DNA from: a virus
DNA: 42,521 bases
Reading direction: 5' to 3' (one strand)
Virus record (IMG/VR): IMGVR_UViG_3300048591_000148
Location: 1-42,521 of that record
Below, piece by piece: positions 1 to 42,521 of this stretch (its first letter is position 1; each line of letters starts with the position of its first letter). The translations under genes were made by a program, and so were the position numbers. The notes under the pieces were generated by a model, which did no database searches, was not told the origin of the DNA, and was given only the letters and a program-made list of their open reading frames with translations.

Positions 1-137
1 TGGCTAAAAAAGGCACGTTTAGAGTGACCTATAAGCCTGACTTTTACAATGAGTTCGATTTTGACAGTCCTGAAGACTTTTTGAACAAAGTTCTACCATG
101 TTTTGAAAAAGAAGTATTGGAGCATATATATGGATAA
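1..137 (+). CDS. Hypothetical protein, 5' truncated by window edge (second copy of the gene at 41296)
   Basis: The first 129 bases are nearly identical to 41408-41536, the 3' part of the 91-residue gene at 41296-41571. Read in that frame the protein ends in EHIYG and stops at 135-137, whereas the other copy continues as EHIYETDSKSTSRQ. The difference comes from the sequence that follows (another gene is fused next to it here). Function is unknown. The copy exists because the contig ends are redundant, so it is probably not a second gene in the virus. Confidence 0.7.
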   Translation, partial: AKKGTFRVTYKPDFYNEFDFDSPEDFLNKVLPCFEKEVLEHIYG

Positions 138-348
138 CGATAAACTAGAACAGTATGGTAATGTGTATTCTAAAATAGGCTGGGAAGGTGGAACTGGTAT
201 ATTCAGTTACGGAAACCCAGGTTGTGATTTTGACCCAGAATTGAACGAAGCATTTGAAAAGGCTCAAGCTGCAGTAGATGCTTTCGAAAATATGTTGGAA
301 TCAAAAATTGAAGCACTTGGTGGTAGCACAGAGGACTTTGAAGTATGA
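130..348 (+). CDS. Hypothetical 72-residue protein occupying the RlaP position in this allele
   Basis: The start at ATG 130 is preferred over the upstream in-frame codons because GGAG at 117-120 lies at good spacing. The upstream part belongs to the preceding gene's shared sequence. The protein is acidic, with a Gly/aromatic-rich N-terminal half (EGGTGIFSYGNPGCDFDP) and a helical C-terminal half. I recognise no family. The stop overlaps the RNA ligase start. At the other end of the contig exactly this slot, between the same two neighbours, holds a nucleotidyltransferase (41537-42268), so this is an alternative cassette. Confidence 0.7.
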   Translation: MDNDKLEQYGNVYSKIGWEGGTGIFSYGNPGCDFDPELNEAFEKAQAAVDAFENMLESKIEALGGSTEDFEV

Positions 349-1268
349 GTAAGACATCAGCATTTCCTAAGATTCTACACATAGGGGACAAACAAATATT
401 GGATTTGTTTGAGACAGAAGTAGAAATAACCGAAAAGATAGACGGCAGTCAATTCGGTTTTGGTAAGACACCAGATGGTGAACTTATCATACGCTCAAAG
501 GGGCGTGAAATAGAAGCAGATAATGCCGATAAGCTATTTTTACCTGCAGTTTTGTATGTAAATAGTATAGCAGATAGGATACCAAATGGATTTTTCTTCT
601 ACGGGGAAACACTATGTGCACCAAGGCACTCTACACTCGCCTACGATAGAATCCCACGGAATCACATCGCATTGTTCGCTGTGTACGAGGTTGAGCCGAG
701 AGTGTACCATAATTACGACACAATACGTGAATATGCAGAACTATTTGAGGTTGACGCTGTGCCCCTCTTGTTTAGAGGAGAAACTTCCGCAGTTAATGTC
801 CTCGAAATGGTTAAGGACACACCCTCATATCTTGGTGGACAATCTGTTGAGGGAGTCGTGGTCAAGGCGTACAAGGATTGGATGTTCCTTGGACAGATTC
901 CTCTCAGTGTAATGTCTGGTAAGTACGTTACTGAAGAGTTCAAAGAAGTACACCAGAAAGACTGGTCTAAGCTCAATACGGGTAAAGGCAAGTTTGAAGT
1001 TCTGAAAGAGAACTACCGAACGGTTGCACGATGGAATAAGGCAGTACAGCACTTGCGAGAAAATGGTGAGTTGACTGGTACTCCTAAAGACATCGGAGCG
1101 TTAATTAAAGAAACCAGAGTTGATATTGAAGCTGAAGAAAAAGAGAATATCAAAGATGTTCTATGGAATATCTATAAGGAAGACATTCTCAAGTACTCGG
1201 TATTCGGTCTCGCACAATGGTATAAAGAAGAGTTAGTTAAAGGGGAAATAAATGAACACGATAAGTAG
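345..1268 (+). CDS. RNA ligase, Rnl2-like, ATP-dependent
   Basis: 307 residues. Nucleotidyltransferase-fold ligase motifs are visible in order: motif I KIDG at 31-34 (K31 the predicted AMP-accepting lysine), RSKGR at 50-54, motif III FYGETL with E88, motif IV EGVVVK at 169-174, and a candidate motif V lysine at K193 in SGKY. This family seals 3'-OH/5'-phosphate breaks in RNA through a ligase-AMP intermediate. The C-terminal third is helical and charged. ATG 345 overlaps the upstream stop. It is followed by small genes and, about 900 bases on, by a kinase-phosphatase that would prepare the ends it seals. A 3'-truncated second copy begins with GTG at 42265. Confidence 0.88.
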   Translation: MSKTSAFPKILHIGDKQILDLFETEVEITEKIDGSQFGFGKTPDGELIIRSKGREIEADNADKLFLPAVLYVNSIADRIPNGFFFYGETLCAPRHSTLAYDRIPRNHIALFAVYEVEPRVYHNYDTIREYAELFEVDAVPLLFRGETSAVNVLEMVKDTPSYLGGQSVEGVVVKAYKDWMFLGQIPLSVMSGKYVTEEFKEVHQKDWSKLNTGKGKFEVLKENYRTVARWNKAVQHLRENGELTGTPKDIGALIKETRVDIEAEEKENIKDVLWNIYKEDILKYSVFGLAQWYKEELVKGEINEHDK

Positions 1269-1584
1269 AATCACAGTAGAATTGCTACACGACAAGATTC
1301 ACGAAGCTGCACAAGCTGCAGCACCGCTGTTTAACCTATATGGTTGGACTTACGGAGACAGCAACGTACCGCCTACTCACAGCGAGCTGGTTGATACTAT
1401 TACCCGACTTACGGAAAGTGCCCTTGAGTACTTCTATAAATCAGAAGAACAGTTCCGTGATTCTGAGGTTGGTAGTGGTCGATTTAGTGTACGAGTAAAA
1501 GAGTTTGAAGATGAAGTTGATGTTAGAATCGTATTAGACCTAGCAAGCAACGCATGGTTCAAAGCTCACCCGAGGTATGTATGA
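1252..1584 (+). CDS. Hypothetical protein (110 residues)
   Basis: It starts at ATG 1252 inside the end of the RNA ligase gene, with AAGGGGAAATAA just upstream as ribosome site. Acidic, predicted mostly helical, no Cys pairs, no membrane segment. I do not recognise the family. It sits in a tightly packed operon with RNA ligase before it and a DUF6378-like gene after it (ATGA overlap), so it is translated with the RNA-repair and nucleotide genes. Confidence 0.75.
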   Translation: MNTISRITVELLHDKIHEAAQAAAPLFNLYGWTYGDSNVPPTHSELVDTITRLTESALEYFYKSEEQFRDSEVGSGRFSVRVKEFEDEVDVRIVLDLASNAWFKAHPRYV

Positions 1585-2003
1585 TGAGTGTTGAAGAAGT
1601 ACTAAAAGAACGAGGTACACGCTATGGTCAGTTTGTTAATCAAGCTGGCATAGCCCAGGGAATCCATTCAGTAATTGAATATGGTATGGGTGTTTCAGGT
1701 AAAACGAAGCACAAAGATTTCCATGTTGATGAGCTAGAAGCGTTGCATATGATTGTAAACAAGATTGCTAGAATCGTCAATGGAGACCCCCACTATTCTG
1801 ACTCATGGAGAGATATAGCAGGTTATGCTACACTAGTAGCTGACAGACTCGACAACGACAGCAAACAAAACCTATTGGAGAGTCAAAATGAACGAGGAAG
1901 AGACGCAGAAGAAGCTAGACCAGATAGCCCAGATAATGAGCCAAGTGAAGCCAGGGGAGACGCTGGACAAGAAGAGGATAACCCAACTACAGACCCTAGT
2001 TGA
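1581..2003 (+). CDS. DUF6378-like phage protein
   Basis: The start at ATG 1581 overlaps the preceding stop (ATGA) and has CGAGG upstream. An N-terminal ERGTRYGQF stretch and a later cluster EALHMIVNKIARI / SDSWRDIAGYA match the pattern of the DUF6378 family common in phage genomes, whose role is not established. The last 40 residues are a low-complexity Asp/Glu/Pro/Arg tail. That tail is encoded over another reading frame that starts at 1888 with its own ribosome site, so its sequence may be shaped by the overlapping gene. Confidence 0.78.
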   Translation: MMSVEEVLKERGTRYGQFVNQAGIAQGIHSVIEYGMGVSGKTKHKDFHVDELEALHMIVNKIARIVNGDPHYSDSWRDIAGYATLVADRLDNDSKQNLLESQNERGRDAEEARPDSPDNEPSEARGDAGQEEDNPTTDPS

Positions 2004-2040
2004 CCCTCAAGACGCACTTAACTGTGAAGGTTGTCAATAA
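1888..2040 (+). CDS. Small 50-residue protein overlapping the previous gene out of frame
   Basis: ATG 1888 lies 9 bases after GGAG in 'attggagagtcaaaatg'. The product begins MNEEETQKKLDQIAQIMSQ, is charged and helical, and ends in CEGCQ. It overlaps the tail of the DUF6378-like gene for 116 bases in another frame and runs up to the ribosome site of the next gene. Good spacing and gap filling support it. Function unknown; the terminal CxxC is the only motif. Confidence 0.55.
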   Translation: MNEEETQKKLDQIAQIMSQVKPGETLDKKRITQLQTLVDPQDALNCEGCQ

Positions 2041-2054
2041 GTAAGGAGTTAATC

Positions 2055-2219
2055 ATGCAGCAAAAAAATAAGAAGTTTCCAATTCCTGGGGTGATTTACA
2101 GTATTGCATCTAAGGGAGCTGGATGGTTTCACTATCCGTTCAATACTGGAGAGAATAAGAAGAAACTCGAAGAGTTGAAAAGGAGTTTAGATGCCACCAG
2201 CAACACAGCAAAAGGCTGA
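2055..2219 (+). CDS. Small hypothetical protein (54 residues), KTSC-like
   Basis: ATG 2055 follows AAGGAGTTA (2043-2051), one of the standard ribosome sites of this phage. The protein is basic, with PIPGVIYSIASKGAGWFHYPF in the middle; a short 'I..I.Y....G....F' pattern is reminiscent of KTSC-type small domains, but this is weak. The end overlaps the start of the kinase-phosphatase gene, so the two are translationally coupled. Confidence 0.65.
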   Translation: MQQKNKKFPIPGVIYSIASKGAGWFHYPFNTGENKKKLEELKRSLDATSNTAKG

Positions 2220-3084
2220 ACGACAAGTTGCACAAGCCAATCCTAAACTTTTAGCATTGAAGGGGCTTCCAGCATCAGGTAAAACTACCTATGCTCGGGA
2301 GCTAGTAGCTAAAGGGTGGGTTCGTGTGAACAAAGATGATTTACGAGCTATGCTACATAATAGCAAGTTCAGTAGACCAAATGAAGCGTTTGTTCTTCAG
2401 TTACGTGATGAAATTATCATCCGTGCTCTAGTAAACGAACAAAATGTAGTAGTGGATGACACTAACTTAGACCCTAAACATGCTGACCAGTTCAAGAGCA
2501 TCGCAGGTGAGTTTATGGCAGATTACGAAGAGAAGTTCTTTGACACACCAGTTAAAGAGTGTATCAAGCGTAACGCATTACGTGAGAATCCAGTACCAGA
2601 GAAAGTCATATATCAGATGTACAACAAGTACATTGACCCACCAGTAACACCAGTGGCATATGACGATAGTAAAGAAGAGTGTATTATAGTTGATGTTGAT
2701 GGTACTCTAGCACACATCGCAGATGGTCGCAGTCCTTATGACGCAAGCCGAGCCATGAACGATGAAGTTGATGATGCTGTTAGTGTAGTCACCGCTATGA
2801 TGTACGAACACGGCTATAAGGTTATTGTCCTTACTGGTCGAGATGGCAAAGACCGACAGGTAACAGAAGAATGGTTAGAAGCTAACGGAATCCCTTACGA
2901 TGAGTTATACACTCGAGCTGAAGGTGACACCCGTAAAGATTCAATAATCAAAGAAGAGTTGTATCGTGCACATGTAGAAGCAAGGTTTAACGTGAAGTTC
3001 GTTATGGATGACCGAAACCAAGTAGTTGATATGTGGCGTAAACTTGGGCTTAAATGCTTCCAGGTAGCAGAGGGAAACTTTTAA
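2191..3084 (+). CDS. Polynucleotide 5'-kinase / 3'-phosphatase (T4 Pnkp type)
   Basis: 297 residues in two domains. The N-terminal kinase has a P-loop GLPASGKTT at 25-33, NKDDLR at 47-52 and a lid-like basic stretch around 126-131. The C-terminal HAD phosphatase has DVDGTLA at 168-174 (nucleophile D168, acid/base D170), VLTGRDG further on, and VMDDR near 277. This is the T4 Pnkp arrangement: it phosphorylates 5'-OH RNA ends and removes 2',3'-cyclic or 3' phosphates, making ends sealable by RNA ligase. With the ligase at 345 it forms a complete repair route for tRNAs cut by anticodon nucleases. A ribosome site AAAGGAG lies 7 bases before ATG 2191. Confidence 0.92.
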   Translation: MPPATQQKAERQVAQANPKLLALKGLPASGKTTYARELVAKGWVRVNKDDLRAMLHNSKFSRPNEAFVLQLRDEIIIRALVNEQNVVVDDTNLDPKHADQFKSIAGEFMADYEEKFFDTPVKECIKRNALRENPVPEKVIYQMYNKYIDPPVTPVAYDDSKEECIIVDVDGTLAHIADGRSPYDASRAMNDEVDDAVSVVTAMMYEHGYKVIVLTGRDGKDRQVTEEWLEANGIPYDELYTRAEGDTRKDSIIKEELYRAHVEARFNVKFVMDDRNQVVDMWRKLGLKCFQVAEGNF

Positions 3085-3302
3085 TGATTAAAGTAGAAGA
3101 TGTTTACCCAATCACAAGACGAAAAGAGCCAGGAAGTGACCACGAGTATGTTTTCATCACAGACGATGACTTGAAAGAATATACTCCACCAGTTAAGATG
3201 GATAGTCTTAACCGCTTCCTGACTGGACAGACACGTTATATGTGGGGTACATATCCGCACGATGTGGAACGATGGCTGAACAACAAGCCAAATCTCGGCT
3301 GA
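3084..3302 (+). CDS. Hypothetical protein (72 residues)
   Basis: ATG 3084 overlaps the stop of the kinase-phosphatase (TAATG), with GAGGGA upstream; the track-long upstream extension is rejected in favour of this start. Mixed charged protein with MIKVEDVYPITRRKEPGSDH at its N-terminus. No recognised family. Its 3' end overlaps the next gene. Confidence 0.65.
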   Translation: MIKVEDVYPITRRKEPGSDHEYVFITDDDLKEYTPPVKMDSLNRFLTGQTRYMWGTYPHDVERWLNNKPNLG

Positions 3303-3568
3303 CTGAATCCCTGAAAAAGAGGGATAAGTACGGTGCTATACTAAAACCAGGTGATGTCTGTATCTGGGGTAGTAAAGCAGGGGCTATCATCTGTATTTAT
3401 GCAGGTGGTGCTCCAGGGGGCATGACTGGTCAGTATGGTTCATTCCATACGCCAGTTGGTCTCAAGAGTATAAGATATAAGAATATAGTGGCAGCGTATG
3501 ACTCTATGGGTCAACGCATAATAAACCACGACATAACGAAACGACTAATGAGGGAGTTTTATGGATAA
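3272..3568 (+). CDS. Hypothetical protein (98 residues) with KOW/SH3-like centre
   Basis: The chosen start, ATG 3272, has GTGGA upstream and gives MAEQQAKSRLTE. The middle, LKPGDVCIWGSKAGAIICIY, has the look of a small beta-barrel (KOW/SH3-like) fold, common in phage and plasmid proteins, but no confident family can be given. It overlaps the neighbouring genes at both ends. Confidence 0.65.
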   Translation: MAEQQAKSRLTESLKKRDKYGAILKPGDVCIWGSKAGAIICIYAGGAPGGMTGQYGSFHTPVGLKSIRYKNIVAAYDSMGQRIINHDITKRLMREFYG

Positions 3569-3755
3569 GACATTTGTATACTGCACAGCTATTTGGGCTG
3601 CAGTTGTATCATTTTTAGTAGGGTCTATTATCTGGGGCGTAGTACTACAGAATAACAATAACCACAACTTTGATGTTACATGTATCAACAATGGTAAAGC
3701 TATACAATTTGTAACCGTGCAGGGTGACGATTACGCTAAGAAAGTTTGTCAATAA
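3561..3755 (+). CDS. Small membrane protein (64 residues)
   Basis: ATG 3561 follows GAGGGAG. Residues about 6-29 form one hydrophobic membrane segment (AIWAAVVSFLVGSIIWGVVL) followed by a polar domain with two Cys (CINN near 41 and CQ at the end). The N-terminus is short, so the tail is probably outside the cytoplasm and a disulphide between the two cysteines is possible. Function unknown. Confidence 0.7.
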   Translation: MDKTFVYCTAIWAAVVSFLVGSIIWGVVLQNNNNHNFDVTCINNGKAIQFVTVQGDDYAKKVCQ

Positions 3756-3764
3756 GGAGTTAAT

Positions 3765-4316
3765 ATGAAGTTTTTAAGTGACGATAAGTTCCGTGAAGCA
3801 ATTAGCGAAGCACGAGACGAAGCATATACTAAAGCATACCGAAATGCTAAGAAGCAGTTTGTTGCAGAGATTCGTGAGTTAGAAGACAGCCTAGAAGAAG
3901 CTGTAGCAGAAAATAAATCACTAGTGAAGAATCAAAAGAATCTTCAGTCAGAGATTGACATTCTGAACAAAGAACGAAAGAACGCACGTGACCTCACCGC
4001 ACAACGCATTGAGCTAGAAGACCGTGAAGCACGACTAGAAGCTAATGAAGAGTCTAACCAAAGAAGGATTGAGTTCTTGAATGACCTAGAAGCCAAGATT
4101 GGTGACAAAGAAGAAGGTCAGTACAAGACAGGTTACGCAGATGGCGTTGCAGATGGTGTTCGTAAGATTAACGAAATCACAGCACAAGACCGTGAGAACG
4201 CTATGAAGGTAGCTATGGTCGCAGCTGCATCACACTCAACACCAGAAGTAATTAGGGAGCTTAACAATGGGACAAAGGCACTTACCGAAGGAACTTCGAA
4301 CAAGGAAGATAAATAG
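3765..4316 (+). CDS. Coiled-coil protein (183 residues)
   Basis: ATG 3765 follows the ribosome site AAGGAGTTA at 3754-3762. The protein is strongly acidic and basic, dominated by heptad-type coiled coil from about residue 30 to 115, then a Gly-rich turn (YKTGYADGVADGV) and a helical end. Nothing indicates an enzyme. It could be a structural or scaffolding partner of the early proteins. It overlaps the next gene by 50 bases. Confidence 0.75.
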   Translation: MKFLSDDKFREAISEARDEAYTKAYRNAKKQFVAEIRELEDSLEEAVAENKSLVKNQKNLQSEIDILNKERKNARDLTAQRIELEDREARLEANEESNQRRIEFLNDLEAKIGDKEEGQYKTGYADGVADGVRKINEITAQDRENAMKVAMVAAASHSTPEVIRELNNGTKALTEGTSNKEDK

Positions 4317-4827
4317 TCTTCCCGAAGACCTCAAAGGAATTGCCGAAGAACTCATAGCAGTTAAGTTTGATATACGAGAGGAGATTGTGACCAAGAAACG
4401 GTCACGTCCCTTTCGCCAAGAATACCCTTCAGGATATGGTATCGAGGTATCAGCAGATGGTGACATCAGAATGGGAGCACTCGGTGAACCGTTCATGGGT
4501 CGTTTCAGAGGAGATAGCCCAGGAGTTGAAGTCTCACATGACTTTGCAACCAGGGAGCGTATTTACCGTACCCCCATCGCTGAACCCACATTTCGAGGAA
4601 TTAGAGATGCCCTCTACCGCCTTGATGAAGCAAATGCTCCACGAAGAGATGTTAAAGCCTTCATTGGCTCGAGAGGATTTCTCGATTATCTTAGGTCAGA
4701 CAGGGATATAGGTCAACATATTGCTTACAGTGATAGGCATAGAGGTAAGAGAGAATACCTCGGTGATATTTTTGGTGTTTCATTCTTCGTAGTAGAAGGT
4801 GTCCCAACAGAAATAATTGCCAAATAA
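4267..4827 (+). CDS. Hypothetical protein (186 residues), last gene of the early operon
   Basis: Start ATG 4267 with TAGGGAG 8 bases upstream. The protein is rich in Arg/Asp and ends in a beta-type stretch (YLGDIFGVSFFVVEGVPTEIIAK). No motif that I can assign. It overlaps the coiled-coil gene and stops 2 bases before the bidirectional terminator, so it closes the rightward transcription unit. Confidence 0.75.
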   Translation: MGQRHLPKELRTRKINSLPEDLKGIAEELIAVKFDIREEIVTKKRSRPFRQEYPSGYGIEVSADGDIRMGALGEPFMGRFRGDSPGVEVSHDFATRERIYRTPIAEPTFRGIRDALYRLDEANAPRRDVKAFIGSRGFLDYLRSDRDIGQHIAYSDRHRGKREYLGDIFGVSFFVVEGVPTEIIAK

Positions 4828-4828
4828 A

Positions 4829-4867
4829 AAAGCCCCCAGGGAAATTAATCCTTGGGGGTTATTTTTT
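4829..4867. terminator. Bidirectional rho-independent terminator between convergent operons
   Basis: An inverted repeat CCCCCAgGG ... CCTTGGGGG with a short A/T loop is followed by TTATTTTTTT on the plus strand; read on the minus strand it is followed by CTTTTTTATTT. It lies between the stop of the early operon at 4827 and the end of the reductase gene at 4873, so it can end both transcripts. Confidence 0.88.
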
Positions 4868-4872
4868 TGCGA

Positions 4873-6771
4873 TTAAATCTCGCAGTTACCACCAGCACAA
4901 GCTAGTTCTTTAGCACCTTCAGTGTTATCTTCACTTTCAAGGTCTTGTAACATAGTAAAGTCAACTTCAGTCATCTGAGCAGCTCTCTTGTTATATTCCT
5001 CTTCAGTGATAGCTTCATAAGGGGCTAGTTGGTAAACGTGGTCAGTTCTTGGCAGAAAAGATAGACCACCGACAATATCCCAGTTCTTCTGGATAAAGTC
5101 AAGAACACCAACCCATTCATCTTCGCCAACATAAATAGTGACCGATGGGTTATGCTCCGTGAAGTGTTTCTTCAAACGCTTCCATTCATGCAGCATATCT
5201 AATGCTGATACCTCTTCGTTAGTGACAGCACCTTCTGGGGCTTTTATAGGAAACTCCAGAACTCTCACAGTAGAGGTTGATGTCGAATACCCAACTTCAG
5301 GGTATGACGGGATACCATGTGCTTCCATCAATACTAGCAACGGGTCATTCGCAGAAATACGAACACGCCTTACAAAGTACTTTGAGAACCACGGGTGCAT
5401 TCCAGAACCTACATTAAGTAGTTGTCCAGAATTGCCATGTGGCTTGACACAGGTAATAGCAGTTGACGGGTTAGAACCAAACCGTTCTGCATACTCTTGG
5501 TTAACGACAATGCTGTACTCACGTAACTTATCTAACATCTCGTCAGTTCGTATAAGTGAATTATCGTAGTATCCTGTTATAGATACGCCAAGTAATTGTT
5601 CTTCTTCACAGTTATCTTTCCACTCCTGTGACAAGTAACCGAAATCAGTAAGTGTAGCTTGGTAAGTACCAACGATTGTGGCATAACGCATTTTACGCAT
5701 CAAGTCATTCTCGGTGTCTCCAGGACGAACAACAATAGAAGTCAAGTTACAAAATTGCTTAGAACGCAAATAGATTTCACCGCATGGGTTCATACCTATA
5801 TGACTCTGGTCTTTGATTTTATCCCAGCGTCTAGCCGTAACTTGTTGTTCCATACCCCCACGATTAAAAATGCCCCTCTCACCAGTACCTGATTCTATGA
5901 GGGACGACCATTCTTTTAGTAGTGTATGAATAGGTGGCTTTTCTAAGTAAACCGCAGAGTTGTTTGCCATCGAGCGTTGCCCGTGGTCAATCCAGAACTC
6001 TCCATTCTTAGCTTCTCTCATTTCCGTATCATCTAATGATGACATAGAGATTAGAGCAGACCTTCGCACTCCACCTGCCACTACAATTAGCCCAATTTGG
6101 CATATTATGTCGTGTAATTCAAGGGTTGAAAGCCTTTTTCCTTGCTTACCTAGTATCTTTGCCCTAGTGAAAACCATAAGGTCTTCTAGGGGCTTATATC
6201 CCGAGGATGTTCCACCCATAGTATTCAATCTAGCACCTGCAGGTCTGAGTTGTGAGTAGTCGATTTCTACATCACCACCATCAGCCCAGATTTCACACGC
6301 CTTTGCGAATGATTCAGCCCAACCTTCTTTGCTGTCTTCAACGACAATAGTTGGGTGCTTCTCTCCAGATTGCATCTTAATCGAAGGAAATTGTTTAACT
6401 ACATCTTCTTCAACTGAGAATCCGCATCCTGCACCACACATACTAACATACATAATCTCTGACAAGTCTCGCCAGGTCTTAGGTACTATATATGCACAGT
6501 TATAAGCTGCGACATTGGTTGCTTCACATGCTTCTCCAGCTGACCATAATAGTCGCATAGAAGGGCATATCTCTTGGTTGAGGATAGCATCCGTGATACC
6601 AATAAAGTCATCCTCTGGTAATTTATCACCTAGTTTTTGTTTCATGTAAGCCATGAAGCGATTAACAGCTTCGCTCCACGACTCACGTCTGCCTAGTTCC
6701 TTATTCCACCGTGAATATGAACGGTAGAATATAAACTCTTGATAAGAAGAGGGGAAGTAAGCCTTCCCCAT
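4873..6771 (-). CDS. nrdJ: Ribonucleotide reductase, class II (adenosylcobalamin-dependent), monomeric type
   Basis: 632 residues; reduces ribonucleotides to deoxyribonucleotides for phage DNA synthesis. The active-site motif NPCGE is at 328-332 (thiyl Cys C330, E332). The redox pair is C92 (YNC) and C341 (FCN); the 11-residue C330-C341 spacing equals that of Lactobacillus leichmannii RTPR. The C-terminal re-reducing pair is C625 and C630 in CAGGNC, also with RTPR spacing. It is about 100 residues shorter than that enzyme. It is the last gene of the leftward late block, directly after the holin (TAATG overlap), an odd place for a nucleotide gene. The glutaredoxin at 40637 may be its reductant. 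Confidence 0.92.
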   Translation of the reverse strand: MGKAYFPSSYQEFIFYRSYSRWNKELGRRESWSEAVNRFMAYMKQKLGDKLPEDDFIGITDAILNQEICPSMRLLWSAGEACEATNVAAYNCAYIVPKTWRDLSEIMYVSMCGAGCGFSVEEDVVKQFPSIKMQSGEKHPTIVVEDSKEGWAESFAKACEIWADGGDVEIDYSQLRPAGARLNTMGGTSSGYKPLEDLMVFTRAKILGKQGKRLSTLELHDIICQIGLIVVAGGVRRSALISMSSLDDTEMREAKNGEFWIDHGQRSMANNSAVYLEKPPIHTLLKEWSSLIESGTGERGIFNRGGMEQQVTARRWDKIKDQSHIGMNPCGEIYLRSKQFCNLTSIVVRPGDTENDLMRKMRYATIVGTYQATLTDFGYLSQEWKDNCEEEQLLGVSITGYYDNSLIRTDEMLDKLREYSIVVNQEYAERFGSNPSTAITCVKPHGNSGQLLNVGSGMHPWFSKYFVRRVRISANDPLLVLMEAHGIPSYPEVGYSTSTSTVRVLEFPIKAPEGAVTNEEVSALDMLHEWKRLKKHFTEHNPSVTIYVGEDEWVGVLDFIQKNWDIVGGLSFLPRTDHVYQLAPYEAITEEEYNKRAAQMTEVDFTMLQDLESEDNTEGAKELACAGGNCEI

Positions 6772-6941
6772 TATTTTGCTTCCGCAGGTTGAATGAACAG
6801 GTTCATCAAGGCTGAGATACCTGCTGCAGCTGCACCAACGAGTGAAGCCTGACCGAAGTCAAAGTTTGTAAGTGCCCAAGTTGCTAATGCAGCTTGTACG
6901 AATGTCTTAAAGGCACGTACTAGTAAAGCGTTACCATTCAT
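6771..6941 (-). CDS. Holin, r1t-like small membrane protein (56 residues)
   Basis: Translation from ATG 6941 gives MNGNALLVRAFKTFVQAALA followed by a second hydrophobic segment rich in Ala (LVGAAAAGISALMNLF) and a short charged end. Two membrane segments with a basic N-terminus and location right after the amidase fit the r1t-type holin family, which makes pores that let endolysin reach the wall. Its stop overlaps the reductase start. Confidence 0.72.
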   Translation of the reverse strand: MNGNALLVRAFKTFVQAALATWALTNFDFGQASLVGAAAAGISALMNLFIQPAEAK

Positions 6942-6958
6942 GTTATAATCCTAACTTG

Positions 6959-8119
6959 TTATAAATTAATTCCTAGTTTCAGGGCTATTTTTTGAATAGC
7001 TTTCCAAATCTTATCCAATAGTGTAAGAACTTCCTGGTCTCCGTTGCCTGGGGTATCAGGGTCAACATCAATAGGTGGTTCTGGTACTGGTTCACGAGGT
7101 ACTTCAGGAGCTTCTGGAACTTCACCGAATCTGTCTAATAGAAGACCACGGTTCAAATCCTTGCCAGCTGAGTACTTAGAACGAACGTACACAACACCAG
7201 GTTTTACAGTTTTCTTATCAACCAAGTCAATGTCAGTGCCAGCTTTGATAATCTCGCCAACTTCCTTCATTGTATCAAGGTCTGTCACAAACGTATCTAC
7301 AAGTAGTCGCATCTTACGTGGAGTAAGCATAGCTTCCCACTTCAACTCTACTGTAGGCGGTTGTGTTACTGCAGGTACATAATCTTCACAATCTTTGATG
7401 TTAAACCCATTCGTTGCACGAACAGCACCATTATTGTATGAGTATGCGGTCATGTAGTATTTGCCACCAAGGGCATTTGTTGCAACTGCTACAACATCAA
7501 TTACACTGCCTTGACCATAAGGTTTAACAGCTTTAGCTTTGCTCCAGTCTGTGAAATTGAAATCCCACAAGTTAGCAGCAACCTTTAGCTTAATACGCTT
7601 AGGTGTGATAGGTGTGTAAGTAATCTTTTGTACAGGTGGTTTAGGAGCAGGGTTTAACCATGCAGTAACCTTATCCCATACTTTCTTAGCGTAACCTTTG
7701 TCCTTCAAGTCTGCAGGACATAGAGTAATTTTGTCTGATACATCTTTGTGATATTCAATACCCACGTTCGGGTAAAGCGTACGCAACTTCTGCAACAGTT
7801 TCTCTAGGTTGTCAAGTGTAGCTTGGTCGTAGTATCCACGCCAGTCTCCACGAACCTCGATAGTAATTGACTCATTGTTAGAACGCCAGTTACCATTAGT
7901 CCAGGCGGTATCGTTAGTGTCAACATACTGTTCGATGTGACCGTTACCTACCCAGAAGTGAGAACTACCATTACGGCTAGGGTCAGCCCACAAGTAACGT
8001 AATGTCTGCTCCCACCCAGCAGAGTGGTGGATTGTGATGTATCTAATAGGCTGTTCACGACCTGGTGAATAGTTTGAGCCATTCGCCTGATAGAACGGTA
8101 TGCCTGATAACTTAGCCAT
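6959..8119 (-). CDS. Endolysin: N-acetylmuramoyl-L-alanine amidase with C-terminal wall-binding modules
   Basis: 386 residues. The N-terminal Amidase_2 domain (about 20-165) carries ITIHHSAG with zinc ligand H31, and HKDVSDKITLCP with H124 and C134, the same H/H/C zinc set as T7 lysozyme. It cleaves the bond between muramic acid and the peptide stem. Two SH3-like beta modules follow (about 170-255 and 262-335), then a Pro/Glu/Asp-rich linker and a final amphipathic helix. There is no signal peptide, so export depends on holin. Placed between two membrane-protein genes in the lysis cassette. Confidence 0.9.
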   Translation of the reverse strand: MAKLSGIPFYQANGSNYSPGREQPIRYITIHHSAGWEQTLRYLWADPSRNGSSHFWVGNGHIEQYVDTNDTAWTNGNWRSNNESITIEVRGDWRGYYDQATLDNLEKLLQKLRTLYPNVGIEYHKDVSDKITLCPADLKDKGYAKKVWDKVTAWLNPAPKPPVQKITYTPITPKRIKLKVAANLWDFNFTDWSKAKAVKPYGQGSVIDVVAVATNALGGKYYMTAYSYNNGAVRATNGFNIKDCEDYVPAVTQPPTVELKWEAMLTPRKMRLLVDTFVTDLDTMKEVGEIIKAGTDIDLVDKKTVKPGVVYVRSKYSAGKDLNRGLLLDRFGEVPEAPEVPREPVPEPPIDVDPDTPGNGDQEVLTLLDKIWKAIQKIALKLGINL

Positions 8120-8257
8120 TTAATTGTCCATCCATTTCTTAATCTTCTTATATAGTGCTCGTGTACCGAGTGCTAGTAATGTTCCAACAAAAGAACCTAC
8201 TAATGCACTTGCTGATACAAACAAGAACCAGTAGAGTAAAATCTCGTTTAATTCCAC
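8120..8257 (-). CDS. Small membrane protein of the lysis cassette (45 residues)
   Basis: Starts with GTG 8257, preceded by GGAGATTTAAC. The product has one long hydrophobic span (ILLYWFLFVSASALVGSFVG, then more) and a basic end (YKKIKKWMDN), a topology expected for a holin or holin regulator. Its stop abuts the amidase ATG (TAAATG), coupling the two. It could be a second holin, antiholin or spanin-like factor. Confidence 0.68.
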   Translation of the reverse strand: MELNEILLYWFLFVSASALVGSFVGTLLALGTRALYKKIKKWMDN

Positions 8258-8268
8258 GTTAAATCTCC

Positions 8269-8631
8269 TTAGTTAGTAAAGATACCGTTAAAAGCGTATG
8301 CCGTGAGAAGGGCTAATACCGCACCAAAGATTGCAGACAAAGTGTTCTGAACCCAAGTTCGTTTCTTTAGATTTTGAACGTCATCTTTTATATCTTCTAA
8401 TTCTGCGTATATTGCATCATGCTCCATCTTAGCCTGTTCTTTCGCCACCTCAATATCTTTGTGCGTAGCGAAGTTGTGAGACATATTCTCGAGCTTTTCT
8501 GTGACTTGTTTGAAGCCTTCACGACTTGCTTTTTCTAGTTCACCAACCCTATAGGCAAGGACAGCTGGGCTATCCTCACCCATTTGTGGGTTTACGTTTA
8601 CTATTGGTTGGTTATTTGTTTTATTAGACAT
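8269..8631 (-). CDS. XhlA-like membrane-associated protein (120 residues)
   Basis: The N-terminal 90 residues are acidic and coiled-coil (VGELEKASREGFKQVTEKLE), followed by a basic KKRTWVQN and one C-terminal membrane span (ALLTAYAF). This is the architecture of haemolysin XhlA, which helps cell lysis at the membrane. It sits just before the small holin-like gene and amidase, and its start touches the end of the 1469-residue gene. Homology is inferred from architecture, not from clear identity. Confidence 0.7.
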   Translation of the reverse strand: MSNKTNNQPIVNVNPQMGEDSPAVLAYRVGELEKASREGFKQVTEKLENMSHNFATHKDIEVAKEQAKMEHDAIYAELEDIKDDVQNLKKRTWVQNTLSAIFGAVLALLTAYAFNGIFTN

Positions 8632-11600
8632 TAATCTTCCTCTAACGTATCGTCTATTTTGCCTTGTACATCAATGAATAGTTTTGACACCATATCATCT
8701 TGAAGCTCCTCGGGAAGTTCTTGGTGTTTTTGGAAATAACCTTGCATAGCTTCTTGAGCTTTCTTGTTATATTCATCACCAATTCGTTGAGCCTTCTTTA
8801 TATTACCATCACGTACAGCTTGCTTTATTTCGTCAAGGACAGTAGACCTGCCTGTGACCTTTTTAGTGGCAGCATAGTAGTCATAAAACTCCTGTTGCGT
8901 CTCACGTGGAAGCTGCTCGAATGTAATATCTCCAGAGCCTTCTTTCGAACCAAGTCTCATCTCACTATCTGTTAAAGTAGGAAAACCATCCTTAATCCAC
9001 TGACGACCAGCGTCTGTAGAATACTGTCCAAACAAACTAGCTTTGAGTTGGCTGTTCAAATCCATATCCTGCAGGTAACGAACCTTACCATTAGGATTCT
9101 TACTGATACCAGATTGGGTCGTTTCTATACCCTCTACTGTCTTTTTAATCTGTGTACCAGCTGGGACAATCTGAGACCAGTTGTCCTCTAAGAACTCATC
9201 CATCTTGCCAGACTTAATCGCATCGAACAATCCAATCTTACCCTTGCCGTTTCCAGCGAACAGTGAGACTAGAGGTGAACGGTACAGCGATTCACCAGCT
9301 GTAGAATCTGGGTCTACAATACTAGCTATCTGGTCGTAGAATGGAATCCATTCTTTTTCGTTAAACCCGATGACTGGCTTGAGAGCTTCTGTGAACAATG
9401 CTGCAGTTGAAGCAGCAGCCAGAAGATTCCCAGCTTGCTTGACGTTCAGTCCATAAGTACCGTCAGCTCTCTTGATAGTTTTAATACCAAGTTCTCCAAG
9501 CATTTCTGCCTGTTTGATTGAGAATGTAGCCAACTGTGTTAGTGAACGAACACCTGCACCGTTAAGTTTAACTGGCATATCTGCAGCGGAAGTAATAAAC
9601 TGAGTATCTGCAACCTTTTTGATTGCAAAGTCCTTAGCAAACTTTTCTGCAGCTTCACCCTTCAAGCCTTTGGCAATAGCGTCATCTAAACCTTGAGCTT
9701 TAGCACCCCAGTACGCCTGAGCACGTAGTGAAATATCAGTTCCACGAATCATACCCATCATAAAGTTGGCAGCTTTTTCACCCTTAGCAGCGATACCGCT
9801 TATATTACCAGCAGCCTTATCAAGGTCAGCCATATAGTGGCGTGATATACCACCATCGAAGACACCAGAAGCAATCATTTCCTTCCACTCTGGGGAGTTT
9901 TTCCCAGCAGCGAAAGCACGAGTTGCCTTTATAGCACCTTGTGTCGCACGTTTCACACCGATACCTGCCACTGTGTTTACCACCTGTGTCATGTTACGGA
10001 TTGCAGTACCAGGGTTTAATCCCATAGTAGCTACAGCTGAAATCATACGTTGTGCACCTAGAGTTTGTCGGTAATGGTTGCCACCTTTTTTCGTTTCACC
10101 TACCATAGAATCTATGATACCGTTAAACGCTTTTTCAGCACCCGATGGTTCAGTGATACCCTTTAGGTTCTCAATGTATCCATCTACCCAGTCGCCAACA
10201 GCCTTAGTTGCATTTGCTTGCATCTTGACATCTTCTAACGGTTTAAGAGCAGGTTCAAGGTAAACCTTACGGTTGAATCCTCGAGAGTAACCAGCCATGA
10301 CTTCGATGATGTCACGTGAGTAATCACCACCTTCTTCCATACGCTTTTTCAAGTTACCGAAAGAAATGTCTGCTGTTGTTTTACCCTTAAACAGTCTTTT
10401 TACATTTGGGTCATTTTTGTTAAACAAGTGAGGGAAGTAGTCGTCAAGAGTCTTATAGCCTAAGTCGTTCAACTTAGCTTTCTTGTCATCAAAGAAGTTC
10501 TTAACAACATTAGCCGTCTCTTCATCGAAACTACTAAGTGTAGTACGCTTACCTTCAACATAGTCGATTATTTGAGATGCTTGTTCCTTACTTTTAATAC
10601 GACCAGCGATACTAGATATTATGTCAATATCTGCCTTATTTGCAGTGTTAACCGCTGATTCAGCACGGATAATCCCTGAGAATATCTCATCACTACCAGT
10701 TAACGCCTGGATGTTCTTGCTAGGGCTTGTAAAGTTAAGCATAGCTTCTCGAACACCACTTATGTTCTGGACACCCTTCATAGGGATGTTAGTTTGCTCT
10801 AATACCTTAGACTGGTATGCATTACGCACATCAGGGTCAGATTTGGCAATACGTTCTGGTCGTGGCGAAGTTGATACGTCCTCGACAATAGCCGTTGTGT
10901 CGTTAAACCTCTTAGCATCATCTAGGTTCTCTACTAACGCATTACGCCTAGCAGTAAACTCGGCTTCGTCAATACTTCGGAATTGGTCAGGAGCTTGCTC
11001 CATTAGGTAGTTAGACTTTCGTACCAATTCAGCTTCTTTGTTTTGAAGATGTGTTTGTATCCTCTTCATCTCTTCGACTTTAGGTTGGTCTCTTTCGTAC
11101 CGTGCCTGTAAGTCTTCAGTGTCTGCAAGATACCGTTCGTTCAGTTTCTGGTATTCCAGTTCCTGACGTGGTAGTGGCATTTCAGCTATATCAGCTTCTG
11201 CAGCACGATAAGAGTCATCAAGATTTTGCTGTTCAAGACGTGCATTCTCTCCAGAAGTTAGATTGTCTAACTGTTCCTGGACGATGCGTTGGTCATCTAG
11301 TAATTCGCTTGCAGCATTCTTGAGTTCAACTGGCATATTATCATGTGCAAATATATCTTTCGCACCAACAACTGGTGAATCAACTGTTGTAGGTATGTCA
11401 GCGTTACCATTTTCAAAGTCATCTAATAGTTTTTGTGCTTCCTGTGGGTCATTAGGTAGACCGTTCTTTTCAAAGTTAGCACGAGCATCTTCACGCTCAA
11501 GTTGGAATCCACGTTCAGAGTCATTTGCTAGTGCAATCTGTCGCTCTTCTTGTAGTTGATTCCATTTAGCACGTGTTTGTTCTGGGGTTAGATTTGGGTC

Positions 11601-13040
11601 TCCCTCTGTCTGTAGTCTCTGTATATCAGCATCTACTTGTTCAATAGGTCTAGCACCATCTCCAGCAGCGAGTAGCTTCTGTCCATCTGTTACAGTAGAA
11701 CCGTCATCATTCAAACCTAAACGCCTGTTAGCGAGTATTTGGTTTAACTCTTGTTTCCTACCAGCAGTATCAGTAGCATCTACTTCTTGTGATAGCTTAT
11801 TAAGCCGTGCATCAGTGTTGAGGTCATCTGCAACTTTACCTGCAGTAGCATCTATGTCTTCAAGACCTTTTGGAGTAGCTTTAGGGTCAAACTCCGCATT
11901 CTTTACAGCTTTACCTGTGACATCTAATGGAGAACCTACGACACCACCAACGAACCCTTGTCGAGCACCTTGATATGCAGCGTCTTTTACGTCACCACCT
12001 TGAGCTACGGCTAAACCAGCACCGACACCAGCACCTACTACAGCACCAGTACCACCAGACTTCACAGCTTGTTTGACTAGTTGACCTGCTCCAGCATCAG
12101 CAATTTCTTTGACTGATTTACTAGCAGCAGATTTAGCGAATGCTTCACCACCAGCTTCAATACCTTCCTTAATACCAGCTTTTACACCTTGTTTAAGTCC
12201 AGTTTTTACACCAGTTTTAGCAGCAGTACCTGCTACCTTACCAGCGACTGGCAATACATCTAGTGTACTAAGAGCACCACCGATATTACGTTGTGCAATA
12301 GCAGCTTTCTTCTCTTCATCAGTAAGTTTATCCCAGTCCTTACCTTGAGTAAGTTCTATAAGACCCTTATTGATGTCACTATCTTCACCAGCTACGGCTG
12401 CAGCTACAGTACCAGCACCTTCTACGCCAAGGCTTACACCTGGGATATATTGAGCACCTTTGTAAAACTGTTGACCAGCTTTCTTAAAGTCCTCTTCACG
12501 TACTTTTTGTTCTTCGAATAGCTTTTTGGTTTTTTCTGAGTCACCACGTTCTGTCTTGCCAGAGTAGTCAGCCATCTCAGCTTTACGCCTTTTTTGGATG
12601 TCATCCCACGCCTTTTGACGGTCTGCAGGTAATTCATCAACAGAAGCAGCATTTTCATAGCCCTTCCAGACTTTTTCATCAGCTTCTTGTTTGTACTTAC
12701 TGTTGATTGCAGCTTCGCCTTCCAAGAACTTGGATTCTTTGCCCTGTTCCCTGCCTACATCGACAAGGTTCTTGACACTCTTACCAGTTTCCTGTACAAA
12801 ATCTGCACCGCCAACAACTATATTCTTGCCAGCATCAACGACACCACCACCGAAGTCTTTGGCTTTGTCCCAGGATGACTTCCCCTTGTCCTGCTCCTCT
12901 TGTTTAGCTTGCTCGAGAAGCTGTTTTTGTCGTTCTAACCTTCTCTGCTCTTTGAGGTCGGCTTCTGAAGGTTGGTTTCTTTTTTCTACCTGAGCAAACA
13001 ACTTTAGGAAGCTGTCAGCGTCATCTTGTGTCCATGCCAT
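8631..13040 (-). CDS. Very large virion protein (1469 residues), putative internal/ejection protein
   Basis: The longest gene in the window. Residues 1-180 are charged and helical; about 260-370 is a Gly/Ala-rich region with repeated GAGVGAG and KTGVKTGLKQGVKAG elements that could insert in membrane. 370-720 is coiled coil; the middle and C-terminal parts are mixed helical with GYSRG and a final acidic helical tail. No catalytic motif was found (no SLT, papain or peptidase signature). Its place between the fibre/tail genes and the lysis cassette, its size and the absence of a separate tape measure fit an internal core protein ejected into the cell by short-tailed phages. Confidence 0.72.
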   Translation of the reverse strand: MAWTQDDADSFLKLFAQVEKRNQPSEADLKEQRRLERQKQLLEQAKQEEQDKGKSSWDKAKDFGGGVVDAGKNIVVGGADFVQETGKSVKNLVDVGREQGKESKFLEGEAAINSKYKQEADEKVWKGYENAASVDELPADRQKAWDDIQKRRKAEMADYSGKTERGDSEKTKKLFEEQKVREEDFKKAGQQFYKGAQYIPGVSLGVEGAGTVAAAVAGEDSDINKGLIELTQGKDWDKLTDEEKKAAIAQRNIGGALSTLDVLPVAGKVAGTAAKTGVKTGLKQGVKAGIKEGIEAGGEAFAKSAASKSVKEIADAGAGQLVKQAVKSGGTGAVVGAGVGAGLAVAQGGDVKDAAYQGARQGFVGGVVGSPLDVTGKAVKNAEFDPKATPKGLEDIDATAGKVADDLNTDARLNKLSQEVDATDTAGRKQELNQILANRRLGLNDDGSTVTDGQKLLAAGDGARPIEQVDADIQRLQTEGDPNLTPEQTRAKWNQLQEERQIALANDSERGFQLEREDARANFEKNGLPNDPQEAQKLLDDFENGNADIPTTVDSPVVGAKDIFAHDNMPVELKNAASELLDDQRIVQEQLDNLTSGENARLEQQNLDDSYRAAEADIAEMPLPRQELEYQKLNERYLADTEDLQARYERDQPKVEEMKRIQTHLQNKEAELVRKSNYLMEQAPDQFRSIDEAEFTARRNALVENLDDAKRFNDTTAIVEDVSTSPRPERIAKSDPDVRNAYQSKVLEQTNIPMKGVQNISGVREAMLNFTSPSKNIQALTGSDEIFSGIIRAESAVNTANKADIDIISSIAGRIKSKEQASQIIDYVEGKRTTLSSFDEETANVVKNFFDDKKAKLNDLGYKTLDDYFPHLFNKNDPNVKRLFKGKTTADISFGNLKKRMEEGGDYSRDIIEVMAGYSRGFNRKVYLEPALKPLEDVKMQANATKAVGDWVDGYIENLKGITEPSGAEKAFNGIIDSMVGETKKGGNHYRQTLGAQRMISAVATMGLNPGTAIRNMTQVVNTVAGIGVKRATQGAIKATRAFAAGKNSPEWKEMIASGVFDGGISRHYMADLDKAAGNISGIAAKGEKAANFMMGMIRGTDISLRAQAYWGAKAQGLDDAIAKGLKGEAAEKFAKDFAIKKVADTQFITSAADMPVKLNGAGVRSLTQLATFSIKQAEMLGELGIKTIKRADGTYGLNVKQAGNLLAAASTAALFTEALKPVIGFNEKEWIPFYDQIASIVDPDSTAGESLYRSPLVSLFAGNGKGKIGLFDAIKSGKMDEFLEDNWSQIVPAGTQIKKTVEGIETTQSGISKNPNGKVRYLQDMDLNSQLKASLFGQYSTDAGRQWIKDGFPTLTDSEMRLGSKEGSGDITFEQLPRETQQEFYDYYAATKKVTGRSTVLDEIKQAVRDGNIKKAQRIGDEYNKKAQEAMQGYFQKHQELPEELQDDMVSKLFIDVQGKIDDTLEED

Positions 13041-13055
13041 AATTACTCCCTATCC

Positions 13056-13763
13056 TTAGAGGTATGCTTTATATCTGTCTGTACTTTTATGCTCGTTTGA
13101 AGAAGCACCAGTATATCGCCAGTAGGTATCAGTAAAGCTCTTGTAAGTTCCACCGTTATCTACCCAGACATCTCGGGCTAAGTTAAACGTACCTGGGCTA
13201 ACATATCCGTCACCACCCATTCCTTCTTTCAACAGACCTAGTACTAACTGAGTTTTATCTGCAGCTTTAGGAGCACTTGCAGCACGATTTGCTCTACCTT
13301 CTGCAGCTTGTGCAGCACGGTTAGCAGCGTTTTCACGAGCTTGTGCTTCGAGTGATGCCTGTTGTAAGTTCCATGCATTCAATGAAGACTGTTGAGAGTC
13401 TCGAGTTGAGAATGCCTTGTTTCTAATATCTGTGTCTATAGCAGCCAGCTGACCTTGTAGAGTCAGTGTGTCTGATTGCTTTTTAGCCTTTGCTTCTTGA
13501 ACACCTGGAAGGTATTTGGTGGACAAGTAAGTAGCTTGTTCGTCTGCAGGTATACCGCTAAAAGCAGCTCCCTTGCCCGTTGCTTGCGTGTTGATTTGAT
13601 TAAATCCCTGGGTCTTTGCAGCATCCAGTGCAAGCTCACTGGCTTTGTAAGTCGCATCAGTATTAGCAATTTGCTGACCGATGACTTTCTTTTGCCCTGC
13701 ATAACCAGGTGTCAATTCAGCCATTAACTGGTTGAGAGACTGCACTGTAGGTGCGTTAGCCAT
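13056..13763 (-). CDS. Virion structural protein (235 residues), Ala/Gln-rich
   Basis: ATG 13763 follows AGAGGATTAACAA. Residues 1-165 are Ala/Gln-rich helix and coiled coil (ARENAANRAAQAAEGRANR); the last 70 residues are compact and aromatic (NGGTYKSFTDTYWRYTGASS). It is the first gene behind its own consensus promoter at 13794-13822 and is co-transcribed with the 1469-residue gene, so it may be a partner internal protein. Family not recognised. Confidence 0.7.
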   Translation of the reverse strand: MANAPTVQSLNQLMAELTPGYAGQKKVIGQQIANTDATYKASELALDAAKTQGFNQINTQATGKGAAFSGIPADEQATYLSTKYLPGVQEAKAKKQSDTLTLQGQLAAIDTDIRNKAFSTRDSQQSSLNAWNLQQASLEAQARENAANRAAQAAEGRANRAASAPKAADKTQLVLGLLKEGMGGDGYVSPGTFNLARDVWVDNGGTYKSFTDTYWRYTGASSNEHKSTDRYKAYL

Positions 13764-13793
13764 TTGTTAATCCTCTTGTTTCATTCTTAGTGT

Positions 13794-13822
13794 ATTATAC
13801 CACATTTAGTCTCATTTGTCAA
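13794..13822 (-). promoter_or_regulatory. Late internal promoter, perfect sigma70-type consensus
   Basis: On the minus strand: -35 TTGACA (13817-13822), 17-base spacer ending in TG-G, -10 TATAAT (13794-13799). It lies in the 66-base gap between the 295- and 235-residue genes and would drive the internal-protein and lysis genes and the reductase. Confidence 0.85.
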
Positions 13823-13829
13823 TACCATT

Positions 13830-14717
13830 TTATCCTATGGCTCTAGCCACTAAGAACAATGTATCTTGGTTAAATAAGTAACCCTGAGCTGCTGTATCAA
13901 GCTGCCACGTGGTAGAGTATGTAGTACCAAACTCTCCAGGTTCTATGGTATCTGTGTATGGTGCTGTGATAGCATCAACTATAGGTTCTGAAGAACCATT
14001 GTAGATTGTGTAATCCCAATATACGTTCTGACCAGTTGGTGTACCACCACCACCCATTCCACCTACAAACACCCTAGAAGGGTTGGCAATAGCCCAGTAA
14101 GCATTAAGTGATAGATAGTTCCTTGGCGTTATAGTACCAGAACCACTTACCAGTTTTAGTATAATCCTTATTGTTAGCCACCCACCAGGAGTGACAAAAT
14201 AACATTCCTGTCTTTGTATGTTATATGTAAAGTTATTATACATGTTAGTGCTATGGTTTAAGTCCATACGGGTAGAAGCATCACGCACGAATGCCTGTAG
14301 ATTGCCTGAATACCCAGATGTTATTATGTCTTCTGTATTGCCATATATATCATCTATTTTAATCATAACATCACACACGTAAGCAATATTGCTTGAGTTG
14401 AGTGTTAGAGTACTGCTTCTAGTAATATCTGCAGGTAGAGCCACGATTGAACCGTGGTTTATAATCTTCCATAAGTCCCATTCAGATGACATAACAAGTT
14501 CATCTGGGGTGGCACGGTTTACGTCCTTACCTTCCCCAGAAACCTTGATTACATATCCACCTGTTTCCTCACGACCTATGAGAATCCTGTCTACACCGTC
14601 TTCGTCAGTGATGACCTTACGCCTTGCTTCAGATTCCTGTTGTCGGAAGTTCTGATTGATAGCATCTATCATCGTTTCAGTCGGCATATTAGGCGTTAGT
14701 TTAAGCGGTGAAAACAT
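13830..14717 (-). CDS. Tail/fibre-associated protein (295 residues)
   Basis: Starts MFSPLKLTPNMPTETMIDAI. The N-terminal 70 residues contain NQNFRQQESEARRKV and a DGVDRILIGREETGGYVIKV element typical of phage tail-tip or fibre adaptor segments. The rest is beta-rich with many Asn/Thr/Gly. A Gly-rich stretch (GGMGGGGTPTG) precedes the C-terminal domain. No enzymatic motif. Likely a receptor-contacting or fibre-linked virion component. Confidence 0.68.
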   Translation of the reverse strand: MFSPLKLTPNMPTETMIDAINQNFRQQESEARRKVITDEDGVDRILIGREETGGYVIKVSGEGKDVNRATPDELVMSSEWDLWKIINHGSIVALPADITRSSTLTLNSSNIAYVCDVMIKIDDIYGNTEDIITSGYSGNLQAFVRDASTRMDLNHSTNMYNNFTYNIQRQECYFVTPGGWLTIRIILKLVSGSGTITPRNYLSLNAYWAIANPSRVFVGGMGGGGTPTGQNVYWDYTIYNGSSEPIVDAITAPYTDTIEPGEFGTTYSTTWQLDTAAQGYLFNQDTLFLVARAIG

Positions 14718-14726
14718 GTTTATCTC

Positions 14727-15275
14727 CTAGAATATTACCCAAGTTTCACAAGCACCCAGAACGCCAGCAGGTGAAGTACCGCCAGAAATCCTTGATGCAA
14801 CTGGTCGTGAACCAGGTCGTAGGATACCAGTGACTTCTTCCTTAACTGTCAGAGACCAAGGGCTTGATGCACCGTTGACCCCAAGACCAGTAATGTAAGG
14901 GTAGTGAATCACGTTGAACCTTGCAGCAGGGTTAAAGCCAACAGGCTCTAGCTCCATGCCAGTGTCCAGAGTAGTCCAGCCACCGCTACCTTGAGCGTAT
15001 GAAGGGATTGTAAATGTTCTTCGTTTTGTGGCTAACTTTACGAGACCAAGTTCCGTAATAGTCCAGCCGTTTTCGTCTTCGTACATCTCGAAGCCTAACT
15101 TCTCGCTGGTAACTGCACCATCGGCAAGTTTTGCAGTTGTTACTGCTCCGTTTGCCAAGTTAGCTGCATCAATGTTACCGTTCAGAAGGTCATGGATAGC
15201 ACTGAGTCGAACATTCCACAAGTTTGCACTTGCACCTTCTCCGTCTTCCATTGGGTCATAACTTAATAGTCCCAT
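14727..15275 (-). CDS. Tail fibre-type protein (182 residues)
   Basis: Residues about 37-63 carry the pattern IDAANLANGAVTTAKLADG, a short repeat (A-x-L-x-x-G-A-V-T) common in phage tail fibres. The C-terminal domain is beta-rich. It is the second of two adjacent fibre-type genes following the large CBM-containing tail protein. Ribosome site AGGAGATATA precedes the ATG. Confidence 0.75.
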   Translation of the reverse strand: MGLLSYDPMEDGEGASANLWNVRLSAIHDLLNGNIDAANLANGAVTTAKLADGAVTSEKLGFEMYEDENGWTITELGLVKLATKRRTFTIPSYAQGSGGWTTLDTGMELEPVGFNPAARFNVIHYPYITGLGVNGASSPWSLTVKEEVTGILRPGSRPVASRISGGTSPAGVLGACETWVIF

Positions 15276-15283
15276 TATATCTC

Positions 15284-17764
15284 CTAAAGTCTTTTAGTCT
15301 TAAATGTATACTGAGCACCGACAAATGCAACACGGTTGTTGACTGCGTTGCGTAATAGCCTGAACTGCCAGTAGTATGCGTATCCAGAGTAACTCTGTCG
15401 CTTTGGTTTGAACGATTTGTTTCCACCAAGCAGAGTACCGTCACCCAAGTCGAATCCGTCAAGTACTGAACCATTTACGGTTAATACGAGCTTCTTAGTC
15501 TTCGGGCTGTCCTGGAAGTCTTTGTCCATTCCTAGTGTGATAGGGAAAGTTGTATCAACTCCCTGTAGCAAAGGAATAAACCTTTTAATACGCTTCTTCT
15601 GACCTGGTGTTTTCATACTATCATATTTGAATCGGTATTCAAAGTCGATAGGAGCACCCAGTGAGTTATAGCCTACTTCAGCTGTGTACATGGTAGGAAC
15701 AACCGAGCTAAACTCAATCAGGTCTGAATCGTCATCTGTGTCTTTATACCATAATGCGTCATCTACATATGTATCAGTATCGTACTGCCATTCTTCGAGG
15801 TCTTTATTCCAGATAAGACACATGTCATTAACTGTTGAACCCGAGCTTGCCATGTAGAAGCGAACTTCATTTTTCCACACTACAGGTCGAATATCTTCCT
15901 TGCGTGGACAGGCATCAAATAGCGGTGATACCAGCTTGCTAATCTTTTCATCAGCAGAACCGTTATACCTATAGAATCCGTCTTTAGCTACGAAGTAGAT
16001 GTAGTTTTCATCCACTGTGATACTCTTAAAGCTAAGAGCACCCATCGCACCTGTTGATTCTCGTAAGAAGAATGAACCTGTGTCGTAACCACTTATGATG
16101 TACTTTTTGTCTTGTGTGAATACAGTCAGTGCATCTTGGAAGGATATTGTTCCTACCACTGGTGAACCGTTGTATGGTCGTGGCACGTACCAGAAGTCTA
16201 CTGAACGCCATGCGTTATACCACTGTTGGCTTGCCACTGTAGCTACCTGATTTCCAAAGAAGTCTGTAGTAGCTGTTGGATTACCTGGTGCTTCTGAGAA
16301 CTGTAGCTTGTTATAGTTTACAGCACTCTTAGTCCATAGTCGGTCTTTGTGGTATGCGACAGTCTCTGGTATATCAAGTTGGTCATCAGTTATAATACCG
16401 ATTCCGTATTCCTTGATTGAAACTGAGTCTATGTAAATAGTACCAGCACCAGAAGGAGCACTCCATTGTAGACCAAAGCTAGGCTCTGTAGCAACATAAT
16501 CGAACTCTACTAATTGCCATGAAGTTGTAGCAGCAACAGTACCTACAGTGCTTGATTCCGCAGAATCGAAGTCTTCAGGCGTGTCATCCAGTATCTTGAG
16601 TGATACTGTAGCAGCTGTTGTAACTTTTACAGCATATGAGATTCGATACTTCTTGAACTTCTCAAATACTATTGCTGTCCATGCAGCTCGAGTACCAGAT
16701 GAGTTTGTAATAGACAAAGCACCTGCACCTGCGTATGGTGAACTAGTTGTCCTAGATACCGTACCATCATAGTATGCACTTGCAGCCCATCCAGTAGAGT
16801 TTGTATCGAACGTACCATTCGTTATCAGGTTAGAGTTTGAAGCTAAGAATGTACCATCCCAGTAGGTTAGGTCATCATAGCCGTTAGCCCAGAACAATTT
16901 ATTGTCTGCACTAGCAAAACTATAGTTCTCTGCATTCGTGTCTAAACCATCTACGATTTCGGTCAATATGTCCCCATTTAGGTAGTATAAAGCATCGCCA
17001 TATGCTACAACGGTAACATTATCACCATTGTCCCTCAAGTACCGATAACCCCCCTTAAATACGCCACTTGGAGTGCTATAAATGCGAATATTTATGCCAT
17101 AGGCTTGCTCTGTCATGTTCTGTATTGTAGAATTGGTTGCGTAGCTAAGATAGTCAGTAGTAGTGTCTAATGTATAAGCACCAGTACTATCATCCTGCAT
17201 TCTAACGATTATCCAGTAATAGGCTTCGTCAGTTAGCTCCATAGCCTTAACAAAGTAAGATGAGAGCCATGCTGATTCTTCGCCAATATCACCAGAACTA
17301 ATAGATGTAGTTGCGAGTTTCCTAGTAGGAACTCCGTCAACATCAGTCCATAATTCTATAAGAAGAGTACCAGCTACCCCACCATCAGGGTCTGAAGGCT
17401 TGAGGTCAACCCTTGTAATCCTGTTATCAGAACTAGCCTGGAAGCGAACCCCCTGTACACCTTCGATAATACCGACTTCTACAGTATCCGCACCGTCCGT
17501 ACTTTCTTCGAAGTACTCCTCTACTTGACCTACAGCTTCCATGATATAGCCTTGTCCCTTGCGAGAACTGACTGATACCCGTCTGCTGTCTTCTTGTTGT
17601 GCATATAACCTAAAGTTCTTTGCAAAAGGCGTTCTACCGTCTTTAATTGCATCAATAGGCGTAGTCAGGTCAAGACCACGTAAGTCGAGCATAGAGCCAC
17701 CCTGGGCGTTTGAGCCACTAGGCGGTCTTACTCTACGTGCACCATTGAAGTCTACCGCTGGCAT
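15284..17764 (-). CDS. Large tail/hub protein with inserted carbohydrate-binding module (826 residues)
   Basis: The N-terminal LDLRGLDLTTP / KDGRTPFAKNFRLYAQ pattern is seen in tail-tube or nozzle-type proteins of short-tailed phages. A jelly-roll module resembling CBM 4/9 family lies near residues 308-455 (NLITNGTFDTNSTGW ... GTIYIDSVSIKEYG). The rest is beta-propeller-like, with repeated YxxxDxLxxFTQ and DNKLFWANGYDDLTYWDG segments. It follows the 214-residue adaptor gene, as the T7 gp12-like tail tube B follows gp11. Likely forms the tail nozzle and touches surface sugars. The exact fold is inference. Confidence 0.78.
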   Translation of the reverse strand: MPAVDFNGARRVRPPSGSNAQGGSMLDLRGLDLTTPIDAIKDGRTPFAKNFRLYAQQEDSRRVSVSSRKGQGYIMEAVGQVEEYFEESTDGADTVEVGIIEGVQGVRFQASSDNRITRVDLKPSDPDGGVAGTLLIELWTDVDGVPTRKLATTSISSGDIGEESAWLSSYFVKAMELTDEAYYWIIVRMQDDSTGAYTLDTTTDYLSYATNSTIQNMTEQAYGINIRIYSTPSGVFKGGYRYLRDNGDNVTVVAYGDALYYLNGDILTEIVDGLDTNAENYSFASADNKLFWANGYDDLTYWDGTFLASNSNLITNGTFDTNSTGWAASAYYDGTVSRTTSSPYAGAGALSITNSSGTRAAWTAIVFEKFKKYRISYAVKVTTAATVSLKILDDTPEDFDSAESSTVGTVAATTSWQLVEFDYVATEPSFGLQWSAPSGAGTIYIDSVSIKEYGIGIITDDQLDIPETVAYHKDRLWTKSAVNYNKLQFSEAPGNPTATTDFFGNQVATVASQQWYNAWRSVDFWYVPRPYNGSPVVGTISFQDALTVFTQDKKYIISGYDTGSFFLRESTGAMGALSFKSITVDENYIYFVAKDGFYRYNGSADEKISKLVSPLFDACPRKEDIRPVVWKNEVRFYMASSGSTVNDMCLIWNKDLEEWQYDTDTYVDDALWYKDTDDDSDLIEFSSVVPTMYTAEVGYNSLGAPIDFEYRFKYDSMKTPGQKKRIKRFIPLLQGVDTTFPITLGMDKDFQDSPKTKKLVLTVNGSVLDGFDLGDGTLLGGNKSFKPKRQSYSGYAYYWQFRLLRNAVNNRVAFVGAQYTFKTKRL

Positions 17765-18408
17765 TATCGTCTCCTAACTGCTCGTTGACCACTCTTCATC
17801 TTTATAGCACCATCAGCTTCTCGGAATCCGTATCGTGCAACAAGTAAGTCTAGTTGTTTGTTATATTCTACTTCTACATAATCAGCCTGGTCGAAGTCTT
17901 CATTTCGCTTCAGTACCCTTATGTAAGCTCCTAGAACTAGTAATTCAGAGAACTCTTCAGGTATCTCGGGAACATGCGAGTCTTGCGTCAGTAATTGTGG
18001 CTTTCGGATGTAGTAAAGTGTCAGCGTGTATTCTTGGTCAGCTGGAGCATTTAATACAACATTATTTGCGTATAGTGTCCAAGCACTTGGTGCTCCTGCT
18101 GTTTCAGCTGTATTGTCTGGATAAAGTTCGAAGAAATCACGCCATTTCTTTTTCATTTGTGAGAATCCAGGTACTTCTGTGAGTGTTTGCGACTGCAGTT
18201 GTGCTAGGTCGCTAGGTAGTTGAACCATGGTAGAGCCAGCAGGAATAGCACCTTGGAATATCTTTTCCTGGAATGGAAGCTCGTACTGGTTGAATATATC
18301 ACGTTGTGTGTCGTTGATAAAGTTATCAATAACACTACCATCGAACTCTTCGTCATCGAGTTTGTCAATTCTCACTCGCTGCCTGAGTCCTGCTAGATTA
18401 TAGTCCAT
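17764..18408 (-). CDS. Head-tail adaptor / tail tubular protein A-like (214 residues)
   Basis: A helical N-terminus (LAGLRQRVRIDKLDDEEFDG, FINDTQRDIFNQYELPF), a beta domain and a C-terminal helix with ELLVLGAYIRVLKR match the pattern of gp11/gp4-like adaptor proteins that dock the tail to the portal ring. It overlaps by one base the gene for the larger tail protein. The ATG is preceded by AGGGAAATAC. Confidence 0.78.
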   Translation of the reverse strand: MDYNLAGLRQRVRIDKLDDEEFDGSVIDNFINDTQRDIFNQYELPFQEKIFQGAIPAGSTMVQLPSDLAQLQSQTLTEVPGFSQMKKKWRDFFELYPDNTAETAGAPSAWTLYANNVVLNAPADQEYTLTLYYIRKPQLLTQDSHVPEIPEEFSELLVLGAYIRVLKRNEDFDQADYVEVEYNKQLDLLVARYGFREADGAIKMKSGQRAVRRR

Positions 18409-18417
18409 GTATTTCCC

Positions 18418-20805
18418 TTATAGTAGACCCTTATCGACAAACTTTTGTTTGAGCAATACGGGGTCTTCTTTGTTAATATTATTCAAGTTTCCTGAGCCAG
18501 TAAAGTCTTTCTTCAAGATTACCGCAGCTGCTATTTCTTCTGCAGTTAAATCTCCGCCCTTTGCGAAGTCCTTTTTGTAGACTCCGAAGAACTTACCAAG
18601 TTCGTCCCAGTTGAATATCTTAGCTATCTTATCAGCAACTTGCCTATGACGTGTATCGTCAATAGACATCTTAAAGTCTTGGATAAGTGTCAGGTTGTCT
18701 ACTGCTTGCCCGTGTCTTGCGTCATTTACTGTGATGTAATGTCGTTGTAAGAATAACAACGATTCAGCAAGTTGTGCATGAGTAGTATCTTGTACAGCCA
18801 GATAGTGTCTCTGGAAGAAGTCAAGAGTATCTGCAGTTTGAGCATGGATAGCCTTTTCAGCCCATATGAATCTCTCTTGCAAGAGTTCAAGGTCTTCTGC
18901 AGTTTGTGAGTGTAGCGTATCTGCCAGTAATAGGTAATGTACCTGAGACAGTAGTAGATTGTCTACAGTGTGAGCATGTGTTGCATCATTTACAGCAATA
19001 TGGAAGTCTTGTAGAAGGCTTATATTATCTGCGGTATGTCCATGAAGTGAATCATGTGCACCTATGATGTAAGTCTGCTCTAGCTCGAGCATTTCTGCTA
19101 CGTGAGCATGTACCGTGTCTTCTATAGCCAGTGTAAATAACTGGTTAAGAGTGACGTTATCTACTGTGTGACCGTGTAGTGCATTCTGGATAATAATAGC
19201 CAGTTTCTGCACTAAGTCTAAGTTTTCAGTAGTATGCCCGTGTAAAGCGTCATTAGTACCGATTATATAGGTCTGGTCTAATACTAAGTTATCTGCAGCG
19301 TGGCTATGTGTAGCATCGTTACCGACAACCCCAGTGCTAGTAGTACCTATAGAGTAGAATGTGCTAGGACTACTTTCGTTGTTGTATGTAGTTATATAGT
19401 CAGAAACACTCATTACTGTGTTATCAGCGTGTAACCTGAAGCCTATTTGGTCTCCAGCATACGACTGTGTAGCACTAAGACCGCCATCAAGTGAGTCTTG
19501 TTCCTGTGCGTGATAAGCAATACCGCCAGTTGCTACGGAAGCAGAGCCAAATACTCCAGTCCCAGAACCGATGACAGAACCATCCATGTAGACAGTCCAA
19601 CCACCATTAGAGTGGTTAACAGCTACTCTCATAAAGTGATAGCTACCATTTCTGTGTGTAGTATATGCAAATGACGCTGAATAACCACCAAAGAAGATGT
19701 TTATATTAGTAGTATCATAGTATATCAAGATTGCGTTGTCATTACCAGAAGTAGCATATGAATATATACCAGCATCTGTATCTGAACTTCTCATCCAGAA
19801 GTAACAACCCATAGCGTTTGACGGGAAGTTTGTAGCGTTACCAGTTACTCGTACCCAGCTGTTTGTACCACCACGGAATGCACGTCTCCAACCAGAAGCC
19901 CAAGGCACAGTACTATCAGTACCATTGTCCAGTGAGTCAACGGTTGTTGAGTTACCAGTCGAGTCCCAAGATGTTCCACCCTCAAGGTTTTCAGCCCATG
20001 CAACATTTTCTGAAGCAGTGAAGAACACTTTACCAACAAGCACGTCTGTACTCACTGGTGTGAAGTTAGTCCATGTTGTGTTGTTATCGTACTGCCAGTT
20101 ACCGCCAGAATATCTGACTACAGCATAGTTTGTAGCATTAGAAGCATGCATACCAGAGAACCTAGTATGAACAGAGGTTGCAGAATACATGATGTATGCT
20201 GTTTGGTTTGTTGCACCAACACAGGCTATACCACTGTTTACCGTGCCACCGCTTATAGCAGTTCCGTCATATTTTACGAAACTAGGGTCAGCACTAATAT
20301 CAATTTCACCAGGGTTTGAAGCACCGCCAAACTGGTTAGGCGTAAAGTCTATAACACCAGTCTTGTACCCATATTCTATACCATTAAGCGTAGGATATGC
20401 AGCACCAAACTTAGTGCCAGGTTGTAAGTGGTTTACATAAGCATAACCACTCCAAGTGCCTTCCATATCCCATTCCTGAGAACTGAGAGACTTACCGAAG
20501 TACATGTAAATTGTAGTATTAGCAGTATAGGAAAGTGTTGGTATTTTTACATATGCTATTATAGCACCAGTTGTGGGGGTATAGTCAACTATCTCGTGGC
20601 TTAGTTTTGTGCCATCAGCCAGCTCAAACCTAATATCAAGATAGTTACTATTGTTAATGACATACCCACCGTTAGCCACAGTTTTGAGAGCAGTGATTGT
20701 ACTGTTGATGTGCAGCTTATAGTTCGTGAGGTCTGCACTACCCGATACTTTCGTATAGTCAACAGTAATCGACTTTCTATGAGCGTATCCATTAGAATAT
20801 GCCAT
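18418..20805 (-). CDS. Receptor-binding fibre: DUF2341 + LamG domains + eleven 22-residue H-x-H repeats
   Basis: 795 residues. Residues about 1-110 match DUF2341 (YAHRKSITVDYTKVSG ... NTTIYMYFGKS). 150-480 is a concanavalin/LamG-like jelly roll with sugar-binding look. From about 496 to 737 lie eleven tandem 22-residue repeats, each built as D-x-x-H-x-H/Q-x-x-[DE]-x-L-x-L-x-Q. The first six keep H-x-H (repeat 4 is HAH); repeats 7-11 have H-x-Q. The C-terminal 58 residues form a separate helical tail. Such H-x-H repeats coordinate metal in fibre shafts of other phages, so this is probably the receptor fibre. Placed between a small virion protein and the adaptor. Confidence 0.82.
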   Translation of the reverse strand: MAYSNGYAHRKSITVDYTKVSGSADLTNYKLHINSTITALKTVANGGYVINNSNYLDIRFELADGTKLSHEIVDYTPTTGAIIAYVKIPTLSYTANTTIYMYFGKSLSSQEWDMEGTWSGYAYVNHLQPGTKFGAAYPTLNGIEYGYKTGVIDFTPNQFGGASNPGEIDISADPSFVKYDGTAISGGTVNSGIACVGATNQTAYIMYSATSVHTRFSGMHASNATNYAVVRYSGGNWQYDNNTTWTNFTPVSTDVLVGKVFFTASENVAWAENLEGGTSWDSTGNSTTVDSLDNGTDSTVPWASGWRRAFRGGTNSWVRVTGNATNFPSNAMGCYFWMRSSDTDAGIYSYATSGNDNAILIYYDTTNINIFFGGYSASFAYTTHRNGSYHFMRVAVNHSNGGWTVYMDGSVIGSGTGVFGSASVATGGIAYHAQEQDSLDGGLSATQSYAGDQIGFRLHADNTVMSVSDYITTYNNESSPSTFYSIGTTSTGVVGNDATHSHAADNLVLDQTYIIGTNDALHGHTTENLDLVQKLAIIIQNALHGHTVDNVTLNQLFTLAIEDTVHAHVAEMLELEQTYIIGAHDSLHGHTADNISLLQDFHIAVNDATHAHTVDNLLLSQVHYLLLADTLHSQTAEDLELLQERFIWAEKAIHAQTADTLDFFQRHYLAVQDTTHAQLAESLLFLQRHYITVNDARHGQAVDNLTLIQDFKMSIDDTRHRQVADKIAKIFNWDELGKFFGVYKKDFAKGGDLTAEEIAAAVILKKDFTGSGNLNNINKEDPVLLKQKFVDKGLL

Positions 20806-20818
20806 TTAACTCTCCTTA

Positions 20819-21184
20819 TTAAACTGGGTCAGCGAACTCTACGTCCCATGCAGGGAATGTTACCGTGTTTCCAGAAGTTAGTGTTTGCGTAGTACAAGTT
20901 GTAACGTACAGTAAGTCTGAACCGTCACAGATAGCAACGTGAGTCACGTCACCGCTTGTGTCAATAGTAACGTCAGCCTGTTGTGCGATAGTGACCTTGC
21001 GACCACTGGTATCACCGTTTGCTTTTGAAAAGTCACCACTGTCGATTACAATATCAGCCAGCTTATAAGTAGTAACAGCTTCCGTTCGAGTGGTAGGCTG
21101 TGCACTACATGCAGTCATTATTGTACCAGTAGCAATTTTGTCAAGAGCTGCGTCCATTACTGAATCATTTGCCCATTTAGACAT
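20819..21184 (-). CDS. Small virion protein, decoration/tail type (121 residues)
   Basis: Starts MSKWANDSVMDAALDKIATG. The N-terminal helix is followed by a Thr/Val-rich beta domain (VTIAQQADVTIDTSGDVTHV, NTVTFPAWDVEF). This pattern recurs in uncharacterised phage structural proteins next to capsid and fibre genes. ATG 21184 follows TAGGAGCAAA. No membrane or catalytic signal. Confidence 0.72.
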   Translation of the reverse strand: MSKWANDSVMDAALDKIATGTIMTACSAQPTTRTEAVTTYKLADIVIDSGDFSKANGDTSGRKVTIAQQADVTIDTSGDVTHVAICDGSDLLYVTTCTTQTLTSGNTVTFPAWDVEFADPV

Positions 21185-21226
21185 TATTTTGCTCCTATCT
21201 TGCCGTTATGTATAGCAAGAATCGTA

Positions 21227-21931
21227 TTATTTTTCGTATTCGCACTTTTCGGGGAACTTGTTTCTGATGAAACGCCCGACTTCGCTATCTTGCCAGATGT
21301 TATCTTGCGTTGATAGGAAGGTGCTGTTTTTGTCGAATTGTCCATCTAGTGTGTAGACCTTTACATCCTTAGTTTCTTCACCACCATAGTTAAACATATT
21401 GCCATAAAGCGAACGCTTATGTAGCACTGCAACTGATGGTTGGTCTTGATAGTATTTAGTAAGCATATCCATGACGTTGTTTTTATTAAACATCATTGGT
21501 ATATGAAGTTCATATGAATACGGATTTTCAAATCCTAGCTGCTCCATATACTTACGTGTGTCCCTCATACCTATATAGTACTGAGAGTCAAATTGCTCGT
21601 AATATTTCTCAAGTTCTGTTACCAACCCACGATGTAGGCGTGGTAATTCTGACAACGGTTTCATAATAAAGAAGTCATCATTCATTAGAATAAAGTCTTC
21701 TGAGATATTATATTCGTATGCTGCCATTTCCATGTTGTATGTTGTGTTGAGGTTTTTACCACCTCTATCCTGGGTAACGTCTACATGGTTCACGTTCTTA
21801 ACCCAACTCGGTTTATAACCGACAATATGCACCATACGATGCGGAAGATTCTTCAGTGAACGTAAGGAATATCTTAGCTCCTCATTTTCTTCACCTTCTC
21901 TTACAAAGTAAACTATATCAATATTATTCAT
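21227..21931 (-). CDS. Stealth-family sugar-phosphate/glycosyl transferase-like protein
   Basis: 234 residues. NNIDIVYFV (3-10) corresponds to conserved region CR1, and ELRYSLRSL...VHIVGYKPSWV (19-45) with ISEDFILMNDDFF (76-88; D85/D86) to CR2 of the Stealth family, known for capsular polysaccharide and sugar-1-phosphate transfer. About half the usual length, so it is a minimal version. It lies between the capsid terminator and the virion genes, with AGGGGAAAT before the ATG. It may modify virion proteins or the host surface. The substrate cannot be read from sequence. Confidence 0.78.
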   Translation of the reverse strand: MNNIDIVYFVREGEENEELRYSLRSLKNLPHRMVHIVGYKPSWVKNVNHVDVTQDRGGKNLNTTYNMEMAAYEYNISEDFILMNDDFFIMKPLSELPRLHRGLVTELEKYYEQFDSQYYIGMRDTRKYMEQLGFENPYSYELHIPMMFNKNNVMDMLTKYYQDQPSVAVLHKRSLYGNMFNYGGEETKDVKVYTLDGQFDKNSTFLSTQDNIWQDSEVGRFIRNKFPEKCEYEK

Positions 21932-21944
21932 ATTTCCCCTTATA

Positions 21945-21991
21945 TAGAAAGAACCCCACCCCCTAAGCGAGTGGCTGTGGAGATGAGGTTC
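21945..21991 (-). terminator. Terminator after the major capsid gene
   Basis: On the minus strand GAACCTCATCTCC pairs with GGGGGTGGGGTTC (13 positions including G-T pairs), with a 15-base loop, followed by TTTCTATATA. It follows the capsid stop by about 27 bases and precedes the Stealth-like gene, so it probably attenuates transcription after the highly expressed capsid gene rather than fully ending it. Confidence 0.7.
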
Positions 21992-22017
21992 TCGTGCACA
22001 GCTACTTAACCTTTAGA

Positions 22018-22920
22018 TTAAGAGCTTGCTGTGACTGGACGTGTAATCTTTACGATATGGTCAGCACGAAGCACTTTTACTCCGAAGAGTTCAGCACCTG
22101 CGATGAAGTCAATACCGTTAACTTTATCACGGTCAGATTCGAATGATGGTACGCTTTGCGTAGCACCAACTATAGCACTCTTGTGGAACATCAAGAAGTT
22201 GTAGTTACCAGTAGTGGTAGTTACAGCGTTCGTAACGTATACTTTCATACCATAGATTTCACCAACAAGACCAGTCATACCCTTAACAAGACCAGCTTCA
22301 CCTGTTTCCTTGTATGCGGTAAACTCAGGAACTTGTCGCAAGTCACCAACACCATAACCGTTAACAACGATTGCACGACCATCCATAGGGACGTTCGAAG
22401 CATCGAGTTTAGCAGCAGCGTTAACAACATCAGCGAAAGCTAGAGTCGTGTTAGTATTACCAGTTACAGTTACAGTGTGACCTGCACCAGCAACGGCTTT
22501 TCGCATTACTTCCTCATCAAGTGCACGGTCAAGGTATCGACCAAGACGGGCAGTATAAGGAGCACGGAACTCGTATGCAGATTGTGCTTTAAGCACGTCC
22601 TGAACACCAAGAACCTTACGAATGTATCGGTCAATGAGCAAGTCAACTTGGTCAGTGTCAAGACCATCAATGGTCAAGCCAGAAACAGCAGAGTTGGTTG
22701 AGGTGTCGTCAGAGATTTCGTCCAAGAAGTTAATGTGAAGTGTATCACCCTTCTGTCCGATTTCGCTAGAATAGCGTCCGTCAATCAACGCCCACATGAC
22801 GAGGTTGTTAACACGGTTCTCTTGAAGTTCTTTAGCCCATAGTTCTGGGATATTTAGAGCTTCGTCAGCACCACCACTTACTGCACCCGTACCGATGGTA
22901 GGAGTTACATAATTAGGCAT
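22018..22920 (-). CDS. Major capsid protein
   Basis: 300 residues. Starts MPNYVTPTIGTGAVSGGADE. Acidic/aromatic composition and a central ALDEEVMRKAVAGAGHTVTV with a C-terminal VLRADHIVKITRP are typical of HK97-fold coat proteins of short-tailed phages. It follows scaffold in the order portal, scaffold, capsid and is followed by a strong hairpin. GGAAAATAA precedes the ATG. Assembly role: forms the icosahedral shell. The closest family could be decided only by a search. Confidence 0.85.
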   Translation of the reverse strand: MPNYVTPTIGTGAVSGGADEALNIPELWAKELQENRVNNLVMWALIDGRYSSEIGQKGDTLHINFLDEISDDTSTNSAVSGLTIDGLDTDQVDLLIDRYIRKVLGVQDVLKAQSAYEFRAPYTARLGRYLDRALDEEVMRKAVAGAGHTVTVTGNTNTTLAFADVVNAAAKLDASNVPMDGRAIVVNGYGVGDLRQVPEFTAYKETGEAGLVKGMTGLVGEIYGMKVYVTNAVTTTTGNYNFLMFHKSAIVGATQSVPSFESDRDKVNGIDFIAGAELFGVKVLRADHIVKITRPVTASS

Positions 22921-22946
22921 TTATTTTCCTTTTAATTTCAATATAT

Positions 22947-23714
22947 CTATCTTTTTGTAGCAGCATCCACTAACGCACGATGCTCAGGGTTCGTTGGGTC
23001 GTATTCATTTCGAATCCAATCCGCAGTTACCTTAACTGGCGTTTGTGGTTTAGAACTAGTCGCTTGTGCTCCATTGGAGCTTGCAGCTAGTGTCTGGTTC
23101 ATAGAAGTACGTTCTTCTTGTCTTGCAGCTTCTGCAGCAGCACTGGTATCAACAGGCTTTTGAGATGCAGCTAATGCATAAAGCGTAGGCAGGTCTGTTA
23201 AAAGGTTACGAGCATAGTCGTCACCAAACTCTTTGCGTTTATCAGCAACAATTTGAGCCATTACTGGTTCTAGTGTTGCGTCCTTACCTTCAAAGAACTT
23301 AGATTTCTTACCTTCGAACTCCATATCTGCGACTTTAGCAGCTAGTTTTTGGACATCAGTTGCATCGTCACCTAACTTCGACAAGTCCTTAGACGATTCG
23401 TCTAGTTTGGGCTGACTCTGTTTGGTTTTATCAAATGCAGACTTATTGTCTCTAGCCATTTTAAGAAGGCTTCGTTCACGGTCTGTTAATTCAGAAAGGT
23501 CATTGATACCTTGACCCTTTGCGAACTTAGCAAGGTCAGCATCATCGGCTTCTGTCTGATTATTTTGACCAGCAGTTGCGTCTGTTGCTTGCGTAGTACT
23601 TTGTGTACTAACATCCTGTACAGTTTGCTCCGCTGGGCTTGTTGTAGTTTCGGGTGTACTCGAGTTTTCGGCAACCGAAGGGTCTACAGCGTTTCCAGTA
23701 GTGGATTCACTCAT
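22947..23714 (-). CDS. Scaffolding protein
   Basis: 255 residues. The first 70 are Ser/Thr/Gln-rich low complexity (SESTTGNAVDPSVAENSSTP), followed by a long charged helical region (FAKGQGINDLSELTDRERSL) and a basic C-terminus (WIRNEYDPTNPEHRALVDAATKR). Low complexity plus a helical, basic end, just upstream of capsid, is the classical scaffold profile. Driven by the portal operon and by the promoter at 23784-23812. Confidence 0.8.
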   Translation of the reverse strand: MSESTTGNAVDPSVAENSSTPETTTSPAEQTVQDVSTQSTTQATDATAGQNNQTEADDADLAKFAKGQGINDLSELTDRERSLLKMARDNKSAFDKTKQSQPKLDESSKDLSKLGDDATDVQKLAAKVADMEFEGKKSKFFEGKDATLEPVMAQIVADKRKEFGDDYARNLLTDLPTLYALAASQKPVDTSAAAEAARQEERTSMNQTLAASSNGAQATSSKPQTPVKVTADWIRNEYDPTNPEHRALVDAATKR

Positions 23715-23737
23715 TATTTAGGATACTCCTTTGTATT

Positions 23738-24061
23738 CTATTTACGTGTACCTGAAGCTACTTGTTCTTCAGCGTACGACAGTATTATATCACATCCTCG
23801 GCTATTTTGCAAGAGGGAAAGTGATTTTTCACCATCAATTACTATCTGTTCCCCGTCTTTGACTGGAGAAGGCATTACCATTTCCTTAGCATAGGTAGTG
23901 AGCATCTCGCTAGTGGAGTGCCCATATTCCATAAAATCTTGGTATGCTTCGGTTTTTGAGAAGGCAAGCCACTGTCTACCAATGGCTTTAGCCCTCTCTG
24001 CGTTTTCCTTCGCAATTTTGTCGAGTCTTTTTATGTCTTTAGGTTCTACTTGCTTACTCAT
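23738..24061 (-). CDS. Hypothetical protein between portal and scaffold (107 residues)
   Basis: Starts MSKQVEPKDIKRLDKIAKEN. Helical, with IGRQWLAFSKTEAYQDFMEY and a C-terminal mixed part. Small genes at this position in podovirus operons are often head accessory proteins. No family assigned. A promoter (23784-23812) lies inside its 3' part. Confidence 0.68.
   Translation of the reverse strand: MSKQVEPKDIKRLDKIAKENAERAKAIGRQWLAFSKTEAYQDFMEYGHSTSEMLTTYAKEMVMPSPVKDGEQIVIDGEKSLSLLQNSRGCDIILSYAEEQVASGTRK
23784..23812 (-). promoter_or_regulatory. Internal promoter for scaffold and capsid genes
   Basis: On the minus strand: -35 TTGCAA (23807-23812), 17-base spacer, extended -10 TGTGATATAAT with TATAAT at 23784-23789. 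Inside the end of the 107-residue gene, about 70 bases before the scaffold ATG. It would boost capsid-module expression. Confidence 0.75.
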
Positions 24062-24063
24062 TT

Positions 24064-25983
24064 CTATCTCCCTGGAGTTACGCTAGTTTTCTTAGTTGTA
24101 CCAGTTTGGTTGGCTCTAGCACGTGGGTTATTACCCTGTGCACTACCCTTACCACCACCACCTTGATTACCAGTTTGAGTAGCACGTCCTCTAGCGGTAT
24201 TACCGAAAGATTCTGCACCACCGTTGACGATAGCTTCCTGACCAGCTGGTGTCATAAGAGCACCACCCTGTACAAGAGATGGGTCTACAGCCTGACCATC
24301 AGCACCAACAAGTGGCGGTTGAGGTGGACTGAGTAGTTCATCAATATCATCTATTGGGGCATCTGGGAATATCGCTATGAATATCTTACGCAGTAATGCT
24401 TCCTGGTTAACCAGTGGGTTATTCATACCGAATTGTGCAGCAACTTGTACTGCCTGTGCCATTTCAGCTGCTTCAGCTTTAGCTGTCGCATCTAATACAA
24501 CACGTGGCTGATATTCGCCTGTGTATTTGCCTGGAACGTAGTCCTTCCAAGTTACACCAGTCTTACCAATAACACGTACAGCTTTTTCTTTCGTGACGAA
24601 TAATTGTATCATCTTGTAGATAATTCTAGCAAGTTGTGCAAATCCTTCATCCTCAAGGTTCTGTATCTTAGTGGTAAATCGTGTGCTTGCTTGGTTAAGC
24701 TGTGCAGCAATTTCTGTTGCAGTTGTTCGTGAGAACTTCTGAGCAACACCCTGAACGGCAGCGTCTGCAGCTGATGCGGTACGCATAGCTTGTGTCAGTC
24801 GAGCAATTTCAGTATCTGCAGCAGGACTCATATCCTGTTTTTCGATTGGAGTCAATGCACCCTTTGGAATTGGGAACACTGCACCTGGCATACTTTCAAT
24901 TTGTTCTGCAAGATGCTTGAACCGTGGGTCAATTTGCCACATGTTATTCAATGCATATGCAAGGTTATCACGTTTCTGGCTAGATGTGTCATTTAATGCT
25001 TCTTGAATTGGAATGAGCACTTCAACATCACCTCGAGCGAAGAACAGGTTGCTATCAGTATAATTACGCAGGATAGCGAACGGCAAAAAGCCTTGTATCG
25101 CAGGTATTACTGTCTTAGTTTCTACTGGCTCACCATCTACTAGTGCAACACCAGTTACTGTCTTCTCTTCACGCTTGAATGGGTTCTCACCATCATAGAT
25201 GATTACAGAACGGTTAGCGATAACAATTTTCTTTTTAGCTGTGTAATATTCGATTATCTCAACTTGATGTTTTGCAGCATCTTTACCGAGTGTAGAACCG
25301 AGCAGTTGCTCTTTACGAGTCTTGTCGTCTTCATCACTTGGGTTGCCTTCCGTAACAAGGTCGAGATTCTTGTACATATCAACCATCTCACCTGTAGCAA
25401 CATCGAACATCTTCTTAGCTTTAAGCTGCTCTAGGCTTGTCAGGTAACGATAACCAGCGTATTTAGCATAGCCACGTTCCTCGGGACGGTTAATGTGAGT
25501 AGCAGTCGGGTCTACAAAGAAGTCCGACAGTGGGATGTGATGCACCATAGGCTTATCGTCTTCCCAGCTCACCATGAAGATACCATTACCATAGATAATC
25601 ATATCACCTACCCAGTTGAGTAACTTCTCAGTCATATTGTTACATGACCAGTAGTAGTCTACCAGGGCGTTTAATACAGTAGTATCCTGTTCCTGTTCCT
25701 CATCAAGTGGCATATACTTGAACTTAGGTTTAGAACCTGCAATCGCAGCCTTTAATGATTCGACAATCGAGAATACTTCTGGAACGAAGTCATCAGCGAC
25801 ACCAGAATAGCCACGCCTTGTGCGGATAGCGTTGTATGATTTGAAACAATCTTCCCATATCTCCTGGTAGTTCTCTCGAACATATCCACGAGCACGGTCA
25901 AAGTCTCCCATTACTGAGCCTAGAAGTGGTTCACCTCTTTTAATATCGGCATCAGTAAGTTTAGGCGTTTCGTCTTTAGCCAT
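24064..25983 (-). CDS. Portal protein
   Basis: 639 residues, within the portal size range. N-terminal MAKDETPKLTDADIKRGEPL; LLNWVGDMIIYGNGIFMVSW (around residues 120-140) and later helical segments are typical of phage portals; a Gly/Ala/Gln-rich tail (QTGNQGGGGKGSAQGNNPRA) ends the protein. It follows the large terminase with TAATG overlap. It forms the ring at one capsid vertex through which DNA passes. Confidence 0.88.
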   Translation of the reverse strand: MAKDETPKLTDADIKRGEPLLGSVMGDFDRARGYVRENYQEIWEDCFKSYNAIRTRRGYSGVADDFVPEVFSIVESLKAAIAGSKPKFKYMPLDEEQEQDTTVLNALVDYYWSCNNMTEKLLNWVGDMIIYGNGIFMVSWEDDKPMVHHIPLSDFFVDPTATHINRPEERGYAKYAGYRYLTSLEQLKAKKMFDVATGEMVDMYKNLDLVTEGNPSDEDDKTRKEQLLGSTLGKDAAKHQVEIIEYYTAKKKIVIANRSVIIYDGENPFKREEKTVTGVALVDGEPVETKTVIPAIQGFLPFAILRNYTDSNLFFARGDVEVLIPIQEALNDTSSQKRDNLAYALNNMWQIDPRFKHLAEQIESMPGAVFPIPKGALTPIEKQDMSPAADTEIARLTQAMRTASAADAAVQGVAQKFSRTTATEIAAQLNQASTRFTTKIQNLEDEGFAQLARIIYKMIQLFVTKEKAVRVIGKTGVTWKDYVPGKYTGEYQPRVVLDATAKAEAAEMAQAVQVAAQFGMNNPLVNQEALLRKIFIAIFPDAPIDDIDELLSPPQPPLVGADGQAVDPSLVQGGALMTPAGQEAIVNGGAESFGNTARGRATQTGNQGGGGKGSAQGNNPRARANQTGTTKKTSVTPGR

Positions 25984-27716
25984 TATTTTACCTTACTTTT
26001 CTTTAGTTTTTTAGTTACTTGTAATTTGCTGATGTCGTTGTCTCCCCAGTTGAATAACTGGAATGCAATAGCCTTAGCCATCACCGTGTCATCATGCTCT
26101 CCCTCTTCAGCGTTCATTCTACCCCGTTCATCACGGACGAATGCAAATGCTTCTTCGACAAAGACCATATCCTTATCTTCGTTCAGACCTTCACGGATTA
26201 CTCTAATCAAATCGTCAATAGCGATTCGTTTAGTTCGAACGTCAGTCTTCCAACCGAGGTTAGATGTTGGCTCTTCAAAGTCCTCATCATATCCTCTGTC
26301 TCGTTTGTACAGGTTAGTATAGAAGGTATCACGCAATTTCTGGACTGTTGTCAGACCATGGTTGTTCACCTCGACTCCTATAAGTGCATAATTGTATAGT
26401 GCACCGAGAGCACCGAGTATTTCCCCGAACCTGTCAGGGTCACACTTACCTCTCCATCTAGCTACAGTCTTCATTGTTGTAGTTTCTACAACTTCCGCAA
26501 CACTATAGTCTCCTGTTTTTAGCCCTTCGGCAACGTCAGCACCGATAACATATTCCTTACCTACAATAGGTTGTTCGAATATTTTAAGTGGTGCAACATA
26601 GGTGAAATCGTCAATATTAGGGTCATATTCTATCTTTTCAAGCTCATATTTCTCGTGTTCATCACCAGTAATTAGCTTGTAATAGTCATATTTATCAACC
26701 TCTAGGGCTTCTAATTCCATCTTTTCGAGCACCAGTACTGGAAATACGTTAGCACCTGATGCAACGAAGGCTTCGTTAGCTACAGATGGGTATTCCTGGT
26801 ACATTCTAGCAGGGTCAGATGCAAAATCCCTTGATTTACGCCTATAAAACTTGATTTTCGGGATAAATTGGCTCTCTTCCACTGGATAGTGGTCGCCATC
26901 CCAGGTATCATACCCCTTTTTGAACAGGTCAATGAGGAATAACTCGTATTCGTTGAGTTCTCCTACCTCTTCATCATCATAATCTTCGTATTCATCAATC
27001 AACCACCAAGGGAAGAAGAACGGAATGAAGTTGTTTAACTTCTTCTCAGCGTTTCTCCACTCTTTATGGAAGTAATTTCCTTTACCTTTTGCAGTCGATT
27101 CTAGGAAGATGAATGTGTTCGGTAGATATGGTACGGTCTGCATGAGTGATGCGACCAGTTCTTCTCCATTCTCCCATTCACCAACCTCACTAGCATGTAG
27201 AAACTGCACAGTGTCAGACCTACCTGCACTCGTGTTCTTAGCCGTGGCTGTCTTAATGACTGAGCCAAGTCCAACTTGATTCCCCTTATCATCATACCTC
27301 TCAAACGACAAATCGTTCTTAGTGTTGTATTTTATACTTGGTTTGAATATAGGATTACTATTATCGTAATACCTACGAAACATCATATAAAGGTTACGTG
27401 CGGAAGCATCCTCGTGACCTATAATAACAGCCGTCTGGAAGCGATTAGTACTAGTCCACCAGTAACAGATAGCTTCTACAATCGTAGACAACCCCATCTG
27501 TCGAGCCTTGAGCAGGATAACCCTGACTGGGACTCCATTGAGTAAACACCAGATAACATAGTTAATCAGTGCCCTCTGCGGTTTATTGGGTATAAGCCGT
27601 TGCAGCTTACCCGATTTAGTTCTAATCCATAGGTTGTTCTCTATATACCTATATATGTCGTTTTTGATGTCCAGTATCTTCTGGCGTTGCTCCTCTGATA
27701 ACTGGTATTCGTCCAT
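25983..27716 (-). CDS. Terminase large subunit
   Basis: 577 residues. Walker A-like LKARQMGLST at 69-78, a following FLHASEVGEWE Walker B/coupling block (about 170-185), and the RNase-H-like nuclease part with VIGADVAEGLKTGDYS, GVEVNNHG and a late HDDTVMAKAIA. This enzyme powers DNA packaging and cuts the concatemer. Overlaps the 41-residue RHH-like gene (TAATG) and portal, with which it must act. Confidence 0.92.
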   Translation of the reverse strand: MDEYQLSEEQRQKILDIKNDIYRYIENNLWIRTKSGKLQRLIPNKPQRALINYVIWCLLNGVPVRVILLKARQMGLSTIVEAICYWWTSTNRFQTAVIIGHEDASARNLYMMFRRYYDNSNPIFKPSIKYNTKNDLSFERYDDKGNQVGLGSVIKTATAKNTSAGRSDTVQFLHASEVGEWENGEELVASLMQTVPYLPNTFIFLESTAKGKGNYFHKEWRNAEKKLNNFIPFFFPWWLIDEYEDYDDEEVGELNEYELFLIDLFKKGYDTWDGDHYPVEESQFIPKIKFYRRKSRDFASDPARMYQEYPSVANEAFVASGANVFPVLVLEKMELEALEVDKYDYYKLITGDEHEKYELEKIEYDPNIDDFTYVAPLKIFEQPIVGKEYVIGADVAEGLKTGDYSVAEVVETTTMKTVARWRGKCDPDRFGEILGALGALYNYALIGVEVNNHGLTTVQKLRDTFYTNLYKRDRGYDEDFEEPTSNLGWKTDVRTKRIAIDDLIRVIREGLNEDKDMVFVEEAFAFVRDERGRMNAEEGEHDDTVMAKAIAFQLFNWGDNDISKLQVTKKLKKSKVK

Positions 27717-27841
27717 TACTCTGTCTCTTCTCGATACTTCCTAAGTAATAGGTTAACCAGTTTGCTCTTGTTCTTTACATCTTTGAGAAACTCTAAGTTG
27801 TCATCCCAGATGTAGAGCTGAACTTTATTGATTTGTGGCAT
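27716..27841 (-). CDS. Ribbon-helix-helix-like small protein (41 residues)
   Basis: ATG 27841 follows AAGGAAGGAACTGACA. MPQINKVQLYIWDDNLEFLK then helix SKLVNLLLRKYREETE: a short beta strand followed by two helices, the pattern of MetJ/Arc-type ribbon-helix-helix DNA-binding proteins. It overlaps the end of the 84-residue gene by 17 bases in another frame and the terminase start (TAATG). It might bind packaging or promoter DNA. The assignment rests on pattern only. Confidence 0.55.
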   Translation of the reverse strand: MPQINKVQLYIWDDNLEFLKDVKNKSKLVNLLLRKYREETE

Positions 27842-28079
27842 TGTCAGTTCCTTCCTTACCACTATCGCCTACGGCAACAGTAGCATCTAACATCTCTTTA
27901 TCCATCTTAGCTTTCACCTCTGCAATTCGAGCGTATAACTTCTCCTTGTATAGTCTAACAGTCTTGTTAATTTGACTCTTAGACATACCCCCAGCTTTTA
28001 GCTCACGCTTCATTTTTTGGATACCGAAGTTAAACGGGTGTCGTTTTACTTCTTGGGTTTCTTCTTTGCTTGATTCCAT
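27825..28079 (-). CDS. Small basic helical protein (84 residues)
   Basis: MESSKEETQEVKRHPFNFGI, then a basic helical core (MKRELKAGGMSKSQINKTVR) that looks like a helix-turn-helix-type segment, then an acidic low-complexity end. Located between the two terminase genes. It might be a packaging cofactor or nucleic-acid binder; no family assigned. The next gene starts inside its end. Confidence 0.62.
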   Translation of the reverse strand: MESSKEETQEVKRHPFNFGIQKMKRELKAGGMSKSQINKTVRLYKEKLYARIAEVKAKMDKEMLDATVAVGDSGKEGTDNATNQ

Positions 28080-28279
28080 AACTCCTCAATCGCTTTCTCT
28101 TCGTCTGCATCATTCGGGATAAATGCACTTTGTCCGTTAATTGTTAAATGAACCCCTAAGTCATTTCCTTCCCAATGGAAGTTGTTATTCTCTAGGTCGT
28201 CTATAATACTTAAACATAACTGCTGGAAATAGTCCTGATTAGGTATTAAACCTATCATATTACGCACGTCTCGTCTCAT
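28046..28279 (-). CDS. Hypothetical protein (77 residues)
   Basis: MRRDVRNMIGLIPNQDYFQQ ... a small mixed-fold protein with a Lys-rich end (KKKPKK). Overlaps the end of the terminase small subunit gene (ATGA) and the next gene. No recognised family. Confidence 0.62.
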   Translation of the reverse strand: MRRDVRNMIGLIPNQDYFQQLCLSIIDDLENNNFHWEGNDLGVHLTINGQSAFIPNDADEEKAIEELWNQAKKKPKK

Positions 28280-28773
28280 TTAAGCTCCTCTAACGCCTGT
28301 TCTATATTTACGTGTCCTACAAGCTGTTTCTGAACAAACATACCCTGGTCGATGCCTAGCAGCTTGATAGCCTGTATTCTGTCTGATGCCTTCTCATACT
28401 TAGAGTTGGCAATATTAGCTAGAGCTTGTTTTAGGTGCTCTGGCTGTAACCTTACTATGTTCTGTGCTGCCTGTATCCATTGTGGAGCTACATTCATAAT
28501 AGAAGACGCATAACTTTCACTATACCCAGCCTTAATAGCTGCATGATAGGCGTTACCCCAGGTCTCTTCTTGCTCTGGGTCTAGGTAATACCGAAGGAAC
28601 TCATTCTGCTGTGGCGAGTTAGTCCACTGATTAGCAGTTACTCCCTTCTCACCTTGCTTCCTGAGACCAAACTTCTTACCCTTCTTCGTAGTTTTCTTGA
28701 CAACAGTCTTAGGCTGTTCCGCCTCGACATCAATCAGATCAACTAGTTCTTCGGTATCGGTTTCTTTAGTCAT
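28276..28773 (-). CDS. Terminase small subunit
   Basis: 165 residues. After a charged N-terminus, residues about 48-95 carry a helix-turn-helix type block: NEFLRYYLDPEQEETWGNAY and IKAGYSESYASSIMN, the 'AAIRAGYS..A' pattern of Terminase_2 family small subunits, which recognise the packaging site. First gene of the leftward operon; its ATG lies almost exactly at the predicted transcription start. Confidence 0.83.
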   Translation of the reverse strand: MTKETDTEELVDLIDVEAEQPKTVVKKTTKKGKKFGLRKQGEKGVTANQWTNSPQQNEFLRYYLDPEQEETWGNAYHAAIKAGYSESYASSIMNVAPQWIQAAQNIVRLQPEHLKQALANIANSKYEKASDRIQAIKLLGIDQGMFVQKQLVGHVNIEQALEELK

Positions 28774-28779
28774 GCACGT

Positions 28780-28808
28780 ATTATATCACACTCTGTACGA
28801 AAAGTCAA
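28780..28808 (-). promoter_or_regulatory. Main late promoter for the leftward operon
   Basis: On the minus strand: -35 TTGACT (28803-28808), 17-base spacer, extended -10 TGTGATATAAT with TATAAT at 28780-28785. The predicted start site near 28773 coincides with the first base of the terminase small subunit ATG, so the first cistron may be translated from a leaderless transcript. Confidence 0.83.
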
Positions 28809-29206
28809 TAGCAATGTTGTAATTGTCACTACCTTTCATTCAGACTAGTATTGTATAACGGGGGTAGGATGAGTCCATACCTTTCTAAAAAATGACTTGT
28901 GTGTATTTACTCCGATTATTCCCCCCGTGGTAATATAAACAACACACCCCAACGTGTTGCCCTACCCCACCCCACCTTACCATAACATAAAACTAAATAA
29001 AAACAAATAAAAAACAAAAGCATTATAAAACACTTACCAATCATTGTGCTTGTGTATATGTCAATGATGTGTTGTAATAAGCTATACCATAATGCCCAAG
29101 CATGAGGGGTTTGACAATACCATAGTTCTATTGCTTAATATGTAACGGGGGATGGTGTACTATTTCAGAGAGTTATCCACAGTGTAAATAATACAACATA
29201 AAATCA
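28809..29206. other. Divergent intergenic control region, candidate replication origin
   Basis: No convincing gene in about 400 bases. It contains an A/T run (28979-29035), G-rich elements TAACGGGGG at about 28857 and 29143 (directly repeated), a C-rich tract 28921-28980 with hairpin CAACAC...GTGTTG, and the DnaA-type box at 29173-29181. This composition is typical of an origin or packaging region. The window has no polymerase of its own, which would fit use of host initiation factors. Confidence 0.5.
29173..29181 (+). other. DnaA box, perfect consensus
   Basis: TTATCCACA matches the classical high-affinity DnaA box exactly. It lies 26 bases before the -35 of the first early promoter in the gene-free divergent region. 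A single 9-mer can arise by chance, but its position next to an A/T-rich stretch makes it suggestive of host-DnaA-dependent initiation or regulation. Confidence 0.55.
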
Positions 29207-29235
29207 TTGACATGCTATTGACGTATGTGTATAAT
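29207..29235 (+). promoter_or_regulatory. Early promoter, perfect consensus
   Basis: TTGACA at 29207-29212 and TATAAT at 29230-29235 with 17 bases between. It precedes the 75-residue gene at 29288 by about 50 bases and faces away from the terminase promoter. Confidence 0.88.
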
Positions 29236-29287
29236 AGAACACAAGAGGCAAGCACAACAATATAAACGCCTCACAGGAGATACAACC

Positions 29288-29515
29288 ATGAAAGCACAAG
29301 CAAACCTAACACTAGCAAAACTAGTAACAGAAAACTACATTGACAGTGCAGACAGTAGCACAGACTTAGTATACTTTACAGTAGACGCACATGCACAACT
29401 TGACAAAATCATCGAAGCATTGTATACAGATAAAATGAGTGCTGGGGACATTAAAGCTACACATGACATGGTAAATACACATTTAATGGTAGCACTACAA
29501 GCTAAATTAGCATAA
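29288..29515 (+). CDS. Small early protein (75 residues)
   Basis: ATG 29288 is chosen because AGGAGA lies 8 bases upstream; the longer upstream reading has no such site and contains the promoter. MKAQANLTLAKLVTENYIDS; helical and acidic, no motif. As the first gene behind a perfect promoter in the divergent region, it is a candidate host-takeover factor. Function unknown. Confidence 0.72.
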   Translation: MKAQANLTLAKLVTENYIDSADSSTDLVYFTVDAHAQLDKIIEALYTDKMSAGDIKATHDMVNTHLMVALQAKLA

Positions 29516-29588
29516 CATAATGACCTGGATATGTCAATAAACTATCCATACTATTAAAACACAAACACATAAAAAGGGACAGAATACC

Positions 29589-29762
29589 ATGAATTACAAA
29601 ATGATATTACAACACATTATAGCGGTAATACTAATGGGATATACTCTAAAAAATATATTTACAGTAGAGATATTTAATCCTATACAGTCTTTAATGCTTA
29701 TTGTGAGTGTAGTATACTGTGTATACGTCTATATGGTATATTGGGACATAACCAAAAACTAG
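29589..29762 (+). CDS. Small membrane protein (57 residues)
   Basis: ATG 29589 has AAAAAGGGA 10 bases upstream. MNYKMILQHIIAVILMGYTL then a second hydrophobic stretch (QSLMLIVSVVYCVYVYMVYW) and a charged end: two membrane segments. Absent from long-ORF lists because of its size. Early expression suggests a membrane-acting accessory such as superinfection exclusion, but that is inference. Confidence 0.62.
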   Translation: MNYKMILQHIIAVILMGYTLKNIFTVEIFNPIQSLMLIVSVVYCVYVYMVYWDITKN

Positions 29763-29777
29763 CAGGGCATCGGGCGT

Positions 29778-29805
29778 TTGACATCTGTTGAGATTGTTGT
29801 ATAAT
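29778..29805 (+). promoter_or_regulatory. Early promoter
   Basis: TTGACA at 29778-29783, TATAAT at 29800-29805, 16-base spacer. Lies just after the stop of the small membrane protein and upstream of the 175-residue gene. Confidence 0.72.
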
Positions 29806-29868
29806 TTACAATTTGAGTATCATTATGCTTATGGCATGGGGATATGCAAAAATTACAACATAAAATGG

Positions 29869-29897
29869 TTGACAAAATGCAACTGGTACGATACAAT
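29869..29897 (+). promoter_or_regulatory. Early promoter
   Basis: TTGACA at 29869-29874, TACAAT at 29892-29897, 17-base spacer. Second promoter ahead of the gene at 29954, giving two tandem start sites within 100 bases. Confidence 0.68.
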
Positions 29898-29953
29898 AGA
29901 GACAGTCAGAAATGACACAACAACAATAATAATAAGCATGAAAGGCTATATAT

Positions 29954-30481
29954 ATGAAACTATATACAATAAATGCAACGTGTGAACAACACAAGTATAC
30001 TATACAAGAAAATAAGACTAATCACAAGTCATATCCTGCTAGGGTTGCCGAGGTTCTAGCACAACATAAAATTGACGGTTTTACAATAGAGCGTGTTGAG
30101 GGATATTGGCAAGGTGTACCAGAGAAAAGCTATAAAATATCTGTAGCACTTGAGGATACATCGGTGGTTGACAGCATCTGTACAATGTTGCGTGATATGT
30201 TCCAACAGGATGCTGTAATGTTGACAGATGAGGTATTAAATGATATGCATTATACTGATGCAACATTCCCAGAAATCAAGGATATTCTTGACAGGTCATT
30301 GACAGGAGAGCAAACAGATGTTATAGGATTCAACGCTGATTATGCGAAGAAAATACAGACACTGTTTGGGGTTGACGGATTGACATTAAAGTTGAATGGT
30401 AAGCTAGGAGCGATGGTGTTTGAGAATACCTCGACAGACAACGCTGGTTATGGTTTAATAATGCCACTAAAGGTTAAATAA
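29954..30481 (+). CDS. Two-domain early protein; C-terminal part resembles a sliding-clamp end
   Basis: 175 residues. N-terminal part: MKLYTINATCEQHKYTIQEN; residues about 30-95 have a beta-alpha pattern. C-terminal part, about 125-174: FNADYAKKIQTLFGVDGLTL ... YGLIMPLKV, which resembles the final strand-helix-strand of bacterial beta clamps (FNxxYL...LMPxRL). If true it could imitate or bind the host replisome clamp. Weak, pattern-level similarity only. ATG has AAAGG 10 bases upstream and follows two promoters. Confidence 0.62.
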   Translation: MKLYTINATCEQHKYTIQENKTNHKSYPARVAEVLAQHKIDGFTIERVEGYWQGVPEKSYKISVALEDTSVVDSICTMLRDMFQQDAVMLTDEVLNDMHYTDATFPEIKDILDRSLTGEQTDVIGFNADYAKKIQTLFGVDGLTLKLNGKLGAMVFENTSTDNAGYGLIMPLKVK

Positions 30482-30493
30482 GGAGATAAGAAA

Positions 30494-30727
30494 ATGAAAC
30501 TATATATTGCAATAATTGACTGGGGATATTTTGACGAAACAAAAGAAGCAGAATGGTTCTTCTTTGCAGGTGAATCATACGAGTATGAAGAAATCAAGAA
30601 GAAAGCAGTTGAACACCTAGTAGAAAACGTGGATGTTGAAGCAGAGTTTGTAGAAATAGACAATTTATGGATTAACGAAGTTAATGAAGTAGATGGATAT
30701 AAAGTAACATTGACAAAAGGAGAATAA
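30494..30727 (+). CDS. Small acidic protein (77 residues)
   Basis: ATG 30494 follows AAGGAGATAAGAAA. MKLYIAIIDWGYFDETKEAE with VEAEFVEIDNLWINEV: strongly acidic alpha/beta protein. Acidic DNA-mimic proteins are common among early phage genes, but no family is recognised. Confidence 0.7.
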   Translation: MKLYIAIIDWGYFDETKEAEWFFFAGESYEYEEIKKKAVEHLVENVDVEAEFVEIDNLWINEVNEVDGYKVTLTKGE

Positions 30728-30728
30728 T

Positions 30729-30908
30729 ATGAGCTACTTAAAACGAAATACACTACAAGATTTTGACGAAGCATGGAGATACGGAGCAACATTGACGCTA
30801 GAAGAGTTAGACCGATGGGATAAGCTGATTGATAAGCTGATTAAAGACCAAGGGGAAGACTCAGAAGTAGTGAAGCATGTAATCAAGATACGGGAGAACT
30901 ACCTATGA
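30729..30908 (+). CDS. Small helical protein (59 residues)
   Basis: ATG 30729 follows AAAGGAGAATAAT. MSYLKRNTLQDFDEAWRYGA then LTLEELDRWDKLIDKLIKDQ. Charged two-helix product. Its stop overlaps the next start (ATGA). Unrecognised. Confidence 0.62.
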   Translation: MSYLKRNTLQDFDEAWRYGATLTLEELDRWDKLIDKLIKDQGEDSEVVKHVIKIRENYL

Positions 30909-31066
30909 TAAAAGAACTTAACAATGTGCAAGCACCACAGGTTGAATATTGTGAGAATTGTGGCAAGAGAACAATATGTTATCTAGTAGGGTATATAACA
31001 CCAATATCAAGGCAATTATCTAGGGAAGAGTGGATATGTACTGGTTGTGTGGGAGATATACTATGA
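30905..31066 (+). CDS. Small zinc-ribbon protein (53 residues)
   Basis: Starts in the ATGA overlap at 30905. Two knuckles, YCENCGK near residue 16 and ICTGCVG near 46, form a four-cysteine zinc site. Such mini-ribbons in phages often bind host RNA polymerase or nucleic acid. It overlaps the next gene by ATGA. Confidence 0.62.
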   Translation: MIKELNNVQAPQVEYCENCGKRTICYLVGYITPISRQLSREEWICTGCVGDIL

Positions 31067-31224
31067 TAGACTTGAATGATGGGACTCACAGTAGGCACAA
31101 CGAAGAACACTATAGAAATTGTCAACCATGTTACGAAGACCACCTTGACTTTATGCAAGAATGTGAGATGGATGCAAGATTAGATGCAATGAGCGAAAGG
31201 GAAGAATATGAAGAAGAAGACTAA
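31063..31224 (+). CDS. Small acidic protein with C/H cluster (53 residues)
   Basis: ATG 31063 is chosen because of the ATGA overlap, rather than the in-frame upstream codon. MIDLNDGTHSRHNEEHYRNC QPCYEDHLDF... contains H10, H13, H16, C20, C23, H27, a possible zinc site, followed by a very acidic tail. Unknown function. Confidence 0.6.
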   Translation: MIDLNDGTHSRHNEEHYRNCQPCYEDHLDFMQECEMDARLDAMSEREEYEEED

Positions 31225-31300
31225 AAAACCAGTAACAAAAACACCAGATGAAATTGCAGAAGAGAAACTATTAAAGGCTATAGAGGAGCATGGGGTATGA
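31208..31300 (+). CDS. Mini protein (30 residues)
   Basis: ATG 31208 follows AAAGGGAAGAAT. MKKKTKKPVTKTPDEIAEEK, then LLKAIEEHGV. Basic then acidic. Overlaps the previous stop and the next start (ATGA), so it sits in a translationally coupled chain; that arrangement is the main support. Confidence 0.5.
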   Translation: MKKKTKKPVTKTPDEIAEEKLLKAIEEHGV

Positions 31301-31716
31301 GCGAAATTGTAATTGACATTGATGACTATTTGACAGAAGATGATAAACGTGATTTAGTGCGTGAAGCATTCAGAAATGAAGCATCAAGACAAATGAACCG
31401 AGATACGATTGACAGATTCATAAGTAATATGAGTTACGAGATGGTACATAGGGACATTAACCAAGTAACACTAGAATACGACAGGAAACTACGAGAAGGC
31501 GTTGAAAAAGTAGTAAATGATATTACATCATATATCGTGTTTAGTTACGACAATGATTCATACGCTAGACAACAATTAAATAAAGCAGTCGATGCAAACG
31601 CTGGCAAGATTCAAGCGAAGATAGGGCAACTTGTCGAGGACTTGAGCGAGTATGATATTGGTGAAATGGTATCAGACCACGTTAAAGATGCAATCAGAGA
31701 GGCATTTTCAAAATGA
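31297..31716 (+). CDS. Helical early protein (139 residues)
   Basis: ATG overlaps the previous stop (ATGA). MSEIVIDIDDYLTEDDKRDL; acidic and almost wholly helical, with EMVHRDINQVTLEYDRKLRE and KIQAKIGQLVEDLSEYDIGE amphipathic repeats. No family. Overlaps the following gene by ATGA. Confidence 0.7.
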   Translation: MSEIVIDIDDYLTEDDKRDLVREAFRNEASRQMNRDTIDRFISNMSYEMVHRDINQVTLEYDRKLREGVEKVVNDITSYIVFSYDNDSYARQQLNKAVDANAGKIQAKIGQLVEDLSEYDIGEMVSDHVKDAIREAFSK

Positions 31717-31961
31717 GCAGAGAACCAATATATAAAGGTGTACTAGCCTTTAAGCTAGAGAACACCAAGTACGTGATACGATATGTAAAGGGGAATGAAG
31801 AGCTACTACACCGATTGCGTAATGCAGGTAAAAAGGGTATAGAAGCAGAAGCGTTTAAGTGGGCTGAAGAGCATAACAACGAGTTTGGTAATAGGTTCGA
31901 AACAGAATTGTACGATGTGTTCTGGGACAAGGTGTGGTATAGCATTAGACCCGAAAAATAA
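31713..31961 (+). CDS. Basic small protein (82 residues)
   Basis: MSREPIYKGVLAFKLENTKY then VIRYVKGNEELLHRLRNAGK and WFY-rich C-terminus. Starts in an ATGA overlap and is the last gene of the 29288-31961 early run. Fold probably alpha/beta. Unknown. Confidence 0.68.
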   Translation: MSREPIYKGVLAFKLENTKYVIRYVKGNEELLHRLRNAGKKGIEAEAFKWAEEHNNEFGNRFETELYDVFWDKVWYSIRPEK

Positions 31962-32048
31962 GTACCATGATTTGATTTTGTTTGTAGGAATTGCACTCAT
32001 TATATGGGTAACATGCAGGGCATTGTTTATTCTACAACAATAAACCTA

Positions 32049-32077
32049 TTGACTTTTACATCAAAGTTTGATATAAT
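32049..32077 (+). promoter_or_regulatory. Early promoter A (shared family: TTGACT...AAAGTTTGATATAAT)
   Basis: TTGACT at 32049-32054 and TATAAT at 32072-32077 with 17 bases between; the 15 bases AAAGTTTGATATAAT are identical at 34594-34608 and 37699-37713. The -10 is of extended TGn type. Predicted start is about 32084, at the base of the first RNA hairpin. Confidence 0.9.
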
Positions 32078-32083
32078 CCTTAC

Positions 32084-32480
32084 ATGTCATTAACGACATA
32101 ACGGCACAATTAAACTAGGTGTAATCGAGTAAGTAGCCCATAAGGTGAAGTTACAACTGGACAAACAATCAATGAGCCACGTGTTCTCAGATTCACGTGG
32201 ATAGTAAAAAATCGACACGAGCGTAATATCTTAATATCAAGGAATGTTCTGACGGCTTGAGCACCTTGTCCCCGATACTCTAAGGAGTTAGCGAGATACG
32301 CAAAACTGGCATACAGCCATCTAGTAGGGAAGTGAAATAACTAATCAGAATTGCACGGAGAAGTGCTACGGTGGTTAGGCTAGATAAGGGTATGTTCTCA
32401 TTGGTTCGACACTGTAGTAGCTAACTTCTAATAGCTCGCCCGAGGTAATATCGGGGAAGAAGAAGCCGAAGGTGTAATTT
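32084..32480 (+). ncRNA. Large structured RNA (about 400 nt), unassigned class
   Basis: No long gene. Pairings visible in order: ATGTC/GACAT (32084-32099) right at the predicted 5' end; CCACGTG/CACGTGG (32177-32200); CAAGG/CCTTG (32238-32268); a 9-pair long helix TCCCCGATA (32269-32277) with TATCGGGGA (32449-32457); inside it a 10-pair helix AGGAGTTAGC (32283-32292) with GCTAACTTCT (32420-32429); then GAGATAC (32293-32299) with GTAT-CTC (32390-32399, bulge); ATCTAG/CTAGAT (32319-32324/32380-32385); TGGC/GCCA; GCAC/GTGC. A rival local hairpin CCCGA/TCGGG (32439-32455) overlaps the long helix, allowing a switch. AGGTGTAAT occurs near both ends (32117, 32470). It precedes the helicase operon. 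Confidence 0.7.
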
Positions 32481-32482
32481 AA

Positions 32483-32548
32483 TGGAGGAGATTGAATATA
32501 GCGATGAGGTTACAGGACTATCCACTACACTACGAAGACACGAGTAAA
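32483..32548 (+). CDS. Possible 21-residue leader peptide
   Basis: ATG 32483 follows GAAGG (32468-32472) and encodes MEEIEYSDEVTGLSTTLRRH E. It opens directly at the 3' end of the structured RNA and ends inside the next reading frame. It may be a leader peptide coupled to the downstream gene, or simply part of it. Low confidence. Confidence 0.3.
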
Positions 32549-32578
32549 ACTAAGAAACTAAGAAAGAAGGATTTGAAA

Positions 32579-32755
32579 ATGAGCGATAAAGTAACAACAA
32601 AGAAACCCACTACAGAAGTAGTAAAAACTAAGAATACATTAAGCGTTTACACATATTTGAACTTTAAGCGATTTGGTGTTATGGTATCCATTGATGATGG
32701 TATCAAAATTAACGTACTAGTATTCGAGACACATATCAAGTTTGAAAAACGATAG
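32579..32755 (+). CDS. Small hypothetical protein (58 residues)
   Basis: Chosen start ATG 32579 has AGAAGG (32565-32570) eight bases upstream. In-frame earlier starts at 32504 and 32492 exist but have poorer spacing to GGAGGAG at 32484-32490, so the N-terminus is uncertain. MSDKVTTKKPTTEVVKTKNT, then a beta-type part (YLNFKRFGVMVSIDDGIKIN). Unknown. Confidence 0.55.
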   Translation: MSDKVTTKKPTTEVVKTKNTLSVYTYLNFKRFGVMVSIDDGIKINVLVFETHIKFEKR

Positions 32756-32763
32756 GGGAGTTT

Positions 32764-33045
32764 ATGGCAAGGAAAAAGAAAGTAGAACATGTCGGGCAGG
32801 GGAATCTTCTATCTGGCGAAATCGAAGGTCTTGATAAACTTGTCAGTAAACCCGAGGTACTAGAGCACGAAGGATTGAAGGTTGTCAAGTTGGTTGTGCC
32901 ACAAGGTGAAACACCGCAGTACACTACGACAGCATTAGAGATAGCTAGAAAACTAGCACCAGATATTAAGTCTAAAGAACGACCACCATGGTTACAACAG
33001 GGGTGGCAAGTCAAGAGACGCAAAAAGAGAGCAGGAGCATTATGA
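32764..33045 (+). CDS. Basic hypothetical protein (93 residues)
   Basis: ATG 32764 follows TAGGGGAG. MARKKKVEHVGQGNLLSGEI; both ends are very basic (KRRKKR at the C-terminus), suggesting nucleic-acid binding. It overlaps the helicase ATG (ATGA) and likely acts with it. No family recognised. Confidence 0.65.
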   Translation: MARKKKVEHVGQGNLLSGEIEGLDKLVSKPEVLEHEGLKVVKLVVPQGETPQYTTTALEIARKLAPDIKSKERPPWLQQGWQVKRRKKRAGAL

Positions 33046-34274
33046 TACAAGCACGAGCTATAGAAATAATGCTATCTGGCGAGAATGTACTATTGACAGG
33101 ACAAGCTGGTAGTGGTAAAACATGGACAATCAATGAGTTTGTGAAACAGGCGAAACGTAAGCACAAAAAAGTTGTTGTTACTGCCACTACTGGTCTTGCA
33201 TCATCACATATTGGTGGACAAACTATACATAGCTGGTCTGGCATGGGGTTAGATGACCACTTGCACGATGACTACATCTATACAATGAGTGAAACTAGGA
33301 AGAAAGACATTCGCAAAACTGATGTTCTGATAATTGACGAAATTAGTATGATGCATGATTATAACTTGGATATGGTTGACGAAGCCATGAGGATTATCCG
33401 TGAGAATGATAGTCCGTTTGGGGGGATTCAAGTTATCCTAGTTGGAGACTTCTTTCAGTTGCCACCAGTGAAACAAGGTGGTTCTGGTAAGTTTGTAGTA
33501 TTCAGTAAAGTTTGGAAGCAAATGAATGTCAAGATATGTTACCTAGAGGAGCAGCACCGACAAGACGATGCGAGATTAGAGGACATCTTAAACGCCATGC
33601 GTGATGGTACGTTGAAACAACGACACATCGACCTCTTAAAGAGTCGTATGGGGCATAAGGCAACCGATAATGTGACTAGATTGTATACGCTGAACATTGA
33701 TGTTGAGAATATCAACAGTGCAAAACTTGCAGAGATACCAGGAGATACGCATTACTATTTGCGTACAAGCCGAGGGCAGTCCTGGAACGATTTGCAAATA
33801 CTGCAGAAAAATGTTTTAGCACCAGAACGATTGGAGATTAAACTAGGGGCTGTCGTTATGGCAGTAAAGAACGACCCAGAAGGCAGGTATTTTAATGGAA
33901 GTATTGGTGTGGTTACTGATTTTTCAACTGACGGTTTTCCTATTGTTGATTTTGGGGATATGTACGCTTATACTGTATACCCTCAAGAGTGGGAATACAA
34001 GCGTGGCGATAGGACTACTGCAGCGATTACTCAAATACCTATAAGATTAGCATATGCTATCACCGTCCATAAATCGCAAGGAATGACCCTGGATACCGCA
34101 GAATTAGACCTATCAAAGGCTTTTGTGGAAGGAATGGGATATGTAGGACTCTCACGAGTACGCAGTTTAGAGACCCTATATTTGAAGGGGATAAATCAAC
34201 GAGCATTGATGGTTAGTGCAGTGGCACGAGCTATAGATGCTAAGTTTAAGGAGAAGAGTAAAGCAAATGAATAG
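33042..34274 (+). CDS. PIF1-/RecD-like superfamily 1 DNA helicase
   Basis: 410 residues. Walker A GQAGSGKT at 20-27, Walker B VLIIDEIS with D99/E100, motif III VGDFFQLPPV near 132, and a late AYAITVHKSQGMTLD motif. This pattern is that of PIF1/RecD2 helicases, which unwind DNA 5' to 3' in replication or recombination. Start in ATGA overlap; GCAGGAG 5 bases before. The longer upstream reading is not used. It is the only helicase in the window. Confidence 0.88.
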   Translation: MIQARAIEIMLSGENVLLTGQAGSGKTWTINEFVKQAKRKHKKVVVTATTGLASSHIGGQTIHSWSGMGLDDHLHDDYIYTMSETRKKDIRKTDVLIIDEISMMHDYNLDMVDEAMRIIRENDSPFGGIQVILVGDFFQLPPVKQGGSGKFVVFSKVWKQMNVKICYLEEQHRQDDARLEDILNAMRDGTLKQRHIDLLKSRMGHKATDNVTRLYTLNIDVENINSAKLAEIPGDTHYYLRTSRGQSWNDLQILQKNVLAPERLEIKLGAVVMAVKNDPEGRYFNGSIGVVTDFSTDGFPIVDFGDMYAYTVYPQEWEYKRGDRTTAAITQIPIRLAYAITVHKSQGMTLDTAELDLSKAFVEGMGYVGLSRVRSLETLYLKGINQRALMVSAVARAIDAKFKEKSKANE

Positions 34275-34404
34275 GAATATTAACCTTATCGAGAAACTAA
34301 TAACACGAAAGAGGTTACTAGACGAAGCAGCAAAACGCAGGGCTGAGAAACGCAGGAAGCAAAAGAAGTTTGCCAAAGAACAACGCAGAAAAAATCCCCA
34401 ATAA
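34267..34404 (+). CDS. Small very basic protein (45 residues)
   Basis: ATG 34267 overlaps the helicase stop region. MNRNINLIEKLITRKRLLDE then RRAEKRRKQKKFAKEQRRK; one basic amphipathic helix, likely nucleic-acid binding. It ends just before the hairpin at 34410. Confidence 0.58.
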   Translation: MNRNINLIEKLITRKRLLDEAAKRRAEKRRKQKKFAKEQRRKNPQ

Positions 34405-34482
34405 AAAAGAACCCAGGCATAGGGGAGTCCTGGGTTCAAAGAAAGGAGTTAAGCGTAGAGTAACGACAAAGAAATCTCTACA
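34402..34482 (-). ncRNA. Small RNA with anti-Shine-Dalgarno-like seed, unassigned class
   Basis: Predicted from the promoter at 34489-34517 and a minus-strand terminator. 5' part: GTAGAG (34476-34481) pairs with CTCTAC (34455-34460). Then an unpaired stretch CTTAACTCCTTTCTTT (34437-34452 region), complementary to the phage ribosome sites AAGGAGTTA and like the 16S rRNA 3' tail. 3' part: GAACCCAGG/CCTGGGTTC (34409-34437) followed by TTTTTT (34403-34408) on the minus strand. Opposite strand has no T-tract after the hairpin. About 80 nt. No class name can be given. Expression is inferred only. Confidence 0.68.
34403..34437 (-). terminator. Terminator of the minus-strand small RNA
   Basis: GAACCCAGG and CCTGGGTTC form a 9-pair stem with an 11-base loop; T-run TTTTTT follows on the minus strand only (on plus, the stem is followed by AAAGAAAGG). 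Therefore a minus-strand terminator. It may also fold in the tail of the plus-strand helicase mRNA without being a true terminator. Confidence 0.75.
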
Positions 34483-34508
34483 CCAGGTATTATACCATAA
34501 CTCCTTTC
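34441..34508. repeat. Inverted repeat GAAAGGAGTTA / TAACTCCTTTC
   Basis: The 11-base arms at 34441-34451 and 34498-34508 are perfect inverted copies, with GTAGAG/CTCTAC nested inside. The right arm lies within the spacer of the minus-strand promoter. It may act as operator, or fold in any plus-strand read-through RNA. Confidence 0.7.
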
Positions 34509-34517
34509 AAATGTCAA
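34489..34517 (-). promoter_or_regulatory. Minus-strand promoter of the small RNA, perfect consensus
   Basis: On the minus strand: -35 TTGACA (34512-34517), 17-base spacer, -10 TATAAT (34489-34494), predicted start about 34482. No minus-strand gene lies downstream, only an 80-base interval to a terminator. Confidence 0.83.
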
Positions 34518-34579
34518 GAGGTTTATAGGGGTAGTGATACAGAAATGTAAAAACTACAACACATTTTTACGAAAAAGGG

Positions 34580-34608
34580 TTGACTTTTTGAGTAAAGTTT
34601 GATATAAT
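34580..34608 (+). promoter_or_regulatory. Early promoter B (shared family)
   Basis: TTGACT at 34580-34585 and TATAAT at 34603-34608 with 17 bases between; shares AAAGTTTGATATAAT with the promoters at 32049 and 37685. It drives the recombination operon from 34632. Confidence 0.9.
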
Positions 34609-34631
34609 CCCTAGTATGGTGAAAGGATTAA

Positions 34632-34715
34632 ATGGCACTAACATTAATAGTAATAGGGACTTTGTTGCTGGTTTTACTAGCATCACGCAAGTTTCAAAAG
34701 GAGTTAGATAAATGA
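34632..34715 (+). CDS. Mini membrane protein (27 residues)
   Basis: ATG 34632 follows GAAAGGATTAA directly after promoter B. MALTLIVIGTLLLVLLASRK then FQKELDK: one hydrophobic helix and a charged tail. Overlaps the next start. A product this small is a candidate membrane effector or merely a coupling leader. Supported by site spacing and composition. Confidence 0.55.
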   Translation: MALTLIVIGTLLLVLLASRKFQKELDK

Positions 34716-35950
34716 GTAAGCTATTCAAATACAATAGCAAGCTGGTTGGGGTTACATTTGAAGGCAGACAAGCAGTCATCTCTACGCTAACTGGGAAAGA
34801 GCAGTTGCGTGTAAGACGTGAAGCTGACAACGAGTACGACCCGAACGCAGTAGCGGTAGATGTCCTCAAGGGCGAAGAATGGTTGCCTATTGGTTACATA
34901 GCAAAAGACAAGAACCTTGAAATTGCTAAATCAATGGACGCAGACATTCCAGTAGAGATTGTATTGTCAACCATCACAGGTGGCGATGGCAAGAGTTTTG
35001 GAGTAAACATTGAGTTGCAGTACAAAGAAGCACCTGCAGCAAAGACAGCACCAGTGAAGACAGAAGCAAAGAAAGCAGTTAAACCTACTAAAGAACAGAT
35101 GCAACAGGTTCTAGCTTACCTGACTCAGGTAGTTGACGCTAGTGGCAAGAAGACTGTCGAACCTGCAACTTACAACAGTGTATTGCTGGGTAAGAACATC
35201 GAAGTTCAAGAAGTAAATGGTCACAAACGGCTAGAAGGATTCCTAAGCGGTAGCAAGTTCCCAGAACAGTTCTACCAAGAGTTTGACTCGAAGAGTATCC
35301 TCGAAGCTATCCAGAAGAAGCATGGTCTCACAGATGCTGAGATTAAGCAGATTAGCGAGATGTGGGACGTTAACAGTCTTGCATCAACCAACTTTGGCAA
35401 CTCTATCCACTATGCGATGGAGAACTACGATAGAAACTATGAGCTAGGTGACAGAACAAAGTCAGTCAAAGAGTTTAAGACCAAACCACCAGAGATTGGT
35501 GCTAACAAGGCACTCAGTCGTAACCCAGTACTCAAGAAGATTGTTGAATCATTCCATGAGTTGTTCGGTGGTGACTACATCCGCTTCAATGAAGAGTTTG
35601 TATGGGATAGAGAGTTCAAACTTTGTGGCTCTATTGACCGTATCAAAGTAGTTGACCTCAAGAAACGAATCATCCGTATCCAAGACTTTAAGACAGATGC
35701 AGATATACACGAGAAGAAATACCAGTTGTCAACAAGCCCATTCAAAGAAGCTATGGGTAACGAATTGTTAGACTACCACTGGTTACAGCTTTCGTTCTAC
35801 GCATTCATTCTTAACCGTGCAGGTTGGAAGGTCGAAGGCTTAGACGTTTACTGGATGAACGGTGAGAAGTTAGTCTCAGGTGAGAATCCTTGGGAAGAGT
35901 TCAGTCACGATGTGATTGATATAAGTGAAGTAATTTTAGGAGTAGAATAA
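34712..35950 (+). CDS. HIRAN domain fused to PD-(D/E)xK RecB-family nuclease
   Basis: 412 residues. HIRAN domain about 12-95: VTFEGRQAVISTLTGKEQLR, READNEYDPNAVAV, GYIAKDKN; HIRAN domains bind DNA ends or damaged DNA. A linker rich in Ala/Lys/Pro follows. C-terminal nuclease: NEEFVWDREFKLCGSIDRIK, RIIRIQDFKTD (D of SID and D-x-K of QDFKTD), then Q-rich helices LDYHWLQLSFYAF. The nuclease type is shared with RecB/AddB and Cas4 enzymes. Ribosome site AAAAGGAGTTA. Next gene is SSB-like, as in recombination modules. Confidence 0.83.
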   Translation: MSKLFKYNSKLVGVTFEGRQAVISTLTGKEQLRVRREADNEYDPNAVAVDVLKGEEWLPIGYIAKDKNLEIAKSMDADIPVEIVLSTITGGDGKSFGVNIELQYKEAPAAKTAPVKTEAKKAVKPTKEQMQQVLAYLTQVVDASGKKTVEPATYNSVLLGKNIEVQEVNGHKRLEGFLSGSKFPEQFYQEFDSKSILEAIQKKHGLTDAEIKQISEMWDVNSLASTNFGNSIHYAMENYDRNYELGDRTKSVKEFKTKPPEIGANKALSRNPVLKKIVESFHELFGGDYIRFNEEFVWDREFKLCGSIDRIKVVDLKKRIIRIQDFKTDADIHEKKYQLSTSPFKEAMGNELLDYHWLQLSFYAFILNRAGWKVEGLDVYWMNGEKLVSGENPWEEFSHDVIDISEVILGVE

Positions 35951-36400
35951 ATGTCACAAGCATATAAGGTAGCACAGGCATTCCAAGCTACAGTTAGCAA
36001 GGAAGATAAAACACCAAAGACTGTCGAGTTTGATGGTCACGTGTTTAACGCCTGGAAAGTCAAGCTGGAAGGCGAGACTGATAAGGGTTGGATTAACGTA
36101 AATAAAAAACCAGGTAACGAAATCAAGCCAGGCGATGAACTTTACGGAGACATCAACCAAATTGACGGTAAGTTCGGTACGTTCTATAACTTTAAGTCTG
36201 CTAGTCGTCCACTAGGTGAAGCACCTACACAACCAGCAGCACCTGTAAGTAACAGTTCAGAGCTAGATGGCACTGTACACGAGAAACTAGACCACATCAT
36301 CGCATTACTCGAATCAGTAGTATTGCCAGATGGTGTAGCAAAAGTATTCCCTGGTGCAGAACCAACAACTGCTCCTGACCTAGACGATTTGGATATTTAA
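35951..36400 (+). CDS. Single-strand DNA-binding-like protein (149 residues)
   Basis: MSQAYKVAQAFQATVSKEDK then an OB-type beta pattern (FNAWKVKLEGETDKGWINVN, GDELYGDINQIDGKFGTFYN), a Pro/Ala linker and a terminal acidic tail DLDDLDI, the hallmark of SSB tails that recruit partner proteins. Placed one base after the HIRAN-nuclease stop. It is not a close textbook SSB, so this is a functional inference. Confidence 0.68.
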   Translation: MSQAYKVAQAFQATVSKEDKTPKTVEFDGHVFNAWKVKLEGETDKGWINVNKKPGNEIKPGDELYGDINQIDGKFGTFYNFKSASRPLGEAPTQPAAPVSNSSELDGTVHEKLDHIIALLESVVLPDGVAKVFPGAEPTTAPDLDDLDI

Positions 36401-36401
36401 C

Positions 36402-36836
36402 ATGAACCCAGAGCAGACAGCCGAGATAATCGGTAAGATAATGAAGATTAACTATCAGTTGTCTGACGAAGCGTTCCTGAAAAGTTTAACAGGTGATGTT
36501 CTTTCATACATCGGGGTAAAACTCAGTGCTATGAAAGCATCCCTGTTAGAGGTCAAGGTTTCAGCACATAGAGATGCTATGGAGAAGGAAACCCTTATGC
36601 AGAAGGCTAAGGGAGAAGCATTCCTTCGAGCCAAAGCAGAACATAATGCTACAACAGCAGGTGACGCTAAGTACACTGATGAGCAGTTCATACAAGCACA
36701 GAATGAATATACTGAAGCTAAAGTACTTTACGAGAAACTCAAGTCAATCACAGCTGATACACACGACCTGATAGATGCTATCAAGTCCAGGGTAATTGAT
36801 TTGCAGGGTGCACGTAAAGATGAACGACTCTCTTAG
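36402..36836 (+). CDS. Helical protein (144 residues), recombination operon
   Basis: MNPEQTAEIIGKIMKINYQL; almost entirely helical, with coiled coil (MEKETLMQKAKGEAFLRAKA). No catalytic motif. Between SSB-like and RusA genes it could be a recombinase-mediator or structural helper. Unrecognised. Confidence 0.68.
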   Translation: MNPEQTAEIIGKIMKINYQLSDEAFLKSLTGDVLSYIGVKLSAMKASLLEVKVSAHRDAMEKETLMQKAKGEAFLRAKAEHNATTAGDAKYTDEQFIQAQNEYTEAKVLYEKLKSITADTHDLIDAIKSRVIDLQGARKDERLS

Positions 36837-36999
36837 GTTAATCAAGAAGTTTGCTGGTCGCAAGGGCGGTAAACGCAGAGTGAAGAAGGGCTTCGCTAAA
36901 ACCCTAACTAGTGAAAAGGCGAGAGAATATGCCAACAAAAGATGGTCTAAAGATAACGATAACGGGACAGACTCCGAGCAAGAAAAACGCCAGGATTAA
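36820..36999 (+). CDS. Small basic protein (59 residues) overlapping two genes
   Basis: ATG 36820 overlaps the end of the 144-residue gene, and its last 71 bases overlap the RusA start in another frame. MNDSLRLIKKFAGRKGGKRR is very basic, then a polar tail. Two out-of-frame overlaps make it less certain; the tight packing and basic content support it. Confidence 0.5.
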   Translation: MNDSLRLIKKFAGRKGGKRRVKKGFAKTLTSEKAREYANKRWSKDNDNGTDSEQEKRQD

Positions 37000-37318
37000 T
37001 ACCCGTTCAGGAAGGTCATTTCCAAGCAAGAGATACACCGAGTGGCATAAGAACTCAACTAAAGAGCTAGAAACGATTCAACCCTCAGATTTCAACTGGA
37101 TAAAGGGTCTAAAATGCGAAATAAACTACATGTTCTACTGCCAAGATTTGCGTAGACGTGATGTGAGTAACATGCTAGAGTCAGTCAATGACTTATTAGT
37201 AGACCTGGGTATCCTGGAAGATGATGATTGGAAGCATGTCCGAATCGGATGGGCTGATGCAGATTTAGATAGAGAGAATCCACGTGCAGAACTCAACATT
37301 AAACCCTATAGGAGATAA
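36929..37318 (+). CDS. rusA: RusA-like Holliday junction resolvase
   Basis: 129 residues from ATG 36929 (AAAAGG 10 bases before). KITITGQTPSKKNARINTRS at the start, then CEINYMFYCQDLRRRDVSNM: the 'RRDxxN' block with acidic residues and the later VDLGILEDDDWKHVRIGW are the typical RusA motif (D..D). Resolves four-way junctions during recombination and packaging. Overlaps the HNH start. Confidence 0.85.
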   Translation: MPTKDGLKITITGQTPSKKNARINTRSGRSFPSKRYTEWHKNSTKELETIQPSDFNWIKGLKCEINYMFYCQDLRRRDVSNMLESVNDLLVDLGILEDDDWKHVRIGWADADLDRENPRAELNIKPYRR

Positions 37319-37598
37319 GACCCGTGAGTGGCAAGCGTTTACTAGGAAATGGAAGAAGGAACATCCCCCTCAAGACAACGGATGTTACCTATGTGGTATC
37401 TGTGGACACTGGGTGCTTGCTACTGAGACGGTACTCGACCACATACAGAGCAGGTCATCCGCACCCCATCTCGTATTCAGCGAGACCAACATCCAACCAG
37501 CACATTATACGTGCAACGAGAGGAAGGGTAGTTCTCACATTGAACCCATCGTTAGCAGAGAAGTTTATGACTTCCTAACGTGGATGAATAGTTTATAG
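37284..37598 (+). CDS. HNH endonuclease (104 residues)
   Basis: Starts GTG 37284 inside the RusA end, with GAGAG upstream; no better start exists in frame. A pair of zinc knuckles (CYLCGICGHW) and VLDHIQSRSSAP ... NIQPAHYTCNERKG give the core HNH: D-H then N-x-x-x-x-H-x-x-C-N. DNA-nicking enzymes of this family often help terminase in phages. Here it lies in the recombination operon, far from terminase genes. Confidence 0.83.
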   Translation: MQNSTLNPIGDKTREWQAFTRKWKKEHPPQDNGCYLCGICGHWVLATETVLDHIQSRSSAPHLVFSETNIQPAHYTCNERKGSSHIEPIVSREVYDFLTWMNSL

Positions 37599-37684
37599 TG
37601 GTGCGGTGCAACCCTGAAACATGGAGTAAGACGCAGTAATTTAGTTAAATGACTCTTTTTACAAGAGTAGCAGCCACTTTACTA
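37599..37684 (+). other. Short intergenic stretch
   Basis: 86 bases between the HNH stop and promoter C. No gene or clear hairpin terminator; transcription probably continues. Confidence 0.4.
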
Positions 37685-37713
37685 TTGACTTTTCAAGCAA
37701 AGTTTGATATAAT
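37685..37713 (+). promoter_or_regulatory. Early promoter C (shared family)
   Basis: TTGACT at 37685-37690, TATAAT at 37708-37713, 17-base spacer; shares AAAGTTTGATATAAT with the two other promoters. It drives the transglycosylase gene and the tRNA array. Confidence 0.9.
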
Positions 37714-37744
37714 ACCATGTATCGAACGTGGAGATTTAGAGAGA

Positions 37745-37785
37745 CCTGTCAACAACCTAGCGAGGTTAACCCGACATAATGACAG
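37745..37785 (+). other. 5' leader hairpin of the transglycosylase mRNA
   Basis: CTGTCA...TGACAG closes an inner perfect hairpin AACCT-AGCG-AGGTT. It lies in the 113-base leader between promoter C and the gene start, upstream of the ribosome site. Confidence 0.55.
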
Positions 37786-37826
37786 ACTAGACGCATTGTT
37801 CTATACAAACTAACGAAAGGACGTTT

Positions 37827-38440
37827 ATTCGTACAATCGTAAAATGGTCAAAGCCAGCAGCACTCCTTGCTGTTAGTGTAGTCCTTTTAGTTGCTTTTGT
37901 GTTTACGAAGATAGCACATGCTAATTCGATGAATCAGGCTCAACAGAGTGTTTTTCAGTCGCAACAAGAGACTAATAAAATCAAAACTCAACTTGAAGAA
38001 GTAAGTTCTGAAAAGCAGAAACTCAATAAAGAGGTTCAGCTAAAAGAAGAGAAGATAAACCAGCTCGAGAAGGAGAACTCCGAGTTAAAAGGATAAAGCA
38101 AGCTAAACTAGAAGCACAGCGAAAAGCTGCAGCTAGTTCCCAAAAGAGTGTATCTCGGGTAGCTGTCAGTGGAAACTGCTCAGATTGGCTTGCTCAGGCT
38201 GGTATATCAGATACCCATTCTGCGATGATTTTAATTAACAAAGAATCTGGGTGTAACCCTAATGCAGTCAATAAGTCCTCTGGGGCTTGTGGCGTAGCAC
38301 AAGAATTGCCTTGCGGTAAATCTGGGTGTTCATTAGGAGACGGTGCTTGCCAAGTTAGATGGATGAAGTCTTATGTTGAAGGTCGCTACGGTGGCTTTGC
38401 ACAGGCTCTAGCGTTTCATTACGCAAATAACTGGTATTAG
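37827..38440 (+). CDS. Secreted coiled-coil lytic transglycosylase-like protein, made by -1 frameshift
   Basis: Start ATT 37827, six bases after GAAAGGA (37815-37821); no ATG/GTG/TTG exists upstream in frame. Frame 1 to 38096 (89 residues): basic n-region, hydrophobic h-region (AALLAVSVVLLVAFVF), cleavage-like AHA-NS near 32, then coiled coil. Stop TAA 38094. A -1 slip at AAAA (38087-38090) continues the coil as RIKQAKLEAQRKAAASS and adds a transglycosylase domain: INKESGCNPNAVNKSSGACG with the catalytic-type Glu, an Apf/Rpf-like signature, ending at 38440. Total about 204 residues. Degrades wall glycan from outside. Frameshift by sequencing error is the alternative. Confidence 0.75.
38070..38096 (+). 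promoter_or_regulatory. Putative programmed -1 ribosomal frameshift site
   Basis: AAGGAG at 38070-38075 (Shine-Dalgarno-like) lies 11 bases before AAAA (38087-38090), followed by GGA TAA in frame zero. An internal SD about 10-14 bases upstream of an A-rich slip site stimulates -1 shifts in dnaX. The shifted frame starts AGG at 38090 and keeps the coiled coil uninterrupted. Confidence 0.6.
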
Positions 38441-38492
38441 TATCAAGGGTGAGCACCTGTTGCTCTCATGGAAGTCCCTCAAGCAACCATCG
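38441..38492 (+). other. Gene-free start of the tRNA region with hairpin GTTGCT/AGCAAC
   Basis: 38459-38487 shows GTTGCT and AGCAAC as 6-pair arms. No gene. Probably a leader of the RNA array. Confidence 0.4.
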
Positions 38493-38550
38493 GTCAGTGG
38501 ATGAGTGGGTGCACCAGGCATCACACTAGGTTCGAGTCCTAGCACTGGCA
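38493..38550 (+). tRNA. tRNA-like element 1, no anticodon arm
   Basis: T arm CTAGG-TTCGAGT-CCTAG (38526-38542) is perfect and the acceptor pairs GTCAGTG (38493-38499) with CACTGGC (38543-38549), one G-T pair. Only 26 bases separate the 5' acceptor strand and the T arm, against about 42 in a normal tRNA, so no complete D plus anticodon arms fit. One stem GATG/CATC is possible. CCA is not encoded. Probably a minimal tRNA mimic or relic. Confidence 0.45.
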
Positions 38551-38744
38551 TTTTATTCCCCTCGAGGGATTAGGTTTTGACCAAGAATAAAGCATGTTGG
38601 TGGTCTCCGTGCTTTCCCTATTTAAGTACACGTATGCCCTACGGCACGGCACATAGTTTGCCCTTGAAGCCAGTAGGTGTTGGCGTTCCGTTGCCCCACA
38701 AGACCATTAATAGGAAACGATAGGGGGCGATTACGTGTATTTAC
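38551..38744 (+). other. Structured gene-free stretch with pseudoknot-type pairings
   Basis: CCCTAT (38616-38621) pairs ATAGGG (38720-38725), and TACACGTA (38627-38634) pairs TACGTGTA (38732-38739). Order A-B-A'-B' is that of a pseudoknot. A palindrome CCCTCGAGGG-like element lies at about 38565. No gene on either strand fits, so it is probably RNA processed with the flanking tRNAs. Confidence 0.5.
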
Positions 38745-38831
38745 CGAGTGGGGGTGAAGATGGCGAGTCACAACTGTCTGTAAAACAGTTCCCTTCGGGG
38801 TTAGTTGGTTCGAATCCAACCCACTTGACCA
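38745..38831 (+). tRNA. tRNA-Tyr (GTA)
   Basis: Acceptor CGAGTGG/CCACTTG (one G-T), D arm GTGA/TCAC, anticodon stem ACTGT/ACAGT with loop CTGTAAA giving GTA, long variable arm CCC-TTC-GGG as expected for bacterial tRNA-Tyr, T arm GTTGG-TTCGAAT-CCAAC, A73 and encoded CCA. The only fully normal tRNA in the window. Confidence 0.92.
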
Positions 38832-38884
38832 ATTTAGTTTATTTGACGTGTCTGGCATAGCACAGTTATAGTATGCCCCTTTCT

Positions 38885-38961
38885 GTCGCAGTGGTGTAAG
38901 GTAGTTCACACCCCCAGCTCGGGGATATGAGGTTCAGGTTCAAGTCCTGACTGCGACTCCA
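38885..38961 (+). tRNA. tRNA-like element 2, abnormal anticodon arm
   Basis: Acceptor GTCGCAG/CTGCGAC is perfect, D arm GTGT/ACAC good, T arm TCAGG-TTCAAGT-CCTGA perfect, CCA encoded. The anticodon region does not form a 5-pair stem with 7-base loop: the best fold is CCCC-AGCTC-GGGG with a 5-base loop, or a CGG at the expected place with almost no stem. Isotype cannot be named. Total length, 77, is normal. Confidence 0.55.
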
Positions 38962-38965
38962 ATTT

Positions 38966-39047
38966 GGGGAAGATATGGATAGACCAGGCGTAAATCCGCA
39001 AGTCGGAAACCCTTGGCACGAGAGTTCGATTCTCTCCTTCTCCACCA
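38966..39047 (+). tRNA. tRNA-like element 3, abnormal anticodon region
   Basis: Acceptor GGGGAAG/CTTCTCC (one G-T), T arm GAGAG-TTCGATT-CTCTC and CCA are intact. It starts only 4 bases after element 2. The middle (46 bases) resembles a shortened class II tRNA: GGATAGAC is like the D loop of tRNA-Leu and AAG...CTT like a long variable arm, but only GCG-TAAATC-CGC (3 pairs) is left where the anticodon arm should be. Leu(TAA)-derived origin is speculative. Confidence 0.5.
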
Positions 39048-39280
39048 GACATCTGTCAACCAGGTGTAAGTCAGCCAAACGAGATTTCCGTAGAGCTGTT
39101 GATGACAGTTCCGTAGATTAACTCGCCAATCTCGAGCTATAGCTCCAGTATTAGTGGGAGTGCGTTCCCGTTACGTTTTAACTAAACAGGGGTTAATCAC
39201 TCTGTGGCACGGGCTGGGAAACCTAGCCGAACTCGTAACAAATTGGTTGACAGTTGTTTTGTAAAGTAAATGAGGAGAAT
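39048..39280 (+). other. Gene-free structured region after the tRNA array
   Basis: No gene on either strand. Local structures: GGGA-GTGCGT-TCCC (39158-39172 region), GGCTGGG-AAA-CCTAGCC (39210-39226 region, 7 pairs) with outer ACGGG/CTCGT, ATCTC palindromes near 39130, and TTCCGTAGA repeated at about 39088 and 39110. TTGACA at 39247 has no -10 partner. Probably a further RNA part of the array or the leader of the exonuclease operon. Confidence 0.4.
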
Positions 39281-39370
39281 ATGAGTAATAGAAATCAACC
39301 TGACGAAACAGAGCTTTGGTTACTCAACGAAGCTACGTTAGAAGAAATAGAGGATATAGCTAATGGCTAG
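39281..39370 (+). CDS. Mini acidic protein (29 residues)
   Basis: ATG 39281 follows TGAGGAGAAT. MSNRNQPDETELWLLNEATL EEIEDIANG; it overlaps the exonuclease ATG. Very good ribosome site; function unknown, may be a coupling leader. Confidence 0.52.
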   Translation: MSNRNQPDETELWLLNEATLEEIEDIANG

Positions 39371-40109
39371 AATAATCTTATATGACCTTGAAGTGTCTCG
39401 GTCAGTAGTAGAGGGATACGGCAACCGTTGGGACTTCAGGGTAATTAAGTTTATTCGTCCTCAACAGTTGATGTGTTACTCTTGGAAAGAGTTAGGTGAA
39501 AAGAATGTCCATTTTGTATCACGGCACGACTTCAAAACGTATCATGCGTTTGTCAAGAGCCTACAAGAATTACTCGATAGTGCGGATGTTACTATCGCAC
39601 ACAATGGTGGCAGCTTTGACGATAAGATGGCTAACAGGTTCTTCATCACTGAAGGTATCACACCACCAAAGCCACGGAAGACAGTCGATACCAGACGTGA
39701 AGCCAAGCGTTGGTTCAAGTTCGAATCAAACAAACTCGATGACCTTGGCGACTTTCTTGGAGTTGGTCGGAAGGAAACTGTAGGATACTCAGACCTTGAA
39801 GATGACTTCATGTCGGATAACCCAAGCAAAAAGACTATTAAGTTAATGAGGAAATATAATGACCAAGATGTTAAACTTCTCGAAGCTATTTACCTTCTTA
39901 TGCGTCCTTTTATGTCTTCCCATCCTAATCTTGGTGATATTACCCAGCGTGATGCTGTTTGTCCTAAGTGTGGCAGTGATAATCTCCACAAGCGTGGTTT
40001 TAACAATAAGCGTAGTGGCAGTAGCCAGCGTTACCAGTGTCAGTCTTGCTTCGGTTGGTGTTCGGAAGCGTCAATTAAGAAAAAAGGTAGAGTTGTAAAT
40101 GGAATCTAG
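39363..40109 (+). CDS. DnaQ-like 3'-5' exonuclease with C-terminal zinc ribbon
   Basis: 248 residues. DEDD exonuclease residues: D8 and E10 in YDLEV, D86/D87 in HNGGSFDDK (80-88), and YNDQD (Y165, D169) for motif III. Residues 200-229 form a Cys4 zinc ribbon (CPKCGSDNLHKRG ... CQSC), a transposase-type element. Such combinations occur in phage nucleases; the ribbon may target the DNA. No polymerase domain is attached. Confidence 0.83.
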   Translation: MARIILYDLEVSRSVVEGYGNRWDFRVIKFIRPQQLMCYSWKELGEKNVHFVSRHDFKTYHAFVKSLQELLDSADVTIAHNGGSFDDKMANRFFITEGITPPKPRKTVDTRREAKRWFKFESNKLDDLGDFLGVGRKETVGYSDLEDDFMSDNPSKKTIKLMRKYNDQDVKLLEAIYLLMRPFMSSHPNLGDITQRDAVCPKCGSDNLHKRGFNNKRSGSSQRYQCQSCFGWCSEASIKKKGRVVNGI

Positions 40110-40314
40110 TGAACGGTATGTACAGCCAGTACTACCAGGTATGTCAGAACGAGAAATATTAGAGGGTTTTAACCCAGAACAGTTGCTAGAATACAGAGGT
40201 TTTCTACTAGAGAGATACTCTGAACTAGAAAGAGCTATTCACCTAACGAATGATGTGTTAGATGGATACGGTGTTGAATATCAAGGAGATAATATAGTAT
40301 TAGGGGAGAATTAG
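40099..40314 (+). CDS. Small helical protein (71 residues)
   Basis: MESSERYVQPVLPGMSEREI, coiled helical centre (LLEYRGFLLERYSELERAIH). Overlaps the exonuclease end by 11 bases. No family. Next gene starts at the base after its stop. Confidence 0.68.
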   Translation: MESSERYVQPVLPGMSEREILEGFNPEQLLEYRGFLLERYSELERAIHLTNDVLDGYGVEYQGDNIVLGEN

Positions 40315-40653
40315 ATGGCTAAAGAGTTTAGTTATGAGTGGTTAAAAGAACAGTTAGCACTCATGTCAGAAGAAGACAAAAAGTTTGTACTTGCTAAACT
40401 CGTGCCATCTATTTTTGTCACTCAGGGGGATAGAGTTGATACGTTCGTTCTGGAAGCTAATGGTAAGTGGTCGAAGGATAAGTACCCTCGTGAACTATTA
40501 CCTGCAGTCAGGGCATATAAAACGGCATTGATTAAAGAACTCCGAGAAGCAGAATACTACATTCAGTACCTTCAGTCCGAAGGATGCTATCCTCTCGGTG
40601 AAATTAAAGTAAAAGTAACCTACGAGGAAAGAAAAGATGATAACGATTTATAA
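40315..40653 (+). CDS. Hypothetical protein (112 residues)
   Basis: MAKEFSYEWLKEQLALMSEE; mixed helical, with a central region VTQGDRVDTFVLEANGKWSK and charged tail. AGGGGAG upstream. Overlaps the glutaredoxin start by 17 bases. Unrecognised. Confidence 0.68.
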   Translation: MAKEFSYEWLKEQLALMSEEDKKFVLAKLVPSIFVTQGDRVDTFVLEANGKWSKDKYPRELLPAVRAYKTALIKELREAEYYIQYLQSEGCYPLGEIKVKVTYEERKDDNDL

Positions 40654-40864
40654 GACACCAACTTGCGTATATTGTAAGATGGTAGCGAAACTATTAGAGA
40701 CGAAAGGAGTCGAGTATCAACTTGTTGACGTAAGCGAAGACCCGAAGCTACGCCAGGAAGTAATAGAAAAGTCGAGTGCGATGTCAGTCCCTATAACAGT
40801 TAAGGGAGATTGGGAAGATTTTGTCATAGGATGGAATCCCTCAAGACTGATGTCATTGATTTAG
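40637..40864 (+). CDS. Glutaredoxin/NrdH-like thioredoxin-fold protein
   Basis: 75 residues. MITIYKTPTCVYCKM with active site C10-V-Y-C13, and the cis-proline region MSVPITV near 53-56. The size and absence of extra domains match NrdH/glutaredoxin. Supplies electrons to ribonucleotide reductase; the class II enzyme at 4873 is the natural partner, although it lies in another transcription unit. Confidence 0.88.
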   Translation: MITIYKTPTCVYCKMVAKLLETKGVEYQLVDVSEDPKLRQEVIEKSSAMSVPITVKGDWEDFVIGWNPSRLMSLI

Positions 40865-40873
40865 GAGTCAAGT

Positions 40874-41041
40874 ATGGAAGTCGAGTCAATAGTAATATGT
40901 AAGAACGCAGATTTGGGATATGTTGCAAGCCTTCGGTTTGAGGACAGTTCACGAGACTGTGATATTGCACATACAGACAAGAACAAACTCTATAAAATGA
41001 TTAACTACACAGTAAGAAAGGGTGGCTATGTCAGCGAATAA
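40874..41041 (+). CDS. Hypothetical protein (55 residues)
   Basis: ATG 40874 follows TAGGAG. MEVESIVICKNADLGYVASL; beta-type N-terminus and helical end. Overlaps the next gene in another frame (14 bases). Missed by long-ORF lists because of size. Confidence 0.62.
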   Translation: MEVESIVICKNADLGYVASLRFEDSSRDCDIAHTDKNKLYKMINYTVRKGGYVSE

Positions 41042-41318
41042 CGTATTTATCGGTAAAGAACACAACGGTAAGTGGTACGGTTGGGACGAAATGGCTGAGA
41101 TGAACATGGACGATGCGATAGACGGGTACAGGGTACTTAATTACGCATCAGCTATGGTCGAAGCAGATTCAATGGAAGAGCTTACTAAGCAAATGGACGA
41201 ACGTAGCTACCTTGGATATGCTGAGTATGGTTGGGACTTTAGCGGTCATTTACCAAAAGATGGAACACCAATTAAGTTTATAGGGGAAGACCATAATGAG
41301 CAAATATCTCAAGAATAA
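41028..41318 (+). CDS. Hypothetical protein (96 residues)
   Basis: ATG 41028, with AAAGG 8 bases before, is preferred to the GTG at 41022. MSANNVFIGKEHNGKWYGWD; acidic and aromatic. Overlaps neighbours at both ends. Unrecognised. Confidence 0.65.
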   Translation: MSANNVFIGKEHNGKWYGWDEMAEMNMDDAIDGYRVLNYASAMVEADSMEELTKQMDERSYLGYAEYGWDFSGHLPKDGTPIKFIGEDHNEQISQE

Positions 41319-41571
41319 GGGCTGGTTTATCACGCAAGATGGGAAAGTGATACGCAGTTCATCTAAGTTCATAAAACGTGTTGATGGGTGGAAAAACGTG
41401 GGGATAATGGCTAAAAAAGGCACGTTTAGAGTGACCTATAAGCCTGACTTTTACAATGAGTTCGATTTTGACAGTCCTGAAGACTTTTTGAACAAAGTTC
41501 TACCATGTTTTGAAAAAGAAGTATTGGAGCATATCTATGAAACAGATAGCAAAAGTACTAGTCGGCAGTAG
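41296..41571 (+). CDS. Hypothetical protein (91 residues)
   Basis: MSKYLKNKGWFITQDGKVIR; small basic N-terminus and mixed C-terminus. Its part from 41408 is duplicated at window positions 1-129. Overlaps the RlaP-like gene by 35 bases. Unknown function. Confidence 0.68.
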   Translation: MSKYLKNKGWFITQDGKVIRSSSKFIKRVDGWKNVGIMAKKGTFRVTYKPDFYNEFDFDSPEDFLNKVLPCFEKEVLEHIYETDSKSTSRQ

Positions 41572-42268
41572 ACTCCATGGGTTACATACTGAGTCTTCTG
41601 ATTTTGACTACCGTGGTATCCATATGCATGATGTTAAGGAAAAACTCTCTCCATTTCGTACGCTTAAAAATACGAGCTGGATTGAAGGGGACGAAGACAA
41701 CACATCGTACGAACTTGCTGATTTTTGTAAGCAAGCAGTCCACGGCAACGCAACCATTCTCGAAGTCTTCTTTAGTGATAACGTCATCGAAACGTCAGCC
41801 ATCCACCGTGAGTTACAAGAAAACTGGAAAAAGTTCATTGACACTAAGCGGTTTATCGCTGCATCCAGGGGATATGCTCACAATCAGTGGAATAAGTTTT
41901 ACAATTTCGAAGACGCTGGAGTGCTCGGACAGCATAGAACTGCGAAGTTCGCTGTTGCGTTCCTTCGAGTAATGTGGCAGTGTGAACAGTTCTTACTATC
42001 AGGCACATTCAAGTGTAACCTGGAAGATTCAGACCTGTATCCGCTATTGAAGAAAATCAAGCCTATGTCTCTCGAAGAGATTAGACCATTCACTCCTGAG
42101 ATTGTAGCAGCTATGGACGAAATGTCCAGGCGTGTAGCAGTTGCAGAGTCTGTTAGCCCAGTTATAGATTGGAAGCCAGACATAGAGTGGATTGAAGATT
42201 TCATCTACAGAGCATACAATAATGAGCTACTGGAATATAAATGGATGTATGAGGAGTTACAGCAGTGA
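41537..42268 (+). CDS. Polymerase-beta-fold nucleotidyltransferase, RlaP type (RNA-repair associated)
   Basis: 243 residues from ATG 41537 (GGAG 9 bases before). VLVGSRLHGLHTESSDFDYR: G10-S11 helix and D22-x-D24 metal site of the polymerase-beta superfamily. The rest is helical, with HNQWNKFYNF. RlaP-type proteins are genomically linked to RNA ligases and act in RNA end repair, perhaps adding nucleotides. Next gene is an RNA ligase (start in overlap). The other copy of the locus (1-601) has a 72-residue gene instead. Confidence 0.8.
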   Translation: MKQIAKVLVGSRLHGLHTESSDFDYRGIHMHDVKEKLSPFRTLKNTSWIEGDEDNTSYELADFCKQAVHGNATILEVFFSDNVIETSAIHRELQENWKKFIDTKRFIAASRGYAHNQWNKFYNFEDAGVLGQHRTAKFAVAFLRVMWQCEQFLLSGTFKCNLEDSDLYPLLKKIKPMSLEEIRPFTPEIVAAMDEMSRRVAVAESVSPVIDWKPDIEWIEDFIYRAYNNELLEYKWMYEELQQ

Positions 42269-42521
42269 GTAAGACATCAGCATTCCCGAAGATTCTACAC
42301 ATAGGGGACAAACAAATATTGGATTTGTTTGAGACAGAAGTAGAAATAACCGAAAAGATAGACGGCAGTCAATTCGGTTTTGGTAAGACACCAGAGGGTG
42401 AACTTATCATACGCTCAAAGGGGCGTGAAATAGAAGCAGATAATGCCGATAAGCTATTTTTACCTGCAGTTTTGTATGTAAATAGTATAGCAGATAGGAT
42501 ACCAAATGGATTTTTCTTCTA
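42265..42521 (+). CDS. RNA ligase, second copy, 3' truncated by window edge
   Basis: GTG 42265 overlaps the RlaP stop. Nearly identical to 345-601 with few substitutions (for example PEG instead of PDG after KT). Contains motif I KIDG and RSKGR. It exists because the contig ends overlap, so the virus has probably only one ligase gene. Confidence 0.85.
   Translation, partial: MSKTSAFPKILHIGDKQILDLFETEVEITEKIDGSQFGFGKTPEGELIIRSKGREIEADNADKLFLPAVLYVNSIADRIPNGFFF

Follow-up and report, generated by a model that had tools for sequence, protein, structure and literature searches.

What is the role of a gene-free stretch that lies, behind a promoter of its own, at the head of a phage helicase operon? 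The window analysed here, the whole 42,521-nt IMG/VR virus record IMGVR_UViG_3300048591_000148, has the layout of an ordinary tailed phage, with structural genes running leftward, replication genes running rightward from ~29 kb, and an ordinary small/large terminase pair. The best matches to its Dda-like helicase among 84,980 species are Saccharibacteria genomes (47–57% identity), and we therefore infer that the host is a member of the Saccharibacteria. ARAGORN finds only tRNA-Tyr and tRNA-Ser in the window, at 38.7–39.0 kb; around them (38440–39240) are several tRNA-like stretches with GGTTCGA-type arms, which yield no extra tRNAs when introns are allowed. The window also encodes RNA repair proteins, namely an RNA ligase, a polynucleotide kinase-phosphatase and an RlaP-type nucleotidyltransferase (345–1268, 2191–3084 and 41510–42268), and an S-adenosylmethionine lyase-like protein (29954–30481; Pfam PF23780) whose gene is a possible anti-restriction gene.

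The initial annotation read the stretch as an unassigned large structured RNA ahead of the helicase operon, beginning at a predicted transcription start and holding no protein gene. A sigma-70 promoter with an extended -10 (11/12 matches; Table 1) would start transcription near 32084, and the plus strand of the window has no frame of at least 20 codons between 32094 and 32481, nor is there any conserved protein reading in the stretch. No intrinsic terminator was found between the RNA and the operon, and no plus-strand terminator-like site occurs in the window before 39 kb. The first gene that follows is a remnant: the start of the 'MEQWKSP' gene is deleted in the window and intact in the related contigs L002, L003 and L009. 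More strong promoters of the same type (TTGACT, TG, TATAAT) occur at 34580–34608 (+), 37685–37713 (+) and 28808–28780 (-), which suggests that the promoters of this type form a co-regulated set.

Table 1. Positions in the window of the promoter, the structured RNA with its helices, and the operon that follows.
Feature	Position	Strand	Details
Sigma-70 promoter, extended -10	32049-32077	+	TTGACT-17-TATAAT, TG before -10
Structured RNA, type A	32084-32484	+	homologues L009, L002, L003; no frame >=20 aa on +; covariation
H1, 5' hairpin	32084-32099	+	AUGUC/GACAU; L002 AUGCU/GGCAU
H2	32115-32160	+	CUAGgUGUAA/UUACAaCUGG; L002 CAGAAUGUAA/UUGCAUUUUG, 10/10 pairs
HL, long-range closing helix	32167-32176/32397-32406	+	10 pairs; L002 AACAUAUAAG/CUUAUAUGUU
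H3 hairpin	32177-32200	+	CCACGUG/CACGUGG; L002 CGAGGUG/CACCUCG; L003 CGUGGUG/CACCACG
H5	32221-32301	+	GCGUA/UACGC (L009 GUGUA/UACAC); encloses H6 and H7
H6, core bulged hairpin (5' bulge)	32238-32268	+	types A, C, D
PK 5' strand, H6 loop	32253-32258	+	CGGCUU; L002/L003 GGGCUU
PL 5' strand	32269-32277	+	UCCCCGAUA, directly after H6
H7 hairpin	32277-32288	+	ACUC/GAGU; other letters at same position in L010-L014
10-pair helix	32283-32292/32420-32429	+	AGGAGUUAGC/GCUAACUUCU, nested in the 9-pair helix PL
H7b/H8/H9/H10 branch	32308-32396	+	GGCAUAC/GUAUGUU (L002 GUACAGU/ACUGUAU), AUCUAG/CUAGAU, CUAAUC/GGUUAG, small hairpin
H11 hairpin	32419-32436	+	AGCU/AGCU; L002, L003 GGCU/AGCC
LH, local hairpin	32439-32443/32451-32455	+	CCCGA/UCGGG, competes with PL
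PL 3' strand	32449-32457	+	UAUCGGGGA, shared with LH
PK 3' strand	32463-32468	+	AAGCCG; L002/L003 AAGCCC
First-gene remnant	32482-32547	+	C-terminal end of 'MEQWKSP' protein
Downstream operon	32579-34274	+	small proteins 32579-32755 and 32764-33045, then Dda-like helicase

Known RNA families offer no home for this element. Neither the stretch nor the other types of the RNA described below matched Rfam at the gathering score, a scope that includes GOLLD, ROOL, OLE, HEARO, tmRNA, RNase P, 6S, group I/II introns and riboswitches; with permissive settings the only families to appear were eukaryotic or sRNA ones at chance level, so that a confident match is absent at curated and permissive thresholds alike. 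ARAGORN detected no tmRNA (tRNA-like domain plus tag peptide) in the window, and with Rfam this bears out the earlier impression that the RNA matches neither tmRNA, RNase P, 6S nor a known intron core. A group I intron was considered and rejected, as Rfam gives no match and the transcript begins at the element, leaving no 5' exon. Comparison by blastn with 50,697 annotated phages returned short chance matches only, and a literature search of partial coverage found no paper on structured RNAs of candidate phyla radiation viruses or Saccharibacteria phages, a field that appears unexplored. Taken with the comparative evidence below, this makes the RNA a new family, to be placed broadly among large structured phage RNAs or leaders.

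With the helicase as query, 13 related contigs were recovered. Close homologues of the stretch itself occur in three IMG/VR phage contigs (L009, 89% identity; L002, 80%; L003, 73%), which together with the window make up type A. Type B (L004–L007) has a different gene-free sequence of ~300 nt behind the same promoter (e.g., L006:1861–2200), and types C and D (L010–L014), whose helicases are 65–68% identical, have a gene-free stretch of 280–440 nt after a promoter-like site. The same promoter precedes the RNA in L002–L007 and L009, and promoter-like boxes precede it in L010–L014. Across the family the RNA measures ~280–400 nt and always occupies the same spot ahead of the helicase genes; in L011, the promoter and the conserved RNA are separated by ~210 nt more than in L010 (L011:3780–3979), probably an insertion.

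In every type the RNA adjoins the Shine-Dalgarno of the next gene, with the 3' limit of the type A RNA just ahead of it. The 3' tail CCGUCAUAUCUAAAAAUA(A), running into the Shine-Dalgarno, is common to L010, L011, L012 and L013, while the next genes differ, and in type B L006 and L007 share one RNA end with its Shine-Dalgarno ahead of different genes. The unit formed by promoter, RNA and Shine-Dalgarno precedes at least five different first genes, no single gene being found directly downstream in all relatives, and the rest of the operon, with its small proteins and the helicase, is kept. That these three elements remain joined while the first gene is freely exchanged agrees with a unit that controls the whole operon and not one gene.

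Evidence that the stretch folds comes from comparison of these relatives. Folding of the single sequence gives -101.2 kcal/mol (z = -1.0), an energy that 15 of 100 shuffles equalled. For type A we propose 13 helices with 77 pairs, and when the four homologues are aligned neutrally with MAFFT these pairs are formed in 91.8% of cases, compared with 33–42% when the strands are slid; 11 of the 77 have changed on both sides, compared with at most 3 when slid. Between the window and L002, both partners differ in 18 of 86 pairs, of which 17 still pair in each of the two sequences, a count that is supportive and not independent, since the strands were matched by hand with the partners known beforehand. 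Every pair of the long-range closing helix HL is formed (100%, falling to at most 40% when slid), and in 4 of them both partners have changed. Covariation is seen in H6 and in six type A helices, and H11 covaries.

Beyond type A, a core is shared with types C and D. Among nine A, C and D sequences, which fall into about five groups and some of whose strands were matched by hand, H6 is 91% paired, compared with at most 43% when slid, and 6 of its 10 pairs have changed on both sides (19 cells). Equivalents of H5 and H7 are present in each of the three types with other letters, and few positions of the core are invariant. A covariance model, R1, built from H6 and its 3' tail in the nine members, scores these members at 48–64 bits, a match that follows from its construction, and other sequences at no more than 17.1 bits (28 loci). 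Compensatory changes, the check that the initial annotation proposed, are thus present both on the MAFFT alignment and in the nine-sequence core, and several hairpins besides the long helices, as it had described, form with other letters in homologues (H1, H3, H6 and H11). By covariation, lack of a protein reading and lack of an Rfam match, the stretch is an unassigned large structured RNA, as first proposed. It is worth stressing that folding energy was silent (z = -1) where comparison proves structure, which is a warning for energy-based RNA screens.

The reach of the family was assessed by several searches. A conserved-motif scan of IMG/VR returned only the three close homologues, and a core-motif scan only family members already known and matches in unrelated sequence. 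R1 gave nothing significant on L018–L021 and the genomes of L085–L087, and 393 Saccharibacteria-class genomes gave one weak match, inside a coding gene, with no host or prophage copy found. Type B was not detected by R1, and homology of L004–L007 to the main RNA is not claimed; this type has competing helices of its own, ACGAUGG/CCAUCG versus CCAUCG/CGGUGG.

The core also has a long-range helix, PL, drawn from a scan of the stretch for runs of at least 8 pairs. It is present in all nine A, C and D sequences as a perfect run of 8–9 Watson-Crick pairs with differing letters; one strand lies right after H6 and the other 20–35 nt before the Shine-Dalgarno, 125–195 nt apart. The pairing reads CUCUAGUA/UACUAGAG in L012, CUCUGGUA/UACCAGAG in L014, CUCUGGAA/UUCCAGAG in L010, ACUCUGGA/UCCAGAGU in L011 and CCCUGAUA/UAUCAGGG in L013. 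Runs of this length arose in 0–13 of 2000 shuffles per sequence, and strands combined across types mostly form 3–6 pairs (up to 9 for the close pair L010 and L011, and 6–7 for L014 with L010, L011 or L013). In types A and D, just 3' of PL, the end of the RNA pairs with the H6 loop in a pseudoknot, PK (L012 ACGGGUU/AACCCGU; L014 AGGGGUU/AACCCCU). No H6-loop pseudoknot was found in type C, where, as read from the sequences, the loop of another hairpin, UGACGG(G), is complementary to CCGUCA at the 3' end.

A local hairpin, LH, shares its 3' strand with that of PL, so the two pairings are mutually exclusive. LH has 8–9 pairs in L010, L011, L012 and L013, with strands CUGCUCUG/CAGGGUAG in L013, UACUC/GAGUA plus UGG/CCA in L010, and likewise in L012 and L014; it is weak in L002 and L003. 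Local-fold z-scores for LH range from -0.6 in the window to -4.3 in L012, those of the window, L002, L013 and L014 lying between -0.6 and -1.7; the hairpin is well supported in L010–L012 and weak in type A. Predicted energies are comparable, at -11 to -16 kcal/mol for the PL duplex and -10 to -17 kcal/mol for the local fold of the last 60 nt. The initial annotation had described nested helices of 9 and 10 pairs, 120–190 bases apart, and a hairpin competing with the former to allow two states. Both helices are there. The 9-pair helix, which is PL, has a counterpart in 9 of 9 sequences; the 10-pair helix varies in homologues by indels only, conflicts with H7 and H11, and, lacking covariation, is neither supported nor refuted. 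The competition likewise recurs in relatives with other letters, and the two states are to be read as mutually exclusive conserved pairings and not as an observed switch.

What, then, might such an RNA do? From sequence comparison, it is a rapidly evolving pseudoknotted RNA family with a dedicated promoter, the conserved 3' part of which ends 10–30 nt before the Shine-Dalgarno of the operon. The reading that we put first, tentatively and at slightly less than an even chance, is that it acts in cis as a bistable leader of the helicase operon. LH would form first as the RNA emerges; refolding to PL and PK would then draw the RNA together as a compact, knotted core, with its last helix just upstream of the ribosome-binding site, and the balance between LH and PL, perhaps tipped by a ligand, a protein or an sRNA of phage or host, would set the level of translation or transcription of the replication operon. 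A promoter just 5' of the RNA and the lack of a terminator before the next gene are what a cis-acting leader calls for, and the tail adjoining the Shine-Dalgarno in all types, the dedicated character of the promoter and the covariation speak for it as well. Against it stand the weakness of LH in L002 and L003, the modest LH z-scores in four sequences (the window, L002, L013 and L014), the changing downstream gene, which fits a trans-acting RNA equally, and a length beyond that of nearly all known leaders. Sequestering of the Shine-Dalgarno did not emerge consistently across types; sequestering by the C/U-rich 5' strand of PL, judged by eye, was rejected as it fails in L013. Relative to bistable 5' leaders of the riboswitch or attenuator kind, the RNA shares its own promoter, an end at the Shine-Dalgarno and exclusive 3' pairings, but has no strongly conserved ligand pocket, no terminator and no consistent sequestering, and its first gene varies from phage to phage.

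The main competitor, to which we give a lesser though still considerable weight, is an independent trans-acting phage RNA (a scaffold, a host-factor decoy or a GOLLD/ROOL-like oligomer) released by processing of the operon transcript at its 5' end. Its fold is kept while the sequence diverges past BLAST recognition, its position is constant while the downstream gene varies, and its size, its number of pseudoknots (counted by hand) and its own strong promoter would suit such an RNA. This view is favoured by the length of the RNA, by its rapid drift and by a downstream gene that varies, whereas the absence of a terminator, together with a conserved tail that continues into the Shine-Dalgarno in all types, favours the leader; there is, moreover, no recognisable processing site, and the RNA is not near the tRNA genes (38.7 kb). 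An RNA at the very start of the transcript, whichever gene comes next, could also act in cis on RNA polymerase, as put and EAR elements do, and bring about readthrough of the long rightward operon. We regard this as improbable: put RNAs are ~70 nt and EAR ~125 nt long, making the present RNA several times longer, no boxB- or put-like hairpins were recognised, and there would be little to antiterminate because no terminator-like site precedes 39 kb on the plus strand. Less probable again is a primer or R-loop transcript for a replication origin, like ColE1 RNA II with its alternative pairings; the promoter and structured transcript do adjoin replication genes, alternative pairings exist and types C and D have an A-rich stretch beyond the 3' end of the RNA, yet the GC skew turns near 29 kb, where the genes diverge, and not at 32.4 kb. 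That the pairings arose by chance in a gene-free stretch holding no structured RNA would agree with the ordinary single-sequence folding energy, but is scarcely credible given the compensatory changes in many helices and the complementarity of PL in five sequence groups.

Among characterized systems, the phage RNAs GOLLD and ROOL, whose function is unknown, adopt complex folds with pseudoknots, and like the present RNA they are long, multi-helix, pseudoknotted and non-coding (PMC12286853). The differences are the lack of an Rfam match here, a length of 280–400 nt as against often more than 800 for GOLLD, and a place at the head of a protein operon, whereas GOLLD and ROOL often lie beside tRNA genes. 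The crossing of H5 by PL recalls the P3/P7 topology of the group I intron core, but there is no P4–P6 domain, G-binding P7 bulge, exons or Rfam match, and PL is a perfect helix of 8–9 pairs. Like phi29 pRNA, the RNA keeps its fold while its sequence drifts; unlike it, it occurs in a phage with an ordinary terminase pair and differs in position and size.

Returning to the leader, we would suggest, with rather more reserve, that these RNAs form an undescribed class of phage RNA, fast-evolving, double-pseudoknotted and bistable, which would be portable with its promoter and ribosome-binding site, could stand ahead of different genes and would time the replication operon of Saccharibacteria phages. 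If the two-state reading is true, the RNA would give phage replication genes a portable control module. It occurs at a constant genomic position behind a promoter of its own and is diverse enough to fix the core fold, and is therefore directly testable.

A second RNA gene lies after the helicase gene on the minus strand (34403–34517), behind a perfect sigma-70 promoter (TTGACA-17-TATAAT, 34517–34489). Its product of ~80 nt would comprise a hairpin, GUAGAG/CUCUAC, with a near-invariant loop ending UUUGUCGUUA, then a single-stranded UUAACUCCUUUCU (anti-Shine-Dalgarno) and an intrinsic terminator. The loop UGUCGUUA (34403–34482) has its complement, UAACGACA, toward the 5' end of the main RNA (32084–32105) in the window, L009, L002 and L014, and 7–8 nt of it in L003 and L013; all of this complementarity could be chance. 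The second RNA follows the helicase in L002–L010, L012, L018 and, with a changed anti-Shine-Dalgarno stretch, L014, and occurs also in L208. It is far more conserved in sequence than the main RNA, and has the look of a phage sRNA that acts on translation.
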